Below, in pieces: positions 1 through 64,000 of a stretch of 64,000 bases of DNA; the stretch's first letter is position 1, and the number at the start of each line of letters is the position of its first letter. The DNA is from Daphnia pulex (lineage: Eukaryota > Arthropoda > Branchiopoda > Diplostraca > Daphniidae). The notes beneath the pieces were generated by a model, which was not told the origin of the DNA, did no database searches, and worked only from the letters and a program-made list of their open reading frames with translations. The stretch covers positions 496,001 through 560,000 of the forward strand of contig NC_060019.1 of the NCBI RefSeq assembly GCF_021134715.1, given 5' to 3'. Both the position numbers and the translations under genes were made by a program.

Positions 1-1
1 G

Positions 2-353
2 CATCAGTGTATTCTTCGGCTGCTGAGTCAACGGGATGATGAAGATTATCTCGAGGCTCTGTGTGTACTATTGATTACGACTGGTAAAAATATGGAATCT
101 GCAAAAACCCCACAAATGGTTTGTCTGATTTTTGTCCTCCCACACTTTATATGCAAATTCAATTTACCTTATTTTTTTTATTTTTTTTTAGTCTGTTACG
201 GAGACAAATCGTGAAATTATGAATTCGTACTTCACTACTCTGGAGGCCATCGTGAAAAATCAAACAGTTTCGGAGCGTATCCTTTCCAAGATCCAAGAAG
301 TAATTGATCTACGCAAATGCGGTTGGTCTATCACAGCAGCTCATCGAGTTTAA
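2..353 (+). CDS. eIF4G-like MIF4G domain, C-terminal end (5' partial)
   Basis: Two exons, 2-118 and 192-353, are joined by a 73-bp GT-AG intron and read in one frame to a TAA stop. The first exon gives RLLSQRDDEDYLEALCVLL, then ITTGKNME; the second gives YFTTLEAIV, ILSKIQEVIDLRKCGW. These match the last two helical repeats of the MIF4G domain of eIF4G (family pattern LxxLLTTIGKxLD, then YFxxMxxIV and RIxFMLQDVxDLRxxxW). In eIF4G this domain binds eIF4A and RNA during translation initiation. A full eIF4G continues for hundreds of residues past this point, but here the frame stops eight residues after CGW. The gene is therefore a short MIF4G paralogue, an isoform or a truncated copy. The 5' part lies outside the window. 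Assignment to the MIF4G family is firm; the exact member is not. Confidence 0.7.
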
Positions 354-995
354 TCATCACTAAAGGTTTTAGCCTGTCTATCGTCCTGATCGTCCACTTT
401 TGGCCATGGAAAAGCACAAGCCAATCTAATTAGTCTCAGGGTAGCATTTCATTTAATTTCTGAATTGTTAATCGCATTGTTGCCGCTTACCTAACTGTCA
501 TCAATAGTTACCTGCATCGAGAATGTATCGCCTAGTTGCAGCAGGTGGGATTTTTTTTAAATCGGTTCTTTATTTCTTAATCAATGGAAAATTAAAATAA
601 ATTCGATTTCACCTTACCTCTCCCGTTTGTGCAATTCCTCAAAGTATGTCACCCCGTGAAATAACCTTCCGTTTCCTGTTTCTATAATTGTTTCATCTTC
701 TTAGCAGTGCGTCTGCCCATCTTGGTGATGTAATGTTACTTATTTAGCCACCGCTTGAATTCGTCTGATGAGCAGAAAAACCAAAGAACAACGAAAATAA
801 AACGTCGATCCATCCGGTGTGAAAGCGGATGATTCGTTTATTTTGTGCTGTCACGTTGCAGGGTTGCAGATTTGGCGAGTCGGTTGAACTATTATTATCT
901 CTATAGAAAATCTGTATGTTTTTCGCTTAGTTTTCATTTAATCACTGGTTCATATGCCACGATATTAATCAAATTCTGATTTTGTTTGTTAACAG
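354..995. other. Intergenic or intronic, no gene seen
   Basis: AT-rich DNA between the MIF4G stop and the first recognisable collagen exon. Further 5' exons of the collagen-like gene could lie here, but none shows a Gly-X-Y frame. No RNA gene or repeat was recognised. Confidence 0.4.
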
Positions 996-2303
996 AAGGG
1001 AAAGGAGTCAATGGCGAATCTTCTACGATTGTCGGAGTAAGTTTTCTTTGGTTAGACTTTTGTCAGAACATCTCGAAAATGATCTATTTCTGTTTTACCT
1101 CACTCGAGCGAATGTGACGTTGATTGGCCCAACTTATTCTCTTCCTCTAATTCTTATCCTCTCTTGACGGGTGAAATGAGCGGGCCAGCTTTTCTTGTCG
1201 GAGGGGATGAGATGTTCGATTAATAATTGAATGATGGGACCTCTGGCTTTGCACCGCTTCGAAATAATTCGACATATTTTGTGGATATCATTTTGATTGA
1301 TTGATTTTTTCTGAAACTAAAAAGGGCGGAGGCGTTTGTGGCTGCAACGAGAGTTCCATCATCGCCAAACTGGCCGAGCAAGTCAAACAGGGAGCGCCGG
1401 GTCCGCCGGGCGTTGACGGCAAACCTGGCATGACGGGCATTCCGGTAATATTATTCAAGACGGAATGAATTTTTTTAAAAATTTAATCATCTTTTTGGTG
1501 TCGCCTGTATAGGGAGCTCAAGGTCAGATGGGACCGACTGGACCTGAAGGCCCAGCTGGAGAGAAAGGAGAACGCTGCGATTCCGGGCCGGTTGGCAAAG
1601 AAGGGCCTTCTGGACCCAAAGGCGAGCCCGGTCGAGATGGATCACCTGGTGATCTAGGAAAACCTGGGCTACCAGGTACCAAAGGAGATCGAGGAACCGA
1701 CGGGGAAATGGGTCCTAAAGGCGACACTGGCGAGCCGGGATTGCCAGGAACGAAAGGCGAAATTGGCCCTGCATGTCCAGTTGGTACTTCGGTTATTTCC
1801 AGTGTCAAAGGAGACAAAGAAAATCAAGGAGATCGAGGCAAACGGGGCAAGCCAGGTCCTCCTGGACCTCCTGGACCTCCAAGCGAACCGTCCAAATCAG
1901 GTTACTTAACCAAAACAAAACTAACAAGCGAAACGAATAAAATTAACTTTCTGTTCCTCTTGACCTGCCTTAAATCTCAACAGTCTAATTCTAATCATCT
2001 AACCATTTCAATCGTCATAATAATAAAACCCAGGCTAGAAATTCCAACCAGGTACAGTCAAAATCCGAAAGTCTTTCTTGCAATTTTCTGTCTTTTTCTT
2101 CTTTCAAAAATGTTGTTTTATGCCAAAGTCCCGAATATTTCACAATGGGAATTTGGGGAGCCGGATGGGGGTGGACACTTTGTAACCGATTTCTTTTGGC
2201 AACTTTTGTAGGACCGTCTTCGTCGTCGCAAGGTGGTGAGGGGAGCCCAAAAGGTGTGGCGCCGGGAATAGTCATGCATCTGTTCTTGTGTACATCCATG
2301 TGA
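996..2303 (+). CDS. Collagen-like protein with Gly-X-Y repeats
   Basis: Four exons are supported by GT-AG borders and a continuous frame: 996-1036, 1325-1444, 1513-1900 and 2212-2303. Exon 2 encodes GGGVCGCNES, a short alpha-helical stretch (IIAKLAEQVKQG), and then the first triplets (APGPPGVDGKPGMTGIP). Exon 3 encodes about 110 residues of Gly-X-Y, including GPTGPEGPAGEKGE and GPPGPPGPP, with an interruption around GPACPVGTSVISSVKGD. The last exon gives GPSSSSQGGEG and ends at TGA, although GTGAGT immediately before that stop could be a splice donor to a further exon. The cysteines before the helix may link trimer chains. The product is presumably extracellular matrix or cuticle material. 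No start codon or signal peptide was found, so the 5' end is missing. A decayed partial copy lies at about 9.76-10.29 kb. Confidence 0.7.
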
Positions 2304-3102
2304 GTGTGGATGTATTCACGAGGACATGATTCATTCCTTTTCCTTCATCAAGTCTGGACTTTATTCATCCAGTTAAAACACCCACTCGATTAAGGTAGGA
2401 CTCAACAACCTTTTTTTCTTATCTGGTAGCTGTTCAATTTGTGCCATATTTTTACTCAATGGAGATTCAGGGGGTATTGAAGAGATGAAGAGTCACAATG
2501 AATGGGGGTTCAATTTGTTACGTCTTCGCTGAACGATTTCTTACGTCAAAAGTACCTTGAGCGATTCTTTATTTATCTGGTTGTTTTCCCTGTTTTTTCT
2601 CACAAAGAATCCAAACTTTCCTTTGAATTCTTGGATGATCAACTAAACCTTTAACATTTTTTTGTCTGGTGACTCATTTTCACCCTCGCTCGTCTCAATT
2701 TTGGGTTTCTCAATTGCATTTCTCTTTCTTTTGAATGAAATGAAATGTTATTCCGGAATTTTTATCGTCGTCTTGAGTTGCCCAAAAGCGCAAAAGCGTT
2801 CCCCCCTTTTATACTTGTGTAGCGTGAGAATTGGCGTTTGCAATTGGGAGGTTTTTTTCTCATTATGATTTCATCACGTATCAATTGACTTTCCTTTTGA
2901 ATGATTTAAACAGTGAGTACCCAACTATCTCTTTGAAATTACTGTTGAAATGAAGGTATCAAAAGGTATTCAGCAAAGTTTATTAGGGTATCCAACTGAA
3001 AACTCATTACAAAGGAAAATAATAATAAAATGGAATAATTAGAATGGATGTCATTTAGAAAAAAAGCAATCGTTGCCTTGGCAGTATCTTTCTAAAAACA
3101 TT
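2304..3102. other. Collagen 3' flank with a diverged copy near 10.1 kb
   Basis: No convincing coding sequence. Parts of 2394-2490 and 2665-2720 align by eye with 10076-10170 and 10240-10290 (shared strings such as GTAGGACTCA and TTCACC...CTCAATTTTGGGTT). The collagen duplication therefore extends past the exons. Confidence 0.5.
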
Positions 3103-4062
3103 TCAAGACTTGTCGTTTTTCATCTCGAGCTGCTGATGATGTTGAAGAAGTTGAAAAACGTCTGACGAGGAAATTCGAACTTCGCGGCCGGGTTCCAACA
3201 TTTTTTGGATGAGGTCGCGAACGGATTGCGGCTGAATTTCTGCGTAATTTGGGAAAATGCGTGATTAAAAATTAAAAATTTTGGTTTGTTAGAGACAATG
3301 GGACTTACTGTCTAGATGAACGGGATTATTTGAAAGTATATTAGCGGATGCTAGAACTCTTGAACCGAAAATATGTTGACCATTCAAAAGGTAGTAGCCG
3401 AAGACTAAGCCTTGAGAAAATACGTCGCTCTTGACTCATGTTCCTCTTTGATGTGCTGCTGTTTCATCTTTTCCATTTTCTTCTTCTTCTTGAATTTTGA
3501 TTAATACTATTTCAGGGGCATACCAATAATATCGGTGCCTCTGTTTGATCCACTGATTGAGTGACTTCCTCTTCTGTTGACCCGTTTGCTCAACCCGAAA
3601 TCGGCCCATTTCATCAATACTTTTTGAGTTAGTGGATCAACCCAAATGAGCACGTTTTGAGGTTTGATATCCCGATGGATTAGTTTCTTTTGGTGGATGT
3701 ACTCGAGTCCTCCGGCCAATTGATGAAGGACTCTAATTGCCGGTGGCATTGCTGGGCCAATGGTATTTTTTCGGGTCCTCATCTTTCAGGAATATATTGT
3801 CCAGTGAAGCGTTGCACAATTCGAGATAAAAATATCTAAAATAAGAAAATAGTCGTTAAAAGATTATTTTGTTTTATTTTTGACGACATTAGTCTTTTTT
3901 TTTCTACTTGTATACTGAATCACTTTTAACGTCAAACAACTTGACGACATTGGGATGGTCAAGTCTCTCCAATACCTTCTCGTCCATTGTCAATGTCAGT
4001 TAATTTGATTCGCTTGACAGCCACTGGAATCCCGCGCCAAGCGTCGTTTTCGTCAACCCCAT
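3103..4062 (-). pseudogene. Decayed IRE1-like kinase domain (copy D)
   Basis: Reading leftward from about 4062, the three-exon kinase plan of this array is recognisable but broken. Exon 1 keeps RGIPVAVKRI but changes frame before EKVLERLDHPNVVKLFDV. Exon 2 keeps LIHRDIKPQNVLIWVD and KWADFGLSKRVN, but has a frameshift before GPAMPP, another in the GTD-WYAPE segment, and an in-frame TGA just before KSDVF. The last exon (3103 to about 3232) is open, contains RDLIQKMLEPGREVRISSSDV, and ends in TGA. The catalytic HRD and DFG triplets survive, so this copy resembles a second domain of the double genes. Only one domain is present. With at least three frameshifts and a stop it is a pseudogene. Confidence 0.8.
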
Positions 4063-4467
4063 CTGCCTGTGAGAAATCATTTGGTTTTTCCTAACAGGGC
4101 GCTCATGATGATAATGATCATATGGAAATATTTGTTTGGCTTTCCTAATTGAGTTTCTCTTTCTCGTATCATTGACAATGATCGGTTGATGACCGCGCAA
4201 TTAACGACTCAACGTCTCATCCTTTTGAGTTGAATTGTTATTCGATATTTTTTATTTACGTCTTTTGATCCGTAGATTCCCTCATGTTACGAGATAGCGA
4301 GCGCATGTGCCCCCGACATCGCAAGCATTTAAAAAAAATAATAATAATGAAAATGAAATTTGCTGTTTGCTGCTTATTCGCACCGTTAGCTGTTTATTCT
4401 CATCTGGCTGTAATTGATGATAATAGATGAAACATTTTTAAAAATCTTGGAATTCATGTTGGGCAAA
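4063..4467. other. Spacer between pseudogene D and gene C
   Basis: AT-rich spacer. No kinase motif for a missing first domain of copy D is recognisable here. Confidence 0.4.
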
Positions 4468-5565
4468 TTAAACGTAGTCGAATTCAATGTGTCTTAGTTC
4501 TTTTGTGACATCCGATGAAGAAATTCTTTCCTTTGGGTCGGGATGGATCATTTTCTTAATCAGTTCGCGAGCGCTTTGCCATTCTATTTCTGTAAAAATA
4601 TTTAAATGTGCGATTAAGAAAGTAACATGATTACATTCTGATAAAGGGAAAACCTCAAATTTTAAAATAAATAATTAAAAGCGATATTTCTGCTATATGT
4701 AGCGACTTACTGTCTAGGTTGACCGGTTTGTCTCTGTATATGTTTGACTCAGGAAGTCCCCCAAAGAGATGACGTCCTTTTAAAAGATAATAGCCAAAGA
4801 CGAGCCCTTCGTTGAAGACGTCGCTTTTAATGGTTCCTCTTTGTTTCGCTTCAGAAAGACTAGTCTCTTCGTCGTTCAGTATTTTCAATATTTCCGGTGC
4901 GAACCATCCTTCTGCCCCTCTAACTTTACTCACTGTGTAGGTTTCACTTTTAACTATTTGCTTGCTAAACCCGAAATCGGCCCATTTCAACAAAACTTGT
5001 TTGATGTTTTCCGGATTCACCCAAATGAGGATGTTTTTGGGAGTAATATCCCGATGGATTACTTTCTTTTCGTGAATGTATTCTAATCCAGTAGCTAACT
5101 GAAGAAGAACGTCTTTTTGCGAGGGCATTGGTCCTCGATATTTCTTGGCAGATTCATCAGTTAAAAATAATTTGTCCAGGGAAGCAGCGCACAATTCGAT
5201 GGCGTAATATCTAAATATAGCCATTGAGAAAATTTAATTCATTTATATAAATTAAATGTTTACCTATTCTTCGAGTCGCTTTCCGCGTGGAAAAGTTTGA
5301 CGACATTCGGATGATTGAGCATTTGCAACGCTTCTTCCTCTCGTTGATTACTTTTAACTTTCGATAAAGGAATTTGTTTGACAGCCACTTGATTGTTATT
5401 CCACTCGCCTTGGAAAACTTCGCCATAACCTCCACTTCCCAAAATCTTGTTGAAATCAACTTTGATTTGTTTCAAACTTGGGGTATTGTTATCTTTTGAA
5501 TTGACCAATGGGTATTGCCTGCCCTTCGCCTTAAGTTGATTATTTTCAATTAATTTGGAATAATT
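4468..5565 (-). CDS. Gene C, intact second kinase domain
   Basis: Exons 5565-5264, 5210-4711 and 4589-4468 are fully open and encode one IRE1-like kinase domain of about 307 residues. Exon 1 begins after a CTAAG acceptor and has no ATG before the glycine loop. Its frame joins in phase 0 to the end of the preceding domain (donor GTATAAC at 5614, intron 49 bp). In order the domain shows the glycine loop GSGGYGEV, VAVK lysine, EEEALQML helix, HRDITPKN, ADFG, GWFAPE, KSDVFNEGLVFGYYLL and the C-terminal RELIKKMIHPDPKER helix. The HRD+2 lysine of Ser/Thr kinases is Thr here. If the LTR insertion upstream abolishes the full transcript, this half could only be expressed from an internal promoter, for which nothing is seen. 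Confidence 0.65.
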
Positions 5566-6367
5566 CTTAGATTAAAAAATTAAATTTGTCATGACACTTC
5601 CGCATTAGTTATACCATGATTTGTATGAGCTGTTGGACGACATCTGATGAACTAATTCGATTCATTGGGTTCGTTGTCAACATTTTTTCGATAAGTTCGC
5701 GTAAATCATCCTCCTCAATTCCTATTGACGTTTAAAATTGTTTTGAATTCGTGAATGAGGTCATTGTGTCAAAGAACTCGACTTACTTAATAGATTAACG
5801 GGGTTATTCTCAATGATATTTGTCTCAATCTGCATTCGGGAGCCAAAGAGATGAAAACCTTCCAACAGGAAATATCCGAAGACGAGCCCTTCCGCAAAAA
5901 CATCCGATTTGACTGTCCCTCTTTGTTGGGTTTCTGATCTACTGACCTCTTCCACTTCAAGTAATTTCAATATTTCCGGAGCGAACCAATGCAATGTTCC
6001 TTTGATTCCACTCATGGAACAAGTTCCCCTTTCGTTGACTTGTTTGCTTAATCCAAATCCAGACCATTTCATTAAAACTTGGTCAGTTTGTAATTGATTC
6101 ACCCAGATGAGGATGTTATGGGGTTTAATATTTCGATGGATAATTTTCTTTTGGTGAATGTACTCGAGTCCAATGGCCAATTGATGAATAACTTCAATCT
6201 CCGTTGGCATTGGGCCACGATATTTTTGCGGGTCGTCATCTTTCAAAAATAATCGATCGAGTGAGGCTTGGCATAATTCGAGAACGTAAAACCTGGAACG
6301 GAAGAATTCAAGGATTGCGCAATCATTTTACAACCATAGTTCTTATTTTATTAAACCGTTATACTTG

Positions 6368-6372
6368 GAATG
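6368..6372. repeat. Target site duplication, left copy
   Basis: GAATG immediately precedes the left LTR and is repeated exactly after the right LTR at 7841-7845. This is the 5-bp duplication expected for a copia-type integration. Confidence 0.9.
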
Positions 6373-6614
6373 TGTTGTTTTTTAACCTTCTCTACTTCTG
6401 AGAATGTTTTCTTTCAATGTTGCTTCAACGTATTGTGTGATACGTATGTCAACGTTTGTTCTCCCCCCCTTTTCTTGAGTCGAGACTAGTGTCGTCTTGC
6501 TTGCTACTCACTCACTCTCTTTTGTCTCAACAAAGAATGCAGTTCATTCTTTCTTAGCACCAAAGTGTTTCAACTAAACTAAGAGGTATTGCACCATAGT
6601 TTCTAATCTCAACA
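6373..6614 (+). repeat. Left LTR
   Basis: 242 bp, TGTTG...CAACA, followed directly by the primer binding site. No difference from the right LTR was seen. Confidence 0.92.
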
Positions 6615-6630
6615 GGTTATGGGCCCAGAG
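6615..6630 (+). other. Primer binding site (initiator Met tRNA type)
   Basis: GGTTATGGGCCCAGAG begins at the first base after the left LTR and matches the internal tRNA-iMet fragment used as primer by copia-type elements. Confidence 0.8.
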
Positions 6631-7137
6631 ATTGACGTTTATTTACCACTGTCGTATTTATAATCTGTACAAGTTCCCAAATTGAACGGAATACTCAATG
6701 ACACCATTGAATGCCCAAGTTGGACGGAATACTCAATGCACCATTGAATGCCCAGTACAAATTCTGGATGACAACAAATGCCCCTACATTAATGTCGAGG
6801 GAAGATCAACAGAAGAAGCAATCATTCTTGCCTGGCATGATCTAGATTTTAAAAGCCCAAGATTTTATTTTCAGTACTACTGAAACGAGTTGCCTAATCA
6901 ATCTAGAATCTCTGTTAAAGTCATTCACTTCTAAAATAAAACAATTTTCTTCTATCTCAAAAAGGAGTTCGAAACACCCTTTTGGATTGTACATCCTCTT
7001 TTATTATGTGGACACTTTTAACTCAACAATATGAGCAGAGCGCATCAGAAAAACAAACATGTTTTAATTGATCGCTTTCTTCCGCTACGAGTACGAAGCA
7101 GGAAATGATAATGGCGCATGTTTCAAAAAACAGAAAG

Positions 7138-7530
7138 CTTAGTTCATCAATTGCGTGATATGGGTACAATGCTTGACGATGATCAACTAATCACACAAGT
7201 TCTTATGACTCTCCCCGTGTAATACGCAAGTTTTCGAGAGGCCTGGGCACTTTTACAATCTACTGAACAAACAAGAAAGAAAAATGATAGCCAAAATTTT
7301 ACGTTTAAGAGTAGGCCTAATCAGGACGTGAAATGGCTCTGTTTATTGCAGCACAAACGTCGACGTCCTCACAACTCACATTCGCAAGACTTAGCCTATG
7401 TTCTTTCTGTGGTTTAAATAATCATGTTTTTGCCAATTGTCACGAGCGTAAACGCGAACAAGGTGAATCTCACGAATCTCAGCATGTAACAAACGCAAAC
7501 CAAGTTCAAAAACCAAGAAATCTAAAGTAA
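7138..7530 (+). pseudogene. Broken copia-type gag remnant with CCHC knuckle
   Basis: The first part reads LVHQLRDMGTMLDDDQ, then VLMTLPV, a TAA stop at 7220-7222, and FREAWALLQSTEQ, the usual end of a copia Gag core (LPxxYxxFxxAW). After a frame change, CSFCGLNNHVFANC gives a CX2CX4HX4C zinc knuckle followed by a basic tail. The stop and frame change show that it does not encode a working Gag. No pol sequence follows. Confidence 0.75.
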
Positions 7531-7598
7531 AAATTGGATTTAGTCTAAATCAAACATTAAATTATCGTTTCTCACGCTCCGTTCAGTTTAAGGGGTTG

Positions 7599-7840
7599 TG
7601 TTGTTTTTTAACCTTCTCTACTTCTGAGAATGTTTTCTTTCAATGTTGCTTCAACGTATTGTGTGATACGTATGTCAACGTTTGTTCTCCCCCCCTTTTC
7701 TTGAGTCGAGACTAGTGTCGTCTTGCTTGCTACTCACTCACTCTCTTTTGTCTCAACAAAGAATGCAGTTCATTCTTTCTTAGCACCAAAGTGTTTCAAC
7801 TAAACTAAGAGGTATTGCACCATAGTTTCTAATCTCAACA
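7599..7840 (+). repeat. Right LTR
   Basis: 242 bp, with no difference seen from the left LTR. Preceded by the purine tract AAGGGG near 7591 and followed by GAATG at 7841-7845. Confidence 0.92.
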
Positions 7841-7845
7841 GAATG
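7841..7845. repeat. Target site duplication, right copy
   Basis: GAATG, identical to 6368-6372. Removing the element and this copy restores the frame of kinase gene C exon 1. Confidence 0.9.
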
Positions 7846-8067
7846 TTCATCGCTGTCTATGTGAAATAGTTTGGCGACATTAAGGTGATTGCTGAGTTTC
7901 AGCAAAGTTGATTCTTCCTGTCGGGCTTCCCGTTCCTTTTTTGAATTGTTAGGGACTCGTTTGACGGCCACTGGAATCCCACGCCATTGCCCTTCAAATA
8001 CGGTGCCATATGCTCCTTTCCCCAACAACTTGCTACGGTCTAACGTCCATGTGGATTTTCCAAACAT

Positions 8068-9762
8068 GTTGAGGGATTTCGCTGAATTGTATCTCCTGGT
8101 TGTAGGAAAATTCACTTGATCTTGAGGGTGGATGTTAACGGTCAACGGGATAATCTTCTATACTTCTCTAATAGAAAAACAGTAAAGTTATATAGTAATA
8201 ATCTCCTAAAACCTTTTTAAAAAATCGGCACTGACTTGGTGTTTCTCTGATGGACGCAAGAAATTCCTTTAATTGTAAAGAAAAGGAAATTACTCGGGAA
8301 TTTGAATCACGTAGATGCGGTGTACGATGCGAAGAACAAAACGTTTATCCTCAAGGAATGGAACACACAAACTGCGTTTGTATGCACGATCGATGCTGAC
8401 GTGGCTCTGCCGCTCTGCCCTTAGGGTAGAGACTGAAGGTCGGTTTACTCGTTTCCCTGACGCTTTATTAGATGCGTGTCCATCACGTGCTCCGTCTGGT
8501 AGCTCGCCAGCTGTTGCCTTTTAAGGAATATGTCAAGACCCTATACTAAAACGGCAAACGATAAATGACCGTCACAGAAATGTCTTTTTTCTGTACAACT
8601 ACCAATGCAGATATAGGGGAAAGAAAATAAGGAAGATAAGGTCTCCTAATTTTCAGAATGAAACAAATTTACCATTTCAATAACATCTGCTTGAAAGCGA
8701 CTATCCTTTGCCCTTTGCATAGTTTATTGAGTTTATCTGCAGTTTTGCAATAATAAGAAACTAAATGCTATGTTCGTTCGGAAACTCTTTTTATGGAATC
8801 CAACTGATGAAAATCATTTACAAACAGATATAAAATATCAATAATAACAATATAAAAAATAACGTGTCATTAACAAAAAAAAAAGGCAACCATTTACCTA
8901 AGGTAAAGAAAACTTAAAATAGATTTTTCGACTGCTGTTTTGTATGGACCGCCCTTATTATGTGCCATGTTTTTGTGTCAGGTTGCCAGTTTAGTTCGTC
9001 TTGCGTAAAAATTGGTAGAACTTGTTCTATTTTCTCAATTTTTTTAAATAGTTATTTCGTTCATATCCTAGAATAAAGTTTTAACAGACTCAATAAGAGA
9101 ATTCTCGTCAAAAAAACAAAGAAAAAACAAAACCAAAAAAAAACGATTGAATATTTCATAGATGGCGTTGATTTCTTGTAAAAACCCTTCTTGGCGCCAA
9201 TCTCAAATCGAATATAAAAAATGTAGTAAGTAGTAAAATATAGAGACAGCTTCACCGTTCCCACGAACAATAGTTTTGCTTTTAGTTTAACTATTATCGT
9301 GTATTTATTGTCTTTGTGGAAAAGACAATTCCGATGTTTTAATTATTTTGATTTTGAAATAACGTAAACAATTGATTACTTTTCAAAATTAAAGAATTTA
9401 TTGCGCTGATTTAAAGACTCAATTAATACAAATAATCAAGTAAACTCGAACAACACAACAATTTAAATATTTATTATGTTGATAGAAAACTCAGTTGAGT
9501 TTTGACAATACTTTTTGAGTGTTTGTTGACATTTTGTGATGTCGCTCACGTTTTTCGCGGTTTTTCGTATCTGGTCTCTTGCACTGCACCGTGGTCTCCT
9601 TATGAAGACTTGTAAGTTAAAACCTTAAAAAATCTTCCCTCCTTGTGTTTTTTCTTGATGAAATTGCTAGGTCTCGTCAGTTAAGTGTAATTCACACCAT
9701 TTCGAGATAATTCGAAATTATGTGTTATTAATTTTGTATTGATTTTTGTCTTAAACAAAAAA
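8068..9762. other. Intergenic, upstream of gene C
   Basis: Mostly AT-rich. A 47-codon open stretch at about 8284-8424 (+), reading HVDAVYDAKNKTFILKEWNT, ends in TAG. It looks protein-like but has no partner exons and was not identified; it may be a transposon or gene fragment. Any gene C promoter should lie just right of 8067, but no clear TATA box was recognised. A TAGATGGCG motif occurs at 9159. Confidence 0.4.
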
Positions 9763-10290
9763 GGGCGGAGGTGTCTGTGGCTGCAAAGAGAGTTTCATCA
9801 TCGCCGAACAAGTCAAAACTGGCCGAGCAAGTCACACAGGGCGCGCTGGGCATCAACAACAAACCTGGCCGGTATTTAATACGACGAAAATTTTTTCAAC
9901 TTTAACCAACAAACATTTGATTATCTTTTGATCTTCTGTAGGGAGCTCAGATCAGAACCCTTGGGGAAATGGGTCCTATTGGCGGCCTTCCGGTTCCAGT
10001 TGGTACTTCGGTTCTTTCCTGTCTCGCGGAAGCGAAAGGAAATCAAGGAGATCGAGGCAACACCAATTCACTTAAGGTAGGACTCAGCAGCCTTTTCTCT
10101 TGTTTTATTAGTAGCTGCTCAATTTGTGCAAAAACTTCACTCTATGGAAATTAGGGGGGGGGGAGGGCGTTGAAGATGAAAGTGTTCATTTTATCTGTTT
10201 GTTGTCTTTTTGTTTGTCACCAAGATTCAACATTTTTTTTAGGTGACTCAATTTCACCGTCGATTTTCTCAGTTTTTGGGTTGGCAATTT
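9763..10290 (+). pseudogene. Decayed partial copy of the collagen-like gene
   Basis: Sequence from 9763 repeats exon 2 of the collagen-like gene (GGGVCGCKES, IIAEQVK, LAEQV), but with a small insertion, altered frame and loss of the Gly-X-Y triplets. From about 9942, GAGCTCAG, the GEMGP stretch, PVGTSVLS and KGNQGDRGN repeat fragments of exon 3, with most triplets deleted. Similarity continues past the exons to about 10290. The copy cannot encode a collagen helix. It lies to the left of kinase gene B just as the parent collagen lies to the left of kinase copy D, which suggests the two were duplicated together. Confidence 0.8.
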
Positions 10291-10936
10291 TTTAAGTAGG
10301 CGCTGTTGGGCGAATCACCTTTCATTTCAAGGAGGCTACAGCAAACTATATGAATGTGTATTAATTTGGCAGGTAGTATTCTCTGTGCTTGTTGTTTCCA
10401 CGCATTTTATACATTTAAAGACGGATTTTCCCCGGTTGTGGTTAAGGAGTTTCCAAACTGGGCTGGGCGCTTCTTGCACTAGGTCACGCTTCTGTTCATC
10501 GGGTATAGTCGGGTATAGTTGAGGTTATCGTAGGTTTCGTGGCGCTGAATGGTGTTGTACTTCTGAGTAGGCCTATCATCCGACATCTGTTTATATATAG
10601 TAAAGCAAGGAGGTAAAGCATAAGATGTTGGTTTTACCTTACTTGGAAAACGTCAAGCTTCCTTTCTTTTGTAGTTAATGTAACTCGTCGATCTGATTAA
10701 TTTTTCTGCGTTTTGTTGCATTCGACATTTGCTCACAGTCAGATGAAGTATGTCTACGTTGAACTTCCTATGATAGTAAAAGAAAATGTAAAAATTTTTG
10801 GTGGAGTTCGAGTTTTGTTTGTAAAGAAAAAGACGGCGAAATGTGTAAATGCTATTTCTTGTACGTGGCGGTGTACACAGGGTGGACAACTGCAGTGCAC
10901 ATATAGATGTAACTATTGATGTAAATGTAATTTAAC
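10291..10936. other. Spacer left of gene B
   Basis: No coding sequence recognised. It contains the short direct repeat GGGTATAGTC/GGGTATAGTT near 10500. Confidence 0.4.
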
Positions 10937-13349
10937 CTACAGGATGAAGTAAGGCTTAGTCAATTTTACTTTTATCTTTCGGAGTTCTTCAGCGACATCC
11001 AATGCAGATATTCGTTTATCGATGTTGGGCTCCAACATTCTCAGGATTAATGTGCGTGCGTATTCTGGCTTAACGCCTGTATATTACAGAACGTAATTAC
11101 TGTTTTTTACGTATGTACAGAGTATAAATAAGTATTTTACTTTCTAGATTGACAGGGTTATTGTCAATTATGTTGTTTCTGACGAAGGAAGATGTTCCAA
11201 ACAGGTGGCGACCACCTAACAAATAATACCCAAAGACGAGACCTTCTGTAAAGATATCGCTCTTGGTCGTTCCTTTTTGAAGATTTTTTCCATCTTTTCC
11301 GCTTATTTCTAATTCTTCTATTTTCTTCAATGTTTCTGGGGCATACCAATTTTCTGTTCCTCTGTTTGCACTTACGGAATGCCACCCATTTTTGTCGACT
11401 GCTTTACTGTATCCAAAATCTGCCCATTTCATCAAGACTTCTTTGGTTTCTGGATTCACCCATATGAGCACGTTTTCAGGTTTAATGTCCCGATGGATTC
11501 GATTCAATTCATGAATGTGCGCTAATCCCTCTGACAATTGAAGAAGAACATCTATGTCTGTGGGCATTGGTCCAAGATATTTTTTGGGGTTACTCTTTTT
11601 CAGAAATAATTTGTCTAATGATGATTGGCAAAGTTCCAGTGCGTAGTACCTGAATATTGCGGAATATTGAACAGTTTAAAAATTAAATTGTGCGCGTAGT
11701 CACCTCCAGTGAAAAATTTACCTAAACTGATCGTCGTTCTCAACATGTAACAATTTGATGACGTTAGGATGCTCAAACGTTTTCAAAGCTGCTTCTTCTT
11801 GATCATTGCTTGCGGTTTTAAACAGGTCAATTCGTTTAACAGCCACCTGAATTCTCTTCCACTCACCTTTAAAAACTGTGCCATAACCTCCGTATCCTAA
11901 CACTTCGTTAACGTAAACTTTTATCTTTTTTATCTTCTTTAAACTGGGGTTGGTATCCACTGCAGGCAAATCGACTTGTTTCTTCTTTAACTGAAAATTT
12001 CGGAATTTTCAGTTGTTGTCTCTCTAGAAATGTTGGGAAATCAGTTTACCTTGATTTTTTCGAGTTGTTCTGCGACAAGAGATGAAGTGATTCGATCCTC
12101 TGGTTTCCTAGTCAACATTTTCAGAATTAAGGGTCCAAGTGTCTCATATTTGGAGAGAATTTCTATAAAAATGTATTTAAATTTTTACTAGGATGGGCTA
12201 AAAGTCAGTGATTAATGTTTAAGGAGATGTGAATTACTTTTCAAATTGACTGGCTTATCTTCAAGTATGTTCTTTTGAATCTCATAACGGGAGCCGTAAG
12301 GATGGAAACCATCTAAAAGGTAGTAGCCGAAGATGAGTCCCTCAGCAAAGACGTCGCTCTGCATGGTTTCTTTTTTACGTGCTCCAACGTCTTCTTGACT
12401 TTCCTCCTCTTTTTCCATTATTTCCAATACTTCCGGCGCAAACCATCCCCATGTTCTCTTAACTTCTGCAGTCATTGTGTAAGATCCTCTTTCATTTGAT
12501 GCTTTGCTCAGTCCAAAATCTGTCCATTTCAACAAGATTTTTTTCCCACTTGGATCCACCCAGATGAGGACATTTTGTGGCTTGAGATTTCGATGGATTA
12601 GTCCCACTTTGTGAATATATACGAGTCCAGTAGCCAACTGATAAAGAACGTCTTCTGCAGGGGGCATTGGGCCTCTATGTTTTCTGGGGTTCTTGTCTTT
12701 CAAGAATAATTGGTCCAACGACGCTGTGCACAGTTCAAGGCAGTAATATCTAGAAAATCATAAATATTTTTAAGAAAGGATTGACACTGACTGGTTGAAT
12801 TAAGAACACAATAACATTTACAAAATAACAATAACACAATAATATTTCCTGACTCGTTCAGAGTACAGCCTTTTTGAGCGTTTTACGTATTACGTGTACG
12901 CTTTTTCGGTTTAAGCAACCGCAACTCTATCTGTTGTGAAGAAACGGTTGCAATAAACCAAGACGATACGCAAAACGCTCCAGAAAACTGAAAGGCTGAA
13001 GCCTTGGCTGAAGTCTGCACGGCCAGAGAAGAGAGAAAGGATAGTTGAAGGGTGGATTAGACGAAAGCGAACGTTACAGTGCTTAAATAAGTGAAATTTT
13101 TATGTTCTATTACTTATTTACTTGTCAGTTTTTAGTTTGAGTACCTGAAGCTATTGTCACTCTCGGCGTGAAAAAATTTGACAACGTTGTCATGAAGAAG
13201 TTTTCGCCAGTCTCTTCCTTTTGTTCTTTGTAATTGATTTTAGTCAATTCAGTTCGCTTAATTGCCACCGGCGTCCCATGCCAGACACCTTTATAAACGA
13301 TACAGTTTTCTCCCTCACCTAAAGGCTGGTCTAAGGAAAATTCCACCAT
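10937..13349 (-). CDS. Gene B: double IRE1-like kinase, frameshift in domain 1
   Basis: Six exons run leftward: 13349-13145, 12749-12238, 12162-12050, 11990-11722, 11649-11141 and 11076-10937. Domain 1 starts at a true ATG and has LGEGENCIV, VAIKRT, HRNLKPQN (Asp lost), TDFGLSK, GWFAPE, and QSDVFAEGLIFGY. Exon 1 is 205 nt where 206 is needed. The frame changes between KEQKEE and LLHDNVVKFFHAESD, which looks like a one-base deletion. Domain 2 (LGYGGYGTV, VAVKRI, HRDIKPEN, ADFGYSK, ENWYAPE, KSDIFTEGLVFGY, MLEPNIDKRISALDV) keeps every key residue. It is joined by a 59-bp phase-0 intron (GTAAAC...TTTTCAG) to domain 1 and has no ATG of its own. The kinase fold is closest to IRE1; RNase, luminal and membrane regions are absent. 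The deletion would truncate the protein unless it is a sequence error or polymorphism. Confidence 0.72.
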
Positions 13350-13386
13350 AGTGCTCTGATTGAAAAAAATGTATTTTCTTTAAAGA

Positions 13387-13428
13387 AAATTTGCTTATAA
13401 ACAGCAATTGCTGTTTTTAAGCAAATTT
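13387..13428. repeat. 42-bp near-perfect palindrome before gene B
   Basis: Arms beginning AAATTTGCTTA and ending TAAGCAAATTT flank the centre CAGCAATTGCTG. About 20 of 21 pairs match. It lies some 38 bp upstream of the gene B start codon, in the probable 5' UTR or core promoter. It could form a hairpin in RNA or be a dimeric protein site. Confidence 0.75.
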
Positions 13429-13928
13429 GTTCTATTGCTATTGCTCTTCACAAGTTTAATGGGTGTGGCCGTAGTGTGCCAAGTTTGTCACTTCACTCTT
13501 ATTTTCTCTGTTCTCATATCATCGTCAAAGGTATGACGAAAGCATCTAAATTTCAATGCTGCGTTATCATGCCATTATCGTTCTCGTTATCATCTGTGTA
13601 AAGTGTTTTTGACATTTTATCACAGGCATGACGCAGTTTGAAATTTCTGAAAAATTATTTTCTGTAAAAGATTCAACTTGCAACCGTCTTCGTTTTCAAT
13701 CCCTATTTCATTTAAGGAACTCGTGTTTTCGTTAGGCTACTTATATGTGCGTACACATTATACATATACCAACAAAAAATTCCATTTCCGCTTTAACCAT
13801 TTCTTCACCGTTTAATAAATGACAATAAGTCTTTGATCCTCGTAACTTTCAGCGATAGTATTGAACGAATTAAAAATAATTGTTTTAATTTAGATTTATA
13901 CATTTTGCTGGATGTGAAAGAAGGTGAA
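13429..13928. other. Spacer between genes A and B
   Basis: AT-rich DNA between the gene B palindrome and the gene A stop codon; no gene recognised. Gene B's promoter should lie here. Confidence 0.4.
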
Positions 13929-16081
13929 TTAAACCTTTTTTAATTTTTTTTTTATCGCTCTAAGTTGTTCAGCAACACCCAACGATGAAATTCTATGGCC
14001 GGGAAGGGGCTCCAGCATTTTCACTATAAGTTTCTGAGCGTAATCCGGTGTAACTTCTGAAAAAATATACATACATATGCTAAATAATAATATATCTTGA
14101 TTTAAAAAAAAAAAAAGGGGGGGGCTTACGTTGAAGATTAACCGGTCTATTGTAAAATATATTTGACTCAGTATGTAAACGAGAACCATACAGATGTTGA
14201 CCATTCAACAGAAAGTATCCGAAGACGAGTCCTTCCGCGAAGACGTCACTTTTGACTGTTCCACTTTGCCGTACATCACTTTTAGACTTGATTACCTCAT
14301 CATCTCCATCATCTAGTAATCTTAATATTTCTGGCGCTAGCCAATCGAATGTTCCTCTAACTTCGGTCATGGAAAAAGTCCCTCTTCTGTTGACTGGTTT
14401 ACTCAACCCAAAATCCGTCCATTTCATCAAAACTTGGTCAGTTTGTGAATTCAACCAAATAAGGACGTTTTGGGGTTTGAGATCACGATGGATTAATTTC
14501 TCCGAGTGAATGTACTCAAGTCCTTCGGCTAACTGACAGAGAACGTCTTCTGTGGGGGGCACTGGGCCACGGTATTTTTGCGGGTCCCTATCTTTCAGGA
14601 ATATTTTATCTAAAGATGCTTGGCAACACTCGAGGGCAAAATATCTATAAACATTAAAAAAAAAGTGCATTTTGTTTCTATAGAAACTTTTCAAATTTTA
14701 TTTACTTGAATAGATCGTCGCTTTCTGTGTGGAAAAGTTTGATAACATTCGGGTGATTGAGCATTTGCAACGCTTCTTCCTCTCGTTGATTACTTTCGAT
14801 TTTAGATAAAGGAATTCGTTTGACAGCCACCGGCGTGTTATTCCAAATGCCATGAAAAACTTTGCCGTATCCTCCCACTCCTAAAATCTTGTCAACGTCA
14901 ACTTTGATTTCCTTTAAATTTGGGTTAATATCCACCGCAGGCAAGGCGACAAGCTGGGCTTGTTTGTTCTTTCTCTAAAGAAATAATTTTCAGTTGTTGT
15001 CTTTTTAGAAATGTTGCTGGGATATCAGTTTACCTTGACTTGTTCGAGTTGTTGGGCGACATCAGATGAAGTGATTCGATCCTCTGGTTTCTTAATCAAC
15101 ATTTTCTGGATTAGACCTCGCAATTTATCATACATTGGAGGAATTTCTATGAAAATGTATTGAAATTTTTACTAGGATGGGCTAAAAGTCAGAGATTAAT
15201 GTTTAAGGAGATGTGAATTACTTTTCAAATTGACTGGCTTATCTTCAAGTATGTTCTTTTGAATCTCATAACGGGAGCCGTAAGGATGGAAACCATCTAA
15301 AAGGTAGTAGCCGAAAATGAGGCCTTCTGTAAAGACGTCGCTTTTGACGGTTCCTCTTTGACGTGTTATTTCCTCTTCTCCATTTTCTTCTTCTTCGATT
15401 TGTATGATCATTATTTCAGGGGCATACCAATTATCACTGCCCCTTGATCCACTGATGGAGTGAGTTCCTCTTTCGTTGATTAGTTTACTAATTCCGAAAT
15501 CAGCCCATTTCATCAAGACTTCTTTGGTTGTTGAATCCATCCAAATAAGGACGTTCCTGGGATTTAGATTTCGATGGATTAGTCCCATTTTGTGAATATA
15601 CTCCAGTCCAATAGCCAATTGATAGAGAACGTCTTCTGCGGGGGGCATTGAGCCATGGTATTTTCGCAGGTCCCCACTTTTTAGGAATAATTGGTCCAGT
15701 GAGGCGTTGCACAGTTCGAGAAAGTAATACCTAGATTATCATTTATTTTAGAAGAGTAGAATTTATTTTGTAATTATCAGAATTTATTTTGTAATTATCA
15801 GAATTTATTTTGTAATTATGAGTTATGAACAAGTTATGAACAAATTGACAAAAGCTATGCAATTACCGAAATGCCGCGTCATTCTGTGAATCAAATAGTT
15901 TAACAATATTCGGATGATTTAGTCTCCGCAATACTTCTTCTTCTCTATCATTATTTGATTTGTGAAACAATTCAATTCGCTTGACAGCCACTCGAGTCTC
16001 TCCCCACACCCCTTCAAAGACGACGCTGTGACTTCCTTCCCCTAAAATCTTCATTCTATCGAAATTACTTTCTTTAGACAT
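13929..16081 (-). CDS. Gene A: intact pseudokinase-kinase, IRE1-like
   Basis: Six exons run leftward: 16081-15867, 15730-15222, 15146-15034, 14974-14706, 14644-14130 and 14056-13929. They sum to 583 codons in one frame from ATG to TAA (582 residues). Domain 1 (about 1-279) has LGEGSHSVV and VAVKRI, but HRNLNPRN, so the catalytic Asp is Asn; DFG is kept (ADFGISK). Domain 2 (about 280-582) has LGVGGYGKV, VAVKRI, HRDLKPQN and TDFGLSK and should be active. Both share RGxxxWxAPE, KSDVFxEGLxFGYxLL and a final LIxKML...RISS helix, features of the IRE1 kinase fold. There is no RNase (KEN) domain, signal peptide or membrane span, so a soluble kinase is likely. The domains are joined across a 59-bp phase-0 intron (15033-14975), and no ATG precedes domain 2. 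Phases 2 and 1 inside each domain are the same throughout the array. Substrate unknown. Confidence 0.82.
15759..15821. repeat. Three 21-bp tandem repeats in gene A intron 1
   Basis: GAATTTATTTTGTAATTATCA is repeated three times, the last copy ending ATGA, followed by two copies of GTTATGAACAA. The repeats lie inside the first intron of gene A. Confidence 0.9.
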
Positions 16082-16993
16082 AATTGGTTGAAAAAATATT
16101 AGAAGTGTACATCAAATCAACGCTCACAATTAAACAACACGGGACGCTCACGTAATGAACAAAACTTTGTTGGATGTATCCGAGGCGACTCCTTACAACA
16201 CAATACATATAGAAGGAGTCCCAAGTTCACTCTTATCTGCCCAGTTCATGTAGGTTGACTTATCTTTCGGACACCGATAGCAGCATATTTGTGTGCTTGT
16301 GCATGACGTTCTCTGTGTTGTTTTTTTTTTTGTTTACTTTTTTTAAAATGAAATCTCATTGTGTCGGCTATTTAGTTTTACTTTTCTTTAAAAAAAAATG
16401 AATAAAAGCTAATACACTACTTAACACACGGTAATAAAATAACCACTATTCTGTCTTCTCGTGGGACCCCCATCATGAGGAATGAGGATTGTTTCTCTTT
16501 CGACGACTTAATTTTTCCATCCATAATATTGTTCGATGATAACTAGACTGAGCACTTTATCCGTGCTTAGTTTTATCAACAGGCCGTTCTAACTTCTTCA
16601 TTCGAATGTGATTCTATATCTATACCTCATAAATATGTCGTTTTCCCATTTATTTATTAATTTCATTAACTCCCTCAGACCTTATGAAGAAGATGAAGCA
16701 ATCGTTGTTGTTTGACGACATTTTAATTTTTATTTTCCGTTTTTATCTTTCTTATTAAGAGGAGTTACGTTCGAAATCAATGACATGAGCGTTTGTCATT
16801 TCGGAATGAAGACCGTGGAATTCAAATTTAAATTTCACTAGGATAATAAGGACTTTTTCCCTCCCCGTACAGTGAGATTGACTATGGTCATCGGCAGCTT
16901 ACATCTACGTCTTCTGAGAATGGGTAAGACAAAAGAAACCATCAGAATATATCCGCCTATTTTGTTGTGTTTTGAGTGAAAACTTGTATATTT
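16082..16993. other. 5' flank of gene A
   Basis: Non-coding, AT-rich. It should contain the gene A promoter. A possible exon on the plus strand (about 16872-16919, between CCGTACAG and GTAAGAC) may belong to the next gene but is not firmly supported. Confidence 0.35.
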
Positions 16994-17888
16994 CGAGGGT
17001 CTCAAGCTCAGTTTTGGGGGTTGTTACGCAATGGTTTAATTTGTTATACCTTCGCCTCTCTTGCTGACCAATTAGGCGCAATCATCACAATCAAACCGCC
17101 AGTACGACTGCAATTGGCGTTGCACTACGACGCCAAATGGTTGGACGTTCCCGTGCGATTGGTGGAAATAACGGACCACTTTTTCTTTCGAGAGTCGGCC
17201 GTCGGTCCTGCATTGGCTGCCAATTTTTTAGCTGTCGTTCTAGAAGAATTCAACTGTATTCAGGTAAATAAGTGAAACTAGTTGGTCTCTACGTATTTTT
17301 TTGTTTTTTTTTTGTCTCTTATTTACAGTATTTTTAAATTTTATGTAAAGTCGGTGAAAAGACGATTCTAAACTTGCGCTTTTTTCATTTTTTGTAGCGT
17401 CGACATTCCGAAATGGAAAGATAACGGGTCGTGTCAAACGCATTACTGACCAACGTTCTGCCACATGCTGTGCCGATCGCATTTCTTTGAGTCATCACAA
17501 GGTATAATTAATATTACAGTGAGGACTGACGCAATTGTTATTAATATCAAATCCTTTGTTTATAAACTGGCTTCCAAATTGGTTTCTTTACCAAAGGATA
17601 CTTCGCATGAATTTGGAAATATCTCAAATGACGTCCAGCGACGTCAAGACGCTCGGAGTGGCCAACTCTTCTCCTTCCCACCAACAGCAGCTGCAGACGG
17701 GCGGCGGTGGCGGTGGCAAATTGTTGGCCCAGGACAAATTCTCCTCCTGTCAGAACCGATTCGTCGTCCTGTGCATCGAAGCCACCAGCCAAGGGGTCGC
17801 CACCGGTGGCAGTGGGCGGGTGAAGCGGACGGCTGAGCACATCATCTCGGAGGATCACTACCTAGCCCACCTTCAGTCGCTCTTTTAA
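16994..17888 (+). CDS. Unidentified spliced gene, exon structure tentative
   Basis: Three stretches look coding. The first, from about 16994 to 17264, reads protein-like (FWGLLRNGLICYTFASLADQ, then LDVPVRLVEITDHFFFRESA, VLEEFNCIQ) and ends at CAG before GTAAAT. The second, about 17399-17502, lies between TTGTAG and GTATAA. The third, about 17598-17888, includes SSPSHQQQLQTGGGGGG and RTAEHIISEDHYLAHLQSLF, then TAA, and is much richer in GC than its surroundings. The frames of the three do not join cleanly with the obvious splice sites: reading exon 1 straight into exon 2 gives a stop after about eight codons. They may therefore be one gene with unrecognised splice sites or two genes. The family was not recognised. 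Confidence 0.4.
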
Positions 17889-19450
17889 AATGTTCATTTG
17901 TCGTGTTCCAGAAATCTCTCCCACACAAATTTTCGATTTCATTTGAAAATGATTTGCAAAAATGACCCACGAGTCGGCCAAAGACCCGAAGGCACTTCTT
18001 CGTCTCTGCATTTCCTTTTTTTTTAAATGTTTTTCTAAACTTGGGCAGCTTTTTTGGGGGGGAATAAAAAACAATCCGACGGCAATCGACCCAAAATGTC
18101 GTCGTTGGCGATTTATATATATTTGAATTTTTACCCCTTCCTTGTTTTTCTCTCGCCCCCCGAGGAATGATGAGATTGTCTGTGTGTGTGTGTTGTTTGC
18201 ATCAGTCACAAAATGTGTTCTGCGTCCAAAGTCTTTGATATAACACGTATATAGCACTACCAATTACCCTTGTTAGATGTCGCTGGCATCGCTTTGTTTT
18301 CCTGTCACGTCAAAAGTTCTTGCTGCTTTCATGCTGCTTTCTTCGTGATTTTCTTTATGTTTTGGGAATAAATTCAACGCCATTTAAAATGTAAGTTTCT
18401 CTCATTCTGATTCTTTTACCGTATAGTTTATTTTGATTGCTTTGTCTTGTCTTGTTTTCTATTTGCAATTCTATTTTATACTCGACGACTTCTTTTCTTA
18501 AATTGTCTACTAATAATACTTGCTTTAAACTCTGTTCTGTGTCTGCGTAATAATTCCTTAATCAGGCCCTACTGGTGAGTCGCAAACGAAGTGTCAAAAA
18601 AGATATAACTTAAAAGTTTCCTTCATCGTAGCCTTTGATCATTTTCAGCTGTCAAAATAGTCGTCAGTTTCAGTTACTTTGTAGCATGGTTTGCCCATCC
18701 CTGTAAACATTTTTCGGCAGTTTATGTGTGGTAAATGACGATAACTATTCCACCAACAAAGCTCACTTGTTAGATTTTTAATAATGTGTTTTTATTTTCT
18801 ACTTCCGGTTTTCTCATTTCTATCAGTAGTTCAGTAAATATTCATCTGACACACAAAAAAATCACATATTCGTGATCTTCGTCAAATTTGTGGTAAAGTT
18901 CATGTTTTCTTTTGTACGTATGCGTACTTCCGGTTTTGAGAATGTTCCTGACCTATAGTTCAGGAAAATTCTCGATTTTGGCCAAATTTTGGATTTCGTT
19001 TAAATCACATCTAATCGACCCCAAATTTCACGTAGATCACGAATATGTAGTTTATTTTCATGACAGCTCAATTGTTTAGGCGCTATCGCTTACTTCCGGT
19101 ATACTTCCGGAAAATTTGCATAAAACTAGCAAGTGAGCTTTGTTCTCTGTACTAATCTCAAAATTGAATGCTAGGTTGTAGCAAACAAAAATGTGATTTT
19201 CAAGTTTTGTGAGCATCTTAAGTCCAGTCCTTATTAATGAGTTTTGATGCGTGTCTTATAGATGGCGTGTTAATTGTTTGTGTCAGTTTTGGGCTTATGG
19301 CGATTTGCTGTCAAGAGTTAAGCTATCTTTTCTTCGAAAATTACCAATGTAATTACAGGTAAATTCGAGTGATTTCATCTGTAAATTGTCGGTGATGTGT
19401 TCTATTTTGTGTATATGTTGATAAACTTAATGTATCTCATCAACTTACAG
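17889..19450. other. Intergenic, no gene seen
   Basis: AT-rich, with a short GT run near 18178 and several ACTTCCGGT-type motifs (18803, 18928, 19088) that may be ETS-like sites. A TATAGATGGCG motif occurs at about 19257. No reading frame or RNA gene could be supported. Confidence 0.35.
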
Positions 19451-20073
19451 GAGAAAACGTGTTGAAAGGGTCGTGCAGCTTACTGCTGTGTGTTCAAAAT
19501 CATTGTATTCTACTGAAGGTGGCATAAAAATGAAACAGGTAACAACCATTACTAGCTTTATTAATACAGTATTGCTGAAACATATATTCTTCTCATCTTT
19601 TATTAGGATTCATCATAATTGTCTGCTGTTTGTATTGGACTTGCTAGATCGCCAATCCCAGCCATGCCCAGATTTTGAGTGTACACTACTAACTGTTTAT
19701 TATTTCTAGATCATAGACATCAAGCACATTGAGGACACAAAAAATAAACAAGGTGACTTATTGTTTTATTTTATTTACAGGTTCTTCATTACAGGTTTCT
19801 AACACATTGGCATGACAGATTTGATGAGAAGTCATATTTTGAAGAAAAAGAACAAGGACCATACAGTCAACAAGGTTCCTTGTTTGCTAACCCGTTGGCT
19901 GCTCCCCTTCAATCTCCCTGTTTACTTCCTTACACAGGTCCTATTGATTTGAGGTATTACTTTCTTTCGCTACAACCTCATTTGAATTTTATTTTCATAA
20001 AAATAAATGTTCATTCTGCTTTTACAGGGTAACTCTTTCGCGCCTGATGACATCAAGTCATCAACTGTTGTAA
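19451..20073 (+). CDS. Small unidentified spliced ORF, tentative
   Basis: The best part is an exon at 19781-19953 after TTTACAG. It reads THWHDRFDEKSYFEEKEQG, then PYSQQGSLFANPLAAP and ends PIDL-R before GTATTA. It joins in frame across a 74-bp intron to 20028-20073 (VTLSRLMTSSHQLL, TAA). An upstream exon at 19451-19538, bounded by TTACAG and GTAACA, is also open (RKRVERVVQLTAVCSKS). A small candidate exon at about 19710-19752 does not give the required phase, so the 5' structure is uncertain. No start codon or family was identified. It could be a minor gene or the remnant of a transposable element. Confidence 0.3.
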
Positions 20074-21002
20074 ACTGACGAGAGAATGCTGCAATTCAAG
20101 ACTGATACATTGTGTAGTAGTTAGATAAATGGCAAGTGCATATCTGGGCTCCCTTCTTTTCTGTGGCCCCGTTTCCCTAACTAACCACTAACCAACGCCC
20201 GCCGGTGGTCACTCACCCGCTGTGAAACCAGGAGGAGGGGAGGGCTCTGGTCGAACGGGGACTTGGAAGGCGCATGATCCGATGACAACTTTTGGAGGGT
20301 CATGAGTCTAACCCGGAAGCCTAGTATGACTACATCTCCCCAGTAAAACTTGCCTCGTACTTCTCTCTTCTTCTCGGTCCAGATACATATCTCTGGGGGC
20401 CGTAGACATTTCCTATAACAGCATGTGCGAGTTAAAACAAAGCAACCCACTACCCAATGAAACAAATAGCCATGGTAAATTTTTTGTGAAAATCTCCGTC
20501 AGTCAAGTTACAAAGACGATGTGGATTTCCGCAAAACTTAACCACCGCTTTTTGTCTCATTGCCGCAGCGGTGGTGGCGGGTTGCGTTTAAACTCGTGCA
20601 GTAGTAAACCGCCTTGAACCGGACACTCAGTTTATTGAAATTTTTGTACATTTAAAAAAAAATAATAAAAAACAATTTCATGTATTAAATTTTTTTTATT
20701 TATTTCAGACATCACATTGTTAGGTTTAACATTGGTTTATGTGGTTTAGCCGTTTAGGGTACAAATTTGAGGGTTAGTACTTAGTAGGGTTGTGGGGTGT
20801 GAAGAATTGGAAGGTGTATGTTTGTGAGGTTTGGAGATTAATTGGTAGGGATATCTTTATAGGGTTATAAATTAACAAATTTTGTATTCAAACTTGAAAT
20901 ATCCCCCTCTCCAACATCTTCCACTTTCCTTTCCCAATCCCGAAAACACGTTTATTATTTGTAAGACATAAACACATCCCCATATTTCGTTTTTGTTTCT
21001 TC
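20074..21002. other. Intergenic, no gene seen
   Basis: Mixed composition. The stretch at about 20160-20420 is more GC-rich but has no supported frame; 20640-20720 is A/T-run rich. Confidence 0.35.
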
Positions 21003-21978
21003 TTAACATATTAACGGCAAACTACATTGATGCAATGCCAATTTAATAAAATAATAATGCAACTTCGGTAACACGACACCAGCACGGCCAATTGAATTTG
21101 ATGCAGAAAGATCTATCACCAGCATAGGCTGCAACAACGTACCACAGCGGACAGCAACTACGCGATCATACACGATAAACCTGTAACCGAAATTAAATGA
21201 TTAATCTTCAGCATCAATGGAAATGCTGTCTGAAAAGACAAATTAATGACACTTGTGTGGTTTAGATAAACAAAATATTCTGAAAACAATATCTGATAGC
21301 TTTAGTTGAAACAAAAACAAAATGTGTGATTTAAACTACAACAAAGAAATAAGAGAAGCTAAGATTTTAACTGAAGGTTAATCCTGGTTTTAAAAAATCA
21401 ATTACTATCAAGCAGTAAATTCTCGCGATAATAACAAAAATGAAACAAGTATAGGTAAACTATGAAACCTCTCTGTGTCAGTAAGCAAGCTTTTTTAATC
21501 AGCCAGGCAATTAGAAAGTCAAAGTTGATTGAAATAATTACTTCAGTTGTTCATGTTTCTTCATTTGACGAAACACACAGCAGTACAGGTAGCAAGAGGA
21601 ACACCCTTTCCAAGCTGGCTACATCAAATCCATGTGTACATTGGACAGCAACGACGAAGCTCAAACTTTACCAGACTGTCTATCACAAAAAAAAAAACTC
21701 AATTACTATCAAGGACACAGCATCTCAAATGACAAAAAACAAAAAAATGACAGAAGTTAAAGTTAACTACACAATCCTTCGGAATAAATGTTTCTAAGGA
21801 TCCTACAGCTAGCAAGCTTTTCCAAGGTAGACAACTAAAATTCTACAACAGGAAAGTTAAGACATAGTCACCAACTAACTAAGTCTCACAATTAGAAAAC
21901 TGAACATATTTACCTGATTTGTTCTGAAGTGTTTCTTACAAAACGTACAGCCGGTACGTACAGGAAAAAGAGACGACA
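21003..21978 (-). CDS. Possible small spliced gene, tentative
   Basis: On the minus strand an ATG at 21978 opens a first exon, MSSLFPVRTGCTFCKKHFRT, which ends at CAG before GTAAATATG. It contains a CxxC pair that could bind zinc. A terminal exon at 21180-21003 after GGTTACAG is open (VYDRVVAVRCGTLLQPM, IDLSASNSIGRAGVVLPKL) and ends in TAA. The phases of the two do not match directly, so at least one exon between them is missing. Upstream, AAAATGGCGGCGG at about 22204 resembles a YY1-type initiator element often found at promoters. The family was not recognised. Confidence 0.27.
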
Positions 21979-24273
21979 TCTTGGCAAAATGTAGGCCACA
22001 TGATCAGCTGAAATTTCCAAATAGAAAATAATAGGCTAGGTTACCACACTAATAACTAAATTCACACACAAATAATTAAGACTCACTCACATCTAACAAT
22101 CCAAAAGGAAATAACATTTTTATGAAGAAAACTGTAAGGAAGGAAAATACGCCGTACGATAACGATACCCTTCAATCAACAACATCACAATCAGTGCTAC
22201 AAAAAAATGGCGGCGGTCATACGTAACGAAGACTTATTGTTGTTCCACATCAGTAGTTGTAAATGTGAATCATAGATGGCGATGAAACTTGTCTTTAAGT
22301 CTGCTAAAAAAAAGTCAAATAAAATGCACAGTCGTTAAAAAAGACGTCTCCTTCGTTTACGTTTGTTAACTTACGCCTGCGCAATACGTGTATCTGCTGA
22401 ATTGTGTCACATTGGGCCAAGTGGCCTAATTTCTTGACACAAATAGAGTTATACCGCAAATGAACTCATCTATTTTGATATCGTTTCATTGATATACATT
22501 CATCATTGGACGTAATGTGATTATTTTATGTTATTATTTTCATGTAACATTTCTTATAATCACCATGGCATAGTGTTAGGATTTAATATTCAAATTCCCG
22601 ATTTTTTTATAATTGTAAGTATTCGTGTAGCTCAATTGGAAACTAATGCCACTACTATGCAATTCTCAGTCGCTAGTTGGGATTGTCTCCGGAACGAACA
22701 GTGCGGCTAACCATCCATCGATCCTATAAATAAATGGATGGCAGTTGCCCGTAAGTGTCAGTTCCACCGTTTGACGTGTTGCACGAATACACTAATTTAA
22801 TAAAATTTAATCTCGCCGATTATAGTATGTTGATAAATATATTCGAGTGGCTAGTTAACAAGTGTGCAAACATTAAGTATCTATGTGCACCTGCGGAAAT
22901 ACGAAAACCCTACTACACCAATTGATGAACTAATGTTTGGTGGACGTTGCTCATTTATCGAAAGTTAAATCTCTGGTAATAACCACCGGTAACTTCTTAA
23001 AAGAATTAAAACTTTCACTTTTGGTGGGAGAGCAGACGAGTTGTTGACGGAACGACGTCTTCCAGCGGATATTTCACGGCCCTTTTATACTTGCCCGGCA
23101 CGATCGAATGTTTTCAACGAATTACGTCAGCCATCGATACAAACTTGGCGGGTGACATTGGTTCAAGTTAAAGTATGCCACATTTGCATACAGAAACAGA
23201 TAGAAATGGGAATAATGGGAGGGAGGAGAAGATGAGAAATGACATTCATCCGGCGGGACCATTTTTTATGGTTGCCGCCACGACGTTTTTGGCGATCTCC
23301 TGAACGTTTTCAGCCCGTCGCAGTATAACACTGGCCAATCAATCGATCAAAATGACTCGACTTGAACGTGGGAAAGGTCAAAGTAAGAAAATTAGGATTT
23401 GAGGGCGTTGTCATTGACTGGCTGTTTTGACAACACACCTACAGACCCTGACAATATGTTGCTGTCAGTCACTAGGCTAAAACTATGTCCACACAAATAT
23501 TACGTCAATCGCTTAAGAGAGAACGATTTTCTCCACTGCTTAAATAATATCTTTTGCTTATGTCTACAGAAACAGAACCAACAGAACTAAGTCACGAATA
23601 CAAATAGTTCTTCACAGTACTTTAACGCAGGTAGCAGGTAGCAGTGTAAAACATCAGTGACAGATGGCGTGAGCGACCTGTCATCACGAAATGCCGACAA
23701 TTTAAAAAGCGTTACGGGAGATGATGAAGGTGTCGGTAACGCTTTACTAATTAATTTTTCTTACTTTTTTCTACAAAATCCTTCGTAATGCATCATTAAA
23801 AGTAAGGAAGTCGCAAGGTGACTGGAACTTTCACTCGACAGTTTTGAATTGATGGAAAAAAACTGGAGTTGAAGCGAAAAGTGAACTTGATCGTGGAGGG
23901 TTGTAAGGTGCAAGATTGAATGCGGAGACAACAGATAGTCGCTGGTTGCAATTATTGATTTTCAGGGCAACAAGTACGGATTTAAAGTTCGGGATCACAT
24001 GGGACGCGATGGGCATTCTTTACTACGAAACGAGAAGAGCAAGACTTTCACTTCATTATTTACACAACGCTATTTAAAAGTTGAATTAATCAATGAGATA
24101 AGATTAGAAAAGATTTACTGCTTCTGTTGAAGAATGGATTGGTTCTCTCTCTCTCACAGCAAAATCGATACGTAAAACAGACCACTTGTTGACGTGTTAT
24201 CCAGTTTCGGCAGCAGCCAGCATATCCCAGCACGGCAAAATAAAGTAGCCTATGGGAGTAAAGTAGTAAACAA
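21979..24273. other. Intergenic, AT-rich
   Basis: No supported gene. AAAATGGCGGCGG at about 22204 and CATAGATGGCG at 22271 may be regulatory. A related CAGATGGCG is at 23661. Confidence 0.35.
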
Positions 24274-27200
24274 TTAACTGTAGCCCAACTTGCCTCGAGC
24301 GAAACCTGCACGAATATCTTACGATCCGACGCCCATGCAAATTACTGGCAATCAACGCGAGTGCACTCCAAAAAGAAACATTGGAGGAATCGTAAATTTT
24401 CTTTTAGTATTTTCGTTCAAACATGCAAATAAGAATTTCAAAAAAGGCGAATGTGATATAAAAGTTTTCAATTATAAATTAGGAGTGGTGTGTGTGGGTG
24501 TCGAATGATTAGCTTTTCAGGGACGAACTGTAATGAAAAAGAAAAAGTTTGCGAAAAAGATAAATTTTTAGCACGTCCTTCTGTTTCTTACACAAAATGA
24601 AAAGAAAGTTTTAATTACCTGAACAGGAAACTTGTTTAAAGCGAACGTCGTCTAAACCGATCCCGCCGCTATCCGTAGACGCTTCAATGACGAGAGTCTG
24701 GATATAAAACATCAAGTTAATGGCATCCGAGGGCAACAGGCTAGCGATGTTTTTCGTTGAAGTTTAAAAATGTACAAAATCAAATACTTGATCAAGTTCT
24801 CCACTTGAAGGAATCGGAACACGAGCAGGTATCCACGGAGATTTGTTCCGGTTGCCGGATCGATCGATGGCAGCCGAAGTCACCCTCCACAGCTCGTCCA
24901 ATCGACCACTACTAAACCTGTACATCGTGTCCGAATGAATGGGTCACAAATCAAAAATAAACTGCGAGATTCTTTTCTTGACAACTAACCGGTAAACTGT
25001 CAAAGTTGAGTTGGGGCTGTTGTACGCCATGGTGAAGAAAAAAGACAGGCAGTGGGTTGCGTTGCCGGGGAATGGCGGAGAAAAGAGTCGGCTCACGCTC
25101 GACTTGCCTTTACCTTCCATGAAAGCGTAGCCACCTAGAAAAATCAGCAAAGTTGAAAGCAATTCTTTGCCAGCGGTAACCAAATTATGTGTATTGTGTA
25201 AGCTACAATGAATAACCTTCGGCCAGTTGGAGCGTGTGATCACGCACGCCATAAAGCGATGAGGAAACGTCTGACATTACCCAACGTGGGTCATCCTTCA
25301 CAGATGAATCCGTGCCATTGGTAGAAGACCTATCAATAAAAAAAAAAGACTCAATCAGTAAAAAACCATACAACAACAACAACATTCGAAACTTACCCGG
25401 CGGAGGAATGAGAAGGAATTGGCTCGCTAACCGGAGCTCTAGGAATATTGGAAACGCCAAACAATTTGGGCGGTGATGACGTCCGTTGCGATGAAAATGC
25501 CTGGTGTACCGAATAAGGATCGCCATGTCCATCTTCAAAGGTTGATGGATGGCGTGACCGGAGCCAATGTGGAACAGGTTTAGGACGTCGCCAGATCCCT
25601 TCTTCCGCTGTGGAGCTTCGTAAATTGACGATCCTGGAATCGCGTGGACGGTTGTAACCAATCCATTTACCGGAGCGTCGGAAGCGGTTACGCACCGGTT
25701 GACTGATGATGATCGATTTCGTGGCTCCATCACGGCTAGTACTGATGACTTCGATTGTATTAGCACCAAATGACGTAATCTCGTCGTAGAGTCCAGAGAC
25801 TCCCCTCACGGTGCTGTCCTTGTTGGCATTTTCCGACACTGACTTGATTACAATCGATTGACTTGCAGCTGGAGTCGTTGGGGACGATCTCGATTGAATG
25901 GCTGCTACCACCGTTGTTGTTGTCGGCGCCGCTGTTGTTGTTGTTGTGGGGGACGGGGTCGTCGAAACAATGGAGGATCCTTCCGTAAACATTTCCGTTG
26001 TGACCGCAGGAGATACTGTTGTTGTTGGTATTTCGGTGGTGGTAGAGCTGGCCGTCTGAGTTGTGGCATCGGTTGCAGGTGATATCGTTGTCTGCGGTGG
26101 AATCAATTCAATCAATTCGACAATGCCTGTTGACGGGAGGGCGACGTCACCAGTTGCAGTAGACGAAACGACAGGATAGTCCGTCGTGGCTGACACGCCG
26201 TCGTCGGGGAAAACAATCGGCTCTTCGCCATCCCCGTCGGGCGTAGTTTTGACCTCCGAATCCAAACGGGACGTAGTTGTCGGTGGCATTTCGGTTGTGT
26301 CGGAAACTTGATCTTCCTTCTCCGTTGAGACGAGCGCTTCGCTGCTGACGGATGGCACGACAGACTGCGAGTCGACACTCCAATTACACAAGTTTTGATC
26401 GAAGCTGCAATCTAAAGGGCTGACAGCAGCATCCGCCGGAGTAACTGCAAAATTCAATTTCAGACATTTTTTTGTTTTGTTTTCCTGGCGATTTCGCTAA
26501 AACTGGTCTTTACCTTGGCAATATCCTTTGTAGAGCGTAATATCATCGATGGCAATGATCCCTCGTAATCCTTCGCCCCTTATGCCGACAAAGCTGATGT
26601 ATCCTCCAGAAGCAGGTACGAAGGACACCTACAATATATAGATTCATCATTGAAAAAAAAGTGTTTCATCAAAGGGATGCCATAGACAGGGCAAATCCGC
26701 CGTTGTCAGGCTCCCGACTTGTCATGCTCACCTGAGCGGAGAGCCACTTCTCCTCTTGGTGATTCTCCAGACGCCACAAAGTTCTCGATACTACTGAAGT
26801 GTGCTTGGCAGCATTGATTGTCTCGTTGCTGCTCCGACTCGAGTTGGGTTCGAACAAGACCACCTAAACATCCAAGTACACACACGGGAGTATAGAAATA
26901 GAACGTCTTATTAAGTTCTCTGGTTGAAATCCCCCACAAGTTTTCTGCATCAATCAACCTCAAGTGCACCCAATCGGGGGTGAGCCAGCGAAGCGCTGGC
27001 CATGTAGAACCAAAATGACAAGCAATGAGGATCCGCGCTGCGTTGTAATTGACTCGAGACGAAGCCCCGCGATCCGGGCTTGTGCCCATTCAAGTAAGTA
27101 TCGAACAGCATGTAACTGTTGGGCGAATGAGACTGGACGTTTTGCCTGTACACAAACATTTAACGCCATTATTTATTACTAAATCGTCGATTGGATATTG

Positions 27201-29443
27201 ATTATTTTAATTCTTTACTGTGAATGGCCATCTGGTCGACCGGAGAAGATATCGGCGGCATTTCTCGTCCACATTGACGTAATTCCGGGCCGGCTATTAG
27301 TCAATACCCAACCACATAAACCGTTTTGGAAAGTGCAATCAAAGCCTCTATTAACCGCCCACTCTGGCAAACCTATTTTAGACAAAAGGAAAGGCCTATC
27401 ATTAAGTAAGTGTACTTCAAAATTAAATAGAAAAAGGCAACAACTCACCGGGGCAAGATCCGTTTTCAATGCGGAAAGAGTCGACAGCAATATCGCCATA
27501 ACCAGATTCACCAACCGTCGCTTCCAGGCGAATCTATTTTCGTCCCGAGCCAAATCAAAATATTGATAACCATAAATTTGCAATTGGTATGAAAATAATC
27601 CTTACTTTAAATGGAGACGAAGAGGCTAAAGTAACTTGGGCCCGGTACCATGAGTCTCTTGGTCCAGACTGGGTCGTCAACTGCCAGATTTCATGTTCCG
27701 CCAATCCGGATGCCTCGGAAGTATTTTCGGCGCTTTTCTGAAACACTCTGTAATGATAATAATTTGCAACAGTCAAATTCAAATTTCTGATTGTAACTTT
27801 AATTAGATATACCTCAAACTACCGATGCCAGCGCCAAACATATGGACCCAAAAGACGAAACACACGGCGTTATCTGATTGACTATTAGTAACGGTAGCAG
27901 GTAAGATGTCGCTCGTCAAGGATGCGCGACTGCCGGCGAAATGGGGATGTCTTGAATCGATAAAAGCATATCCTCCTATAGATAAGAATTCAATCAAGAT
28001 TTATTTTTAACCTCTACTGTGGTGCACTCAAGACGTACAGCGGATTGGGATCGATAGTTGAACAAGTACAGTACCGAAATTGAAGTTGTGCTGCGATGAA
28101 AGCTGGTCGCGTAACGGCCCCGTACTCGTCCACAGGGAGCCCCGACTCAAGGACCAATCAAAATCACCGTCAGGATCGTTAGACCACTGGCAAAAGTCCG
28201 CATTGAATTCGCATTCAGCTGAAAATAAGAGAACAAAAAGAGCGAAAGATAAGAGGATTGTACATTCTACCAATTGAAGCCGAACATACCGACGCAAGGA
28301 CCATTGGAGAATTGAATATCGTCGATGGCGACGTGGCCGCGGTACTGTGCATAAGCCAAATTAGGTACAGCTTCGAAGATGAAAGCGTGCGGATAGGGGG
28401 AACTGTAAGTGACGTGGCCGTCCAGCCACTGGCCGCGAGTCGAGTCGGATGACAGCCAAACTTCATCCACCACTTCCTGCCAGCCCGTCTTGTTCACCAG
28501 AATCGTCTGGAAGGGAGTCCAGGGAGCGGGAAATGACAAGCCAGCCTGTCGTTTCTGCTGAGAATTGGACGACAGTGACGGCATCAAAATACTGTTGACG
28601 ATAAGCGGAACAGCCGCCGAAGAAACGCTGGGTGCAGCGCTTTGACCTTCAAGGGTCGGCACCATTTGGACGCGCAATAGTCTCAGTTTGGAAGCGCTCA
28701 CACCCTGAATGTTGTACTGCAAGAAAAAACAAGAAAAAACAAATATGGAACAGCTGGATAAGGAAGAGCGATGGAATAAAAAATCTGAAATTACGGAAAA
28801 ACGGAGACAATGGCCGTGAGGGGTGGTGGCCTGGTAAACGGGACTCTTGAGCCACGCCTTAGGTTGAACTCCGGGTAATTGCTGTTGCTGGTGCTGTCCG
28901 GGCAGAAAGGAAGTCTCGAAGAATGCGTATCCCCCTAAAGGCCAAAAAAGAAAATAAAATAAAAAAATCGCAATCATCATTTGTGTGCGAAATCCACGAA
29001 AACCCAATCGGATTATGAGGAAATCAGAACAAGACAAATTGAAAGCTTAAAAGATTATTACCATCGGAGGAATTAGAAGCGTCTGTTTCCGGACCGCCGA
29101 GCCAGTTACCCAATGAAGCTAATCCCTTCCGCCAAGGAAGTGTACTGTCGACAAACGGCCCATTTGTGGTAAAATTGCAGAAAGAAACTCGTTCGATTGG
29201 TGAATTATGTGACGTTGTTGAATTTCGTCCGACATTAAGCGGAAAACTGCAATCGATCGGTTCTGCCAACTCTCCAGTCCATTGACGTCCTCTCTACATG
29301 AAAAAAAAAAGGTTACATCATTCGAACGAATGATACAAGAAATTTAATAGTTGGCTCACTCTATTCTTGGCAGCAGCTGAATGAACGCTTCCGTACGAAA
29401 TCAGGAACGCAGCGGTGAGGAACATCAACAAGTTGGCCATCAT
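24274..29443 (-). CDS. Secreted multi-MAM-domain protein with mucin-like insert
   Basis: Seventeen exons chain in one frame leftward: 29443-29360, 29293-29062, 28934-28795, 28716-28290, 28218-28075, 27975-27813, 27747-27606, 27533-27449, 27372-27219, 27145-26959, 26863-26732, 26628-26514, 26444-25397, 25329-25217, 25134-24990, 24917-24788 and 24697-24619. A last small exon, 24305-24274 (stop TAA), is likely but weak. The ATG-ATG start leads into a signal peptide (LLMFLTAAFLISYG). Four MAM domains follow, each with an N-terminal Cys-rich start (IDCSFPL, ECEFNADFCQW, FDCTFQNGLCGW, LDCSFDQNLCNW), a GGYAF segment, CLSFWFYM-type strand and a closing IAIDDI...C motif. The fourth is interrupted by an insert of about 300 Ser/Thr/Pro-rich residues encoded within the 1,048-nt exon 13. 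Total is about 1,180 residues. MAM domains mediate adhesion between cells or matrix proteins; no membrane span is seen, so it is probably secreted. Confidence 0.87.
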
Positions 29444-31009
29444 ATTCTCATCACCTGGTCTCTTCCAAGTAGTTTGCTGAGATCGTTGTGCAAGTCTCGA
29501 CACTCGGCCGGCAACTGAACACGTGCAGACTAGAGTCGTAGGCTTTTTAAACCTATCCTCTATGGTGACTACCTGGATTAGTGCCGGGCAAACAAAGAAC
29601 ACGTACGAGGCTGCTGAATATGTGAGTAGTATACAAGAGTCTTGTGTTACAGGAGGAGGAGGTCGCTGCCAAAGTCTTTTACAAAAAGAAGAAGAAGATT
29701 CCGACGTGTTTCTCTCTCCCCTTCTGGAGGTCGCAAACCCCCCGTGCTCTCACTCTCTTCCTTCCTCTTTTAAAGTCAACGTGGCGCAACCAAATACGCC
29801 CATCGTCGTTAAGGTGCAACGACACGTGATGTTTTTAACGATCCCAATTCAATATATGCAATATCTTGTGTGGCTGAACGGAAACCCAGACTTCTCGATA
29901 TCGTCACCAGACCGGAATCGTAACTGCGACAAAAATTGAAGTAAAAATTAAAAAAAAATATGCAAATAAGTAAGAAATGGCGTGTTGGTTGGGAGTACTT
30001 GATTCTCGTTTCTTCACGTGACGCCATGGAATTGTGTGAAGGTGAAGAAAGTCACGCTGGATCAAACACGCACTACAACCATGGCTTCCTAATTCCCCAA
30101 GTTCACGGCCAGGGAGGGGAAAGCGAATGATATACATGCCAAGCACATAACGTGAGTAATCCATCATTATTATGGACAACGGAATCAACACGAAAGACGG
30201 AATTGTGGGCTCTGTTTTTTTGTGTGTTTGCACACTGACCAACCGGTCGTTGAACTTGGAAAACGAGGAGGGCCCCCCTCGTCATCTTCACTCCATATTC
30301 GTCCTTTCACCTTCCTCCAAAGTTCTCCTGTCCATACCTGAGTTGTTTTCTTTTTCAAAAAAGAATTTAAAAAAAAAAGAGAAAACGTAAAAACAAAAGA
30401 TAACGAGTGAAGATTACGTGGAGGATTCTCTTACAGCCCCCCTCTCCCTTTACACTTTTCCAGGTGAAAGTTCCTCAGGTTCCCCTGGTTTTCCCCCCAA
30501 TTGTGGCCCTTCTTCATTTTCGGATTTTCTACCCTTGGTAAAAGATCAAGTATCTTACCTCGTACACGGAAACGAAAGATGTAACAAAAAAGGTCGATCA
30601 CCTTGATGGCGTCAAGCGTCAAGGTCTTGTTTGAAGAAAAGAAAAAGAATAGAAAAAGAATAAATAAAAAAGTTTAAGAAAAGGAATTGGGTAAAGCGGT
30701 TTGCGCCGTACAGGAAAACTTTCTATTCTTTTCAAAAATAAAACAAATAATTCTATTCTTTTTTCTCTGCTACTACTACACTTCCCAACTACTTTTAAAA
30801 GCAATATAACAAATTTTTTTAAAGGACTTGCCGCCCACTACAACCAATAACTTTGGAGAGAAAAATATAAACTGAAAATAAGATTTAGGAAAACTTCGAA
30901 ACGATGTGGCAGTGCAACTTCTCTCGTAACTGGGTAACGGTGAAGGGGAACTGCACTATTCGGGGTTTTTGTTTTTTTCTTCTATAAACGCTCTTTGTTT
31001 GGATTGGCC
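29444..31009. other. Intergenic between the MAM and zinc-finger genes
   Basis: Includes the 5' flank of the MAM gene. Homopolymer A/T runs are common. Open frames here lack splice support or protein-like composition. Confidence 0.4.
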
Positions 31010-33125
31010 TCATACGTCGTTCTGATCGAGTCTGTAAGTCAAAAGGTCAACGTCTCCCGATAAGGAATACATCTTACAGCTTGTCAGATTGACGTCAAGG
31101 TTCAATTCGGAAGTCAAGGAACATTCGACGCTTTCTGAGGGCAATGGAGTTTTTGGCCGCACCGGAAAAATATCCAGCGAGTCATCGACAAAATCATTTT
31201 GGAATATCAGTTCGGGCTGGGTGAAATTCTCGTCACACTCTAACTTGAGATGTCATTAATTAGTGGGGGAAAACGAAGGATATGAATTAGCGATTGTTAC
31301 CTGAGGAAATAGACTCGTAAGTGTTCAACAGGCTGGCCATTTGTTTCTCAACCGTGTCGAGGTCCGTCACTAACGAATTGAAAGACTCTTCCGACTGATT
31401 AAAATCCAACAAGTTTGGGCCTGGATAATGAGAAGCGCTGCATCCGGCTTCCATCTGATTTCCGGATGACTGGTAAACTGGACTAGTCGGCATCAGGTGG
31501 CTGTTAACCGGAACAATCTGATAAATGACGGAGAAAAAATTTAATAATATTCCAAGAAACTGAATAGTAATAAAGCTGAATACCGAAAGTTTATCCGAGC
31601 TGCTTGGTAGCAATTCAGTCGGTGATGGATGGTACTGTACGGACGTACAAGCGGCTTCCTCGGGAAAGAAAAACGGTTTTCTTGAGATTTCACAACAGTC
31701 ACTCCTCGGAGACAGGTTCAAATCTTGAGTAACTAAAAGGTCAACAACGTTCTGAAACTCTGTGTCATCTCGGATGCCATGGCGCTGTCGAATATCAACA
31801 TCCATGTTGCTGTTGCCCAGCACTTGCTCCACTTCCCGGACGGATAGTCTCAGCCAGTTCTGGTCATTAAAATTGACGCGGATTTGGTCGGTGAGCCAAT
31901 TATTGAGGGCGGATGAGTTGCTGCTGTTGCCAGAGGCAGTCTCATTACTTGGAGGTGAAAATGTCGGCAGGGAGAGTTCCAGACATCGTGTCAGTTGGAT
32001 CACAAGGGCGTGAGCAAGACGATGGCGTTGATAGAGGTTTTCAGTGCTCAGTTGCAGGTTACAGAAATGACAGAACATGACGTTTGGCGGCATGTAGTAA
32101 GGCCTTTGTAAATTCATCTCCGACGAAACCGTAGTATAAATAGGTCTCTGCGGGGTAGCCTGATGAATCTTTAAATCCTCGTTTTCTAATGTTGGTGAAG
32201 TCTCCTGGAAACCAGACGGGACTTCTGACTTGGGTAGAAACTCTGGTTGATGATTTGCAGGAATAGTTGGTCGTTTTCTTGATTTAGTCGAATTAGATCG
32301 GGTGACTTTCTTGGCACGGCTGGCCCGTGGCAAGGTATTATTTTTAAAGGTCTCAGTCGTGTCAATATCAGGCTCCTTTCGGCTCTTTTTGCAAGGAGGT
32401 TGACAACAGCCTGCAGCCGTCAAATGTTTGACAAAGTTCAATTGGTAAACAAACGTGCGTTCACAGATAGGGCACACTTGACTTGTCTTCAGGTTTTCGT
32501 CATTTGAAGTGGGCAGTGTCATTGGGTCTACTCCTTCCACTTGATGTTTTGGCCTTATCGACATAAAGGAAGGAGAGATGTCTGGTGTTGTGGGCATCAC
32601 AGATGAAACGGTGTAGGTGTTAACTGAAGAAACAAACTGCACGAAATTGGCTTTAGTGAATGGTTCATTCCAGCAAGCATAGTTCTGATTGGCCTGCGAG
32701 AAAAATAAATAAAACAAATTATGTTTAAGGAGTCTAATAATACATAGTGATTAACATCACATTAATGTAAGTTGGGGGAATCATTGCTGATTGTAGTGAA
32801 CTTATTATTTCCGAAACACAGGCAATCACTTATGGGGTTAAAAACTTACTTCGTAGAGATTGTAGGCTGCAACTTCACTAGCAGCACGATCATGGTCAGT
32901 ATTCAAAGGGATGGGCTGATAGTGACAATCTGCACTAAAGTAGTCGACAGCATCAGTCATTTCCACATGTGACAGCCCATCTTCTCTTGCTGGATGAAAT
33001 AAAGGTGCAGCGACACATGGCTGTTGGAGAAAAGTTTCGGCATTAGAATAAGGGAGAAACGTGCCAACTTGAAAAGATTCATTTTGGGCGCCATGAGTCT
33101 GATATTGCCTCTGTTCGTACGACAT
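31010..33125 (-). CDS. Two-zinc-finger nuclear protein, family unknown
   Basis: Four exons read leftward, 33125-32850, 32693-31584, 31517-31301 and 31239-31010, and sum to 611 codons from ATG to TGA (610 residues). There are two C2H2-like fingers. One is CPICERTFVYQLNFVKHL, whose second His is displaced into a GCC run. The other is the classical CHFCNLQLSTENLYQRHRLAH. Between them lies a basic Ser/Thr/Lys stretch (RASRAKKVTRSNSTKSRKR) that can serve as a nuclear localisation signal. The N-terminus is Gln/Tyr/Pro-rich and the C-terminus acidic (NDFVDDSLDIF), as in transcriptional activators. Likely a DNA-binding regulator, but I do not recognise the family. The 66-bp intron at 31518-31583 has no stop and is a multiple of three, so it could be retained. 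If the donor at 31300 is not used, translation stops three codons later. Confidence 0.82.
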
Positions 33126-36100
33126 TGTTTTTTGTTTCCAAGAAGAAACCCAATGTGGGGATGATAATATATACAAATAACTGCTCTGGGCATCAGTGTT
33201 GACGAGTTACAATAAATAATTTGATTCGAACACGTCGATAAAGAAACGAGAACAACGAAACTGGCGCTGAGAAAATAAGGGAACGAACTCGATTCGCACT
33301 GGGCAAGGTCACACACTGATTTGTAAAGCATGGATTCCATGGAAAGAGCCAAGGTCGCTAGGGGGCTTTATTGGTTTTCAATTTCAATTTTTGTTGTTAC
33401 ATTGCCATTTTTTATAAGCTTAGATAACTAGTATAACAATAACTAGTATCTTTAAAACGCCCTTGACTATAGAAATTTGCTTAATTTAAGATGTAATAAA
33501 TTAATTGACTGTAGTCGACTACTCAGCAAACAACTGCTGTTTAGCTTTTTTTACAGATTTGTGGCGGGAGTCGTTAAAAAGACATTAACACAAAATTATG
33601 GGGAAATAATTACATTTATTCACGTTGATTTCAAGTGATTTCGTTCAACTCATTAATGAACATCATTATTTTATTGACGGTGCGTAATTGCGTTACCTTA
33701 TATGTATAATCGCAATTAGATAATTTAAACTAAAATGGAATTGCTAAAAACTGGAACACTGATTACCACACTTATTATTGACAAAGATGTCTTTTAAATT
33801 TCTAGTTGATTTCCAAGGCGTTCTTCACAACCTCTTAAGCAATCACGTTTCTCGATATATCGAGCTTAAAACACTGCTGATTATCCTAATATTTCAATCA
33901 CGTACACAAAATTTCAAAATGATAATGGACGCCAGCTTATAATGTAGAAATGTCACAAACTGGATCGGTGTAATTCTGAAGAAGTTTACTCTCCGTTCAT
34001 TTATCGGTTCATTTTTTAATGAGCACGACTATAATTTCTTTACGGTGCGTGATTACGTTGTCTTATATTGTAATTATAATTATAAAATGATAGTAAAATG
34101 GGGAGAATATTAAGATAGACGTTACACCACTCATCATGTCCGTTCACTTAAAATTAGCAACACCATCGCTTTTATTGACAGATTATCATGGCTGTTCGCA
34201 TGCTAATTCTTGTAGCGGTGGTGGCGATGTGGCGTATATAAACGACCAGTAGCTACACGTTCCAGAAAAGCAGTCCATATGATATAATCTTCTCGTTGAA
34301 CGTTGATAACAAAATAAAATGCATGTTAATTTATACTCTTGACGTGAACTAAATAGGGATGATATTATTATGTAATAGTTAACATTCATAATATGTTGAG
34401 GACGTGCAAATTGCACTGATAAGCTATCATTTCACACACTTTCGAAGTTGACGATCAATCCTCATTTAACGGAATTTAGTGGAAAAAAGAAACTCTTAAA
34501 TTATCGAGGAAATTGTTTGATTTCCGGCCTCAGTCTTAGGTTTACAATTTGCAGCCCAAGTGAAAGTGACAAAATTCCCCGCCTCGTCTGTATAAAGGAG
34601 TGTAGGCTAGAGGCCATTTGAAGTTTGCTGAGAAAAACCGAAATGTTGGCAAAATGAGGTTGATTATTCCCGCTGCATTGACAAGTGATCGATTTCCAGT
34701 CGTGAACTTGGGCACCTGTTAAAAATTGCGAGTAATTTTGAAATCGAAATTAGAATTTTACTAAACCACTAATCGTACGAATAATTTTGCTGCTTTTAAC
34801 GACGTTATTACATAGGAACCAATGGTTTCTTATAATATTTCATCTTTAAGTTCATTTAAAATTTGTATCTGTAGTTATCACATGTCAATTTCGTGCCATG
34901 AACAAGATGCCAAAGCAATAGACAGTGTGGCTTTGCTTATTACTTGTTCATCATGCAATGTCATTGATGAGTAACTATCAAGCGATAAAAATAACAAATC
35001 AATTCATAGCTTTAAGTTCATCAAAGTCCTAATGCAAGTTGGTAGATGCCAATCCATCGTTTCTAGTAATCTACTGTTGGGGGTCTCGCAATTTCCTAGC
35101 AATTTGACTTTCTATATACAGCTGACATTGATCATCATAGCTCATTAATTTAAATCTTACTAAGAAACGGAGAAATCTGTATTTTTATAGCGAATAGTGA
35201 ATTCCTCTAATTCCTTCCCACGCAATCTCACCTGATTCTGACGTATCTAGCGCGGAAGCCTTTCCGCCCGTGAAATCCCGCAATGCGAATCGATATCCCA
35301 CGTCTTTTAAATATTTCCCAACAAAAAAAGATTCACATTATTTAGTTTATTTGTCAACCTCTCGTATTTCGTCTCGTTCCACACGATTTCACACAATCGC
35401 AGATAACTGCATTAACAATTGAGACAAGACTGGGAGCGTCTTAAAAGAATATTGCACTTATGTCACCGATCAGATAGTCAAGAAAGGAAGATGATTTTAC
35501 AAAATGATGAGCAAGAAAAAGGAAAAAAAGAAAGCCGAAAACAAGAATTTGTCAACCCTGCGTGAATATTGCATTTGAAATCGACTGAGCGCTGCTAGCG
35601 ATATAACACGGCACGCAAGTTGAACGAATTATTCGAGCGCGTTAGTGTGCGTATTCGTATGTACACATTTCATATGGGGCCGTTGTCACAGTTGCATTTC
35701 ACTCGGCGGGTTCAGTGTCTTATAAGGTCGTTTTATGCAGGACCCCTAGCAATCCCAAAGAGAAAGTCTCGTGCACGCTCGGCATTATTCCAAATCAAAT
35801 TTGAATAATGGCGCCGCTTTTGTACTTTTTAAATTTGGCGACAGGCGGCGGAATTCTTTTCGGATAGGCATTCGAAAATAAAAAAGAAAGAAGCAGATCC
35901 AGGGTGTGTGTGTGTGTGTAGGGATCGTCCCTATTGTGCGTGAGTAGACGTGACTGGGGAATGTACTACGTGCCAGTTACGGTGTGAGCAATTTCAAGCT
36001 ATCATTATTATTCGTTTTATACTTGGACAATCTCGTTGCAGCAACCATTTTAACCCCGTCGGTTCTATATGCGCCTGTCCAACTTTTTTGGGGGGAAATG

Positions 36101-36289
36101 CAGCGGCGGGATCAACACGGAGGTCGTCAATCCCGCAAGGACTGGCAGTACAAATGGATGTCGAGATGAAAATGGCGGACGTTAAATTTTTTTCGTTTTC
36201 TAAATAAGAAAAAAGGGAAAAAGGAAAGAAGAAGAAGAAAAATCCCAGACGATTCCTTTCAGGATCTGGAAGAAGAATCACAGGCGGAG
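33126..36289. other. Intergenic, AT-rich
   Basis: Largely AT-rich, with a GT microsatellite near 35908. Apart from the tentative exon at 34501-34715, no coding sequence is supported. Confidence 0.35.
34501..34715 (-). CDS. Possible terminal exon, unidentified
   Basis: After the minus-strand acceptor TTTTTAACAG, a 71-codon frame runs to TAA. It begins AQVHDWKSITCQCSGNNQ and continues HFANISVFLSKLQ. The first half looks protein-like and Cys-containing, but no upstream exon was found. On the other strand TATAAAGG at about 34593 resembles a TATA box, so the sequence might instead be a plus-strand promoter. Confidence 0.2.
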
Positions 36290-39200
36290 TCACAATCGAG
36301 TGGTTTGAAGCTTTTCCCAAGAAATATCGTCGGTAGCGAAAGCTTCATTCTGCCAGCATCCATCAGCCGGCTGATGTTCCTCCTGTCTACGGGGAACCGT
36401 TTGCTGCTGTTGTTGTTGTCGGTCGAGTTTGGCGCTCCCGATTCCCGTAAACATTGGATCTGACAGGTCCTTGACGTATTGACGAGTGGGGCTGGCGATC
36501 CTACCGCCCACAGCAGCAGAACCAAACGACGGCAAACTTCTTTTGACAACAGCTACGTCCTCGACGTCGTTCAATCTTTGTTGACGCTCCCTCCGCCTAC
36601 GGGCAAATACAAAGAAACTTCGTTCTTAATCAAACATCAACAAATATCCACTTGATTGTCGCATCAGACTTGGGCGTGTCATCCAGACCAAATAGACAGC
36701 CAGACAAATGGACATGGTCGTAATTGAAACATGTAACATATTCGTCATTGGATGAACGTTAGTTTTGGCAAACGCAGACTCACTTGGAGAGGCAGGGCAT
36801 TTGGAAGAAGGATTGATCGGCTCCGAAATGTTCAGCGTCGGCCACCGACTCGGGCAGATTCTGGTTGGCCGTTTCGGGTAGAAGAAGGCAGACGAGTCCA
36901 CCAAAAACAGACAGAGCTCCCAGGACGATGTAGGGCAGGGTCTTGTAGTAGGTGCTCTATATAACATTATACGACCAGAGAGATATCAAAAGGGGAGAGA
37001 TAAAATTATTATTTAACCCAAACACTCGTCAGTCGTTCGTAAAAAAGAGTCAACAACATACAAGAGCCGAAGGTTCAAACTGTGACAATAACCGAAGGCA
37101 TCATTCCTTGTAGCACTATCTAAGACGGCCAGGATGTGTGCCGATCGATAATTTCCCCCCGCTCACGGCCAGTGCATCAAGGAACCCCAATGTTTTTCTA
37201 TAAATCGAGACTCGATTTTACGTCACTATGGCGAACGTCGTAAATAATTAAAAAGAGCCGACCGGCTGAACTGTGCCAACTCCGAAGCATTTGGCAATTC
37301 AATGTGCACAGTTATAAGACAGGGCCGGGCGGTCGAGTCTGGGCGAAACCGAGCGACAGTGTATATAGCGGATTGTTATTATTATACAAGGGCGGCGTGG
37401 TCCTCCAGTCAATGTTTAATGTACCAGATAGAGAATGAAGGGAGCGAAGAATGTGGCGCCATGCCCAGTGATGTGGACGACGCCAGTGCCTTGCCCGCGC
37501 AACTGGGTCGGAATGAGCTCGACCGTGTACTGGAGGCCCGTGTTCATGGCGATGGTGATAAAGAAGCGGCTGGCCATGGCCAGCAGGGTCATCAACATGG
37601 CCGAACCTAAATAACACAACAAGAGAAAAGAAATGTCAGACGTGGACGTGACAGTTTGCAGGTCCCAGTTTTTTATGAACGGGCAAACAGCAATAAGAAG
37701 ACTCGAGAGTAGATGCTGCTTACTCTGGGGAACGAGTCCGGTGGCTATGCCGGCCAATCCGGCCAAGCCAAGGGCCATCATAAGTGTCCATCTTCTGCCC
37801 AGTCGATCGAGCGTGACGACCGGCACCAGATCAGCCGGCAATTCCAGGGCTCCGGCCACACTGTTGGTGATGAAAACGCTGTAAGGTAAAATGGCCAAAG
37901 AGCGGACGTAGCCGTCATAAACAACCGTAATCACCATCCTGTCAGAGGAGAAAATGAAATGAATTTCAATTAAGTTTTTACTACGGTGCATAAATGGTAT
38001 AGAGCGGGCAAAACAAAAATTAGAATTTCATTATCCAGCGCATGATCAAAAATTAATCTTCTTTTTTCATTTCCGACAGGCTTTTAACTCAATTGCATCA
38101 GCCGAATAGCCTCGGCTTTTGTGTGTTTTTTTATACGCAGGATCGTTTTTAATAAAAAGAAAAGCCCCACAAAAATGTCAAGAAACTTAATCATCCATAC
38201 GGCGAAAGTGTCAACGTATAAAAGTATCAGACGGAAATAGAAGGGTGCGGTCAATGTGACGTTGATCCCAGTCAAATTAAATGAATAAAGAAACGTGAAA
38301 AAGGGCTGACCAAGTTAGCGTGATGATGAGAAACCGTTGGCGCATTTTCGACGAGCGGAAGAGATCCATCCAATTGGTGGGATTGTCCTTTTCCAGCTGG
38401 TAAGTCCTCTTGGTGGCCGTCTGTAATAGCCCCCAAAGAAAAAGGGGAGGAATAAACAATGCCTGCCTTCCGCCGGAATGAATAAGTAAGCAGATGGTAA
38501 TAGGAGGTGATAAATACTTGAAATTCCTCGTAAATGGACGGATCGACCGTCTTGTTGTTGATGCGGGCGCATTTGCGGAGTGTTTCCATCGTCTTATCAG
38601 TTTTCCCCTTGAGAACGAGCCATCGTGCGGATTCGGGCACCAGCCACCAAGCCACGACGATAACAGCAATCGGTGCCGATGTAATGATGGAGAAGAGACG
38701 CCAATCCGCCAGGGCGTAAGCGATCCACGGAAGGCTTCCGGCGCCCAGCGTCAAGAAGACGGCCAACGGAATGTTGCCCACTATCGTCCTCTTCTCCGGG
38801 CTGACGTACTCCATCACTGGAAATAAAACGGAAAAAGGGGTATTAAAAATCTTATCTTCTTTCATACTCAAATGCGCATCGTAATAATAAAAGCTGTCGG
38901 GCGTTATCTACAGCCAACTTGATCCGGACTACGCGAGTCAAGCGGACTGTGCACAGTCAAAAGAACAAAAGAGCAAATGGAAGCCAACCGCCATATGCTA
39001 TCCGATTTAAACAAAACAAAAAGTTGGCTCTTCAACATCTAATGGGCTGCTGCTGCTCCAGTATAGCCCTCGAGGAAAACGACAATGAAGACAATTGCAT
39101 CAAACAGCAAACGCTCTAGCAGGAGAAATAATCTCAATAAGAGATCTTGCTGCCCTTGTCTAGAGAAAAGAGGGCGAAGACGAAATGGTAGAATTAAAAG

Positions 39201-42200
39201 ATATTCCAGTACAAGAGCTGGAACCCCACTCGGCCGTTATAGTGGCTCTACGAATGATATGGTGGAAAAATCGATCCTTCTTTTTCTTTTTCGGTTAGCC
39301 AGACATTCTCTAGAGATCAGAACAGATTGATCTTTCTCCTATATTCCGGTTAAAACAAATTCCCAGTGGGTTACCCAATTAACGAATTAACTGCCTCCCT
39401 TTACCCCGAATAAAACAAAACCACCAATTTACGATGACATTTCAACTAGTTCAAAAAATGCCATCTCCCTATCTCTCATTTCTATTTTAATGATGGCATT
39501 AGCGAATGAATAACGCTATAGCCGGAATTTTCACTGGATGAACCCGAAACTTCCGTCTTTTCTTGTTAGGATTTAAAAAAAAAACGGCGAATTGTGATCT
39601 AAGGAAGCCAAGTCAAAAATATCAACTATATTCCGCACTGCTCGACACTTCAGAGATGAAAAAAAAACAACCTTTGTCGTCAACTTTTCTTCTTCTTCCT
39701 TTTTCAACAAGTCAGGATCCTTTGAGCTGGAAGACGAAAAAAAAGTCAGGCGCATAAGGAAAACAAGAAATACACCTCGCTGCATCTAACTAGATCAATT
39801 GTGTTTCGGACCAGCGACTCGACGCACATATTCCGCACTCGTAGATAGGTGCGCTTCACAAAAGGAAAATAAATAAGAGTCTTGAGACGGAGGAGAAGAG
39901 TTTCAACCGGATCGATAGAAAACATGCAGACTCTCGAGTCCGGGTCGGATCGGATGAGTGGGAAGAAGAAGCTGGGCGACACTATATGTGCAACCCCAAA
40001 GGGCTCAGAGAGAAGCTTATTCAAAGTTTCCGAGATTGTTTCCGACTTCCTTATCCGCCCTCGCCGGACAGCAGCAACATACTCCATAGTGGAACCCTGG
40101 GGGGATTAAAAACTAGATACGGGGAATAATCGAGTCAAATAGAATATCATAATGACACAAGGAGATTGAATATAATACGCCGTTACACAGATCTCTCTGC
40201 AACTATCCTTTGGAGTTTGGATCGCCTACCCAACAGTATCAACTTGGACATTTCAAACTTGAAACATTTCCGCGCCAAAATCTAGGCCGATCCAACGAAA
40301 GGACTGCGAGATTTCCGGCACTTTACAAACAAGCTATAATGATATGCAGCACAAATACAGCGGACTGGTCTTTGTGTCAGTAGTTGGCATTGTTCATATA
40401 CCCTCCAGTCTATATGCAAATGAATGCGAGAAGCGCAATTATGCAGCTCTTGTTTTATACGCGCGCCGGAATAGAAATGTCTAAGCCAAACATTACATCA
40501 GAGGATCTACGCAACGCAAATGCTTTTCCGAATAAAACACCAAAGCTCTTAAAAATGCAATTAACAAAAGTGGCGACGGTTTATAGACACAACTGAATCA
40601 TTTTTCGCCAACGACGAGCTATTCAAATTCACGAAAAAGAATCGTGTCGGCTGGGAACAAGTCCATTCAAAATAGGGGACGCTCTAAACGGGAGAAACAA
40701 TAACAAACCAATTATGGCGACGCGTTTAATTGCTAGCCCATTCCTAAACAAAAGCACAAAGTCCTAAAATGAAAATACCTTCCAAAAGTTTCCCCTCTTA
40801 TAATACGCTACGGTATTGTTGAATCTGGTCGAGTTGCACAACTATGTAAATGCCATACACACTAGTAAAAGGACCGCCTTGATTTTCCTGCCCATCTTTT
40901 GAAATCTCCCTTTCTAGTTTTTTACTTTTTCAAAAAGCCCGGGCTTTTCATCTTTTGATCCGCTTATTCGCCAGTTCGCATCTTCATTTATTTACGGGAC
41001 GGATCTCCATCTCTCCAGGCACCGACGCCCTTTATCAATAATTTACGTAACTCGAATTTCGCATTCATACGTCTACCGTAAGACCCAAGACTCAGGGTCC
41101 AACTTCTCTATTAGCTCAAAAGTTACTTGGCCAATATTTCCCAGTTTTTTCGCAAAGGATGACACGAGTCGGATGTTGGCCGGCAGTCCATCATCCGATT
41201 TCACGAGTAACGACTTGATGGCGGCCGGAGTGAATTACTTACGGATTATGTACATCATCCTGCCGAGAGAGAGAGAGAGATAATGTCAACATTAAAGTCG
41301 TAATGCGGAGCTTACGCAATCAATATCGGTCACGACGACTTACATGTAATGGAGATCGTAGGCCATTCCGACGAGGAAGCGGCAGACGACGAAATCGACG
41401 AACCCTCGGCAAAATCCGGTGGCCACGCCCGCTACGCAGGCCAGCACGTTGCTCAGCACCAGGACGGGCAGCCGGCCGTACCAGTCGGCCAATAGACCAA
41501 AGAGGAGACTGCCGACGATGGCGCCGGCAAAGAACATGGCCTGGGCGAAATTGGCTCGCCAATCGTCTTCGCAAACCCAATTACTCTACCGAAAAAAGAT
41601 AAAAACAAATTGAAATTAAAAATTTAACGTTGCTGGGATCCTCTCCTTTCCCATCCATCGGCTGGGCTTAAATAAATCAATGGGCTGCTGCGTTCAGTTT
41701 TCAATTTGTTAAAGGAGAAAAAAAACCAGACACAAAAGGAAACGGGGAGGCCCATTGAAACTGAAAACTCTTTGAAGAGATTGAAGGACAGAATGAAAAG
41801 GGAATGTTTGATTAATAGAGCGGACGACGGACATTGATGCTGATTAGGAAATGGTCGGTTACGTCTTAATATTACAGTACTCTGGCCTAATGAAAGATTG
41901 TACCCAATCGCATTCAATCCCGACAGTCCAAGATATCTAATCAAGTATAGAGTTTCAGTATAAGACCAGACTTATTGAAAGCATTTGCGGTGGGAGGTTT
42001 TGATGAATTTGTCTTTAAAAAAATGAAATTGGCAAGTTCACCTCGGAGACGATGGTGTGGTACATTCCGCCACTCAAGTCGTAATCCCATCCGTCGACGG
42101 CCGAGCACGGCTTGGTTGGCCAGGACAAATTACGTCCTTGTGTCACGTCCACCGTCGCTTCCTCCTACACAAAATCGCAACGAATGAATATTATAAAAAT

Positions 42201-43273
42201 CTGCCACAGCATCAAATAAAATGTCGACATCAAAAAGATGGCGCATGTAGTAGAGTCGAGCTACAAAAGGATATGCAGCCGCACTGCTATTAACATTCAA
42301 TGCCGGTTTGCCTTTCCAGGAAACATGGGGGAAACACAACGCCAATGAATAACTTGACGCGCCAACAAAAGCAACAAAACACAACGGATGGATCCTGCAT
42401 ATATGTGCAAGTGAAATTGGGCGCTCTACATATAATGCGTGATGGTAAGTTATGCTCCTCCCATGAATAGAGAAAATAATAAGCGGCTGAAAAAATGTCT
42501 AACAATCGATATTTGCTACTATCCGGAAGAAAAAAAAACAAACTTTGCGGATGAGATAAAAAAGGAGGAAGGATCGTTACGGGGTAGTTGATTTTGTCAT
42601 GGCCTACTTGAGTGAAGTTGACATCAAACATGCGACATCGGCTGTAGACCAGCTCACCGTCACGCGTCTCCAGCGGAATGGACAAATTGCGACGCTCCGA
42701 CGGCTCCAGGTGGCTCAGTTCAGGTACGGAGCACCAGTGCTCCGGCGTCTAATGACGCGGAATATAACAGCCCCCACATGCCCGAATTCACCATCGACCA
42801 GCAGATAACAAACCAAAGAAAGAAAAGAAAGAACAAAAAAGTTATTGACATGGGGGGCCAAACTATTCAGGAACAAGAAAATAAGTCACGACGAGCGGAG
42901 TTGAAAAGTTGCGTTAGACAAAAAAGGGGGAAAAATGTTAACTGGAGATGGGCAGAAATTGGTGGAAAAGTTTCAAAATAAAAAAGGACCAAATACAAAA
43001 CTAGCCCTAGACGTCACCGTTGGGATTACGTAATCAGTTACAAGTTATCAACGCTAGTGGATAAAAAAAATAAAGATCCTGTGTAGGATCTACCAACTGG
43101 ATCAAATAACGTGATAGATTTTACAAGAGTCTCACCAGAGTCTGGTAAATCTGAGCCATGTAGACGACGGCCAGGAAATAGTTGACTGGTAGAGACAGCA
43201 GGAGGATCCTCTTCTGGAACGGACCGAAACTGCCAATGTGGGGGAGAATGTCGTCAAAGTCTTCAATGGCCAT
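36290..43273 (-). CDS. SLC22-family organic ion transporter (MFS)
   Basis: Eleven exons run leftward: 43273-43136, 42748-42581, 42164-42042, 41585-41344, 41259-41243, 38816-38518, 38420-38311, 37938-37724, 37606-37425, 36956-36784 and 36596-36290. They total 1,974 nt, exactly 658 codons, ATG to TGA. The N-terminus (FDDILPHIGSFGPFQKRI) and the first membrane helix are typical of organic cation/anion transporters. A large extracellular loop follows with CSVPEL and NWVCEDDW. Then come FFAGAIVGSLLFGLLADWYG with the conserved MFS loop, MEYVSPEKRT, WIAYALADWR, VPESARWLV, LDRLGRR and LLPETANQNLPESV. The Gln-rich cytoplasmic tail of about 100 residues is longer than usual (family about 550 residues, here 657). 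Known relatives move organic cations, anions or carnitine across the plasma membrane; the substrate here cannot be told. Exon 5 has only 17 nt. Confidence 0.93.
38817..41242. other. Large intron of the SLC22 gene
   Basis: This 2.4-kb intron separates the 17-nt exon from exon 6. Sequence is AT-rich without coding exons or a recognised mobile element. Confidence 0.5.
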
Positions 43274-46200
43274 TTCTCCTGGAAGTTATTCCTATCTTTC
43301 TGAGAATGAGAAAGGTAGAGCTGATTATTCTTGAAATAGATTTCCCCCCGTTGCCTAATACGCTTATTAGGTAAATCAGGAGCCCAGGGCTGTCCATTTC
43401 AATCAATTAGGACGGTCTTAAGATCCGCAAGGAAAATATAGAAGGGACGGAAGCTGGATGCTAAAATACATAGGGTAAATAATCCACACCAGCTTTGATT
43501 TCCGTCTGTCGTTCGGAAACAATAACGCCCGTGTCTGTGTGCACCAGCCGTGTGGATTACATATTACAGTAAGGCGCACAACGTGCTCATTACAAGATTT
43601 CCAGAGAATCCGATTCCATCTGGGTCTAGGGTCCGACAGAGAGCTAGAACAGGCCAGGCTTAGTAAATAGGAAAGGCATTATAGTATGTAGGGGGATGGA
43701 TTGATGAAGACGGAAGCGGACGCACGGAAGCAGAGTCACGGCATGGAATTTGCTATGGAAGACGTTTCAATCACGTTAGACGGAAAAGGGATTTCTAATG
43801 CAAAACGTGGGATCCTCCTGGAGACTTTACCAATTGATTGAATTTTTTTTTTGAAAATATCAGCAGGATTCTAGCTCGTCTAGATATTGGCATTCCCTCA
43901 CACACACATCGGTTGGCATCGGCTGTTCTTCCTAATTAAGTCGAATTCTCAGTTTTCTCGGCGGCAATATTCAGTAGCCTACATAGCACGAAGGCGTATA
44001 TAAATAAGGAATACAGATGTCAGGAATCCTTCCGGAAGACGAAATTTCGGTGAAATGCTGAAAATGGGCCCTGGCCTGTCCAAAACTTTATTCTCCTACG
44101 AATTTCCCTTCTTCTTCTTCTTACAATAAGGCGTTTCATTTGGCCAAAAGTTTCGGTTGGGGATTCTTCAAATATTGAGTCGTATAGGAATGGTATTTAC
44201 CTGTTTTTTCCAAAAGTTATCGAGTGCCGACTCCAATCCGGCGCGGAAGTTTGAGGAATTGTTTCGACGTTCGCCAACCTTTCTCCAACTCTGCTCGCGT
44301 TGTAGCATCACCAGTGCACTGTCCTTATGCGCTGCGTTTGTGTCGTTTCCTTAGTGTCTGTCATTTACATGGCTGGCCAATCAATAAGCTTCAGGGGTTG
44401 TAGTAGTAGTCGCTGCACTGTTCCATACTATTCTTGGCCAATTTTCCAAACGTCAATTGCATCAAATTGAAAGCGCCAGCAGTCCTTTATCGAGCCGTGT
44501 CGGCTGCCAACTGAATCCTAAAAAAGATGGAAAGAAATCAAGCGGAATATTTACGTTTACAATTTTGGCTGCCCTCCCACACAGAGATCTCAAGGGCACA
44601 GACAACGATTTCCAACTGCGGATAAAAAATGTAGAACCGGACTACTATAGATACGAGTTTTATGGCCATGGCCTTCATTGTGTGACGCAACGTTATAGAG
44701 ATAGAAAGAAAATAAAAATGACGGTTTCTGGTTTCTGCCGCTGGCTTGAAGAGTTGAATTCAATTCCGTGTTACATGACTGACAGGACGACAACTGAATG
44801 GCCCATGTACTATTGAAAGTCGTTTTGTTATGCATATACGCAACCGTGACGAAGAATCACTCAGAGAAATTGAAATGGTTATTAGTTGTGCAACCGTCTG
44901 TTGATGGGCAAACACAACATAAAAAAATTCATTTGGCGGAGCAGCCAAATGAAATTAGATTGCTATTGGTTGTCCCATTGGATGGAATGGATCGTTAGCC
45001 CGTTTTTTGTTGGCTGTCTTGTGGGTTTTTAGTTTGCACAACAGCAGATGCCCAAAAGTCTTCTCCATTATCACGAAATACACAGCTAGGGAATGGCAAG
45101 GTGGGAATTCCCAGCACGACTAAAAGAAATAAGTTCCAGTTATCGACAGGCCCGAAGACTGCAGCATAATCCCGGGGGGAACGAAAACAGAGGGGGGCGG
45201 CCAAGAAGCAATTAGATTGAGTCGAACGTTGCGTCCACCAAGTGAGATTGGGAGTATACACAAAAAAGGGAACCAGCGATTGAACAAAGGAATGAAAATC
45301 AAGATGGGAGTTTCTCGCTGCAAGAGAGAATTTAGACTAACAGACACAGTGATAAAGATGAATCCAACTATCGTGCAAACTTTCATATTTACTGGAAAGG
45401 GAACGTTTTCAGCAAGATTCTTTGCGACCTCAACAGATTTTATGAAAACTTTCAATTCTTTATACCTAGTGCTGACTGGCCAGGCAACCACGCCGGTCCC
45501 GAGAGACTCTTATACAAGAGAATAAATCAATATTACCTGCAACTGTATGCCCTGCCTGTCTGAGATGCTTCTTCTTCTCTGCTGACAGACATTGATGGCA
45601 CAATCTGGAATGCAAAATGGAGAGCAAAAAATGCTGCTGTAAATTGTGGCACAATGGAAATTAGGATTAGAGATAACCTTCGCACCTGCAATGAGAAACT
45701 CGTTTGATACGAGCACATGTGGGGCCCACAGACACCCATTCGGCGGGAACCGTCTGCTCTGCTGCATAAATCCAACTTGTTTACTTTAGGATTTGAACGT
45801 TGCCGGATTCCCGTTATCTTGATCCTAGAGACTGAATAATTTCTCGATCCTTTCCATCGATAATCCTAATTCCTATGCGTAAATACATAAATTTAAAAAA
45901 GAAATCGAACGGAACGAATTTAATTTTTAATGAATTTTCGCCAGAATCGCTCGGAATGTATTATGAAAAAAAAAATAACAAAACAACGTCGCATTCTTGA
46001 TTACCCGGTGGAAATTGAAAAGTCTACAAAAATGTGTCTCTGTTTCTTTAAGACGTAAAAAGAAAAAGTTTCGTTTTCGAGAATCCGTGATAAATAATGA
46101 TGAGATGTCACACAATTCCAACGAAAAGTCATTGAGAACTGCGGCGTAGTTACATCGTGCATTTTCAAAGTTTCAAAACGACACGAATTCGAGTTCAAAA

Positions 46201-48314
46201 GAGCGAAAAAGTAACGTCGTAACTATTTGGCTGTATAGAATTCACCGGAAACGTACTTTGAATTTCACTCTTAAATTACAGTCGGGATTGTCTCGAATGT
46301 ACACCGACAGGAAATTGAATAACAAACGTAAATTTCTTACTTTATCGATTGTCTCCATGAAAATGAAATTCCAAGAAAAAACAGACGACACTGCCGAGCT
46401 GTCATTACAAAATTCCCCCCACCATAACTTGTACAAGTTGATGAGCGTATTCACCACCACAGCAGCTGTTTACACTTTCACGTCACTAATAAGTTCTCGC
46501 GTTCAATAACGTAACGAGCCGAAAGAAAAAGTTAATTCATATCAACTTGTTGACTTTTTCTCTTTTGGAATTCCGCCCTGTTACAAATTGTCTTATGGAA
46601 AAAAAAATCTGACGTCGCTCCATCCTTTTAATTGCTTGGTTACACTCCAGCCTCGTATATTTTTTGTTTCTATTCACGCCACTCTGCACATTCACGTTAT
46701 CCCAGAGTAGAGGCGCTGTCGCACGTACTTTGATCAATGCTGCCGACGCCTAGGCAGCCACTCAACAAAAGCTGTGCTTTGCATTCTAGTATAACACTTG
46801 TTTTTTATGATGTCAACCCCACTTGTCTCTCTCGCCTTTGATGACTGGATTTATATCTTTTTTTTTGCCTCATGGAAAACCTTTCGTTTTTATCAAAGAC
46901 TAGATCTGAAAATATAGCCTCTACTAGCCTACTCGGCGATATTATATATACTCGAAAAGATCTATCATCGTCGTAGTTGCTGCTGCTGGGACTTGAGCGT
47001 GAGTGTTAATTGCCTGCAGCACGAATCCTGAGCTCTTATATTCCATCGTGTTATTTTTTTAGTCGTTCGTTACAGATGGACATGTCCTAGTACTGTTATT
47101 CCCTAATTTAGTCCCGCCGTTCTGTCTATGGACCACGTTCCCTATTTACTTTGGAAATCCCGGCCCGGACGGAAGAAATCTTGTTGCTTTATTGACTTGT
47201 AATATTTTCCATTGCTCTGAGTGCAAAGTTCTTGTGACTTTTATTAATTTGATGTGCGTGTGTAAGATGGAGTGCAATCTACCAATCTTAGACGCAGTAA
47301 TATTCCGTTTCGCAGCGGTCCCATCCCATAATATTAAAGGCTTTGCACTGATAACACAATTTATTCATGAGCTGCTAAATAAATGAGTTGATCTGTTATA
47401 TTATGTAAGGAATCCAGCCATTAATTGTGCCGCTTGAATGGAATATTGAAAGACAATAAATTAGTTTCACTATGTATTTCCGCAGTCGGTAACAGTTAAT
47501 ATTCCGGAACAATTTCCAGTTTGAGTACAATCCATCCGTGCTAACTCATCACCTGCTTGCCTTAGAAAGCTGTTTCTTGTTGCGGGAACGTATGGGAATG
47601 AGTGAGCCAGATGGACAACTATTGCCCAGTTGTACACGCGGAATGGATCTAAATTTTAATTCGAACATCAATTTCTATAAGTAGTAAATTCTCGCAATGT
47701 ATGGTGATGTACGTAAACGACTAGTGACTGCAATATCTTGGGGATAAAATTCGATAGCCATCAATATGAAGTTAGATCAACACCTTGGTGAAAGCTCGAC
47801 TTAGTTCATTATGCAAATTATCTATTTTACCCTATTTAAACGGTTACTATTACGCAAGATGGTTGCAGAGTACGAATGGATTATATCCGTCATTTTATAA
47901 GTCGCCCTAATATATTGCCGGGGGAATTCTTTAGGCGAGATATGAAAGACTAGGCCGATGGATATTAAAAGCTTACGGAGGATAACATCGAATATAATTT
48001 TATAACCGCATTACAGGCATTACGGGCATTACTAAAGATTTAAGGCGCTAACCTTCAAGTCCGACGTCGGCGGCGTCGTCAACGCCTTTAATTACATTCC
48101 AGTTTTAAACGAGATGTTATAAAATGCTACATTTCTTAATAAAAAGAAGAAAACATTTTTGTCACCAATGTTTCCATACGGTTTCCATAGTCTGAACGGT
48201 GAGGCAGAATTAAATACGAGCGGGGGGCATATCGCAACTCTCAAATCCTAACGGAAAAAGAAGTTCAGATTCAAATCCTAGTCTTGTGGTGCTGTTGTCG
48301 AAACGACCAAAGCC
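43274..48314. other. Intergenic, no gene seen
   Basis: Five kilobases upstream of the SLC22 gene. Several short open frames occur on both strands, but none has splice-site support, protein-like composition or a recognised motif. Regulatory DNA is likely but unproven. Confidence 0.35.
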
Positions 48315-48563
48315 ATGCGGAATGGAATTTTGGGAAATTTTACATTATTACTGTCTGTGTTTATGTGCGCGGCAGGCCCAACAAACGCTTGGCGGGCAAT
48401 AAATGTGGAAGCTGCGTTCGGATATTATTTGCCGTTTTACTTCTTTTCGGGTTATATTGCTAATCTATTGTCAGTCCTCTCTTGGCAAGTGAATATTTAC
48501 AATTTCGTAAAGCCCAAGTTTAACACGGATTCGTTCCGGTTTCCGGTGGTGATCAAAAGATAG
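48315..48563 (+). CDS. Small hydrophobic ORF, 82 codons, tentative
   Basis: An ATG-initiated, intronless frame starts MRNGILGNFTLLLSVFMCAA, which resembles a signal peptide or first membrane segment. It continues with a second hydrophobic stretch (YYLPFYFFSGYIANLLSVL) and a basic end before TAG. No relatives are recognised and no promoter is clear. It could be a short membrane or secreted peptide, or a chance frame. Confidence 0.25.
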   Translation: MRNGILGNFTLLLSVFMCAAGPTNAWRAINVEAAFGYYLPFYFFSGYIANLLSVLSWQVNIYNFVKPKFNTDSFRFPVVIKR

Positions 48564-48784
48564 GGCGTTTTATAACCCACTGCGCCTCAGATGCGGTATA
48601 TTACGCTTTCTATTTTTTAATCAAATTTTTATTAGCCGAATGAATTCTAGTAACATTCTAATCTCATACGTAAGAGTCGAAAAGAACATTTCCGCGCGTG
48701 TACGCGTGTGAGTTTCGCTTAGTGCAACGCTCTGATCAATGATGATGAGAAATGATCGTATATAGCGTAATCATTTCCTATATG

Positions 48785-50520
48785 CGTAAATGAAATAGCA
48801 ATTGATTCGGTTTAAATTTTACTTGAGTTTATTCGTACTGCGTAGAAATAATTACTTCTATACACACTGACTGTGAAGTGATTCATCTTGTTCACGTATT
48901 ATATAACTCGATATGAAAGCTAAAATAGTGATCCAGATCTCAATCACCGCGATTAAATTGAAATAGCACGGCTCACACGGGGAGCAGAGGATGCATGTGT
49001 CATTTCTTGCAGGAACTTTGTATTTTATGCAACCTATGTTCTTTATCGAGAGGAAAACTTCACATTAAATTCACGCGTCGCTTTATAAAAATTTCAAAGT
49101 GTGAACTGAACATTTATTAGTCTTAGGTCCCGTATTGCATCATAATATTCTCAGTTTATTACTCGTATCCACAAATAATGTGTGTGAGCAGGCCGCACTT
49201 TCAGTCTCTATATTTTGACGAGTGTTTATAAATAAATGGCATATTTTTTCTTTAATTTGTCTTGATGTTGATAACAGCCAGGTTAAGGGTCTGAAAGGAA
49301 GTCTGTTGTAGCATCATACTGACTTTCAGACCCATGATATCGAATCGTATCCCTCTAAGGAACCCATCGATATCTATACTAACCGAGCGTTACCATCGAC
49401 TTAATTGAAACACAAAACAGAAATGAATAAGTACTATAATCATGCCCCATCAGCATGTACGAAATAGCAAGTTGATACGGTGTCAATTTACTTGCATTTA
49501 TTTGTATTATGTAAGATATATCTCTTCTACACAATGACTGTGAATTGATTCATCATGTTCACAGATTATATTACTCGATATGACAGCCGAAATAGTGATC
49601 CAGATCTTAATGACCGCGATTAACTTGAAATATCGCCGGCTCTCGGACGGTGTGCAGATGAAGCAGGTTTAAACTCTTACAGAAATTTTGCATGTCATGC
49701 AACCTTTGTTCTTTTTCGAGAGAATTACTTCACATTAAATTCACGCGTTGCTTTTTAAAAATTTCAAAGTGTGAACTGAACATTTATTTGTCTAAGGTCT
49801 AGTACTGCATCAAAATAATCTCGGACTATTAATTGTGTCAGTAATTAATTTGAATGACCAAGCCGCTCATTCAGCAACTGTTTTTACGAGTGTTTTTAGT
49901 TAAATTACATATTTATTTTTGCTTGATTTGAGATGAAGATAACGGCTAAGGGTAGTGGCCTCTGACAGTGTTCGTCTGACCCGAACACGTCGATCATCGG
50001 CATGTCAGATGTCCGTCCTAAGCACCGGACAGCAATTACATCATCTATTTTAACAGTGATTAATAACAATAATGAATAAATATTGTAGTCATGCCTCATC
50101 AGCATCTACGAAAAAGCAAATTGAAACGGTGTAAATTTACTTACAAATTGTTATCGTGCAGAAAATATCCCTTCTACACACTGTCTGGGACCTGATTAAT
50201 CAAGTTCACATGTAATATTACTCGATATGCCAGCTGAAATAATGATCAATTTCTTAATGACCGCGATTGACTTGAAATATCGCCGGCTAACAGACGGCCG
50301 GGGAGCAGAAGATGCAGGTGTACAAGCTGACAGAAATTTTTTATTTCATGCAGCCATTGTTCTTTTTCGAGTAAAAATATCTTACAATGGATTCACGCGT
50401 CGCTTCATAAAAATTTCAAAGTGTGAGTTGAACAGCCACCAGACTGGCGTTTTAAGGTGCATCATAATGTTCGCTAACTATGAATTGTGACCGTAATTAA
50501 TGTAAATGTGTAGGCCGCAC
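48785..50520. repeat. Three diverged ~650-bp tandem repeats
   Basis: Units start near 48790, 49460 and 50110 (spacing about 670 and 650 bp). Each carries, in the same order, GAAA[TA]AGCAA, an ACACTGACTGTG-like segment, ACTCGATATG, GACCGCGATT[AG]A, GTTCTTT[AT]TCGAG, then TTCACGCGT[CT]GCTT and AAAAATTTCAAAGTGTGA. Substitutions and small indels separate the copies, so the duplication is old, yet some blocks are nearly unchanged. No conserved open frame spans the units. Confidence 0.85.
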
Positions 50521-51733
50521 ACTGAACAACCACAATTATATGAGATTTGACAATAAATATAGAACTTTTCTGTTGGTTAAAATAATGATCAATCAGATAC
50601 TGAATGTTAATCAAAAGCCTAAAGTATCTCTTAAATGAAGTTGCATGGCCCGCATCCAACAATTTTTAAGAGGAGATAAGGCTAATAACTATCATTAAAC
50701 ATTATTAAACTGATTATCTCACGACTTCCTCAAATAATAAAAATTATTCAGTGTTTAAAGGGAATTGCAGTAACTATTGAGGTTGTGATGATGCAGGTTT
50801 TCAACCCGTGTTAATGCCATACAATTACGGTTGTTTTAATAAAAAAATGTATTCACTTAGACATTAGGATAAGATTGTTATCGTTCACAGTCAACAATCA
50901 CAAAATTGCAACAGTAGCGTCAGTCACAGCGAGAATTCAGCTGCGCGCTTGACATAACTGTGAAGCTGACTAGGTATTCAATTGTCGCCCAGAGCGGAAA
51001 CCATTTTGTCTCTTTAAAAAGGGGTGGGGATAGCTACAGTTAATTGGAGGTAGGGTTACTAAGAAAAACAAAAGGGTAGGGTCAACAAATTTGTATTTGA
51101 AATGTGGCAAACACGAATTAGTTCTCCATTTGGTTTAAGTGCTGAAACACGTCCGAACACGTTTGTGCAGGTAATCGACAAGCAGCTCGTTAAATGTGTG
51201 AATATCAAACGTCAAATAACAGCCAAAAAACAACGAGATTGATTACTTTTAACAAATATCGTGAGTGACGGCCTTGTTACCTTTAAAGATCTGTTTTTTT
51301 TGTTACCTTTGTTGGTGTTTCGAGGCCATTGTTGTTGTAAAAGATTGGATTTCACGATTACGACTGTGCATTGTTTGGCTGACATTTGCCTCAACTTATT
51401 TTGTTTTCCTTGCAGACGAGAGAACAACATCCAACTTATGTTTGACCTTTAACAAAAGTACGTATGCATTGATTTGAGTTCCAGGAAGTTACGTTTTATT
51501 TGGAAACTTGACACAAATTTTTTCAACACATTCGCAGACGATAATACGACGTCATCGAAGCCAATTCAGACTGTTGTGTTTTCTACTTCTTGGTAATGAA
51601 CTCGCCTTCAAGTAAGTCAATTGCATTTCATAAGTTTTAACTGAGACGTCATTAATTAATTTCAGAAATTATAGGCTTGTTATAGTTGGAAAACTGTCAA
51701 GTGCAGCTGGCCCCCTTCTTCTGAAGAGAGAAA
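50521..51733. other. 5' flank of the ubiquitin-like/ART gene
   Basis: No coding sequence. GTAAGTCAA at about 51612 and TTAATTTCAG ending at about 51665 may bound a small 5' UTR intron ahead of the start codon at 51734. Confidence 0.45.
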
Positions 51734-52861
51734 ATGGACAATCCAGCTCTTTACAGTCGCCGGAATTCCAGCAACCAAATGCTCTACAGTCGCCGGAATT
51801 GGATGGACAAGGAAACTTGTCTCGGGATTTTAAGTGCCGTCCTTGACACCATGTCCTATCCTAATCGTGTCGTCAATGATAGCGACCCCCCTCATTCCAA
51901 CAGCATCGACGTCAAAGACCTTCACCGACTCTTGATGAAAGGCTGTTACCACCAACGTGACCGTGAGAGCCTCGACCATTCGAAAAATCCGGTCGGGACT
52001 TTCAAAACTTCGCGGGAAATTCAAATCTTTTTCAAGTCTTGGTCGACGACGGGCAGAATCATCGCGATCAATATCCAGCCGACGGCGACCATCCGCCAAT
52101 TGAAGGAGCGGATTTTTCTCAAAGAAGATATTCCGCCGGAGCAGCAGCGCCTGATTTACTCCGGAAAGCCATTGCCGGATGACGGATTAAGCTGTGAAAC
52201 TTTGCAAAACTACGGCATCGGCCAGGAAAGCACTTTGCAACTTTTACTCCGGCTGAGAGGCGGTGGACCATCATCCTCATCCGGCGTCGTCGACTGCCCG
52301 AGTATCCATTTGGCTCCTGATTTGTTTGACGAGCGCTACCACCACGATTTCAGCCGCATCTGCGATCAAGGATTCAATTTCTACCGGGGCGGAGTCATCT
52401 ACATTCGCCCGTGCGGATGGATCCGGCTGGCCTTGAATGTGGAAGGCAAGTACGCGGACGACGTCTGGCTCAAAGGCAATCAGGGCAAACGGCCCGATCC
52501 TTACTCATCGGTCGATGGGGAGTGGCCGGTAAGTTACCACGGAACTTCCTACCACAACGGACTATCCATCGCCCGCCAAGGATTCGATCTGGCCAAGTGC
52601 AAACGATCCAAACACGGGTACGGCATCTACTCGACGCCGGACATTGAGTGCGCTCTGAAATTCGCCGAATGCGGAACTTACAACGGGCGCACCTACAAGT
52701 TGGTCATCCAGAATCGCATCAACCCCGAGAGTTTGATGAAAATCAGCCGCACTGAGACTCGCGGAGGTGAATATTGGATCTCGTCCAGCGAAAAGGACGT
52801 CCGGCCCTATGCCATTTGCATTCGTGAATGCGTCAATAACGATGGCCTTTGGTGTTATTGA
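51734..52861 (+). CDS. Ubiquitin-like domain fused to ADP-ribosyltransferase-like domain
   Basis: An intronless, GC-rich frame of 375 codons. Residues 1-30 include the repeat [17 protein letters not shown]; residues to about 93 are unassigned. Residues of about 94-176 are ubiquitin-like: [18 protein letters not shown], then [18 protein letters not shown] and [14 protein letters not shown]. They match ubiquitin strand by strand, including IPPxQQRLI and the RLRGG tail, although the Lys48 position is Lys in SGKPL. After a GPSSSS linker comes a domain with [38 protein letters not shown] and RPYAICIRE. The HGT and GIYSTPD spacing resembles the H and Y motifs of PARP/toxin-type ADP-ribosyltransferases; the catalytic Glu was not assigned. 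The layout suggests a protein modifying ubiquitin or a ubiquitin-guided ART. The RLRGG-G site could be cut by a deubiquitinase. The function is inference. Confidence 0.8.
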
Positions 52862-55800
52862 TTTTTTTGAATTTTTGCCATTTTGAATTTTTTTTTAAAC
52901 CCTAAGTTTTGATGAATTTCTTTTTCTTCCTTTTTTTAAAAAAATCTGTTGAACATTTTTGTGTAATAAGTCTCGTCAGTTTGGACAAAGAATATAACAA
53001 ATTTAATTAAACTTCTTCTCAAGGTTATTTCGCTGATGCTACTACGCAGTTTAATTATTTTTAAGTTTGGCGCTAAATTCAAATAACTGTGCAAAAAAGT
53101 CGAGGTATACTATATAGGCTTCCCTTTTAATAACTGTCGTCAAAGACGGCTCTTTAAAAATTTTTGACGGCGCATAATCTAATTTTACAAAGGGGGAAAA
53201 AGAAGTTTCCTTTGACAAAATGACGTGCGGAAGTGACTGATGGCCTTGATGTCGTTGAGCAGGACCCCTCGAATGAGTTTGGCATTGACAAAACAGGTAT
53301 AGGGCACGGCACGCCATCGACTAATAACCATGTAGGAAGAAAATTTAAAAAAATAAAGGCGAAAGTTAAGTTTAAAACCACGTCAAAAGTTTGTGGTTAC
53401 AATCCGCCGAACCGTATTGCGATTTAGACAAGGAACTCTCACGGAAGGAAGCCAATAACTATATAGACCCAAAAAGCTCTAGCCATCCATTACCACGATC
53501 AAAGGGTAAAAGAAAGTGTAACGCACTTTGCATCTTTTGATATTACATGTAGTATAAAAAGAATGGCTAAGATATGTATCTTTTTTGGTGTGGTAGTGTT
53601 AGAGTGCCGTGCATTACCGCGCCAATGCTTTTCTTTCTAAACTGCATCTTTCAAAGTCATCCGGGTTCGCGCGTGAATATGTTGGCGATTTATTCAAACA
53701 ATGCCAGGCCGCAAAGAGTCATGGGTTATATAGCACAAAGTCTATAGCGGCTGTTCCTTTTTTGGGGGGCTATCAACTGCGATAATGCATGCGCATATTC
53801 TAACGTGCTCTCAACTGTACCTCGCACGATTTTTCACGCAGTATAGACGAATCGGTTCCATCTCAATTTTTCAGCCGCAGCGTTTTATTTTGATGTTCCC
53901 TTTTGCTTATTTCCTTTTATCCGGGAACATTTTCTAGAATTCTCTGGATATATAAGAGTGAGTTACGGGTTTCTTCCGCTCTCTCCTACGCAACAGCTCG
54001 TTTGATAGTAGACTATAGTCGGCCTCGGCTCTTTTTAGAGCGCCTCCTCTCTCTCTCTCGTTCGTGATGCAATTCACGTGAAACGACATTGGCAGCAGGC
54101 TTCCTTACTTGATGTACTCTCTTCAAGGCTGCTCACTTGCTGTGCTCTGCTGCGCTATGAATAGGACAGAAATAAAAGGAGGGTGCAAATGCATTTATAC
54201 CGGGAGGCGGCAATGTCATCACCGAGTCTGCCACTTATGGAAGAACATTTTTAGCTCTCTCTCTCTCTTCGTCGTCGTCGTAGATATATATAGACACCAG
54301 TTCTTGGAATCAGCACTCAGCGAGTGATGTAATATTCATATCGGCATAAAATATAATAGGTGATTGGAAAAAGGCATCGGGTTAAAAGTGATGGGCTTCT
54401 CTCTTGTTGCGGTGATGGATAACATCAATCTCGTGCACTTTGTACGCCCACCAGGACGACTTCGTCCGGTTATAGACGTGTTGATTGATGGATATAACTC
54501 CGCCGATATATATGGCCAAGATATGAAAAGATTCCGCAATATCCACCACCACCCACTCCACAAGGGTGCTATATAGTAGCTGTATGGGATTTATGAGAGG
54601 CCAGGGTCTAATACACTGTGACCGAGGAGTTATAGACTCTCCAATTCGGTCATCCGCACGACGATCGTTATTGCTCATCCGCTCTATTCCGCCCTATCTA
54701 TTTCGCCAACTGTCCAGCAGCTCTTATATATAGTCTAGTACCACATATCTGCCATATGCACCCGAAAGAGAAGTTATACAGATGGAAATATATCTATAAG
54801 CCCTTAAGTAGACATGTCTACCAACTGTGATGGGCAAAGAGGATAAAATCCCCTCCTGCTGTGCTCGTATCTATACATCATCGAGTGACCTTTCGTGTCA
54901 TATATCGTCACAAATCCGCCGACGGATCTCAAATAAGCCGCAAAGGAAGATATAAGAAATAAACAAATCGCTCCCAATAGAAAAATCGTGTATTCTAGTT
55001 TAGACTTACATGGGTTTAGAATATCAACTTGAACGGTATACAAAGCGAATCCGAGCGAATCAATCTTTTTTTTGTCGAATGTGTCATATGTAGTACACAG
55101 GCCAAAACTATTAAATATAGATAACATCTGGCGTTTTAGTGTTTGTGATCTGAGAATTAATAAGCGCGACTGGCCATAAATGGATTTAACAAGATCTCTA
55201 TACAACTCTATATAAACTTTCAATTCGTAGGTACGTTTAGCATGCAGACCTAAATATTATTTAAAATAAAATTGCCCAAAATGAATTGATGAATTTATAG
55301 ATCGGAAATTCGCGGAAATTCGATTTGCAAGTGAAATGAGAGCGTGAATATTACAGATAACACCTTAGCACCATTCATCATAAGTCAGCCAATATTATAG
55401 ATGAGTGTATAATAATAATATTGCATACCAATCCTCGTTGAGCTGCACTATAGAATATGATGCCGGCGCATGATACTGTCGACACGAAACATAGCCCCAC
55501 CCACACTTGATTCTTATGTCATCGCATTTTCAATGTCAAGCTGATTTTGACAGCGGGGGTTTCCCCGGCATGTGTATAATCGTACTGATATATTCAAAAT
55601 ATCCCAAACAGACGCGAACGTATTAACGTGTGTGTAATCGCATTGGAGACAGACACACGCAATGCTCAGCTGGGAATATATAAGTCGCATCATTTTTCAT
55701 CTCAAAGCCAATTTTATTCCCTCCAAGCCTTATTTTTTTATTCACGAACATATTTTGTATAGCCATCGATCCGGGATGTCTGCAAACTAAATCCCAATCC

Positions 55801-56089
55801 CGATACAAGACAAAAAATAACATCAAAAGAATTTTTCTTTCGCTATAGAATTTTTTTTACATCAATTATAACAATCAAATTCAATCAAACGTCGTCTGCT
55901 AACGGCCTCCGCATTGGAACACACTTCTAATGTGTTTAGCCAGTTGAAGCGAATAAACTTAAATATAAACTAACATATCGAGGATATAAAAGATGGGAAA
56001 TGAAATAGGAAATGAGGTACGCCGGCGAGTCGATCGATCGATGGCGTGATGATGGCCAGCTGTCACATCGGCTTCTTCTTCTTCTATAA
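52862..56089. other. Intergenic, no gene seen
   Basis: AT-rich, with a CT/CTC microsatellite near 54045 and 54255 and many TATATA runs. Open frames are short and not protein-like. The 3' UTR of the ubiquitin-like/ART gene occupies the start. Confidence 0.35.
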
Positions 56090-57568
56090 TCAAAGGTGCT
56101 GCTCGGGTGGTGAGGAGGCCGTCGAGTTGATCTCGTTAACCCGGTGATAGACGGTGACAGCCGGACAAGGTGTAGGTGTAGGTGATGGGTCCGGGACCAG
56201 GTGGGTGACGACCGTCACTTCCGTCCGGTAATGAGACGACAGCAGACCTGTGGTGGGCGACGGCAGCATCGTGACAGCCGTGCTGGCGCCGGGCATGACA
56301 GCAGCTCCCGCGGGACTCCCGACATGAAATGATCCAGCGCCTTCCACCGCTGGCGATGAGGGCAGCCCCATTGTTTTGGAGTCGGGCCGTTTACCGGTGG
56401 CCGTCTGCTGCTGGACGACCATCTTGGCCCTTTGCCTCATGCTCTGCGTCGTCGCCCTGTTGTTCTTGCTCCTGGCCACGAACGAAGTCCCGATCTTGTG
56501 GAACTCTTTGCGGAAATTGTCGTTCAGCCAACCGTACAGCAGCGGATTGGCGCAGGCCTTTCATATCATCAAAGGACAGGAGGAAATTCATCAGAAACGG
56601 AAAAGTTAAGTCGAAAAAGTTTCGTCCGATTGACTGACTCTTCCATCACGACCGCCTCTATATAGGCGGGATATGACGTCATCGTCTAGACGTTGGGAAG
56701 GAATGAACTCACCGAGGACATGCCGACCATGTGGCAAACGGCGTAGACGATTAGCATCGTCTCCGTGTCGTCGCCAAAGACGTTCCACGTGTCCACGACG
56801 ACGTTGAACGTGTTCATCGGGAGCCAGCTGGACGCAAATTCCCATTCAAAATTTTCAAATCAAATTTTCCCGCGTCTGAAATTGATTGCTTTAATCAAAA
56901 ACTCACCAAATGGTGAAGATGATGGCGATGGCCACTAGGAGCGTGTTGGTTTTACGGAGTTTCTCTTCGCGGGCAGCCGCCCGCCCGTCGGCCGTCACAG
57001 CCGAATCTTTGGCCGTCATCACGGCTGAATTCTGCAACGGGTGGCCGTTACTGGTGCTGGGACTGGGCGCGTTATTAAGCGACGGCTGTTGTTGTTGTTG
57101 GCGGGTGGCCTGTTGATGGTTCATGGATGCCATCCGCACTTGGAGTTTGTTGCAGATGCGGGCGTGAGCCACCGAAACGGTGATGATGGGCAGAGCGTAC
57201 TGGATCAAGATGCTGCCGATGGAGTAAAGAGAGCGGCCGCGCTCGTTGGGCCACTCTTCCAGGCAATAGTCGACGGAGCTGATGGGCGAATTGGGGATGG
57301 GGATGTCGTGGTGCTGGAGCGTGCGGACGATGAAGAGCGGCAGGGCCAGGACGACGCCCAGGATCCAGATGCCGCCCAGGGCCAGCAGGGCACCCGTCAG
57401 CTGGAAGCTTTTTTTAGTCGGGTAGACGATCAGTTGGTAACGGTCGAGGGCGATGGCCGTGATGGACAGAGTGGACACGAAAATGGAAACGGCCTGCAGC
57501 GAGCCCACCATCTTGCACGAGACGGGCGAATTGCCCAGCGGCCAAGTGTACGACCGGATCTCCATCAA
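56090..57568 (-). CDS. Rhodopsin-family peptide GPCR, TM2/3 to C-terminus (5' partial)
   Basis: Three exons run leftward, 57568-56907, 56827-56713 and 56557-56090, giving 414 residues and a TGA stop. The first begins near the end of TM2 or its loop (TWPLGNSPVSCKMVGSLQA). It covers TM3 with ALDRYQLIVYP (the DRY motif), TM4, TM5 and a long third cytoplasmic loop with a poly-Gln run and EEKLRKTNT before TM6. The second exon completes CWLPMN of TM6 and enters TM7; the third has NPLLYGW (NPxxY motif) and a Ser/Thr/Pro-rich tail of over 130 residues. DRYQ, the C-terminal WLP and NPLLYG sequences fit the neuropeptide Y/F receptor group, which signals through Gi proteins, but a related neuropeptide receptor is possible. 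Exons for the N-terminus, TM1 and most of TM2 were not found to the right and may lie beyond the window. Confidence 0.87.
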
Positions 57569-57829
57569 CTAAAATAAATAATGAAGAAAAACATTTTTTA
57601 TTTGCGGAAAAACCAATTAGAAATCAGCCGGGAATTAATGTGAATTAAATTAAGTGCCAAGTTAATTTGGTTTTTTTCTTCTGCTAAAAGAATTAACGTG
57701 AAATTGGCTCGTTAATGTCAACGGGTAACGTCAAGGGCTGTTGATTTCCTCATCATTGGGGAAATGTCATTTTTAATTGCATAACAACTTCCGTGTTTGC
57801 GTGTGTGGCAACCAACGTTCGATTCACTA

Positions 57830-60800
57830 ATATAATTGCTCGTCGGTTTTATGTTATTCCAATCAACTTGTTTGGCTTGGTGGGGAGTGACCCAGTTCCA
57901 CACAAATTACATCATCTGTTTATGGTTGTTATTCGATAACTAAATTTTGTTGATTTTCTCAAAGTTGTTGCCGCTTGTCAGTTTAGGTGAGCGCGTCGAA
58001 GGGAATCAAAACATGTTGATCGCCTATGACCTAATAATTTCAAATTCAACATTTTCAGCGGGAAAAATGAAATTATCGATTGGGAATTAATTTTCCGCTC
58101 CTCCGCAGCGCTTCCTTCCGCAAATAGGCTATTATTTTCTCCTGAGTCAATCTTAATTCTCTTCTTCTTCTTTCAATCATCAGCTCATTCCGCTTTCTAT
58201 TATTCATGTCTGCGATTAAAATAAATATTTTCATGCGTCGCCCACTCATTTTTTCATTGACCAATGATCACCAAAGAAATGTTTTCCCCAGAGTTCATCC
58301 CCCTAAAAGTAGCTAATTTTAGTATTAATTGCAATTTGCAAGTTATGAGCATTAATTGCGAATTAATGAGCTTGAGGATTCCTTGAGTTTCCTGACGATC
58401 GAATGTTTAAAACACCTGTATACTTGACCTAAAGCTTCGACACTAACGCCACTCGTTGTCAGGCGATCCTTATCTTAATATATCGCTTGATTTTATTAAT
58501 TAGGTACAAGAAGATTCAGGTTACTCTTACACTCGATATATAATCATCAATCTTTCTCAAACTCATCATTCAAGAGTTAATTAAGAAAGATTTTTGATTT
58601 CAACGATGTAAAAATCACCTTTATCTTGGGTATGCTTAACTAAACACCAAAATTAACTCTACATAAATACTGTGCTTGAATAGAAAGTTAGACATTAAGT
58701 AAATGCTGCCGGTAATGTTCGTTGCGCAACACAACATCTAGCACAGCGGCACCACTTTTTGACACTCGTCAAAGGAATAACTTCTGGGCAACTTAGTTCA
58801 TTCTTCCAAAAACGTGAAATCGTCAGCCACTTCCGGCGGCAACAGTTTCGGATAAAAAATAGAGGGTTACCCTCACAATTGGCCGCTGGCTATACTTATG
58901 GGTTATATAAGCCCCTCAAACATAAGTCGCTAACCCTGATTAATCGAATAAATTTCCTGTTTTCCCACTGAAGCAATTATCTCGATTCTCGCTAGATCTA
59001 TCAGTTACATAAAAAAATATGATGGTTGGCTGAGATAATTGAAGAAAAAAAAGTTTTGGATATAAAGTAGTGTACGTATTGATAATATCTGTGATTAATA
59101 TAACATTTGTATTAGTCGCCCGTTTGTTTGTTTCTGATAACCACCAAAGGAAACTTTGCCCCAGGCTCGTCCGCTATAAAAATTAGCTCATTGTGGTGTT
59201 AATTAAAATATGCAAGTTATGAACTTTCATCTCAAATTAACGAGCTTAAAGTTTCCTTGATTATCCTGACAAGTGAAAGAGTTGAATGCCTTTATATGCA
59301 GCTATCAAGTAAGGCACGGGCGCCACTAGCGTTTTAATGGTACTTTCCTTGATATTCTGATTGTAATGTCAGTTTTGAGCAGATGATATCAGAACTTATA
59401 TAATTTTTCTATTCGCCGAATTAAACGTAAAAGACGTTGCTAATGTGTTGGCATGGTAGGCACCATCAATCGAGATTCGGTGATAAGAAGAAATCATAAA
59501 TAAGTATCTGTTCTAAATGTGAAGTGAAAAAATTGGGATCAATTATTAAATTATATTTTCTGGTGTTAAATCAGCTTATAAACTAACGTCGAAAATCACC
59601 GTTGCGCTATACTCATACTTGAACAGCCGGTGCCACCTTTAACCACTAGTCGATAGAATTACTTCCTGACCGCCTAGTTCATTATTCGTAAAACGTGAAT
59701 TTGTCAGCCACTCCCGTCGGCAACAGTTGTGGATGAAAGAAATGAATATTTAGTTATTTATAGACCCTCACCATTTATTTCTATGCTGACCACTTTCGGG
59801 TTATACATAAGTCCAAAACACAAGTCGATATACCCTGCACACATAAAACATGATGGAAGAGCTAGGCTGAAATAATTGAATCAGAAAAGTGAAGCTGGCC
59901 GCCACTCTGGCGTAATCCGTCTATACCGCGTGCCATATATAATTAATTGATGCGTCTTTTCTGTTTGGAACAAGAGCGGCATGCACTCAAGCGAGTGGAG
60001 AAACGACAACAGGCGCTAAACAACTCGACAGATTTATGAGCGTTGCTCGCGTTCTGACATCAGCATATATTTATGGCCAGCCACGGATAAAAATGTATAC
60101 AAGTCGGAGAGGAAGTTGCAGCACTTGACTTGTGGGTATGAGATATGCACAGCACCCAAGAGAAAATATATCTGTCGACGCAAGAAATCAAAACTGTTGA
60201 CAGACATCTATACTATTTTATGTCGATCTCACTTTGATGGTTCTTTTTTTTTTTGACAAATCTATTCAAAGCTTTAATGTGATACAAATTGAAACTGAAA
60301 TTTGAGTTTTTTCTCTCTCAAGTTTTTCCAACGCATTCTTATTGACGATTGTTTCACTATGAAAATAATTGGCGCCCTTTGGTTGAGTTAAAAAAAAAAC
60401 AGTTCAAAAGACCCGCCAAATTTTTCAAAAGTGGTTGCCTTTAATTTTGTTTTCATGACGTGAAGGTGGGTTTTACGTTATAATAATTGGAGCGGGTTAA
60501 AAATATACTTTCAAGGTAATTTGCGTGTTTGACGCTGTTTCTATATTTGTTCCTGGAAAAAGTTTTAATAATTAATTTCCTTTTCTCTTATTTCTGAGTT
60601 GTATAATATTAAATTTAATTATATAGGCTCGGTTTATTTTCCCCCTCGCGCCTGATGATAGCGATCCAACCAGCCCAATTCATTATCGAGAGATGAGACT
60701 CGTTTTATAATTGAATCTCGGAATATAATAATCGTTGCAATCCAGCCGAGCGCAGCAGAAAGGCACGCCCCTTTGAAGTGTGGCCGCGATCTGATTAGGC

Positions 60801-63310
60801 ATCACAGCTGATGTGATCGCAATCTAACCGAATAATAAAGAGAGCACGATCACATTTGATCCTGTATATTTCTGATCGACTGCGTTTTTGTGTTCAACGA
60901 AAAGAGATTAATAAACATTTAAATAAGGTGCGCTCGCACCGCTCCGGTGATCGTTATTTGGAATTTGAATATAACAAGAAGCGCAGCAGCAGCAACAGGT
61001 CGGATATTCAACAGCCCGCAAATGATGCTGATGCTGGGGAGTTGTTATTCCAATCTAATTGTTTAGCCTGGCGGGGAATTGATTCAGCACGTAACCCAGT
61101 TCTACACAAATTACATCATTTAATTTTGGTTGTTATATTCGACTTAACTAAATTTTTTTGATTTTCTCAAAGTTGTTGACACTTGTCAGTTTCGCTGAGC
61201 GCGTCGAAGGGAATATAAACATGTTGATCGCCCTAGACCTAACAATTTTTAATCCAGCTTTTTCAGCGGGAAAAATTTAAACCATCGATCGGGAAACTCA
61301 ATTTCGCTCTACGCCGCATTTCCTTCCGCAATTATTATTTACTTCGGTAGTTATATCTTGCGCTTTTCATTAATGTCTGTGGATGTGGTTAATATGAACA
61401 TTTTCATTCGCCACCCAATCGTTTTTTCTTTAGCCGCCTAAGAAAAATTGCCACAGGATTCATCCTCTACAAAAGTTTTGATTCCATTTGTATTGAATGC
61501 AGTATGAAAGTTATGAGCATTAATTACGAATTGACGATCTCCCGGTTTCCCTGAGTTTCCGTACAATCAAATGAATAAGATATAAAAAGAAGCGTCCTAA
61601 AGCTACGACAGAAAAACCATTCGTTATACTCGAAGCATTTCGTTGATGTTCTGATTGTTTGATCAGCTTGGATTGTGACAATATGAATTGTGTTAAAGAT
61701 TGATATACCACTGACCAGAATCAGCAATGTCAGAAAGAAAACTGCCGTTGACGTTGACGTAATCCAACTGGGAAGAAGGAATCAATCATAACCACCTTTC
61801 ATCGCAATCTAACTTAGAAAGAACAAAAAATTTAAGTACTAATCTTGCATAGTAGGTCAGCTGATAAACTATCGTCGTTAATAACTGTTGCGCAACACGT
61901 TTACTAGCCCAGCTGGTGCTAAGTTAAGTCACTCGTCAACGTGAACACTTCGGCGCCGCCTAGTTCATTCTTCCGAAAACGTGAAATTGTTGACCACTTC
62001 CGGTGGCAAAAGTTGCGGATGAAAGAACTGAAGATTATTACTCATTTATTGCGATGTGCTGGCCACTTATGGGTTATATAATACAAGCCCCAAAACATAA
62101 GTCTATATCAATTGAATCTTCCGCGTGTGTACGAGTCCTATATATATACAGACGTACAGACTTGCGCAACGAGCGATTGTTCCGTCAAGAAGTCCAGCAC
62201 CGCCGTCTCGTAAGCAATCGTCGCATTTTAACCGCTTCCTGGAATAAGTCCATCAGCACCGTTTCGTTTTACATTAAAATTCATAAATAAGGCGCTTTTC
62301 AGTTTTGATGAGAGCACCAAAGGGAATCTACAAACATGTTGACGATCGTCTATGACCTAATAATAATTTCATCTCGAATTTCATATCCAACATTTTCAGC
62401 GGGAAAATGAAATGCTCTATTGGAAACTCATTTTGGCTCCCTGCATTTCCTTCCGAAATTATTTACTCCCGTGTAGCCTATTATTAATGCCTGTTATCGA
62501 TATAAACATTTCATTCGTGGCTCGTTTGTTATTCCTTAGCCACCAAAGAAATTTTGTCCCAGATTCGTCCTCTCTATAAAAGTAAGCTAATTGTGGTATT
62601 AATTGCAATTTACAAGTTAAGAGCATTGATTAGGTATTAATGAACTTCCGGTTTCCTTCATGTTCCTGTTAATCGAATGATTGAAATACATGTACACGTA
62701 ATTTTAAGCTAAGGCGCTGTCGCCACTCATTGTTACCCGATACATTTGTTTAACTTGTGATTACATTTTAATTAAATATTAGCGAGTGGATCTGTTATAA
62801 ACTATCAAGGTCATCTGTATTTGCAACCAAACACTTTTGAAGAAGAGGGAACGCTGTATCACTTCAAGAGCAACAGTTGCAAAATATGGTGACTGAGTAT
62901 GTTTATATCCACATTATTCCTGTAATGAAAATAAACACATTTATATAATACTACATAAGACAAAAATGACCAAACTGTTGCGCAATACACTATTTAGCCC
63001 AACTGGTGCTAACGTAGACACTCGTCAACGGGATAACTTCCAGGCCACCTAGCTCATTATTTGTAAAACGTGAAATAGTCGCCTACTTCCGGCGGCAACA
63101 GTTGCGGATGAAAGAATTGAGGATTAATACTCATTTATTGCGACGTGCTGGCCAATTATGGGTTTTATAATACAAGCCCCAAAACATCAGTCGATGTCAA
63201 TTGAATCTCCCGCGTGTGTTTTATTATACAGAGATACACTCAGCGGCGCAACGAGCGATCGTTCCGTCAAGAAGTCCAGCATCGCCGTCTCGTCAGCAGT
63301 CGTCGCATTA
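57830..63310. repeat. Array of ~0.9-1.1 kb diverged repeats with TATA-like blocks
   Basis: Four recognisable units lie near 57830-58940, 59100-59850, 61046-62110 and 62280-63190. Shared blocks in order are CACAAATTACATCAT, TTTTCTCAAAGTTGTTG, GCGCGTCGAAGGGAAT with AACATGTTGATCG, CAGCGGGAAAA, an AAGTTATGAGCATTAATT-type segment, CCACTTCCGGCGGCAACAGT, and GGGTTATATAA followed by CATAAGTC. The second unit lacks the first blocks. A further block, GTTCCGTCAAGAAGTCCAGC, follows units 3 and 4 (62180, 63260). No reading frame is shared. The TATATAA near the end of each unit could be a repeated core promoter. Confidence 0.8.
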
Positions 63311-64000
63311 TAATGGCAACCAACACGATAATTCGGCCTATATACATAATGCGCAAAAGTCTGTTGTGTTTTCTGATTTGATTTGTATTATATTACACAA
63401 GGATTTTCTTTATTTGTGTATGCGTGTTCAATCAAGAGAGAGAGCGGAAACATGAACGGAGGGGATGCGTCGCAACAGCCTATACCTATATACAATTGCA
63501 CGGATCCGACAGTGAACTTTAACTGGAGCGCGGAAGGATATACATTGTTATGCATATTTTATTTGTTATATAACTGAGCCAAAAACAAAGGTGCTATTAT
63601 ATTATTCTCGTTGATACACAGAGAGCATATAGTGTATACATAATAACACGGAAAACAGAAGCCCCCCGCGTCCTATTTGTTAGAATCTTTTCTTCATAAT
63701 GTGTGCCGTGTTGTGTATTCATAGGCAAATGTATACAGTTTTTGTTAGTGAGTTAAATCTTCTTTCTCTCTAGGCCTGCGCTGCTGACATTATAATCCAT
63801 CCAGCATCACCACCTTCGTCGTCGCTTGTGTATATTGCGCAAGTCGTAAATCGAAATCAAGCAGATGGCCCTGGCGGAGCCGTTACATACTGTATAGCAG
63901 GCCTATAAGCCCGCTTTATTTTTATATTTGTACGCATATGCGTAACTAACAGCACGACTCTGATTCTTCTGATGCCGCCGAGAATTTGATTGAAGGTTAC
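63311..64000. other. Right edge, no gene seen
   Basis: AT-rich sequence after the repeat array. Short plus-strand frames occur, but none is supported by splice sites or motifs. An upstream GPCR exon was searched for on the minus strand and not found. Confidence 0.35.

Follow-up and report, generated by a model that had tools for sequence, protein, structure and literature searches.

Tandem kinase genes at the locus

The window (the whole stretch of Daphnia pulex DNA that was analysed, 64,000 nucleotides) holds three minus-strand genes, A, B, and C, each encoding two IRE1-like kinase domains, with HRN in the catalytic loop of the first (D1) and HRD in that of the second (D2) (Table 1). The span initially assigned to them (4468..16081) fits the gene models, running from the gene A ATG (16081) to the end of the gene C stop codon (4468). 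Gene A is intact; its six exons, all separated by GT-AG introns, encode a product of 582 amino acids that is identical to D. pulex NCBI protein P0001. This protein consists solely of two IRE1-like kinase domains and a short linker: at E <= 0.001, Pfam gives no KEN, ANK, FERM, SH2, or RWD domain in P0001, and its 582 residues contain neither a HisRS-like region nor any Pfam domain beyond the kinases. No orthologue of gene A is present among the matches listed from other species' proteins.

Table 1. Coordinates of the tandem-kinase genes and associated features in the window
Feature	Position	Strand	Basis
Gene A exon 1: start codon and D1 N-lobe, GEGSHS loop, VAVK	15867..16081	-	GT donor, frame, motifs
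Gene A exon 2: D1 C-lobe, HRNLNPRN, DFG	15222..15730	-	gene model, motifs
Gene A exon 3: end of D1	15034..15146	-	gene model
Gene A exon 4: linker and D2 N-lobe	14706..14974	-	gene model
Gene A exon 5: D2 C-lobe, HRDLKPQN, DFG	14130..14644	-	gene model, motifs
Gene A exon 6: end of D2 and stop	13929..14056	-	gene model; whole model = P0001
Putative conversion tract, A.D1 vs B.D1: 119/120 identical, flanks about 60-85%	15190..15309	-	segment comparison
Gene B exon 1: D1 N-lobe, frame broken	13145..13349	-	gene model, two-frame matches
Gene B exon 2: D1 C-lobe, HRNLKPQN, DFG	12238..12749	-	gene model, motifs
Gene B exon 3	12050..12162	-	gene model
Gene B exon 4: linker and D2 N-lobe	11722..11990	-	gene model
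Gene B exon 5: D2 C-lobe, HRDIKPEN, DFG	11141..11649	-	gene model, motifs
Gene B exon 6 and stop	10937..11076	-	gene model
Gene C exon 1: D1 N-lobe, ends at LTR-type insertion	7841..8067	-	gene model
LTR-type element	6371..7841		two identical direct repeats of 245 nt (6371-6615, 7597-7841)
Gene C exon 2: D1 C-lobe, HRNIKPHN, GFG	5787..6292	-	gene model, motifs
Gene C exon 3	5615..5721	-	gene model
Gene C exon 4: linker and D2 N-lobe	5264..5565	-	gene model
Gene C exon 5: D2 C-lobe, HRDITPKN, DFG	4711..5210	-	gene model, motifs
Gene C exon 6 and stop	4468..4589	-	gene model
Decayed fourth copy: one kinase domain with readable HRD/DFG; reading frames broken	3120..4080	-	limits by eye

Genes B and C are both broken in this assembly. 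Exon 1 of gene B carries a frameshift in the alpha-C region of the D1 N-lobe; the exon gives two matches in two frames, the length of the model is not a multiple of three, and stops follow downstream. Exon 1 of gene C, likewise encoding the D1 N-lobe, is interrupted by a young LTR-type element, each direct repeat of which includes one copy, or part, of a 5-bp flank duplication, and between which there is no open reading frame of >= 90 amino acids. Genes B and C are thus decaying members of a birth-and-death cluster, and the earlier description of the layout as preserved across three paralogues applies to their sequence but not to working genes.

That both domains belong to one gene was also claimed initially, and gene A bears this out as a single reading unit matching an independent NCBI gene model exactly. 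The alternative, i.e., that D1 and D2 are transcribed separately and appear fused only through an artefact of the model, is very improbable. It could draw on the intron between exons 3 and 4, read-through of which meets a stop within three codons in all three genes (after V-N in gene A, after V in gene C), such that unspliced RNA would yield D1 alone, as well as on the permissive nature of the link test, which had no negative control. However, these introns measure 59, 59, and 49 nt in A, B, and C, respectively, leaving little room for a transcript end and a new promoter; no ATG precedes the glycine loop in the first D2 exon of any of the three (in gene A, across the entire stop-to-stop frame upstream of the loop; in gene C, likewise in the exon 4 frame); and the NCBI model gives the identical 582 residues.

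Catalytic motifs of the paired domains

The HRN-then-HRD order reported in the initial annotation was confirmed in all six domains (Table 1), as was their IRE1-like origin, the best 16 distinct PDB sequences for the 582-residue protein all being IRE1. The first domains had further been credited with a glycine loop and the VAVK/VAIK lysine, and hence with possible nucleotide binding; the beta-3 lysine (AVKR/AIKR) is indeed present in all three, but two of them lack a full glycine loop, the third glycine being replaced by Ser in A.D1 and by Cys in B.D1. With its catalytic Asp and catalytic-loop Lys both changed to Asn, and the third loop glycine lost, A.D1 is a predicted pseudokinase; since the beta-3 lysine, the alpha-C glutamate region, and DFG are retained, it may still bind nucleotide. 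A.D2 keeps the full catalytic set. In gene C, D1 also lacks the DFG aspartate (GFG), and Thr occupies the position of the catalytic-loop lysine in D2, rendering the second domain itself doubtful. As the HRD aspartate is missing in 2/65 scorable single-kinase proteins of Daphnia, the occurrence of HRN in the first domains of the window exceeds chance.

Descent, gene conversion, and loss of catalytic residues

The HRN motif is encoded by CAT CGA AAT in the first domains of A, B, and C and at two further loci (L042 and L046), with the CGA codon found in 5/34 HRD copies in the stretches read. This common codon usage means that the genes of the window are not independent, and suggests either common descent or gene conversion. 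The near-identical tract shared by A.D1 and B.D1 is, as judged by segment comparison, the product of recent gene conversion or unequal exchange. In the tree, the last domains of A, B, C, L042, and L043 form one clade (96/89), indicating that the tandem is older than these copies, and the first domains of C, L042, L043, and L046 form another (100/99). The best tree places A.D1 next to an HRD single kinase, L042_4 (84/89); this simple placement is at odds with the shared HRN codons and with the segment comparison, in which mosaics and conversion are apparent among these domains. A clade restricted to the six first domains of D. pulex was not rejected (p 0.138), and neither was a grouping of those of A and B (p 0.339). 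HRN in this D. pulex group may thus have had one origin, or may have spread by conversion.

A D. magna protein (P0011, 571 amino acids) has HRN/GFH followed by HRD/DFG; the hypothesis that its D1 falls with the six first domains of D. pulex was rejected (AU p 0.0026). Daphnia encodes a large family of IRE1-related kinases, including two triple-kinase relatives at other D. pulex loci. Judging by its motifs (HRN/GFG, GLR, and HLDITPKN), L042 possibly lacks any fully canonical kinase domain. A general rule of HRN in the first domain was rejected, as the first domain of L043 keeps HRD while losing DFG, and four D. pulex tandems display the opposite order, with HRD/DFG in the first domain and HCD plus NFG or SLG in the second.

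At least one domain without a key catalytic residue was found in 32 of 38 scorable multi-kinase Daphnia proteins versus 3 of 65 single-kinase proteins. These counts are inflated, as a number of D. magna and D. pulex entries probably represent a single gene, either as alleles or as models taken from separate assemblies. They derive from 139 proteins, of which 28 not named Daphnia were dropped and 111 kept (65/66 single-kinase and 38/45 multi-kinase proteins being scorable); in 6/38 multi-kinase proteins, no domain failed the catalytic-residue criterion. Counted by domain, losses affect 44/95 tandem versus 4/86 single domains (181 rows). When controlled for phylogeny, the association between tandem arrangement and loss did not reach significance (median p 0.625 across 13 independent pairs, with six ambiguous rows [three domains of L049, L046, and two domains of P0010], outgroups, and rows without motif columns set aside), so the contrast stems largely from shared ancestry.

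These data bear on whether the HRN domains are simply idle, i.e., whether duplication in a fast birth-and-death cluster fuses copies and leaves one of two kinases free to rot. The frameshift in gene B, the insertion in gene C, the decayed fourth copy, and L046, which combines catalytic loss with a broken frame, are all consistent with such decay, as are the nonsignificant phylogeny-controlled test and the fact that losses strike either domain of multi-kinase proteins. We nonetheless consider this explanation rather unlikely. The dN/dS values of degenerate domains lie well under 1, and in the reverse-order tandems those of the HCD/NFG-SLG domains (0.17-0.22) fall below those of their intact partners (0.25-0.35) in 6/6 locus pairs, arguing that the pseudokinase domain is under constraint. 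For C-type first domains the range is 0.30-0.51 (6 pairs, with broken copies counted), and the A.D1-B.D1 value of 0.35 rests on a dS of 0.82 and is affected by the conversion tract. Moreover, A.D1 is open across 280 residues, and its predicted structure is a kinase fold of high local confidence (the model, with pTM 0.53, does not fix how the two domains face each other), and losses concentrate on the Asp of HRD/DFG, whereas K72 and the fold stay. With B and C broken, and given the lack of a listed gene A orthologue elsewhere, A.D1 itself could be drifting.

Proposed function and comparison with known systems

We give about even chances to a reading of gene A as a tandem of IRE1-like kinases without KEN in which D1 regulates D2, with similar tandems, dead domain first or second, having arisen more than once within Daphnia. 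The dead domain probably regulates the live one, with D1 controlling D2 within one chain as an allosteric partner. According to the review PMC3014569, IRE1 kinases function in dimeric form, and dimerisation can let a kinase domain that has bound nucleotide act without phosphotransfer; the tandem could thus carry its own dimer partner. IRE1 (ERN1) is the nearest solved kinase for both gene A domains, both in sequence (PDB) and in fold (the top 48 Foldseek rows), but it bears a KEN nuclease that is absent from P0001, whereas gene A has two kinase domains, the first without its catalytic Asp. IRE1 also has a luminal sensor and a membrane span; Pfam gives no extra domain in the 582 residues of gene A. 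Matches to PF06479 (KEN) occur at two places in the genome, on C1 and C4, with none on C3.

RNase L combines an IRE1-related pseudokinase with KEN and with ankyrin repeats, the latter being found in many of the Daphnia relatives as well; gene A itself has neither ankyrin repeats nor KEN, and possesses a second, intact kinase. Within its own kinase family are Daphnia proteins of kinase-ankyrin-kinase-ankyrin layout (P0003, P0007, P0013, and others), the first domains of which are often degenerate (HGN/HGD with NFG, NSG, or NVG); these differ in having ankyrin repeats between and after the kinases (Pfam, P0007), and their first domains form a separate clade (26 rows).

The known animal pseudokinase-kinase pairs belong to a few old families (JAK, GCN2). 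Members of the JAK family likewise have a pseudokinase before a kinase in one chain, but gene A lacks FERM and SH2 domains and its nearest kinases are IRE1 rather than tyrosine kinases. The same order is seen in GCN2, in a stress-kinase setting (PMC3014569), but there is no RWD or HisRS-like region in the 582 residues of gene A. The layout was initially thought to belong to no described family; for Daphnia, open-access literature searches found no description of this one (PMC3710099 concerns another Daphnia expansion, of Swt1-type HEPN), but plant tandem kinase-pseudokinase proteins (TKPs) share it.

The plant TKPs (WTK1/Yr15, RPG1, WTK3/Pm24) are the closest analogue of the gene A layout. As described in PMC6170490 and PMC6997164, they join a kinase in tandem to a predicted-dead one and lack additional conserved domains. 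Duplication or fusion has given rise to them repeatedly, and RPG1 is classed as pseudokinase-kinase. Gene A displays the TKP layout: kinase and pseudokinase in tandem, with no other conserved domain. TKPs stem mainly from receptor-like kinases and include several proven resistance genes, whereas the Daphnia tandems are animal proteins derived from IRE1-like kinases. As has been suggested for TKPs, the pseudokinase might serve as immune bait, mimicking a pathogen-attacked kinase such that interference would free the live kinase. Besides the bare layout shared with TKPs, the large, clustered, lineage-specific, and gene-converting nature of the Daphnia family is consistent with this; such families are typical of host-parasite genes. 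However, the degenerate domains display no excess amino-acid change, and we regard bait as decidedly unlikely.

Returning to regulation of D2 by D1, a broader proposal is possible, if tentative: several times over, Daphnia would have turned IRE1-like kinases into built-in pseudokinase/kinase pairs, a nuclease-less, clustered, fast-changing family of self-contained switches, possibly in defence, and an animal counterpart of TKPs. If true, a single genus would hold repeated pseudokinase-kinase pairs in both orders beside many single-kinase relatives. One could then ask directly why an active site is so often lost once kinases are fused, and whether a single chain can accommodate a dimer of IRE1-type kinases. 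The Daphnia tandems also provide an animal comparison for the plant TKPs.

Gene structures and predicted activity

In the genome examined (133.2 Mb in 13 contigs; the window is C3:496001-560000), the gene A product is identical over 582 aa to the NCBI entry 'serine/threonine-protein kinase GE16371-like isoform X2 [Daphnia pulex]' (P0001), with exons 1-3 encoding the first kinase domain (D1) and exons 4-6 the second (D2). The interdomain intron is 59 nt long in genes A and B and 49 nt long in gene C; translation running through it would end at a stop within three codons in each gene, and no ATG stands upstream of the glycine loop in the stop-to-stop frame of their D2 first exons.

The initial annotation had reported HRN in D1 and HRD in D2, an observation that holds for all six catalytic loops: HRNLNPRN and HRDLKPQN (gene A), HRNLKPQN and HRDIKPEN (gene B), and HRNIKPHN and HRDITPKN (gene C). 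DFG is kept in five of the six domains, gene C D1 carrying GFG, and the third loop glycine is missing from D1 of genes A and B. All three first domains are thus predicted pseudokinases, that of gene C on two counts. D2 of genes A and B look active, and the activity of gene C D2, with Thr for the catalytic-loop lysine, is uncertain. The accompanying picture of three preserved paralogues stands for the motifs but not for the reading frames, gene B being frame-shifted and gene C cut by an LTR-type element.

Window features (positions within the window) and related kinase loci on contig C3
Feature	Position	Strand	Description
Gene A	16081-13929	minus	six exons, GT-AG introns, single open frame
Gene B	13349-10937	minus	exon set as in gene A; first N-lobe exon shifts frame
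Gene C	8067-4468	minus	LTR-type element interrupts first N-lobe exon
LTR-type element in gene C	6371-7841		two identical 245-nt direct repeats, spacing 1226 nt
Decayed fourth kinase copy	~3120-4080		single domain, frames broken, HRD and DFG still legible, L042_4-like
L042			three consecutive domains: HRN/GFG; HRD/GLR; HLD/DFG
L043			three consecutive domains: HRD/GLE; HRD/GLR; HRD/DFG
L046			broken copy: HRN/GFG
L052			reverse order: HRD/DFG first, HCD and NFG second
L055			reverse order: HRD/DFG first, HCD and NFG second
L057			reverse order: HRD/DFG first, HCD and SLG second
L059			reverse order: HRD/DFG first, HCD and NFG second

The LTR-type element is young; by eye it is flanked by a 5-bp duplication (CATTC), no ORF of at least 90 aa occurs between its repeats (window 6371-7841), and the genome contains 29 LTR-like matches, including the two repeats of the gene C element. 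D1 of genes A and B agree at 119/120 positions over the exon-intron stretch 15190-15309 (gene B counterpart within 12031-12330), with flanks less alike, a tract that appears to record recent gene conversion or unequal exchange. Separately, two pieces recur at a spacing of ~8.2-8.4 kb between window 1305-1841 and 9744-10060, one of 66 nt (88%) and the other of 77 nt (81%), the first copy lying within plus-strand Gly-X-Y-like sequence that by eye looks collagen-gene-like.

IRE1 kinship and related tandem loci

Kinship to IRE1 is established. IRE1 accounted for all 16 best distinct sequences in a whole-protein PDB comparison of the gene A product, and IRE1 chains made up the best 48 rows of a Foldseek search with its AlphaFold2 model (mean pLDDT 84.6, pTM 0.53). 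Pfam returned nothing beyond kinase models for P0001, hence no KEN (IRE1 nuclease) domain; genome-wide, KEN was matched in two places only, on C1 and C4. The gene A C-lobe exon has at least 153 genomic matches, the strongest mainly on C3 at 0.15-1.6 Mb. A second large cluster of kinase matches (~36-53% identity to this exon) lies on C11 at ~0.25-2.9 Mb. P0110, a 720-aa protein that is not a named Daphnia entry, has two kinase matches plus KEN, with HQGIKPQN as its second loop, and would represent a further tandem on the IRE1 theme.

The survey of relatives covered 21 stretches of C3. The HRN-first layout claimed earlier applies to genes A, B, and C but does not generalize: the first domain of L043 is HRD/GLE, and the degenerate domain comes second in L052, L055, L057, and L059. 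By a permissive join test without a negative control, in-frame GT-AG joins were found at 7/8 junctions in each of L042 and L043 and at 5/5 in each reverse-order locus; the join missing from L042 and L043 is the N-lobe/C-lobe junction of the GLR middle domain, where a GC-AG intron would fit. Three adjacent domains of L049, also joined (7/7) by this permissive test, were left out of the tandem tally. The last domain of L042 has the loop HLDITPKN. Additional HRN domains occur in L039_-_1 and L049_-_2, and likely reflect separate changes since their codons differ (CGG AAT and CGC AAC).

Distinct losses and constraint

Domain trees that omitted the HRD and DFG columns grouped the last domains from A, B, C, L042, and L043 in a single clade (support 96/89) and those in first position in C, L042, L043, and L046 in a second (100/99), with gene A D1 placed beside the HRD single kinase L042_4 (84/89). 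Uniting all six first domains in one clade was not rejected (p 0.138); adding the first domain of P0011, a 571-aa D. magna protein with HRN/GFH then HRD/DFG, was rejected (p 0.0026). A larger tree, built quickly from 194 rows, contained a 68-row clade of D. pulex, D. pulicaria, and one row without a species name, as well as a 114-row clade mostly of D. magna, D. sinensis, and D. carinata, with D. pulex, D. pulicaria, and D. galeata rows among the rest. There, a 26-row clade (support 99) comprised the degenerate domains in first position in kinase-ankyrin-kinase proteins, and an 8-row clade (support 100) comprised those in second position in reverse-order tandems. Losses thus occupy distinct branches, i.e., A/B/C-type D1, the 26-row group, reverse-order D2, the L042/L043 middle domains, and P0011; the quick tree implies at least nine degeneracy changes among tandem rows and four among single rows.

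Among 139 listed proteins (111 named Daphnia), a domain was scored as failing if it lacked the Asp of HRD, the Asp of DFG, or the beta-3 Lys. By counts inflated by kinship and redundant entries, 3/65 scorable single-kinase Daphnia proteins (66 total) failed, and 32/38 scorable multi-kinase proteins (45 total) had at least one failing domain (first only, 25; second only, 5; both, 2; none, 6). An independent-pairs test of tandem state against loss was nonsignificant.

Pairwise dN/dS (NG86) in reverse-order tandems was 0.17-0.22 for degenerate second domains versus 0.25-0.35 for intact first domains, and lower in 6/6 pairs. Values were 0.30-0.51 for C-type first domains (6 pairs, including broken copies), 0.53 for middle domains (one pair), 0.16-0.45 for last domains (10 pairs; dS >1 in 7), and 0.17-0.39 for single kinases (15 pairs, one clade), with two further pairs at 0.21 and 0.30. 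Degenerate domains, above all those of the reverse-order group, are thus not evolving as free pseudogenes would. D1 of genes A and B give a dN/dS of 0.35; constraint on gene A D1, which has no close orthologue among the listed proteins, is at most putative.

Possible regulation and known kinase pairs

We infer that D1 would regulate D2. The nucleotide-bound kinase domain of IRE1 is described as working through dimerization, RNase L may act likewise, and the JAK pseudokinase is described as required for both autoinhibition and activation (PMC3014569); an IRE1-like tandem could thus contain an IRE1-style dimer within a single chain. Our search of an open-access library turned up no published account of tandems of this kind in Daphnia. 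The setting of genes A, B, and C is more interesting than first claimed, in that kinase pairs with one predicted dead member, in first or second position, appear to have arisen at least twice within one Daphnia family. JAK and GCN2 each have defining domains of their own, which Pfam did not find in gene A. Plant tandem kinase proteins, although without kinship to the Daphnia tandems, are described as likewise consisting of a bare pair of kinases, arranged in either order and arisen repeatedly (PMC6170490, PMC6997164).
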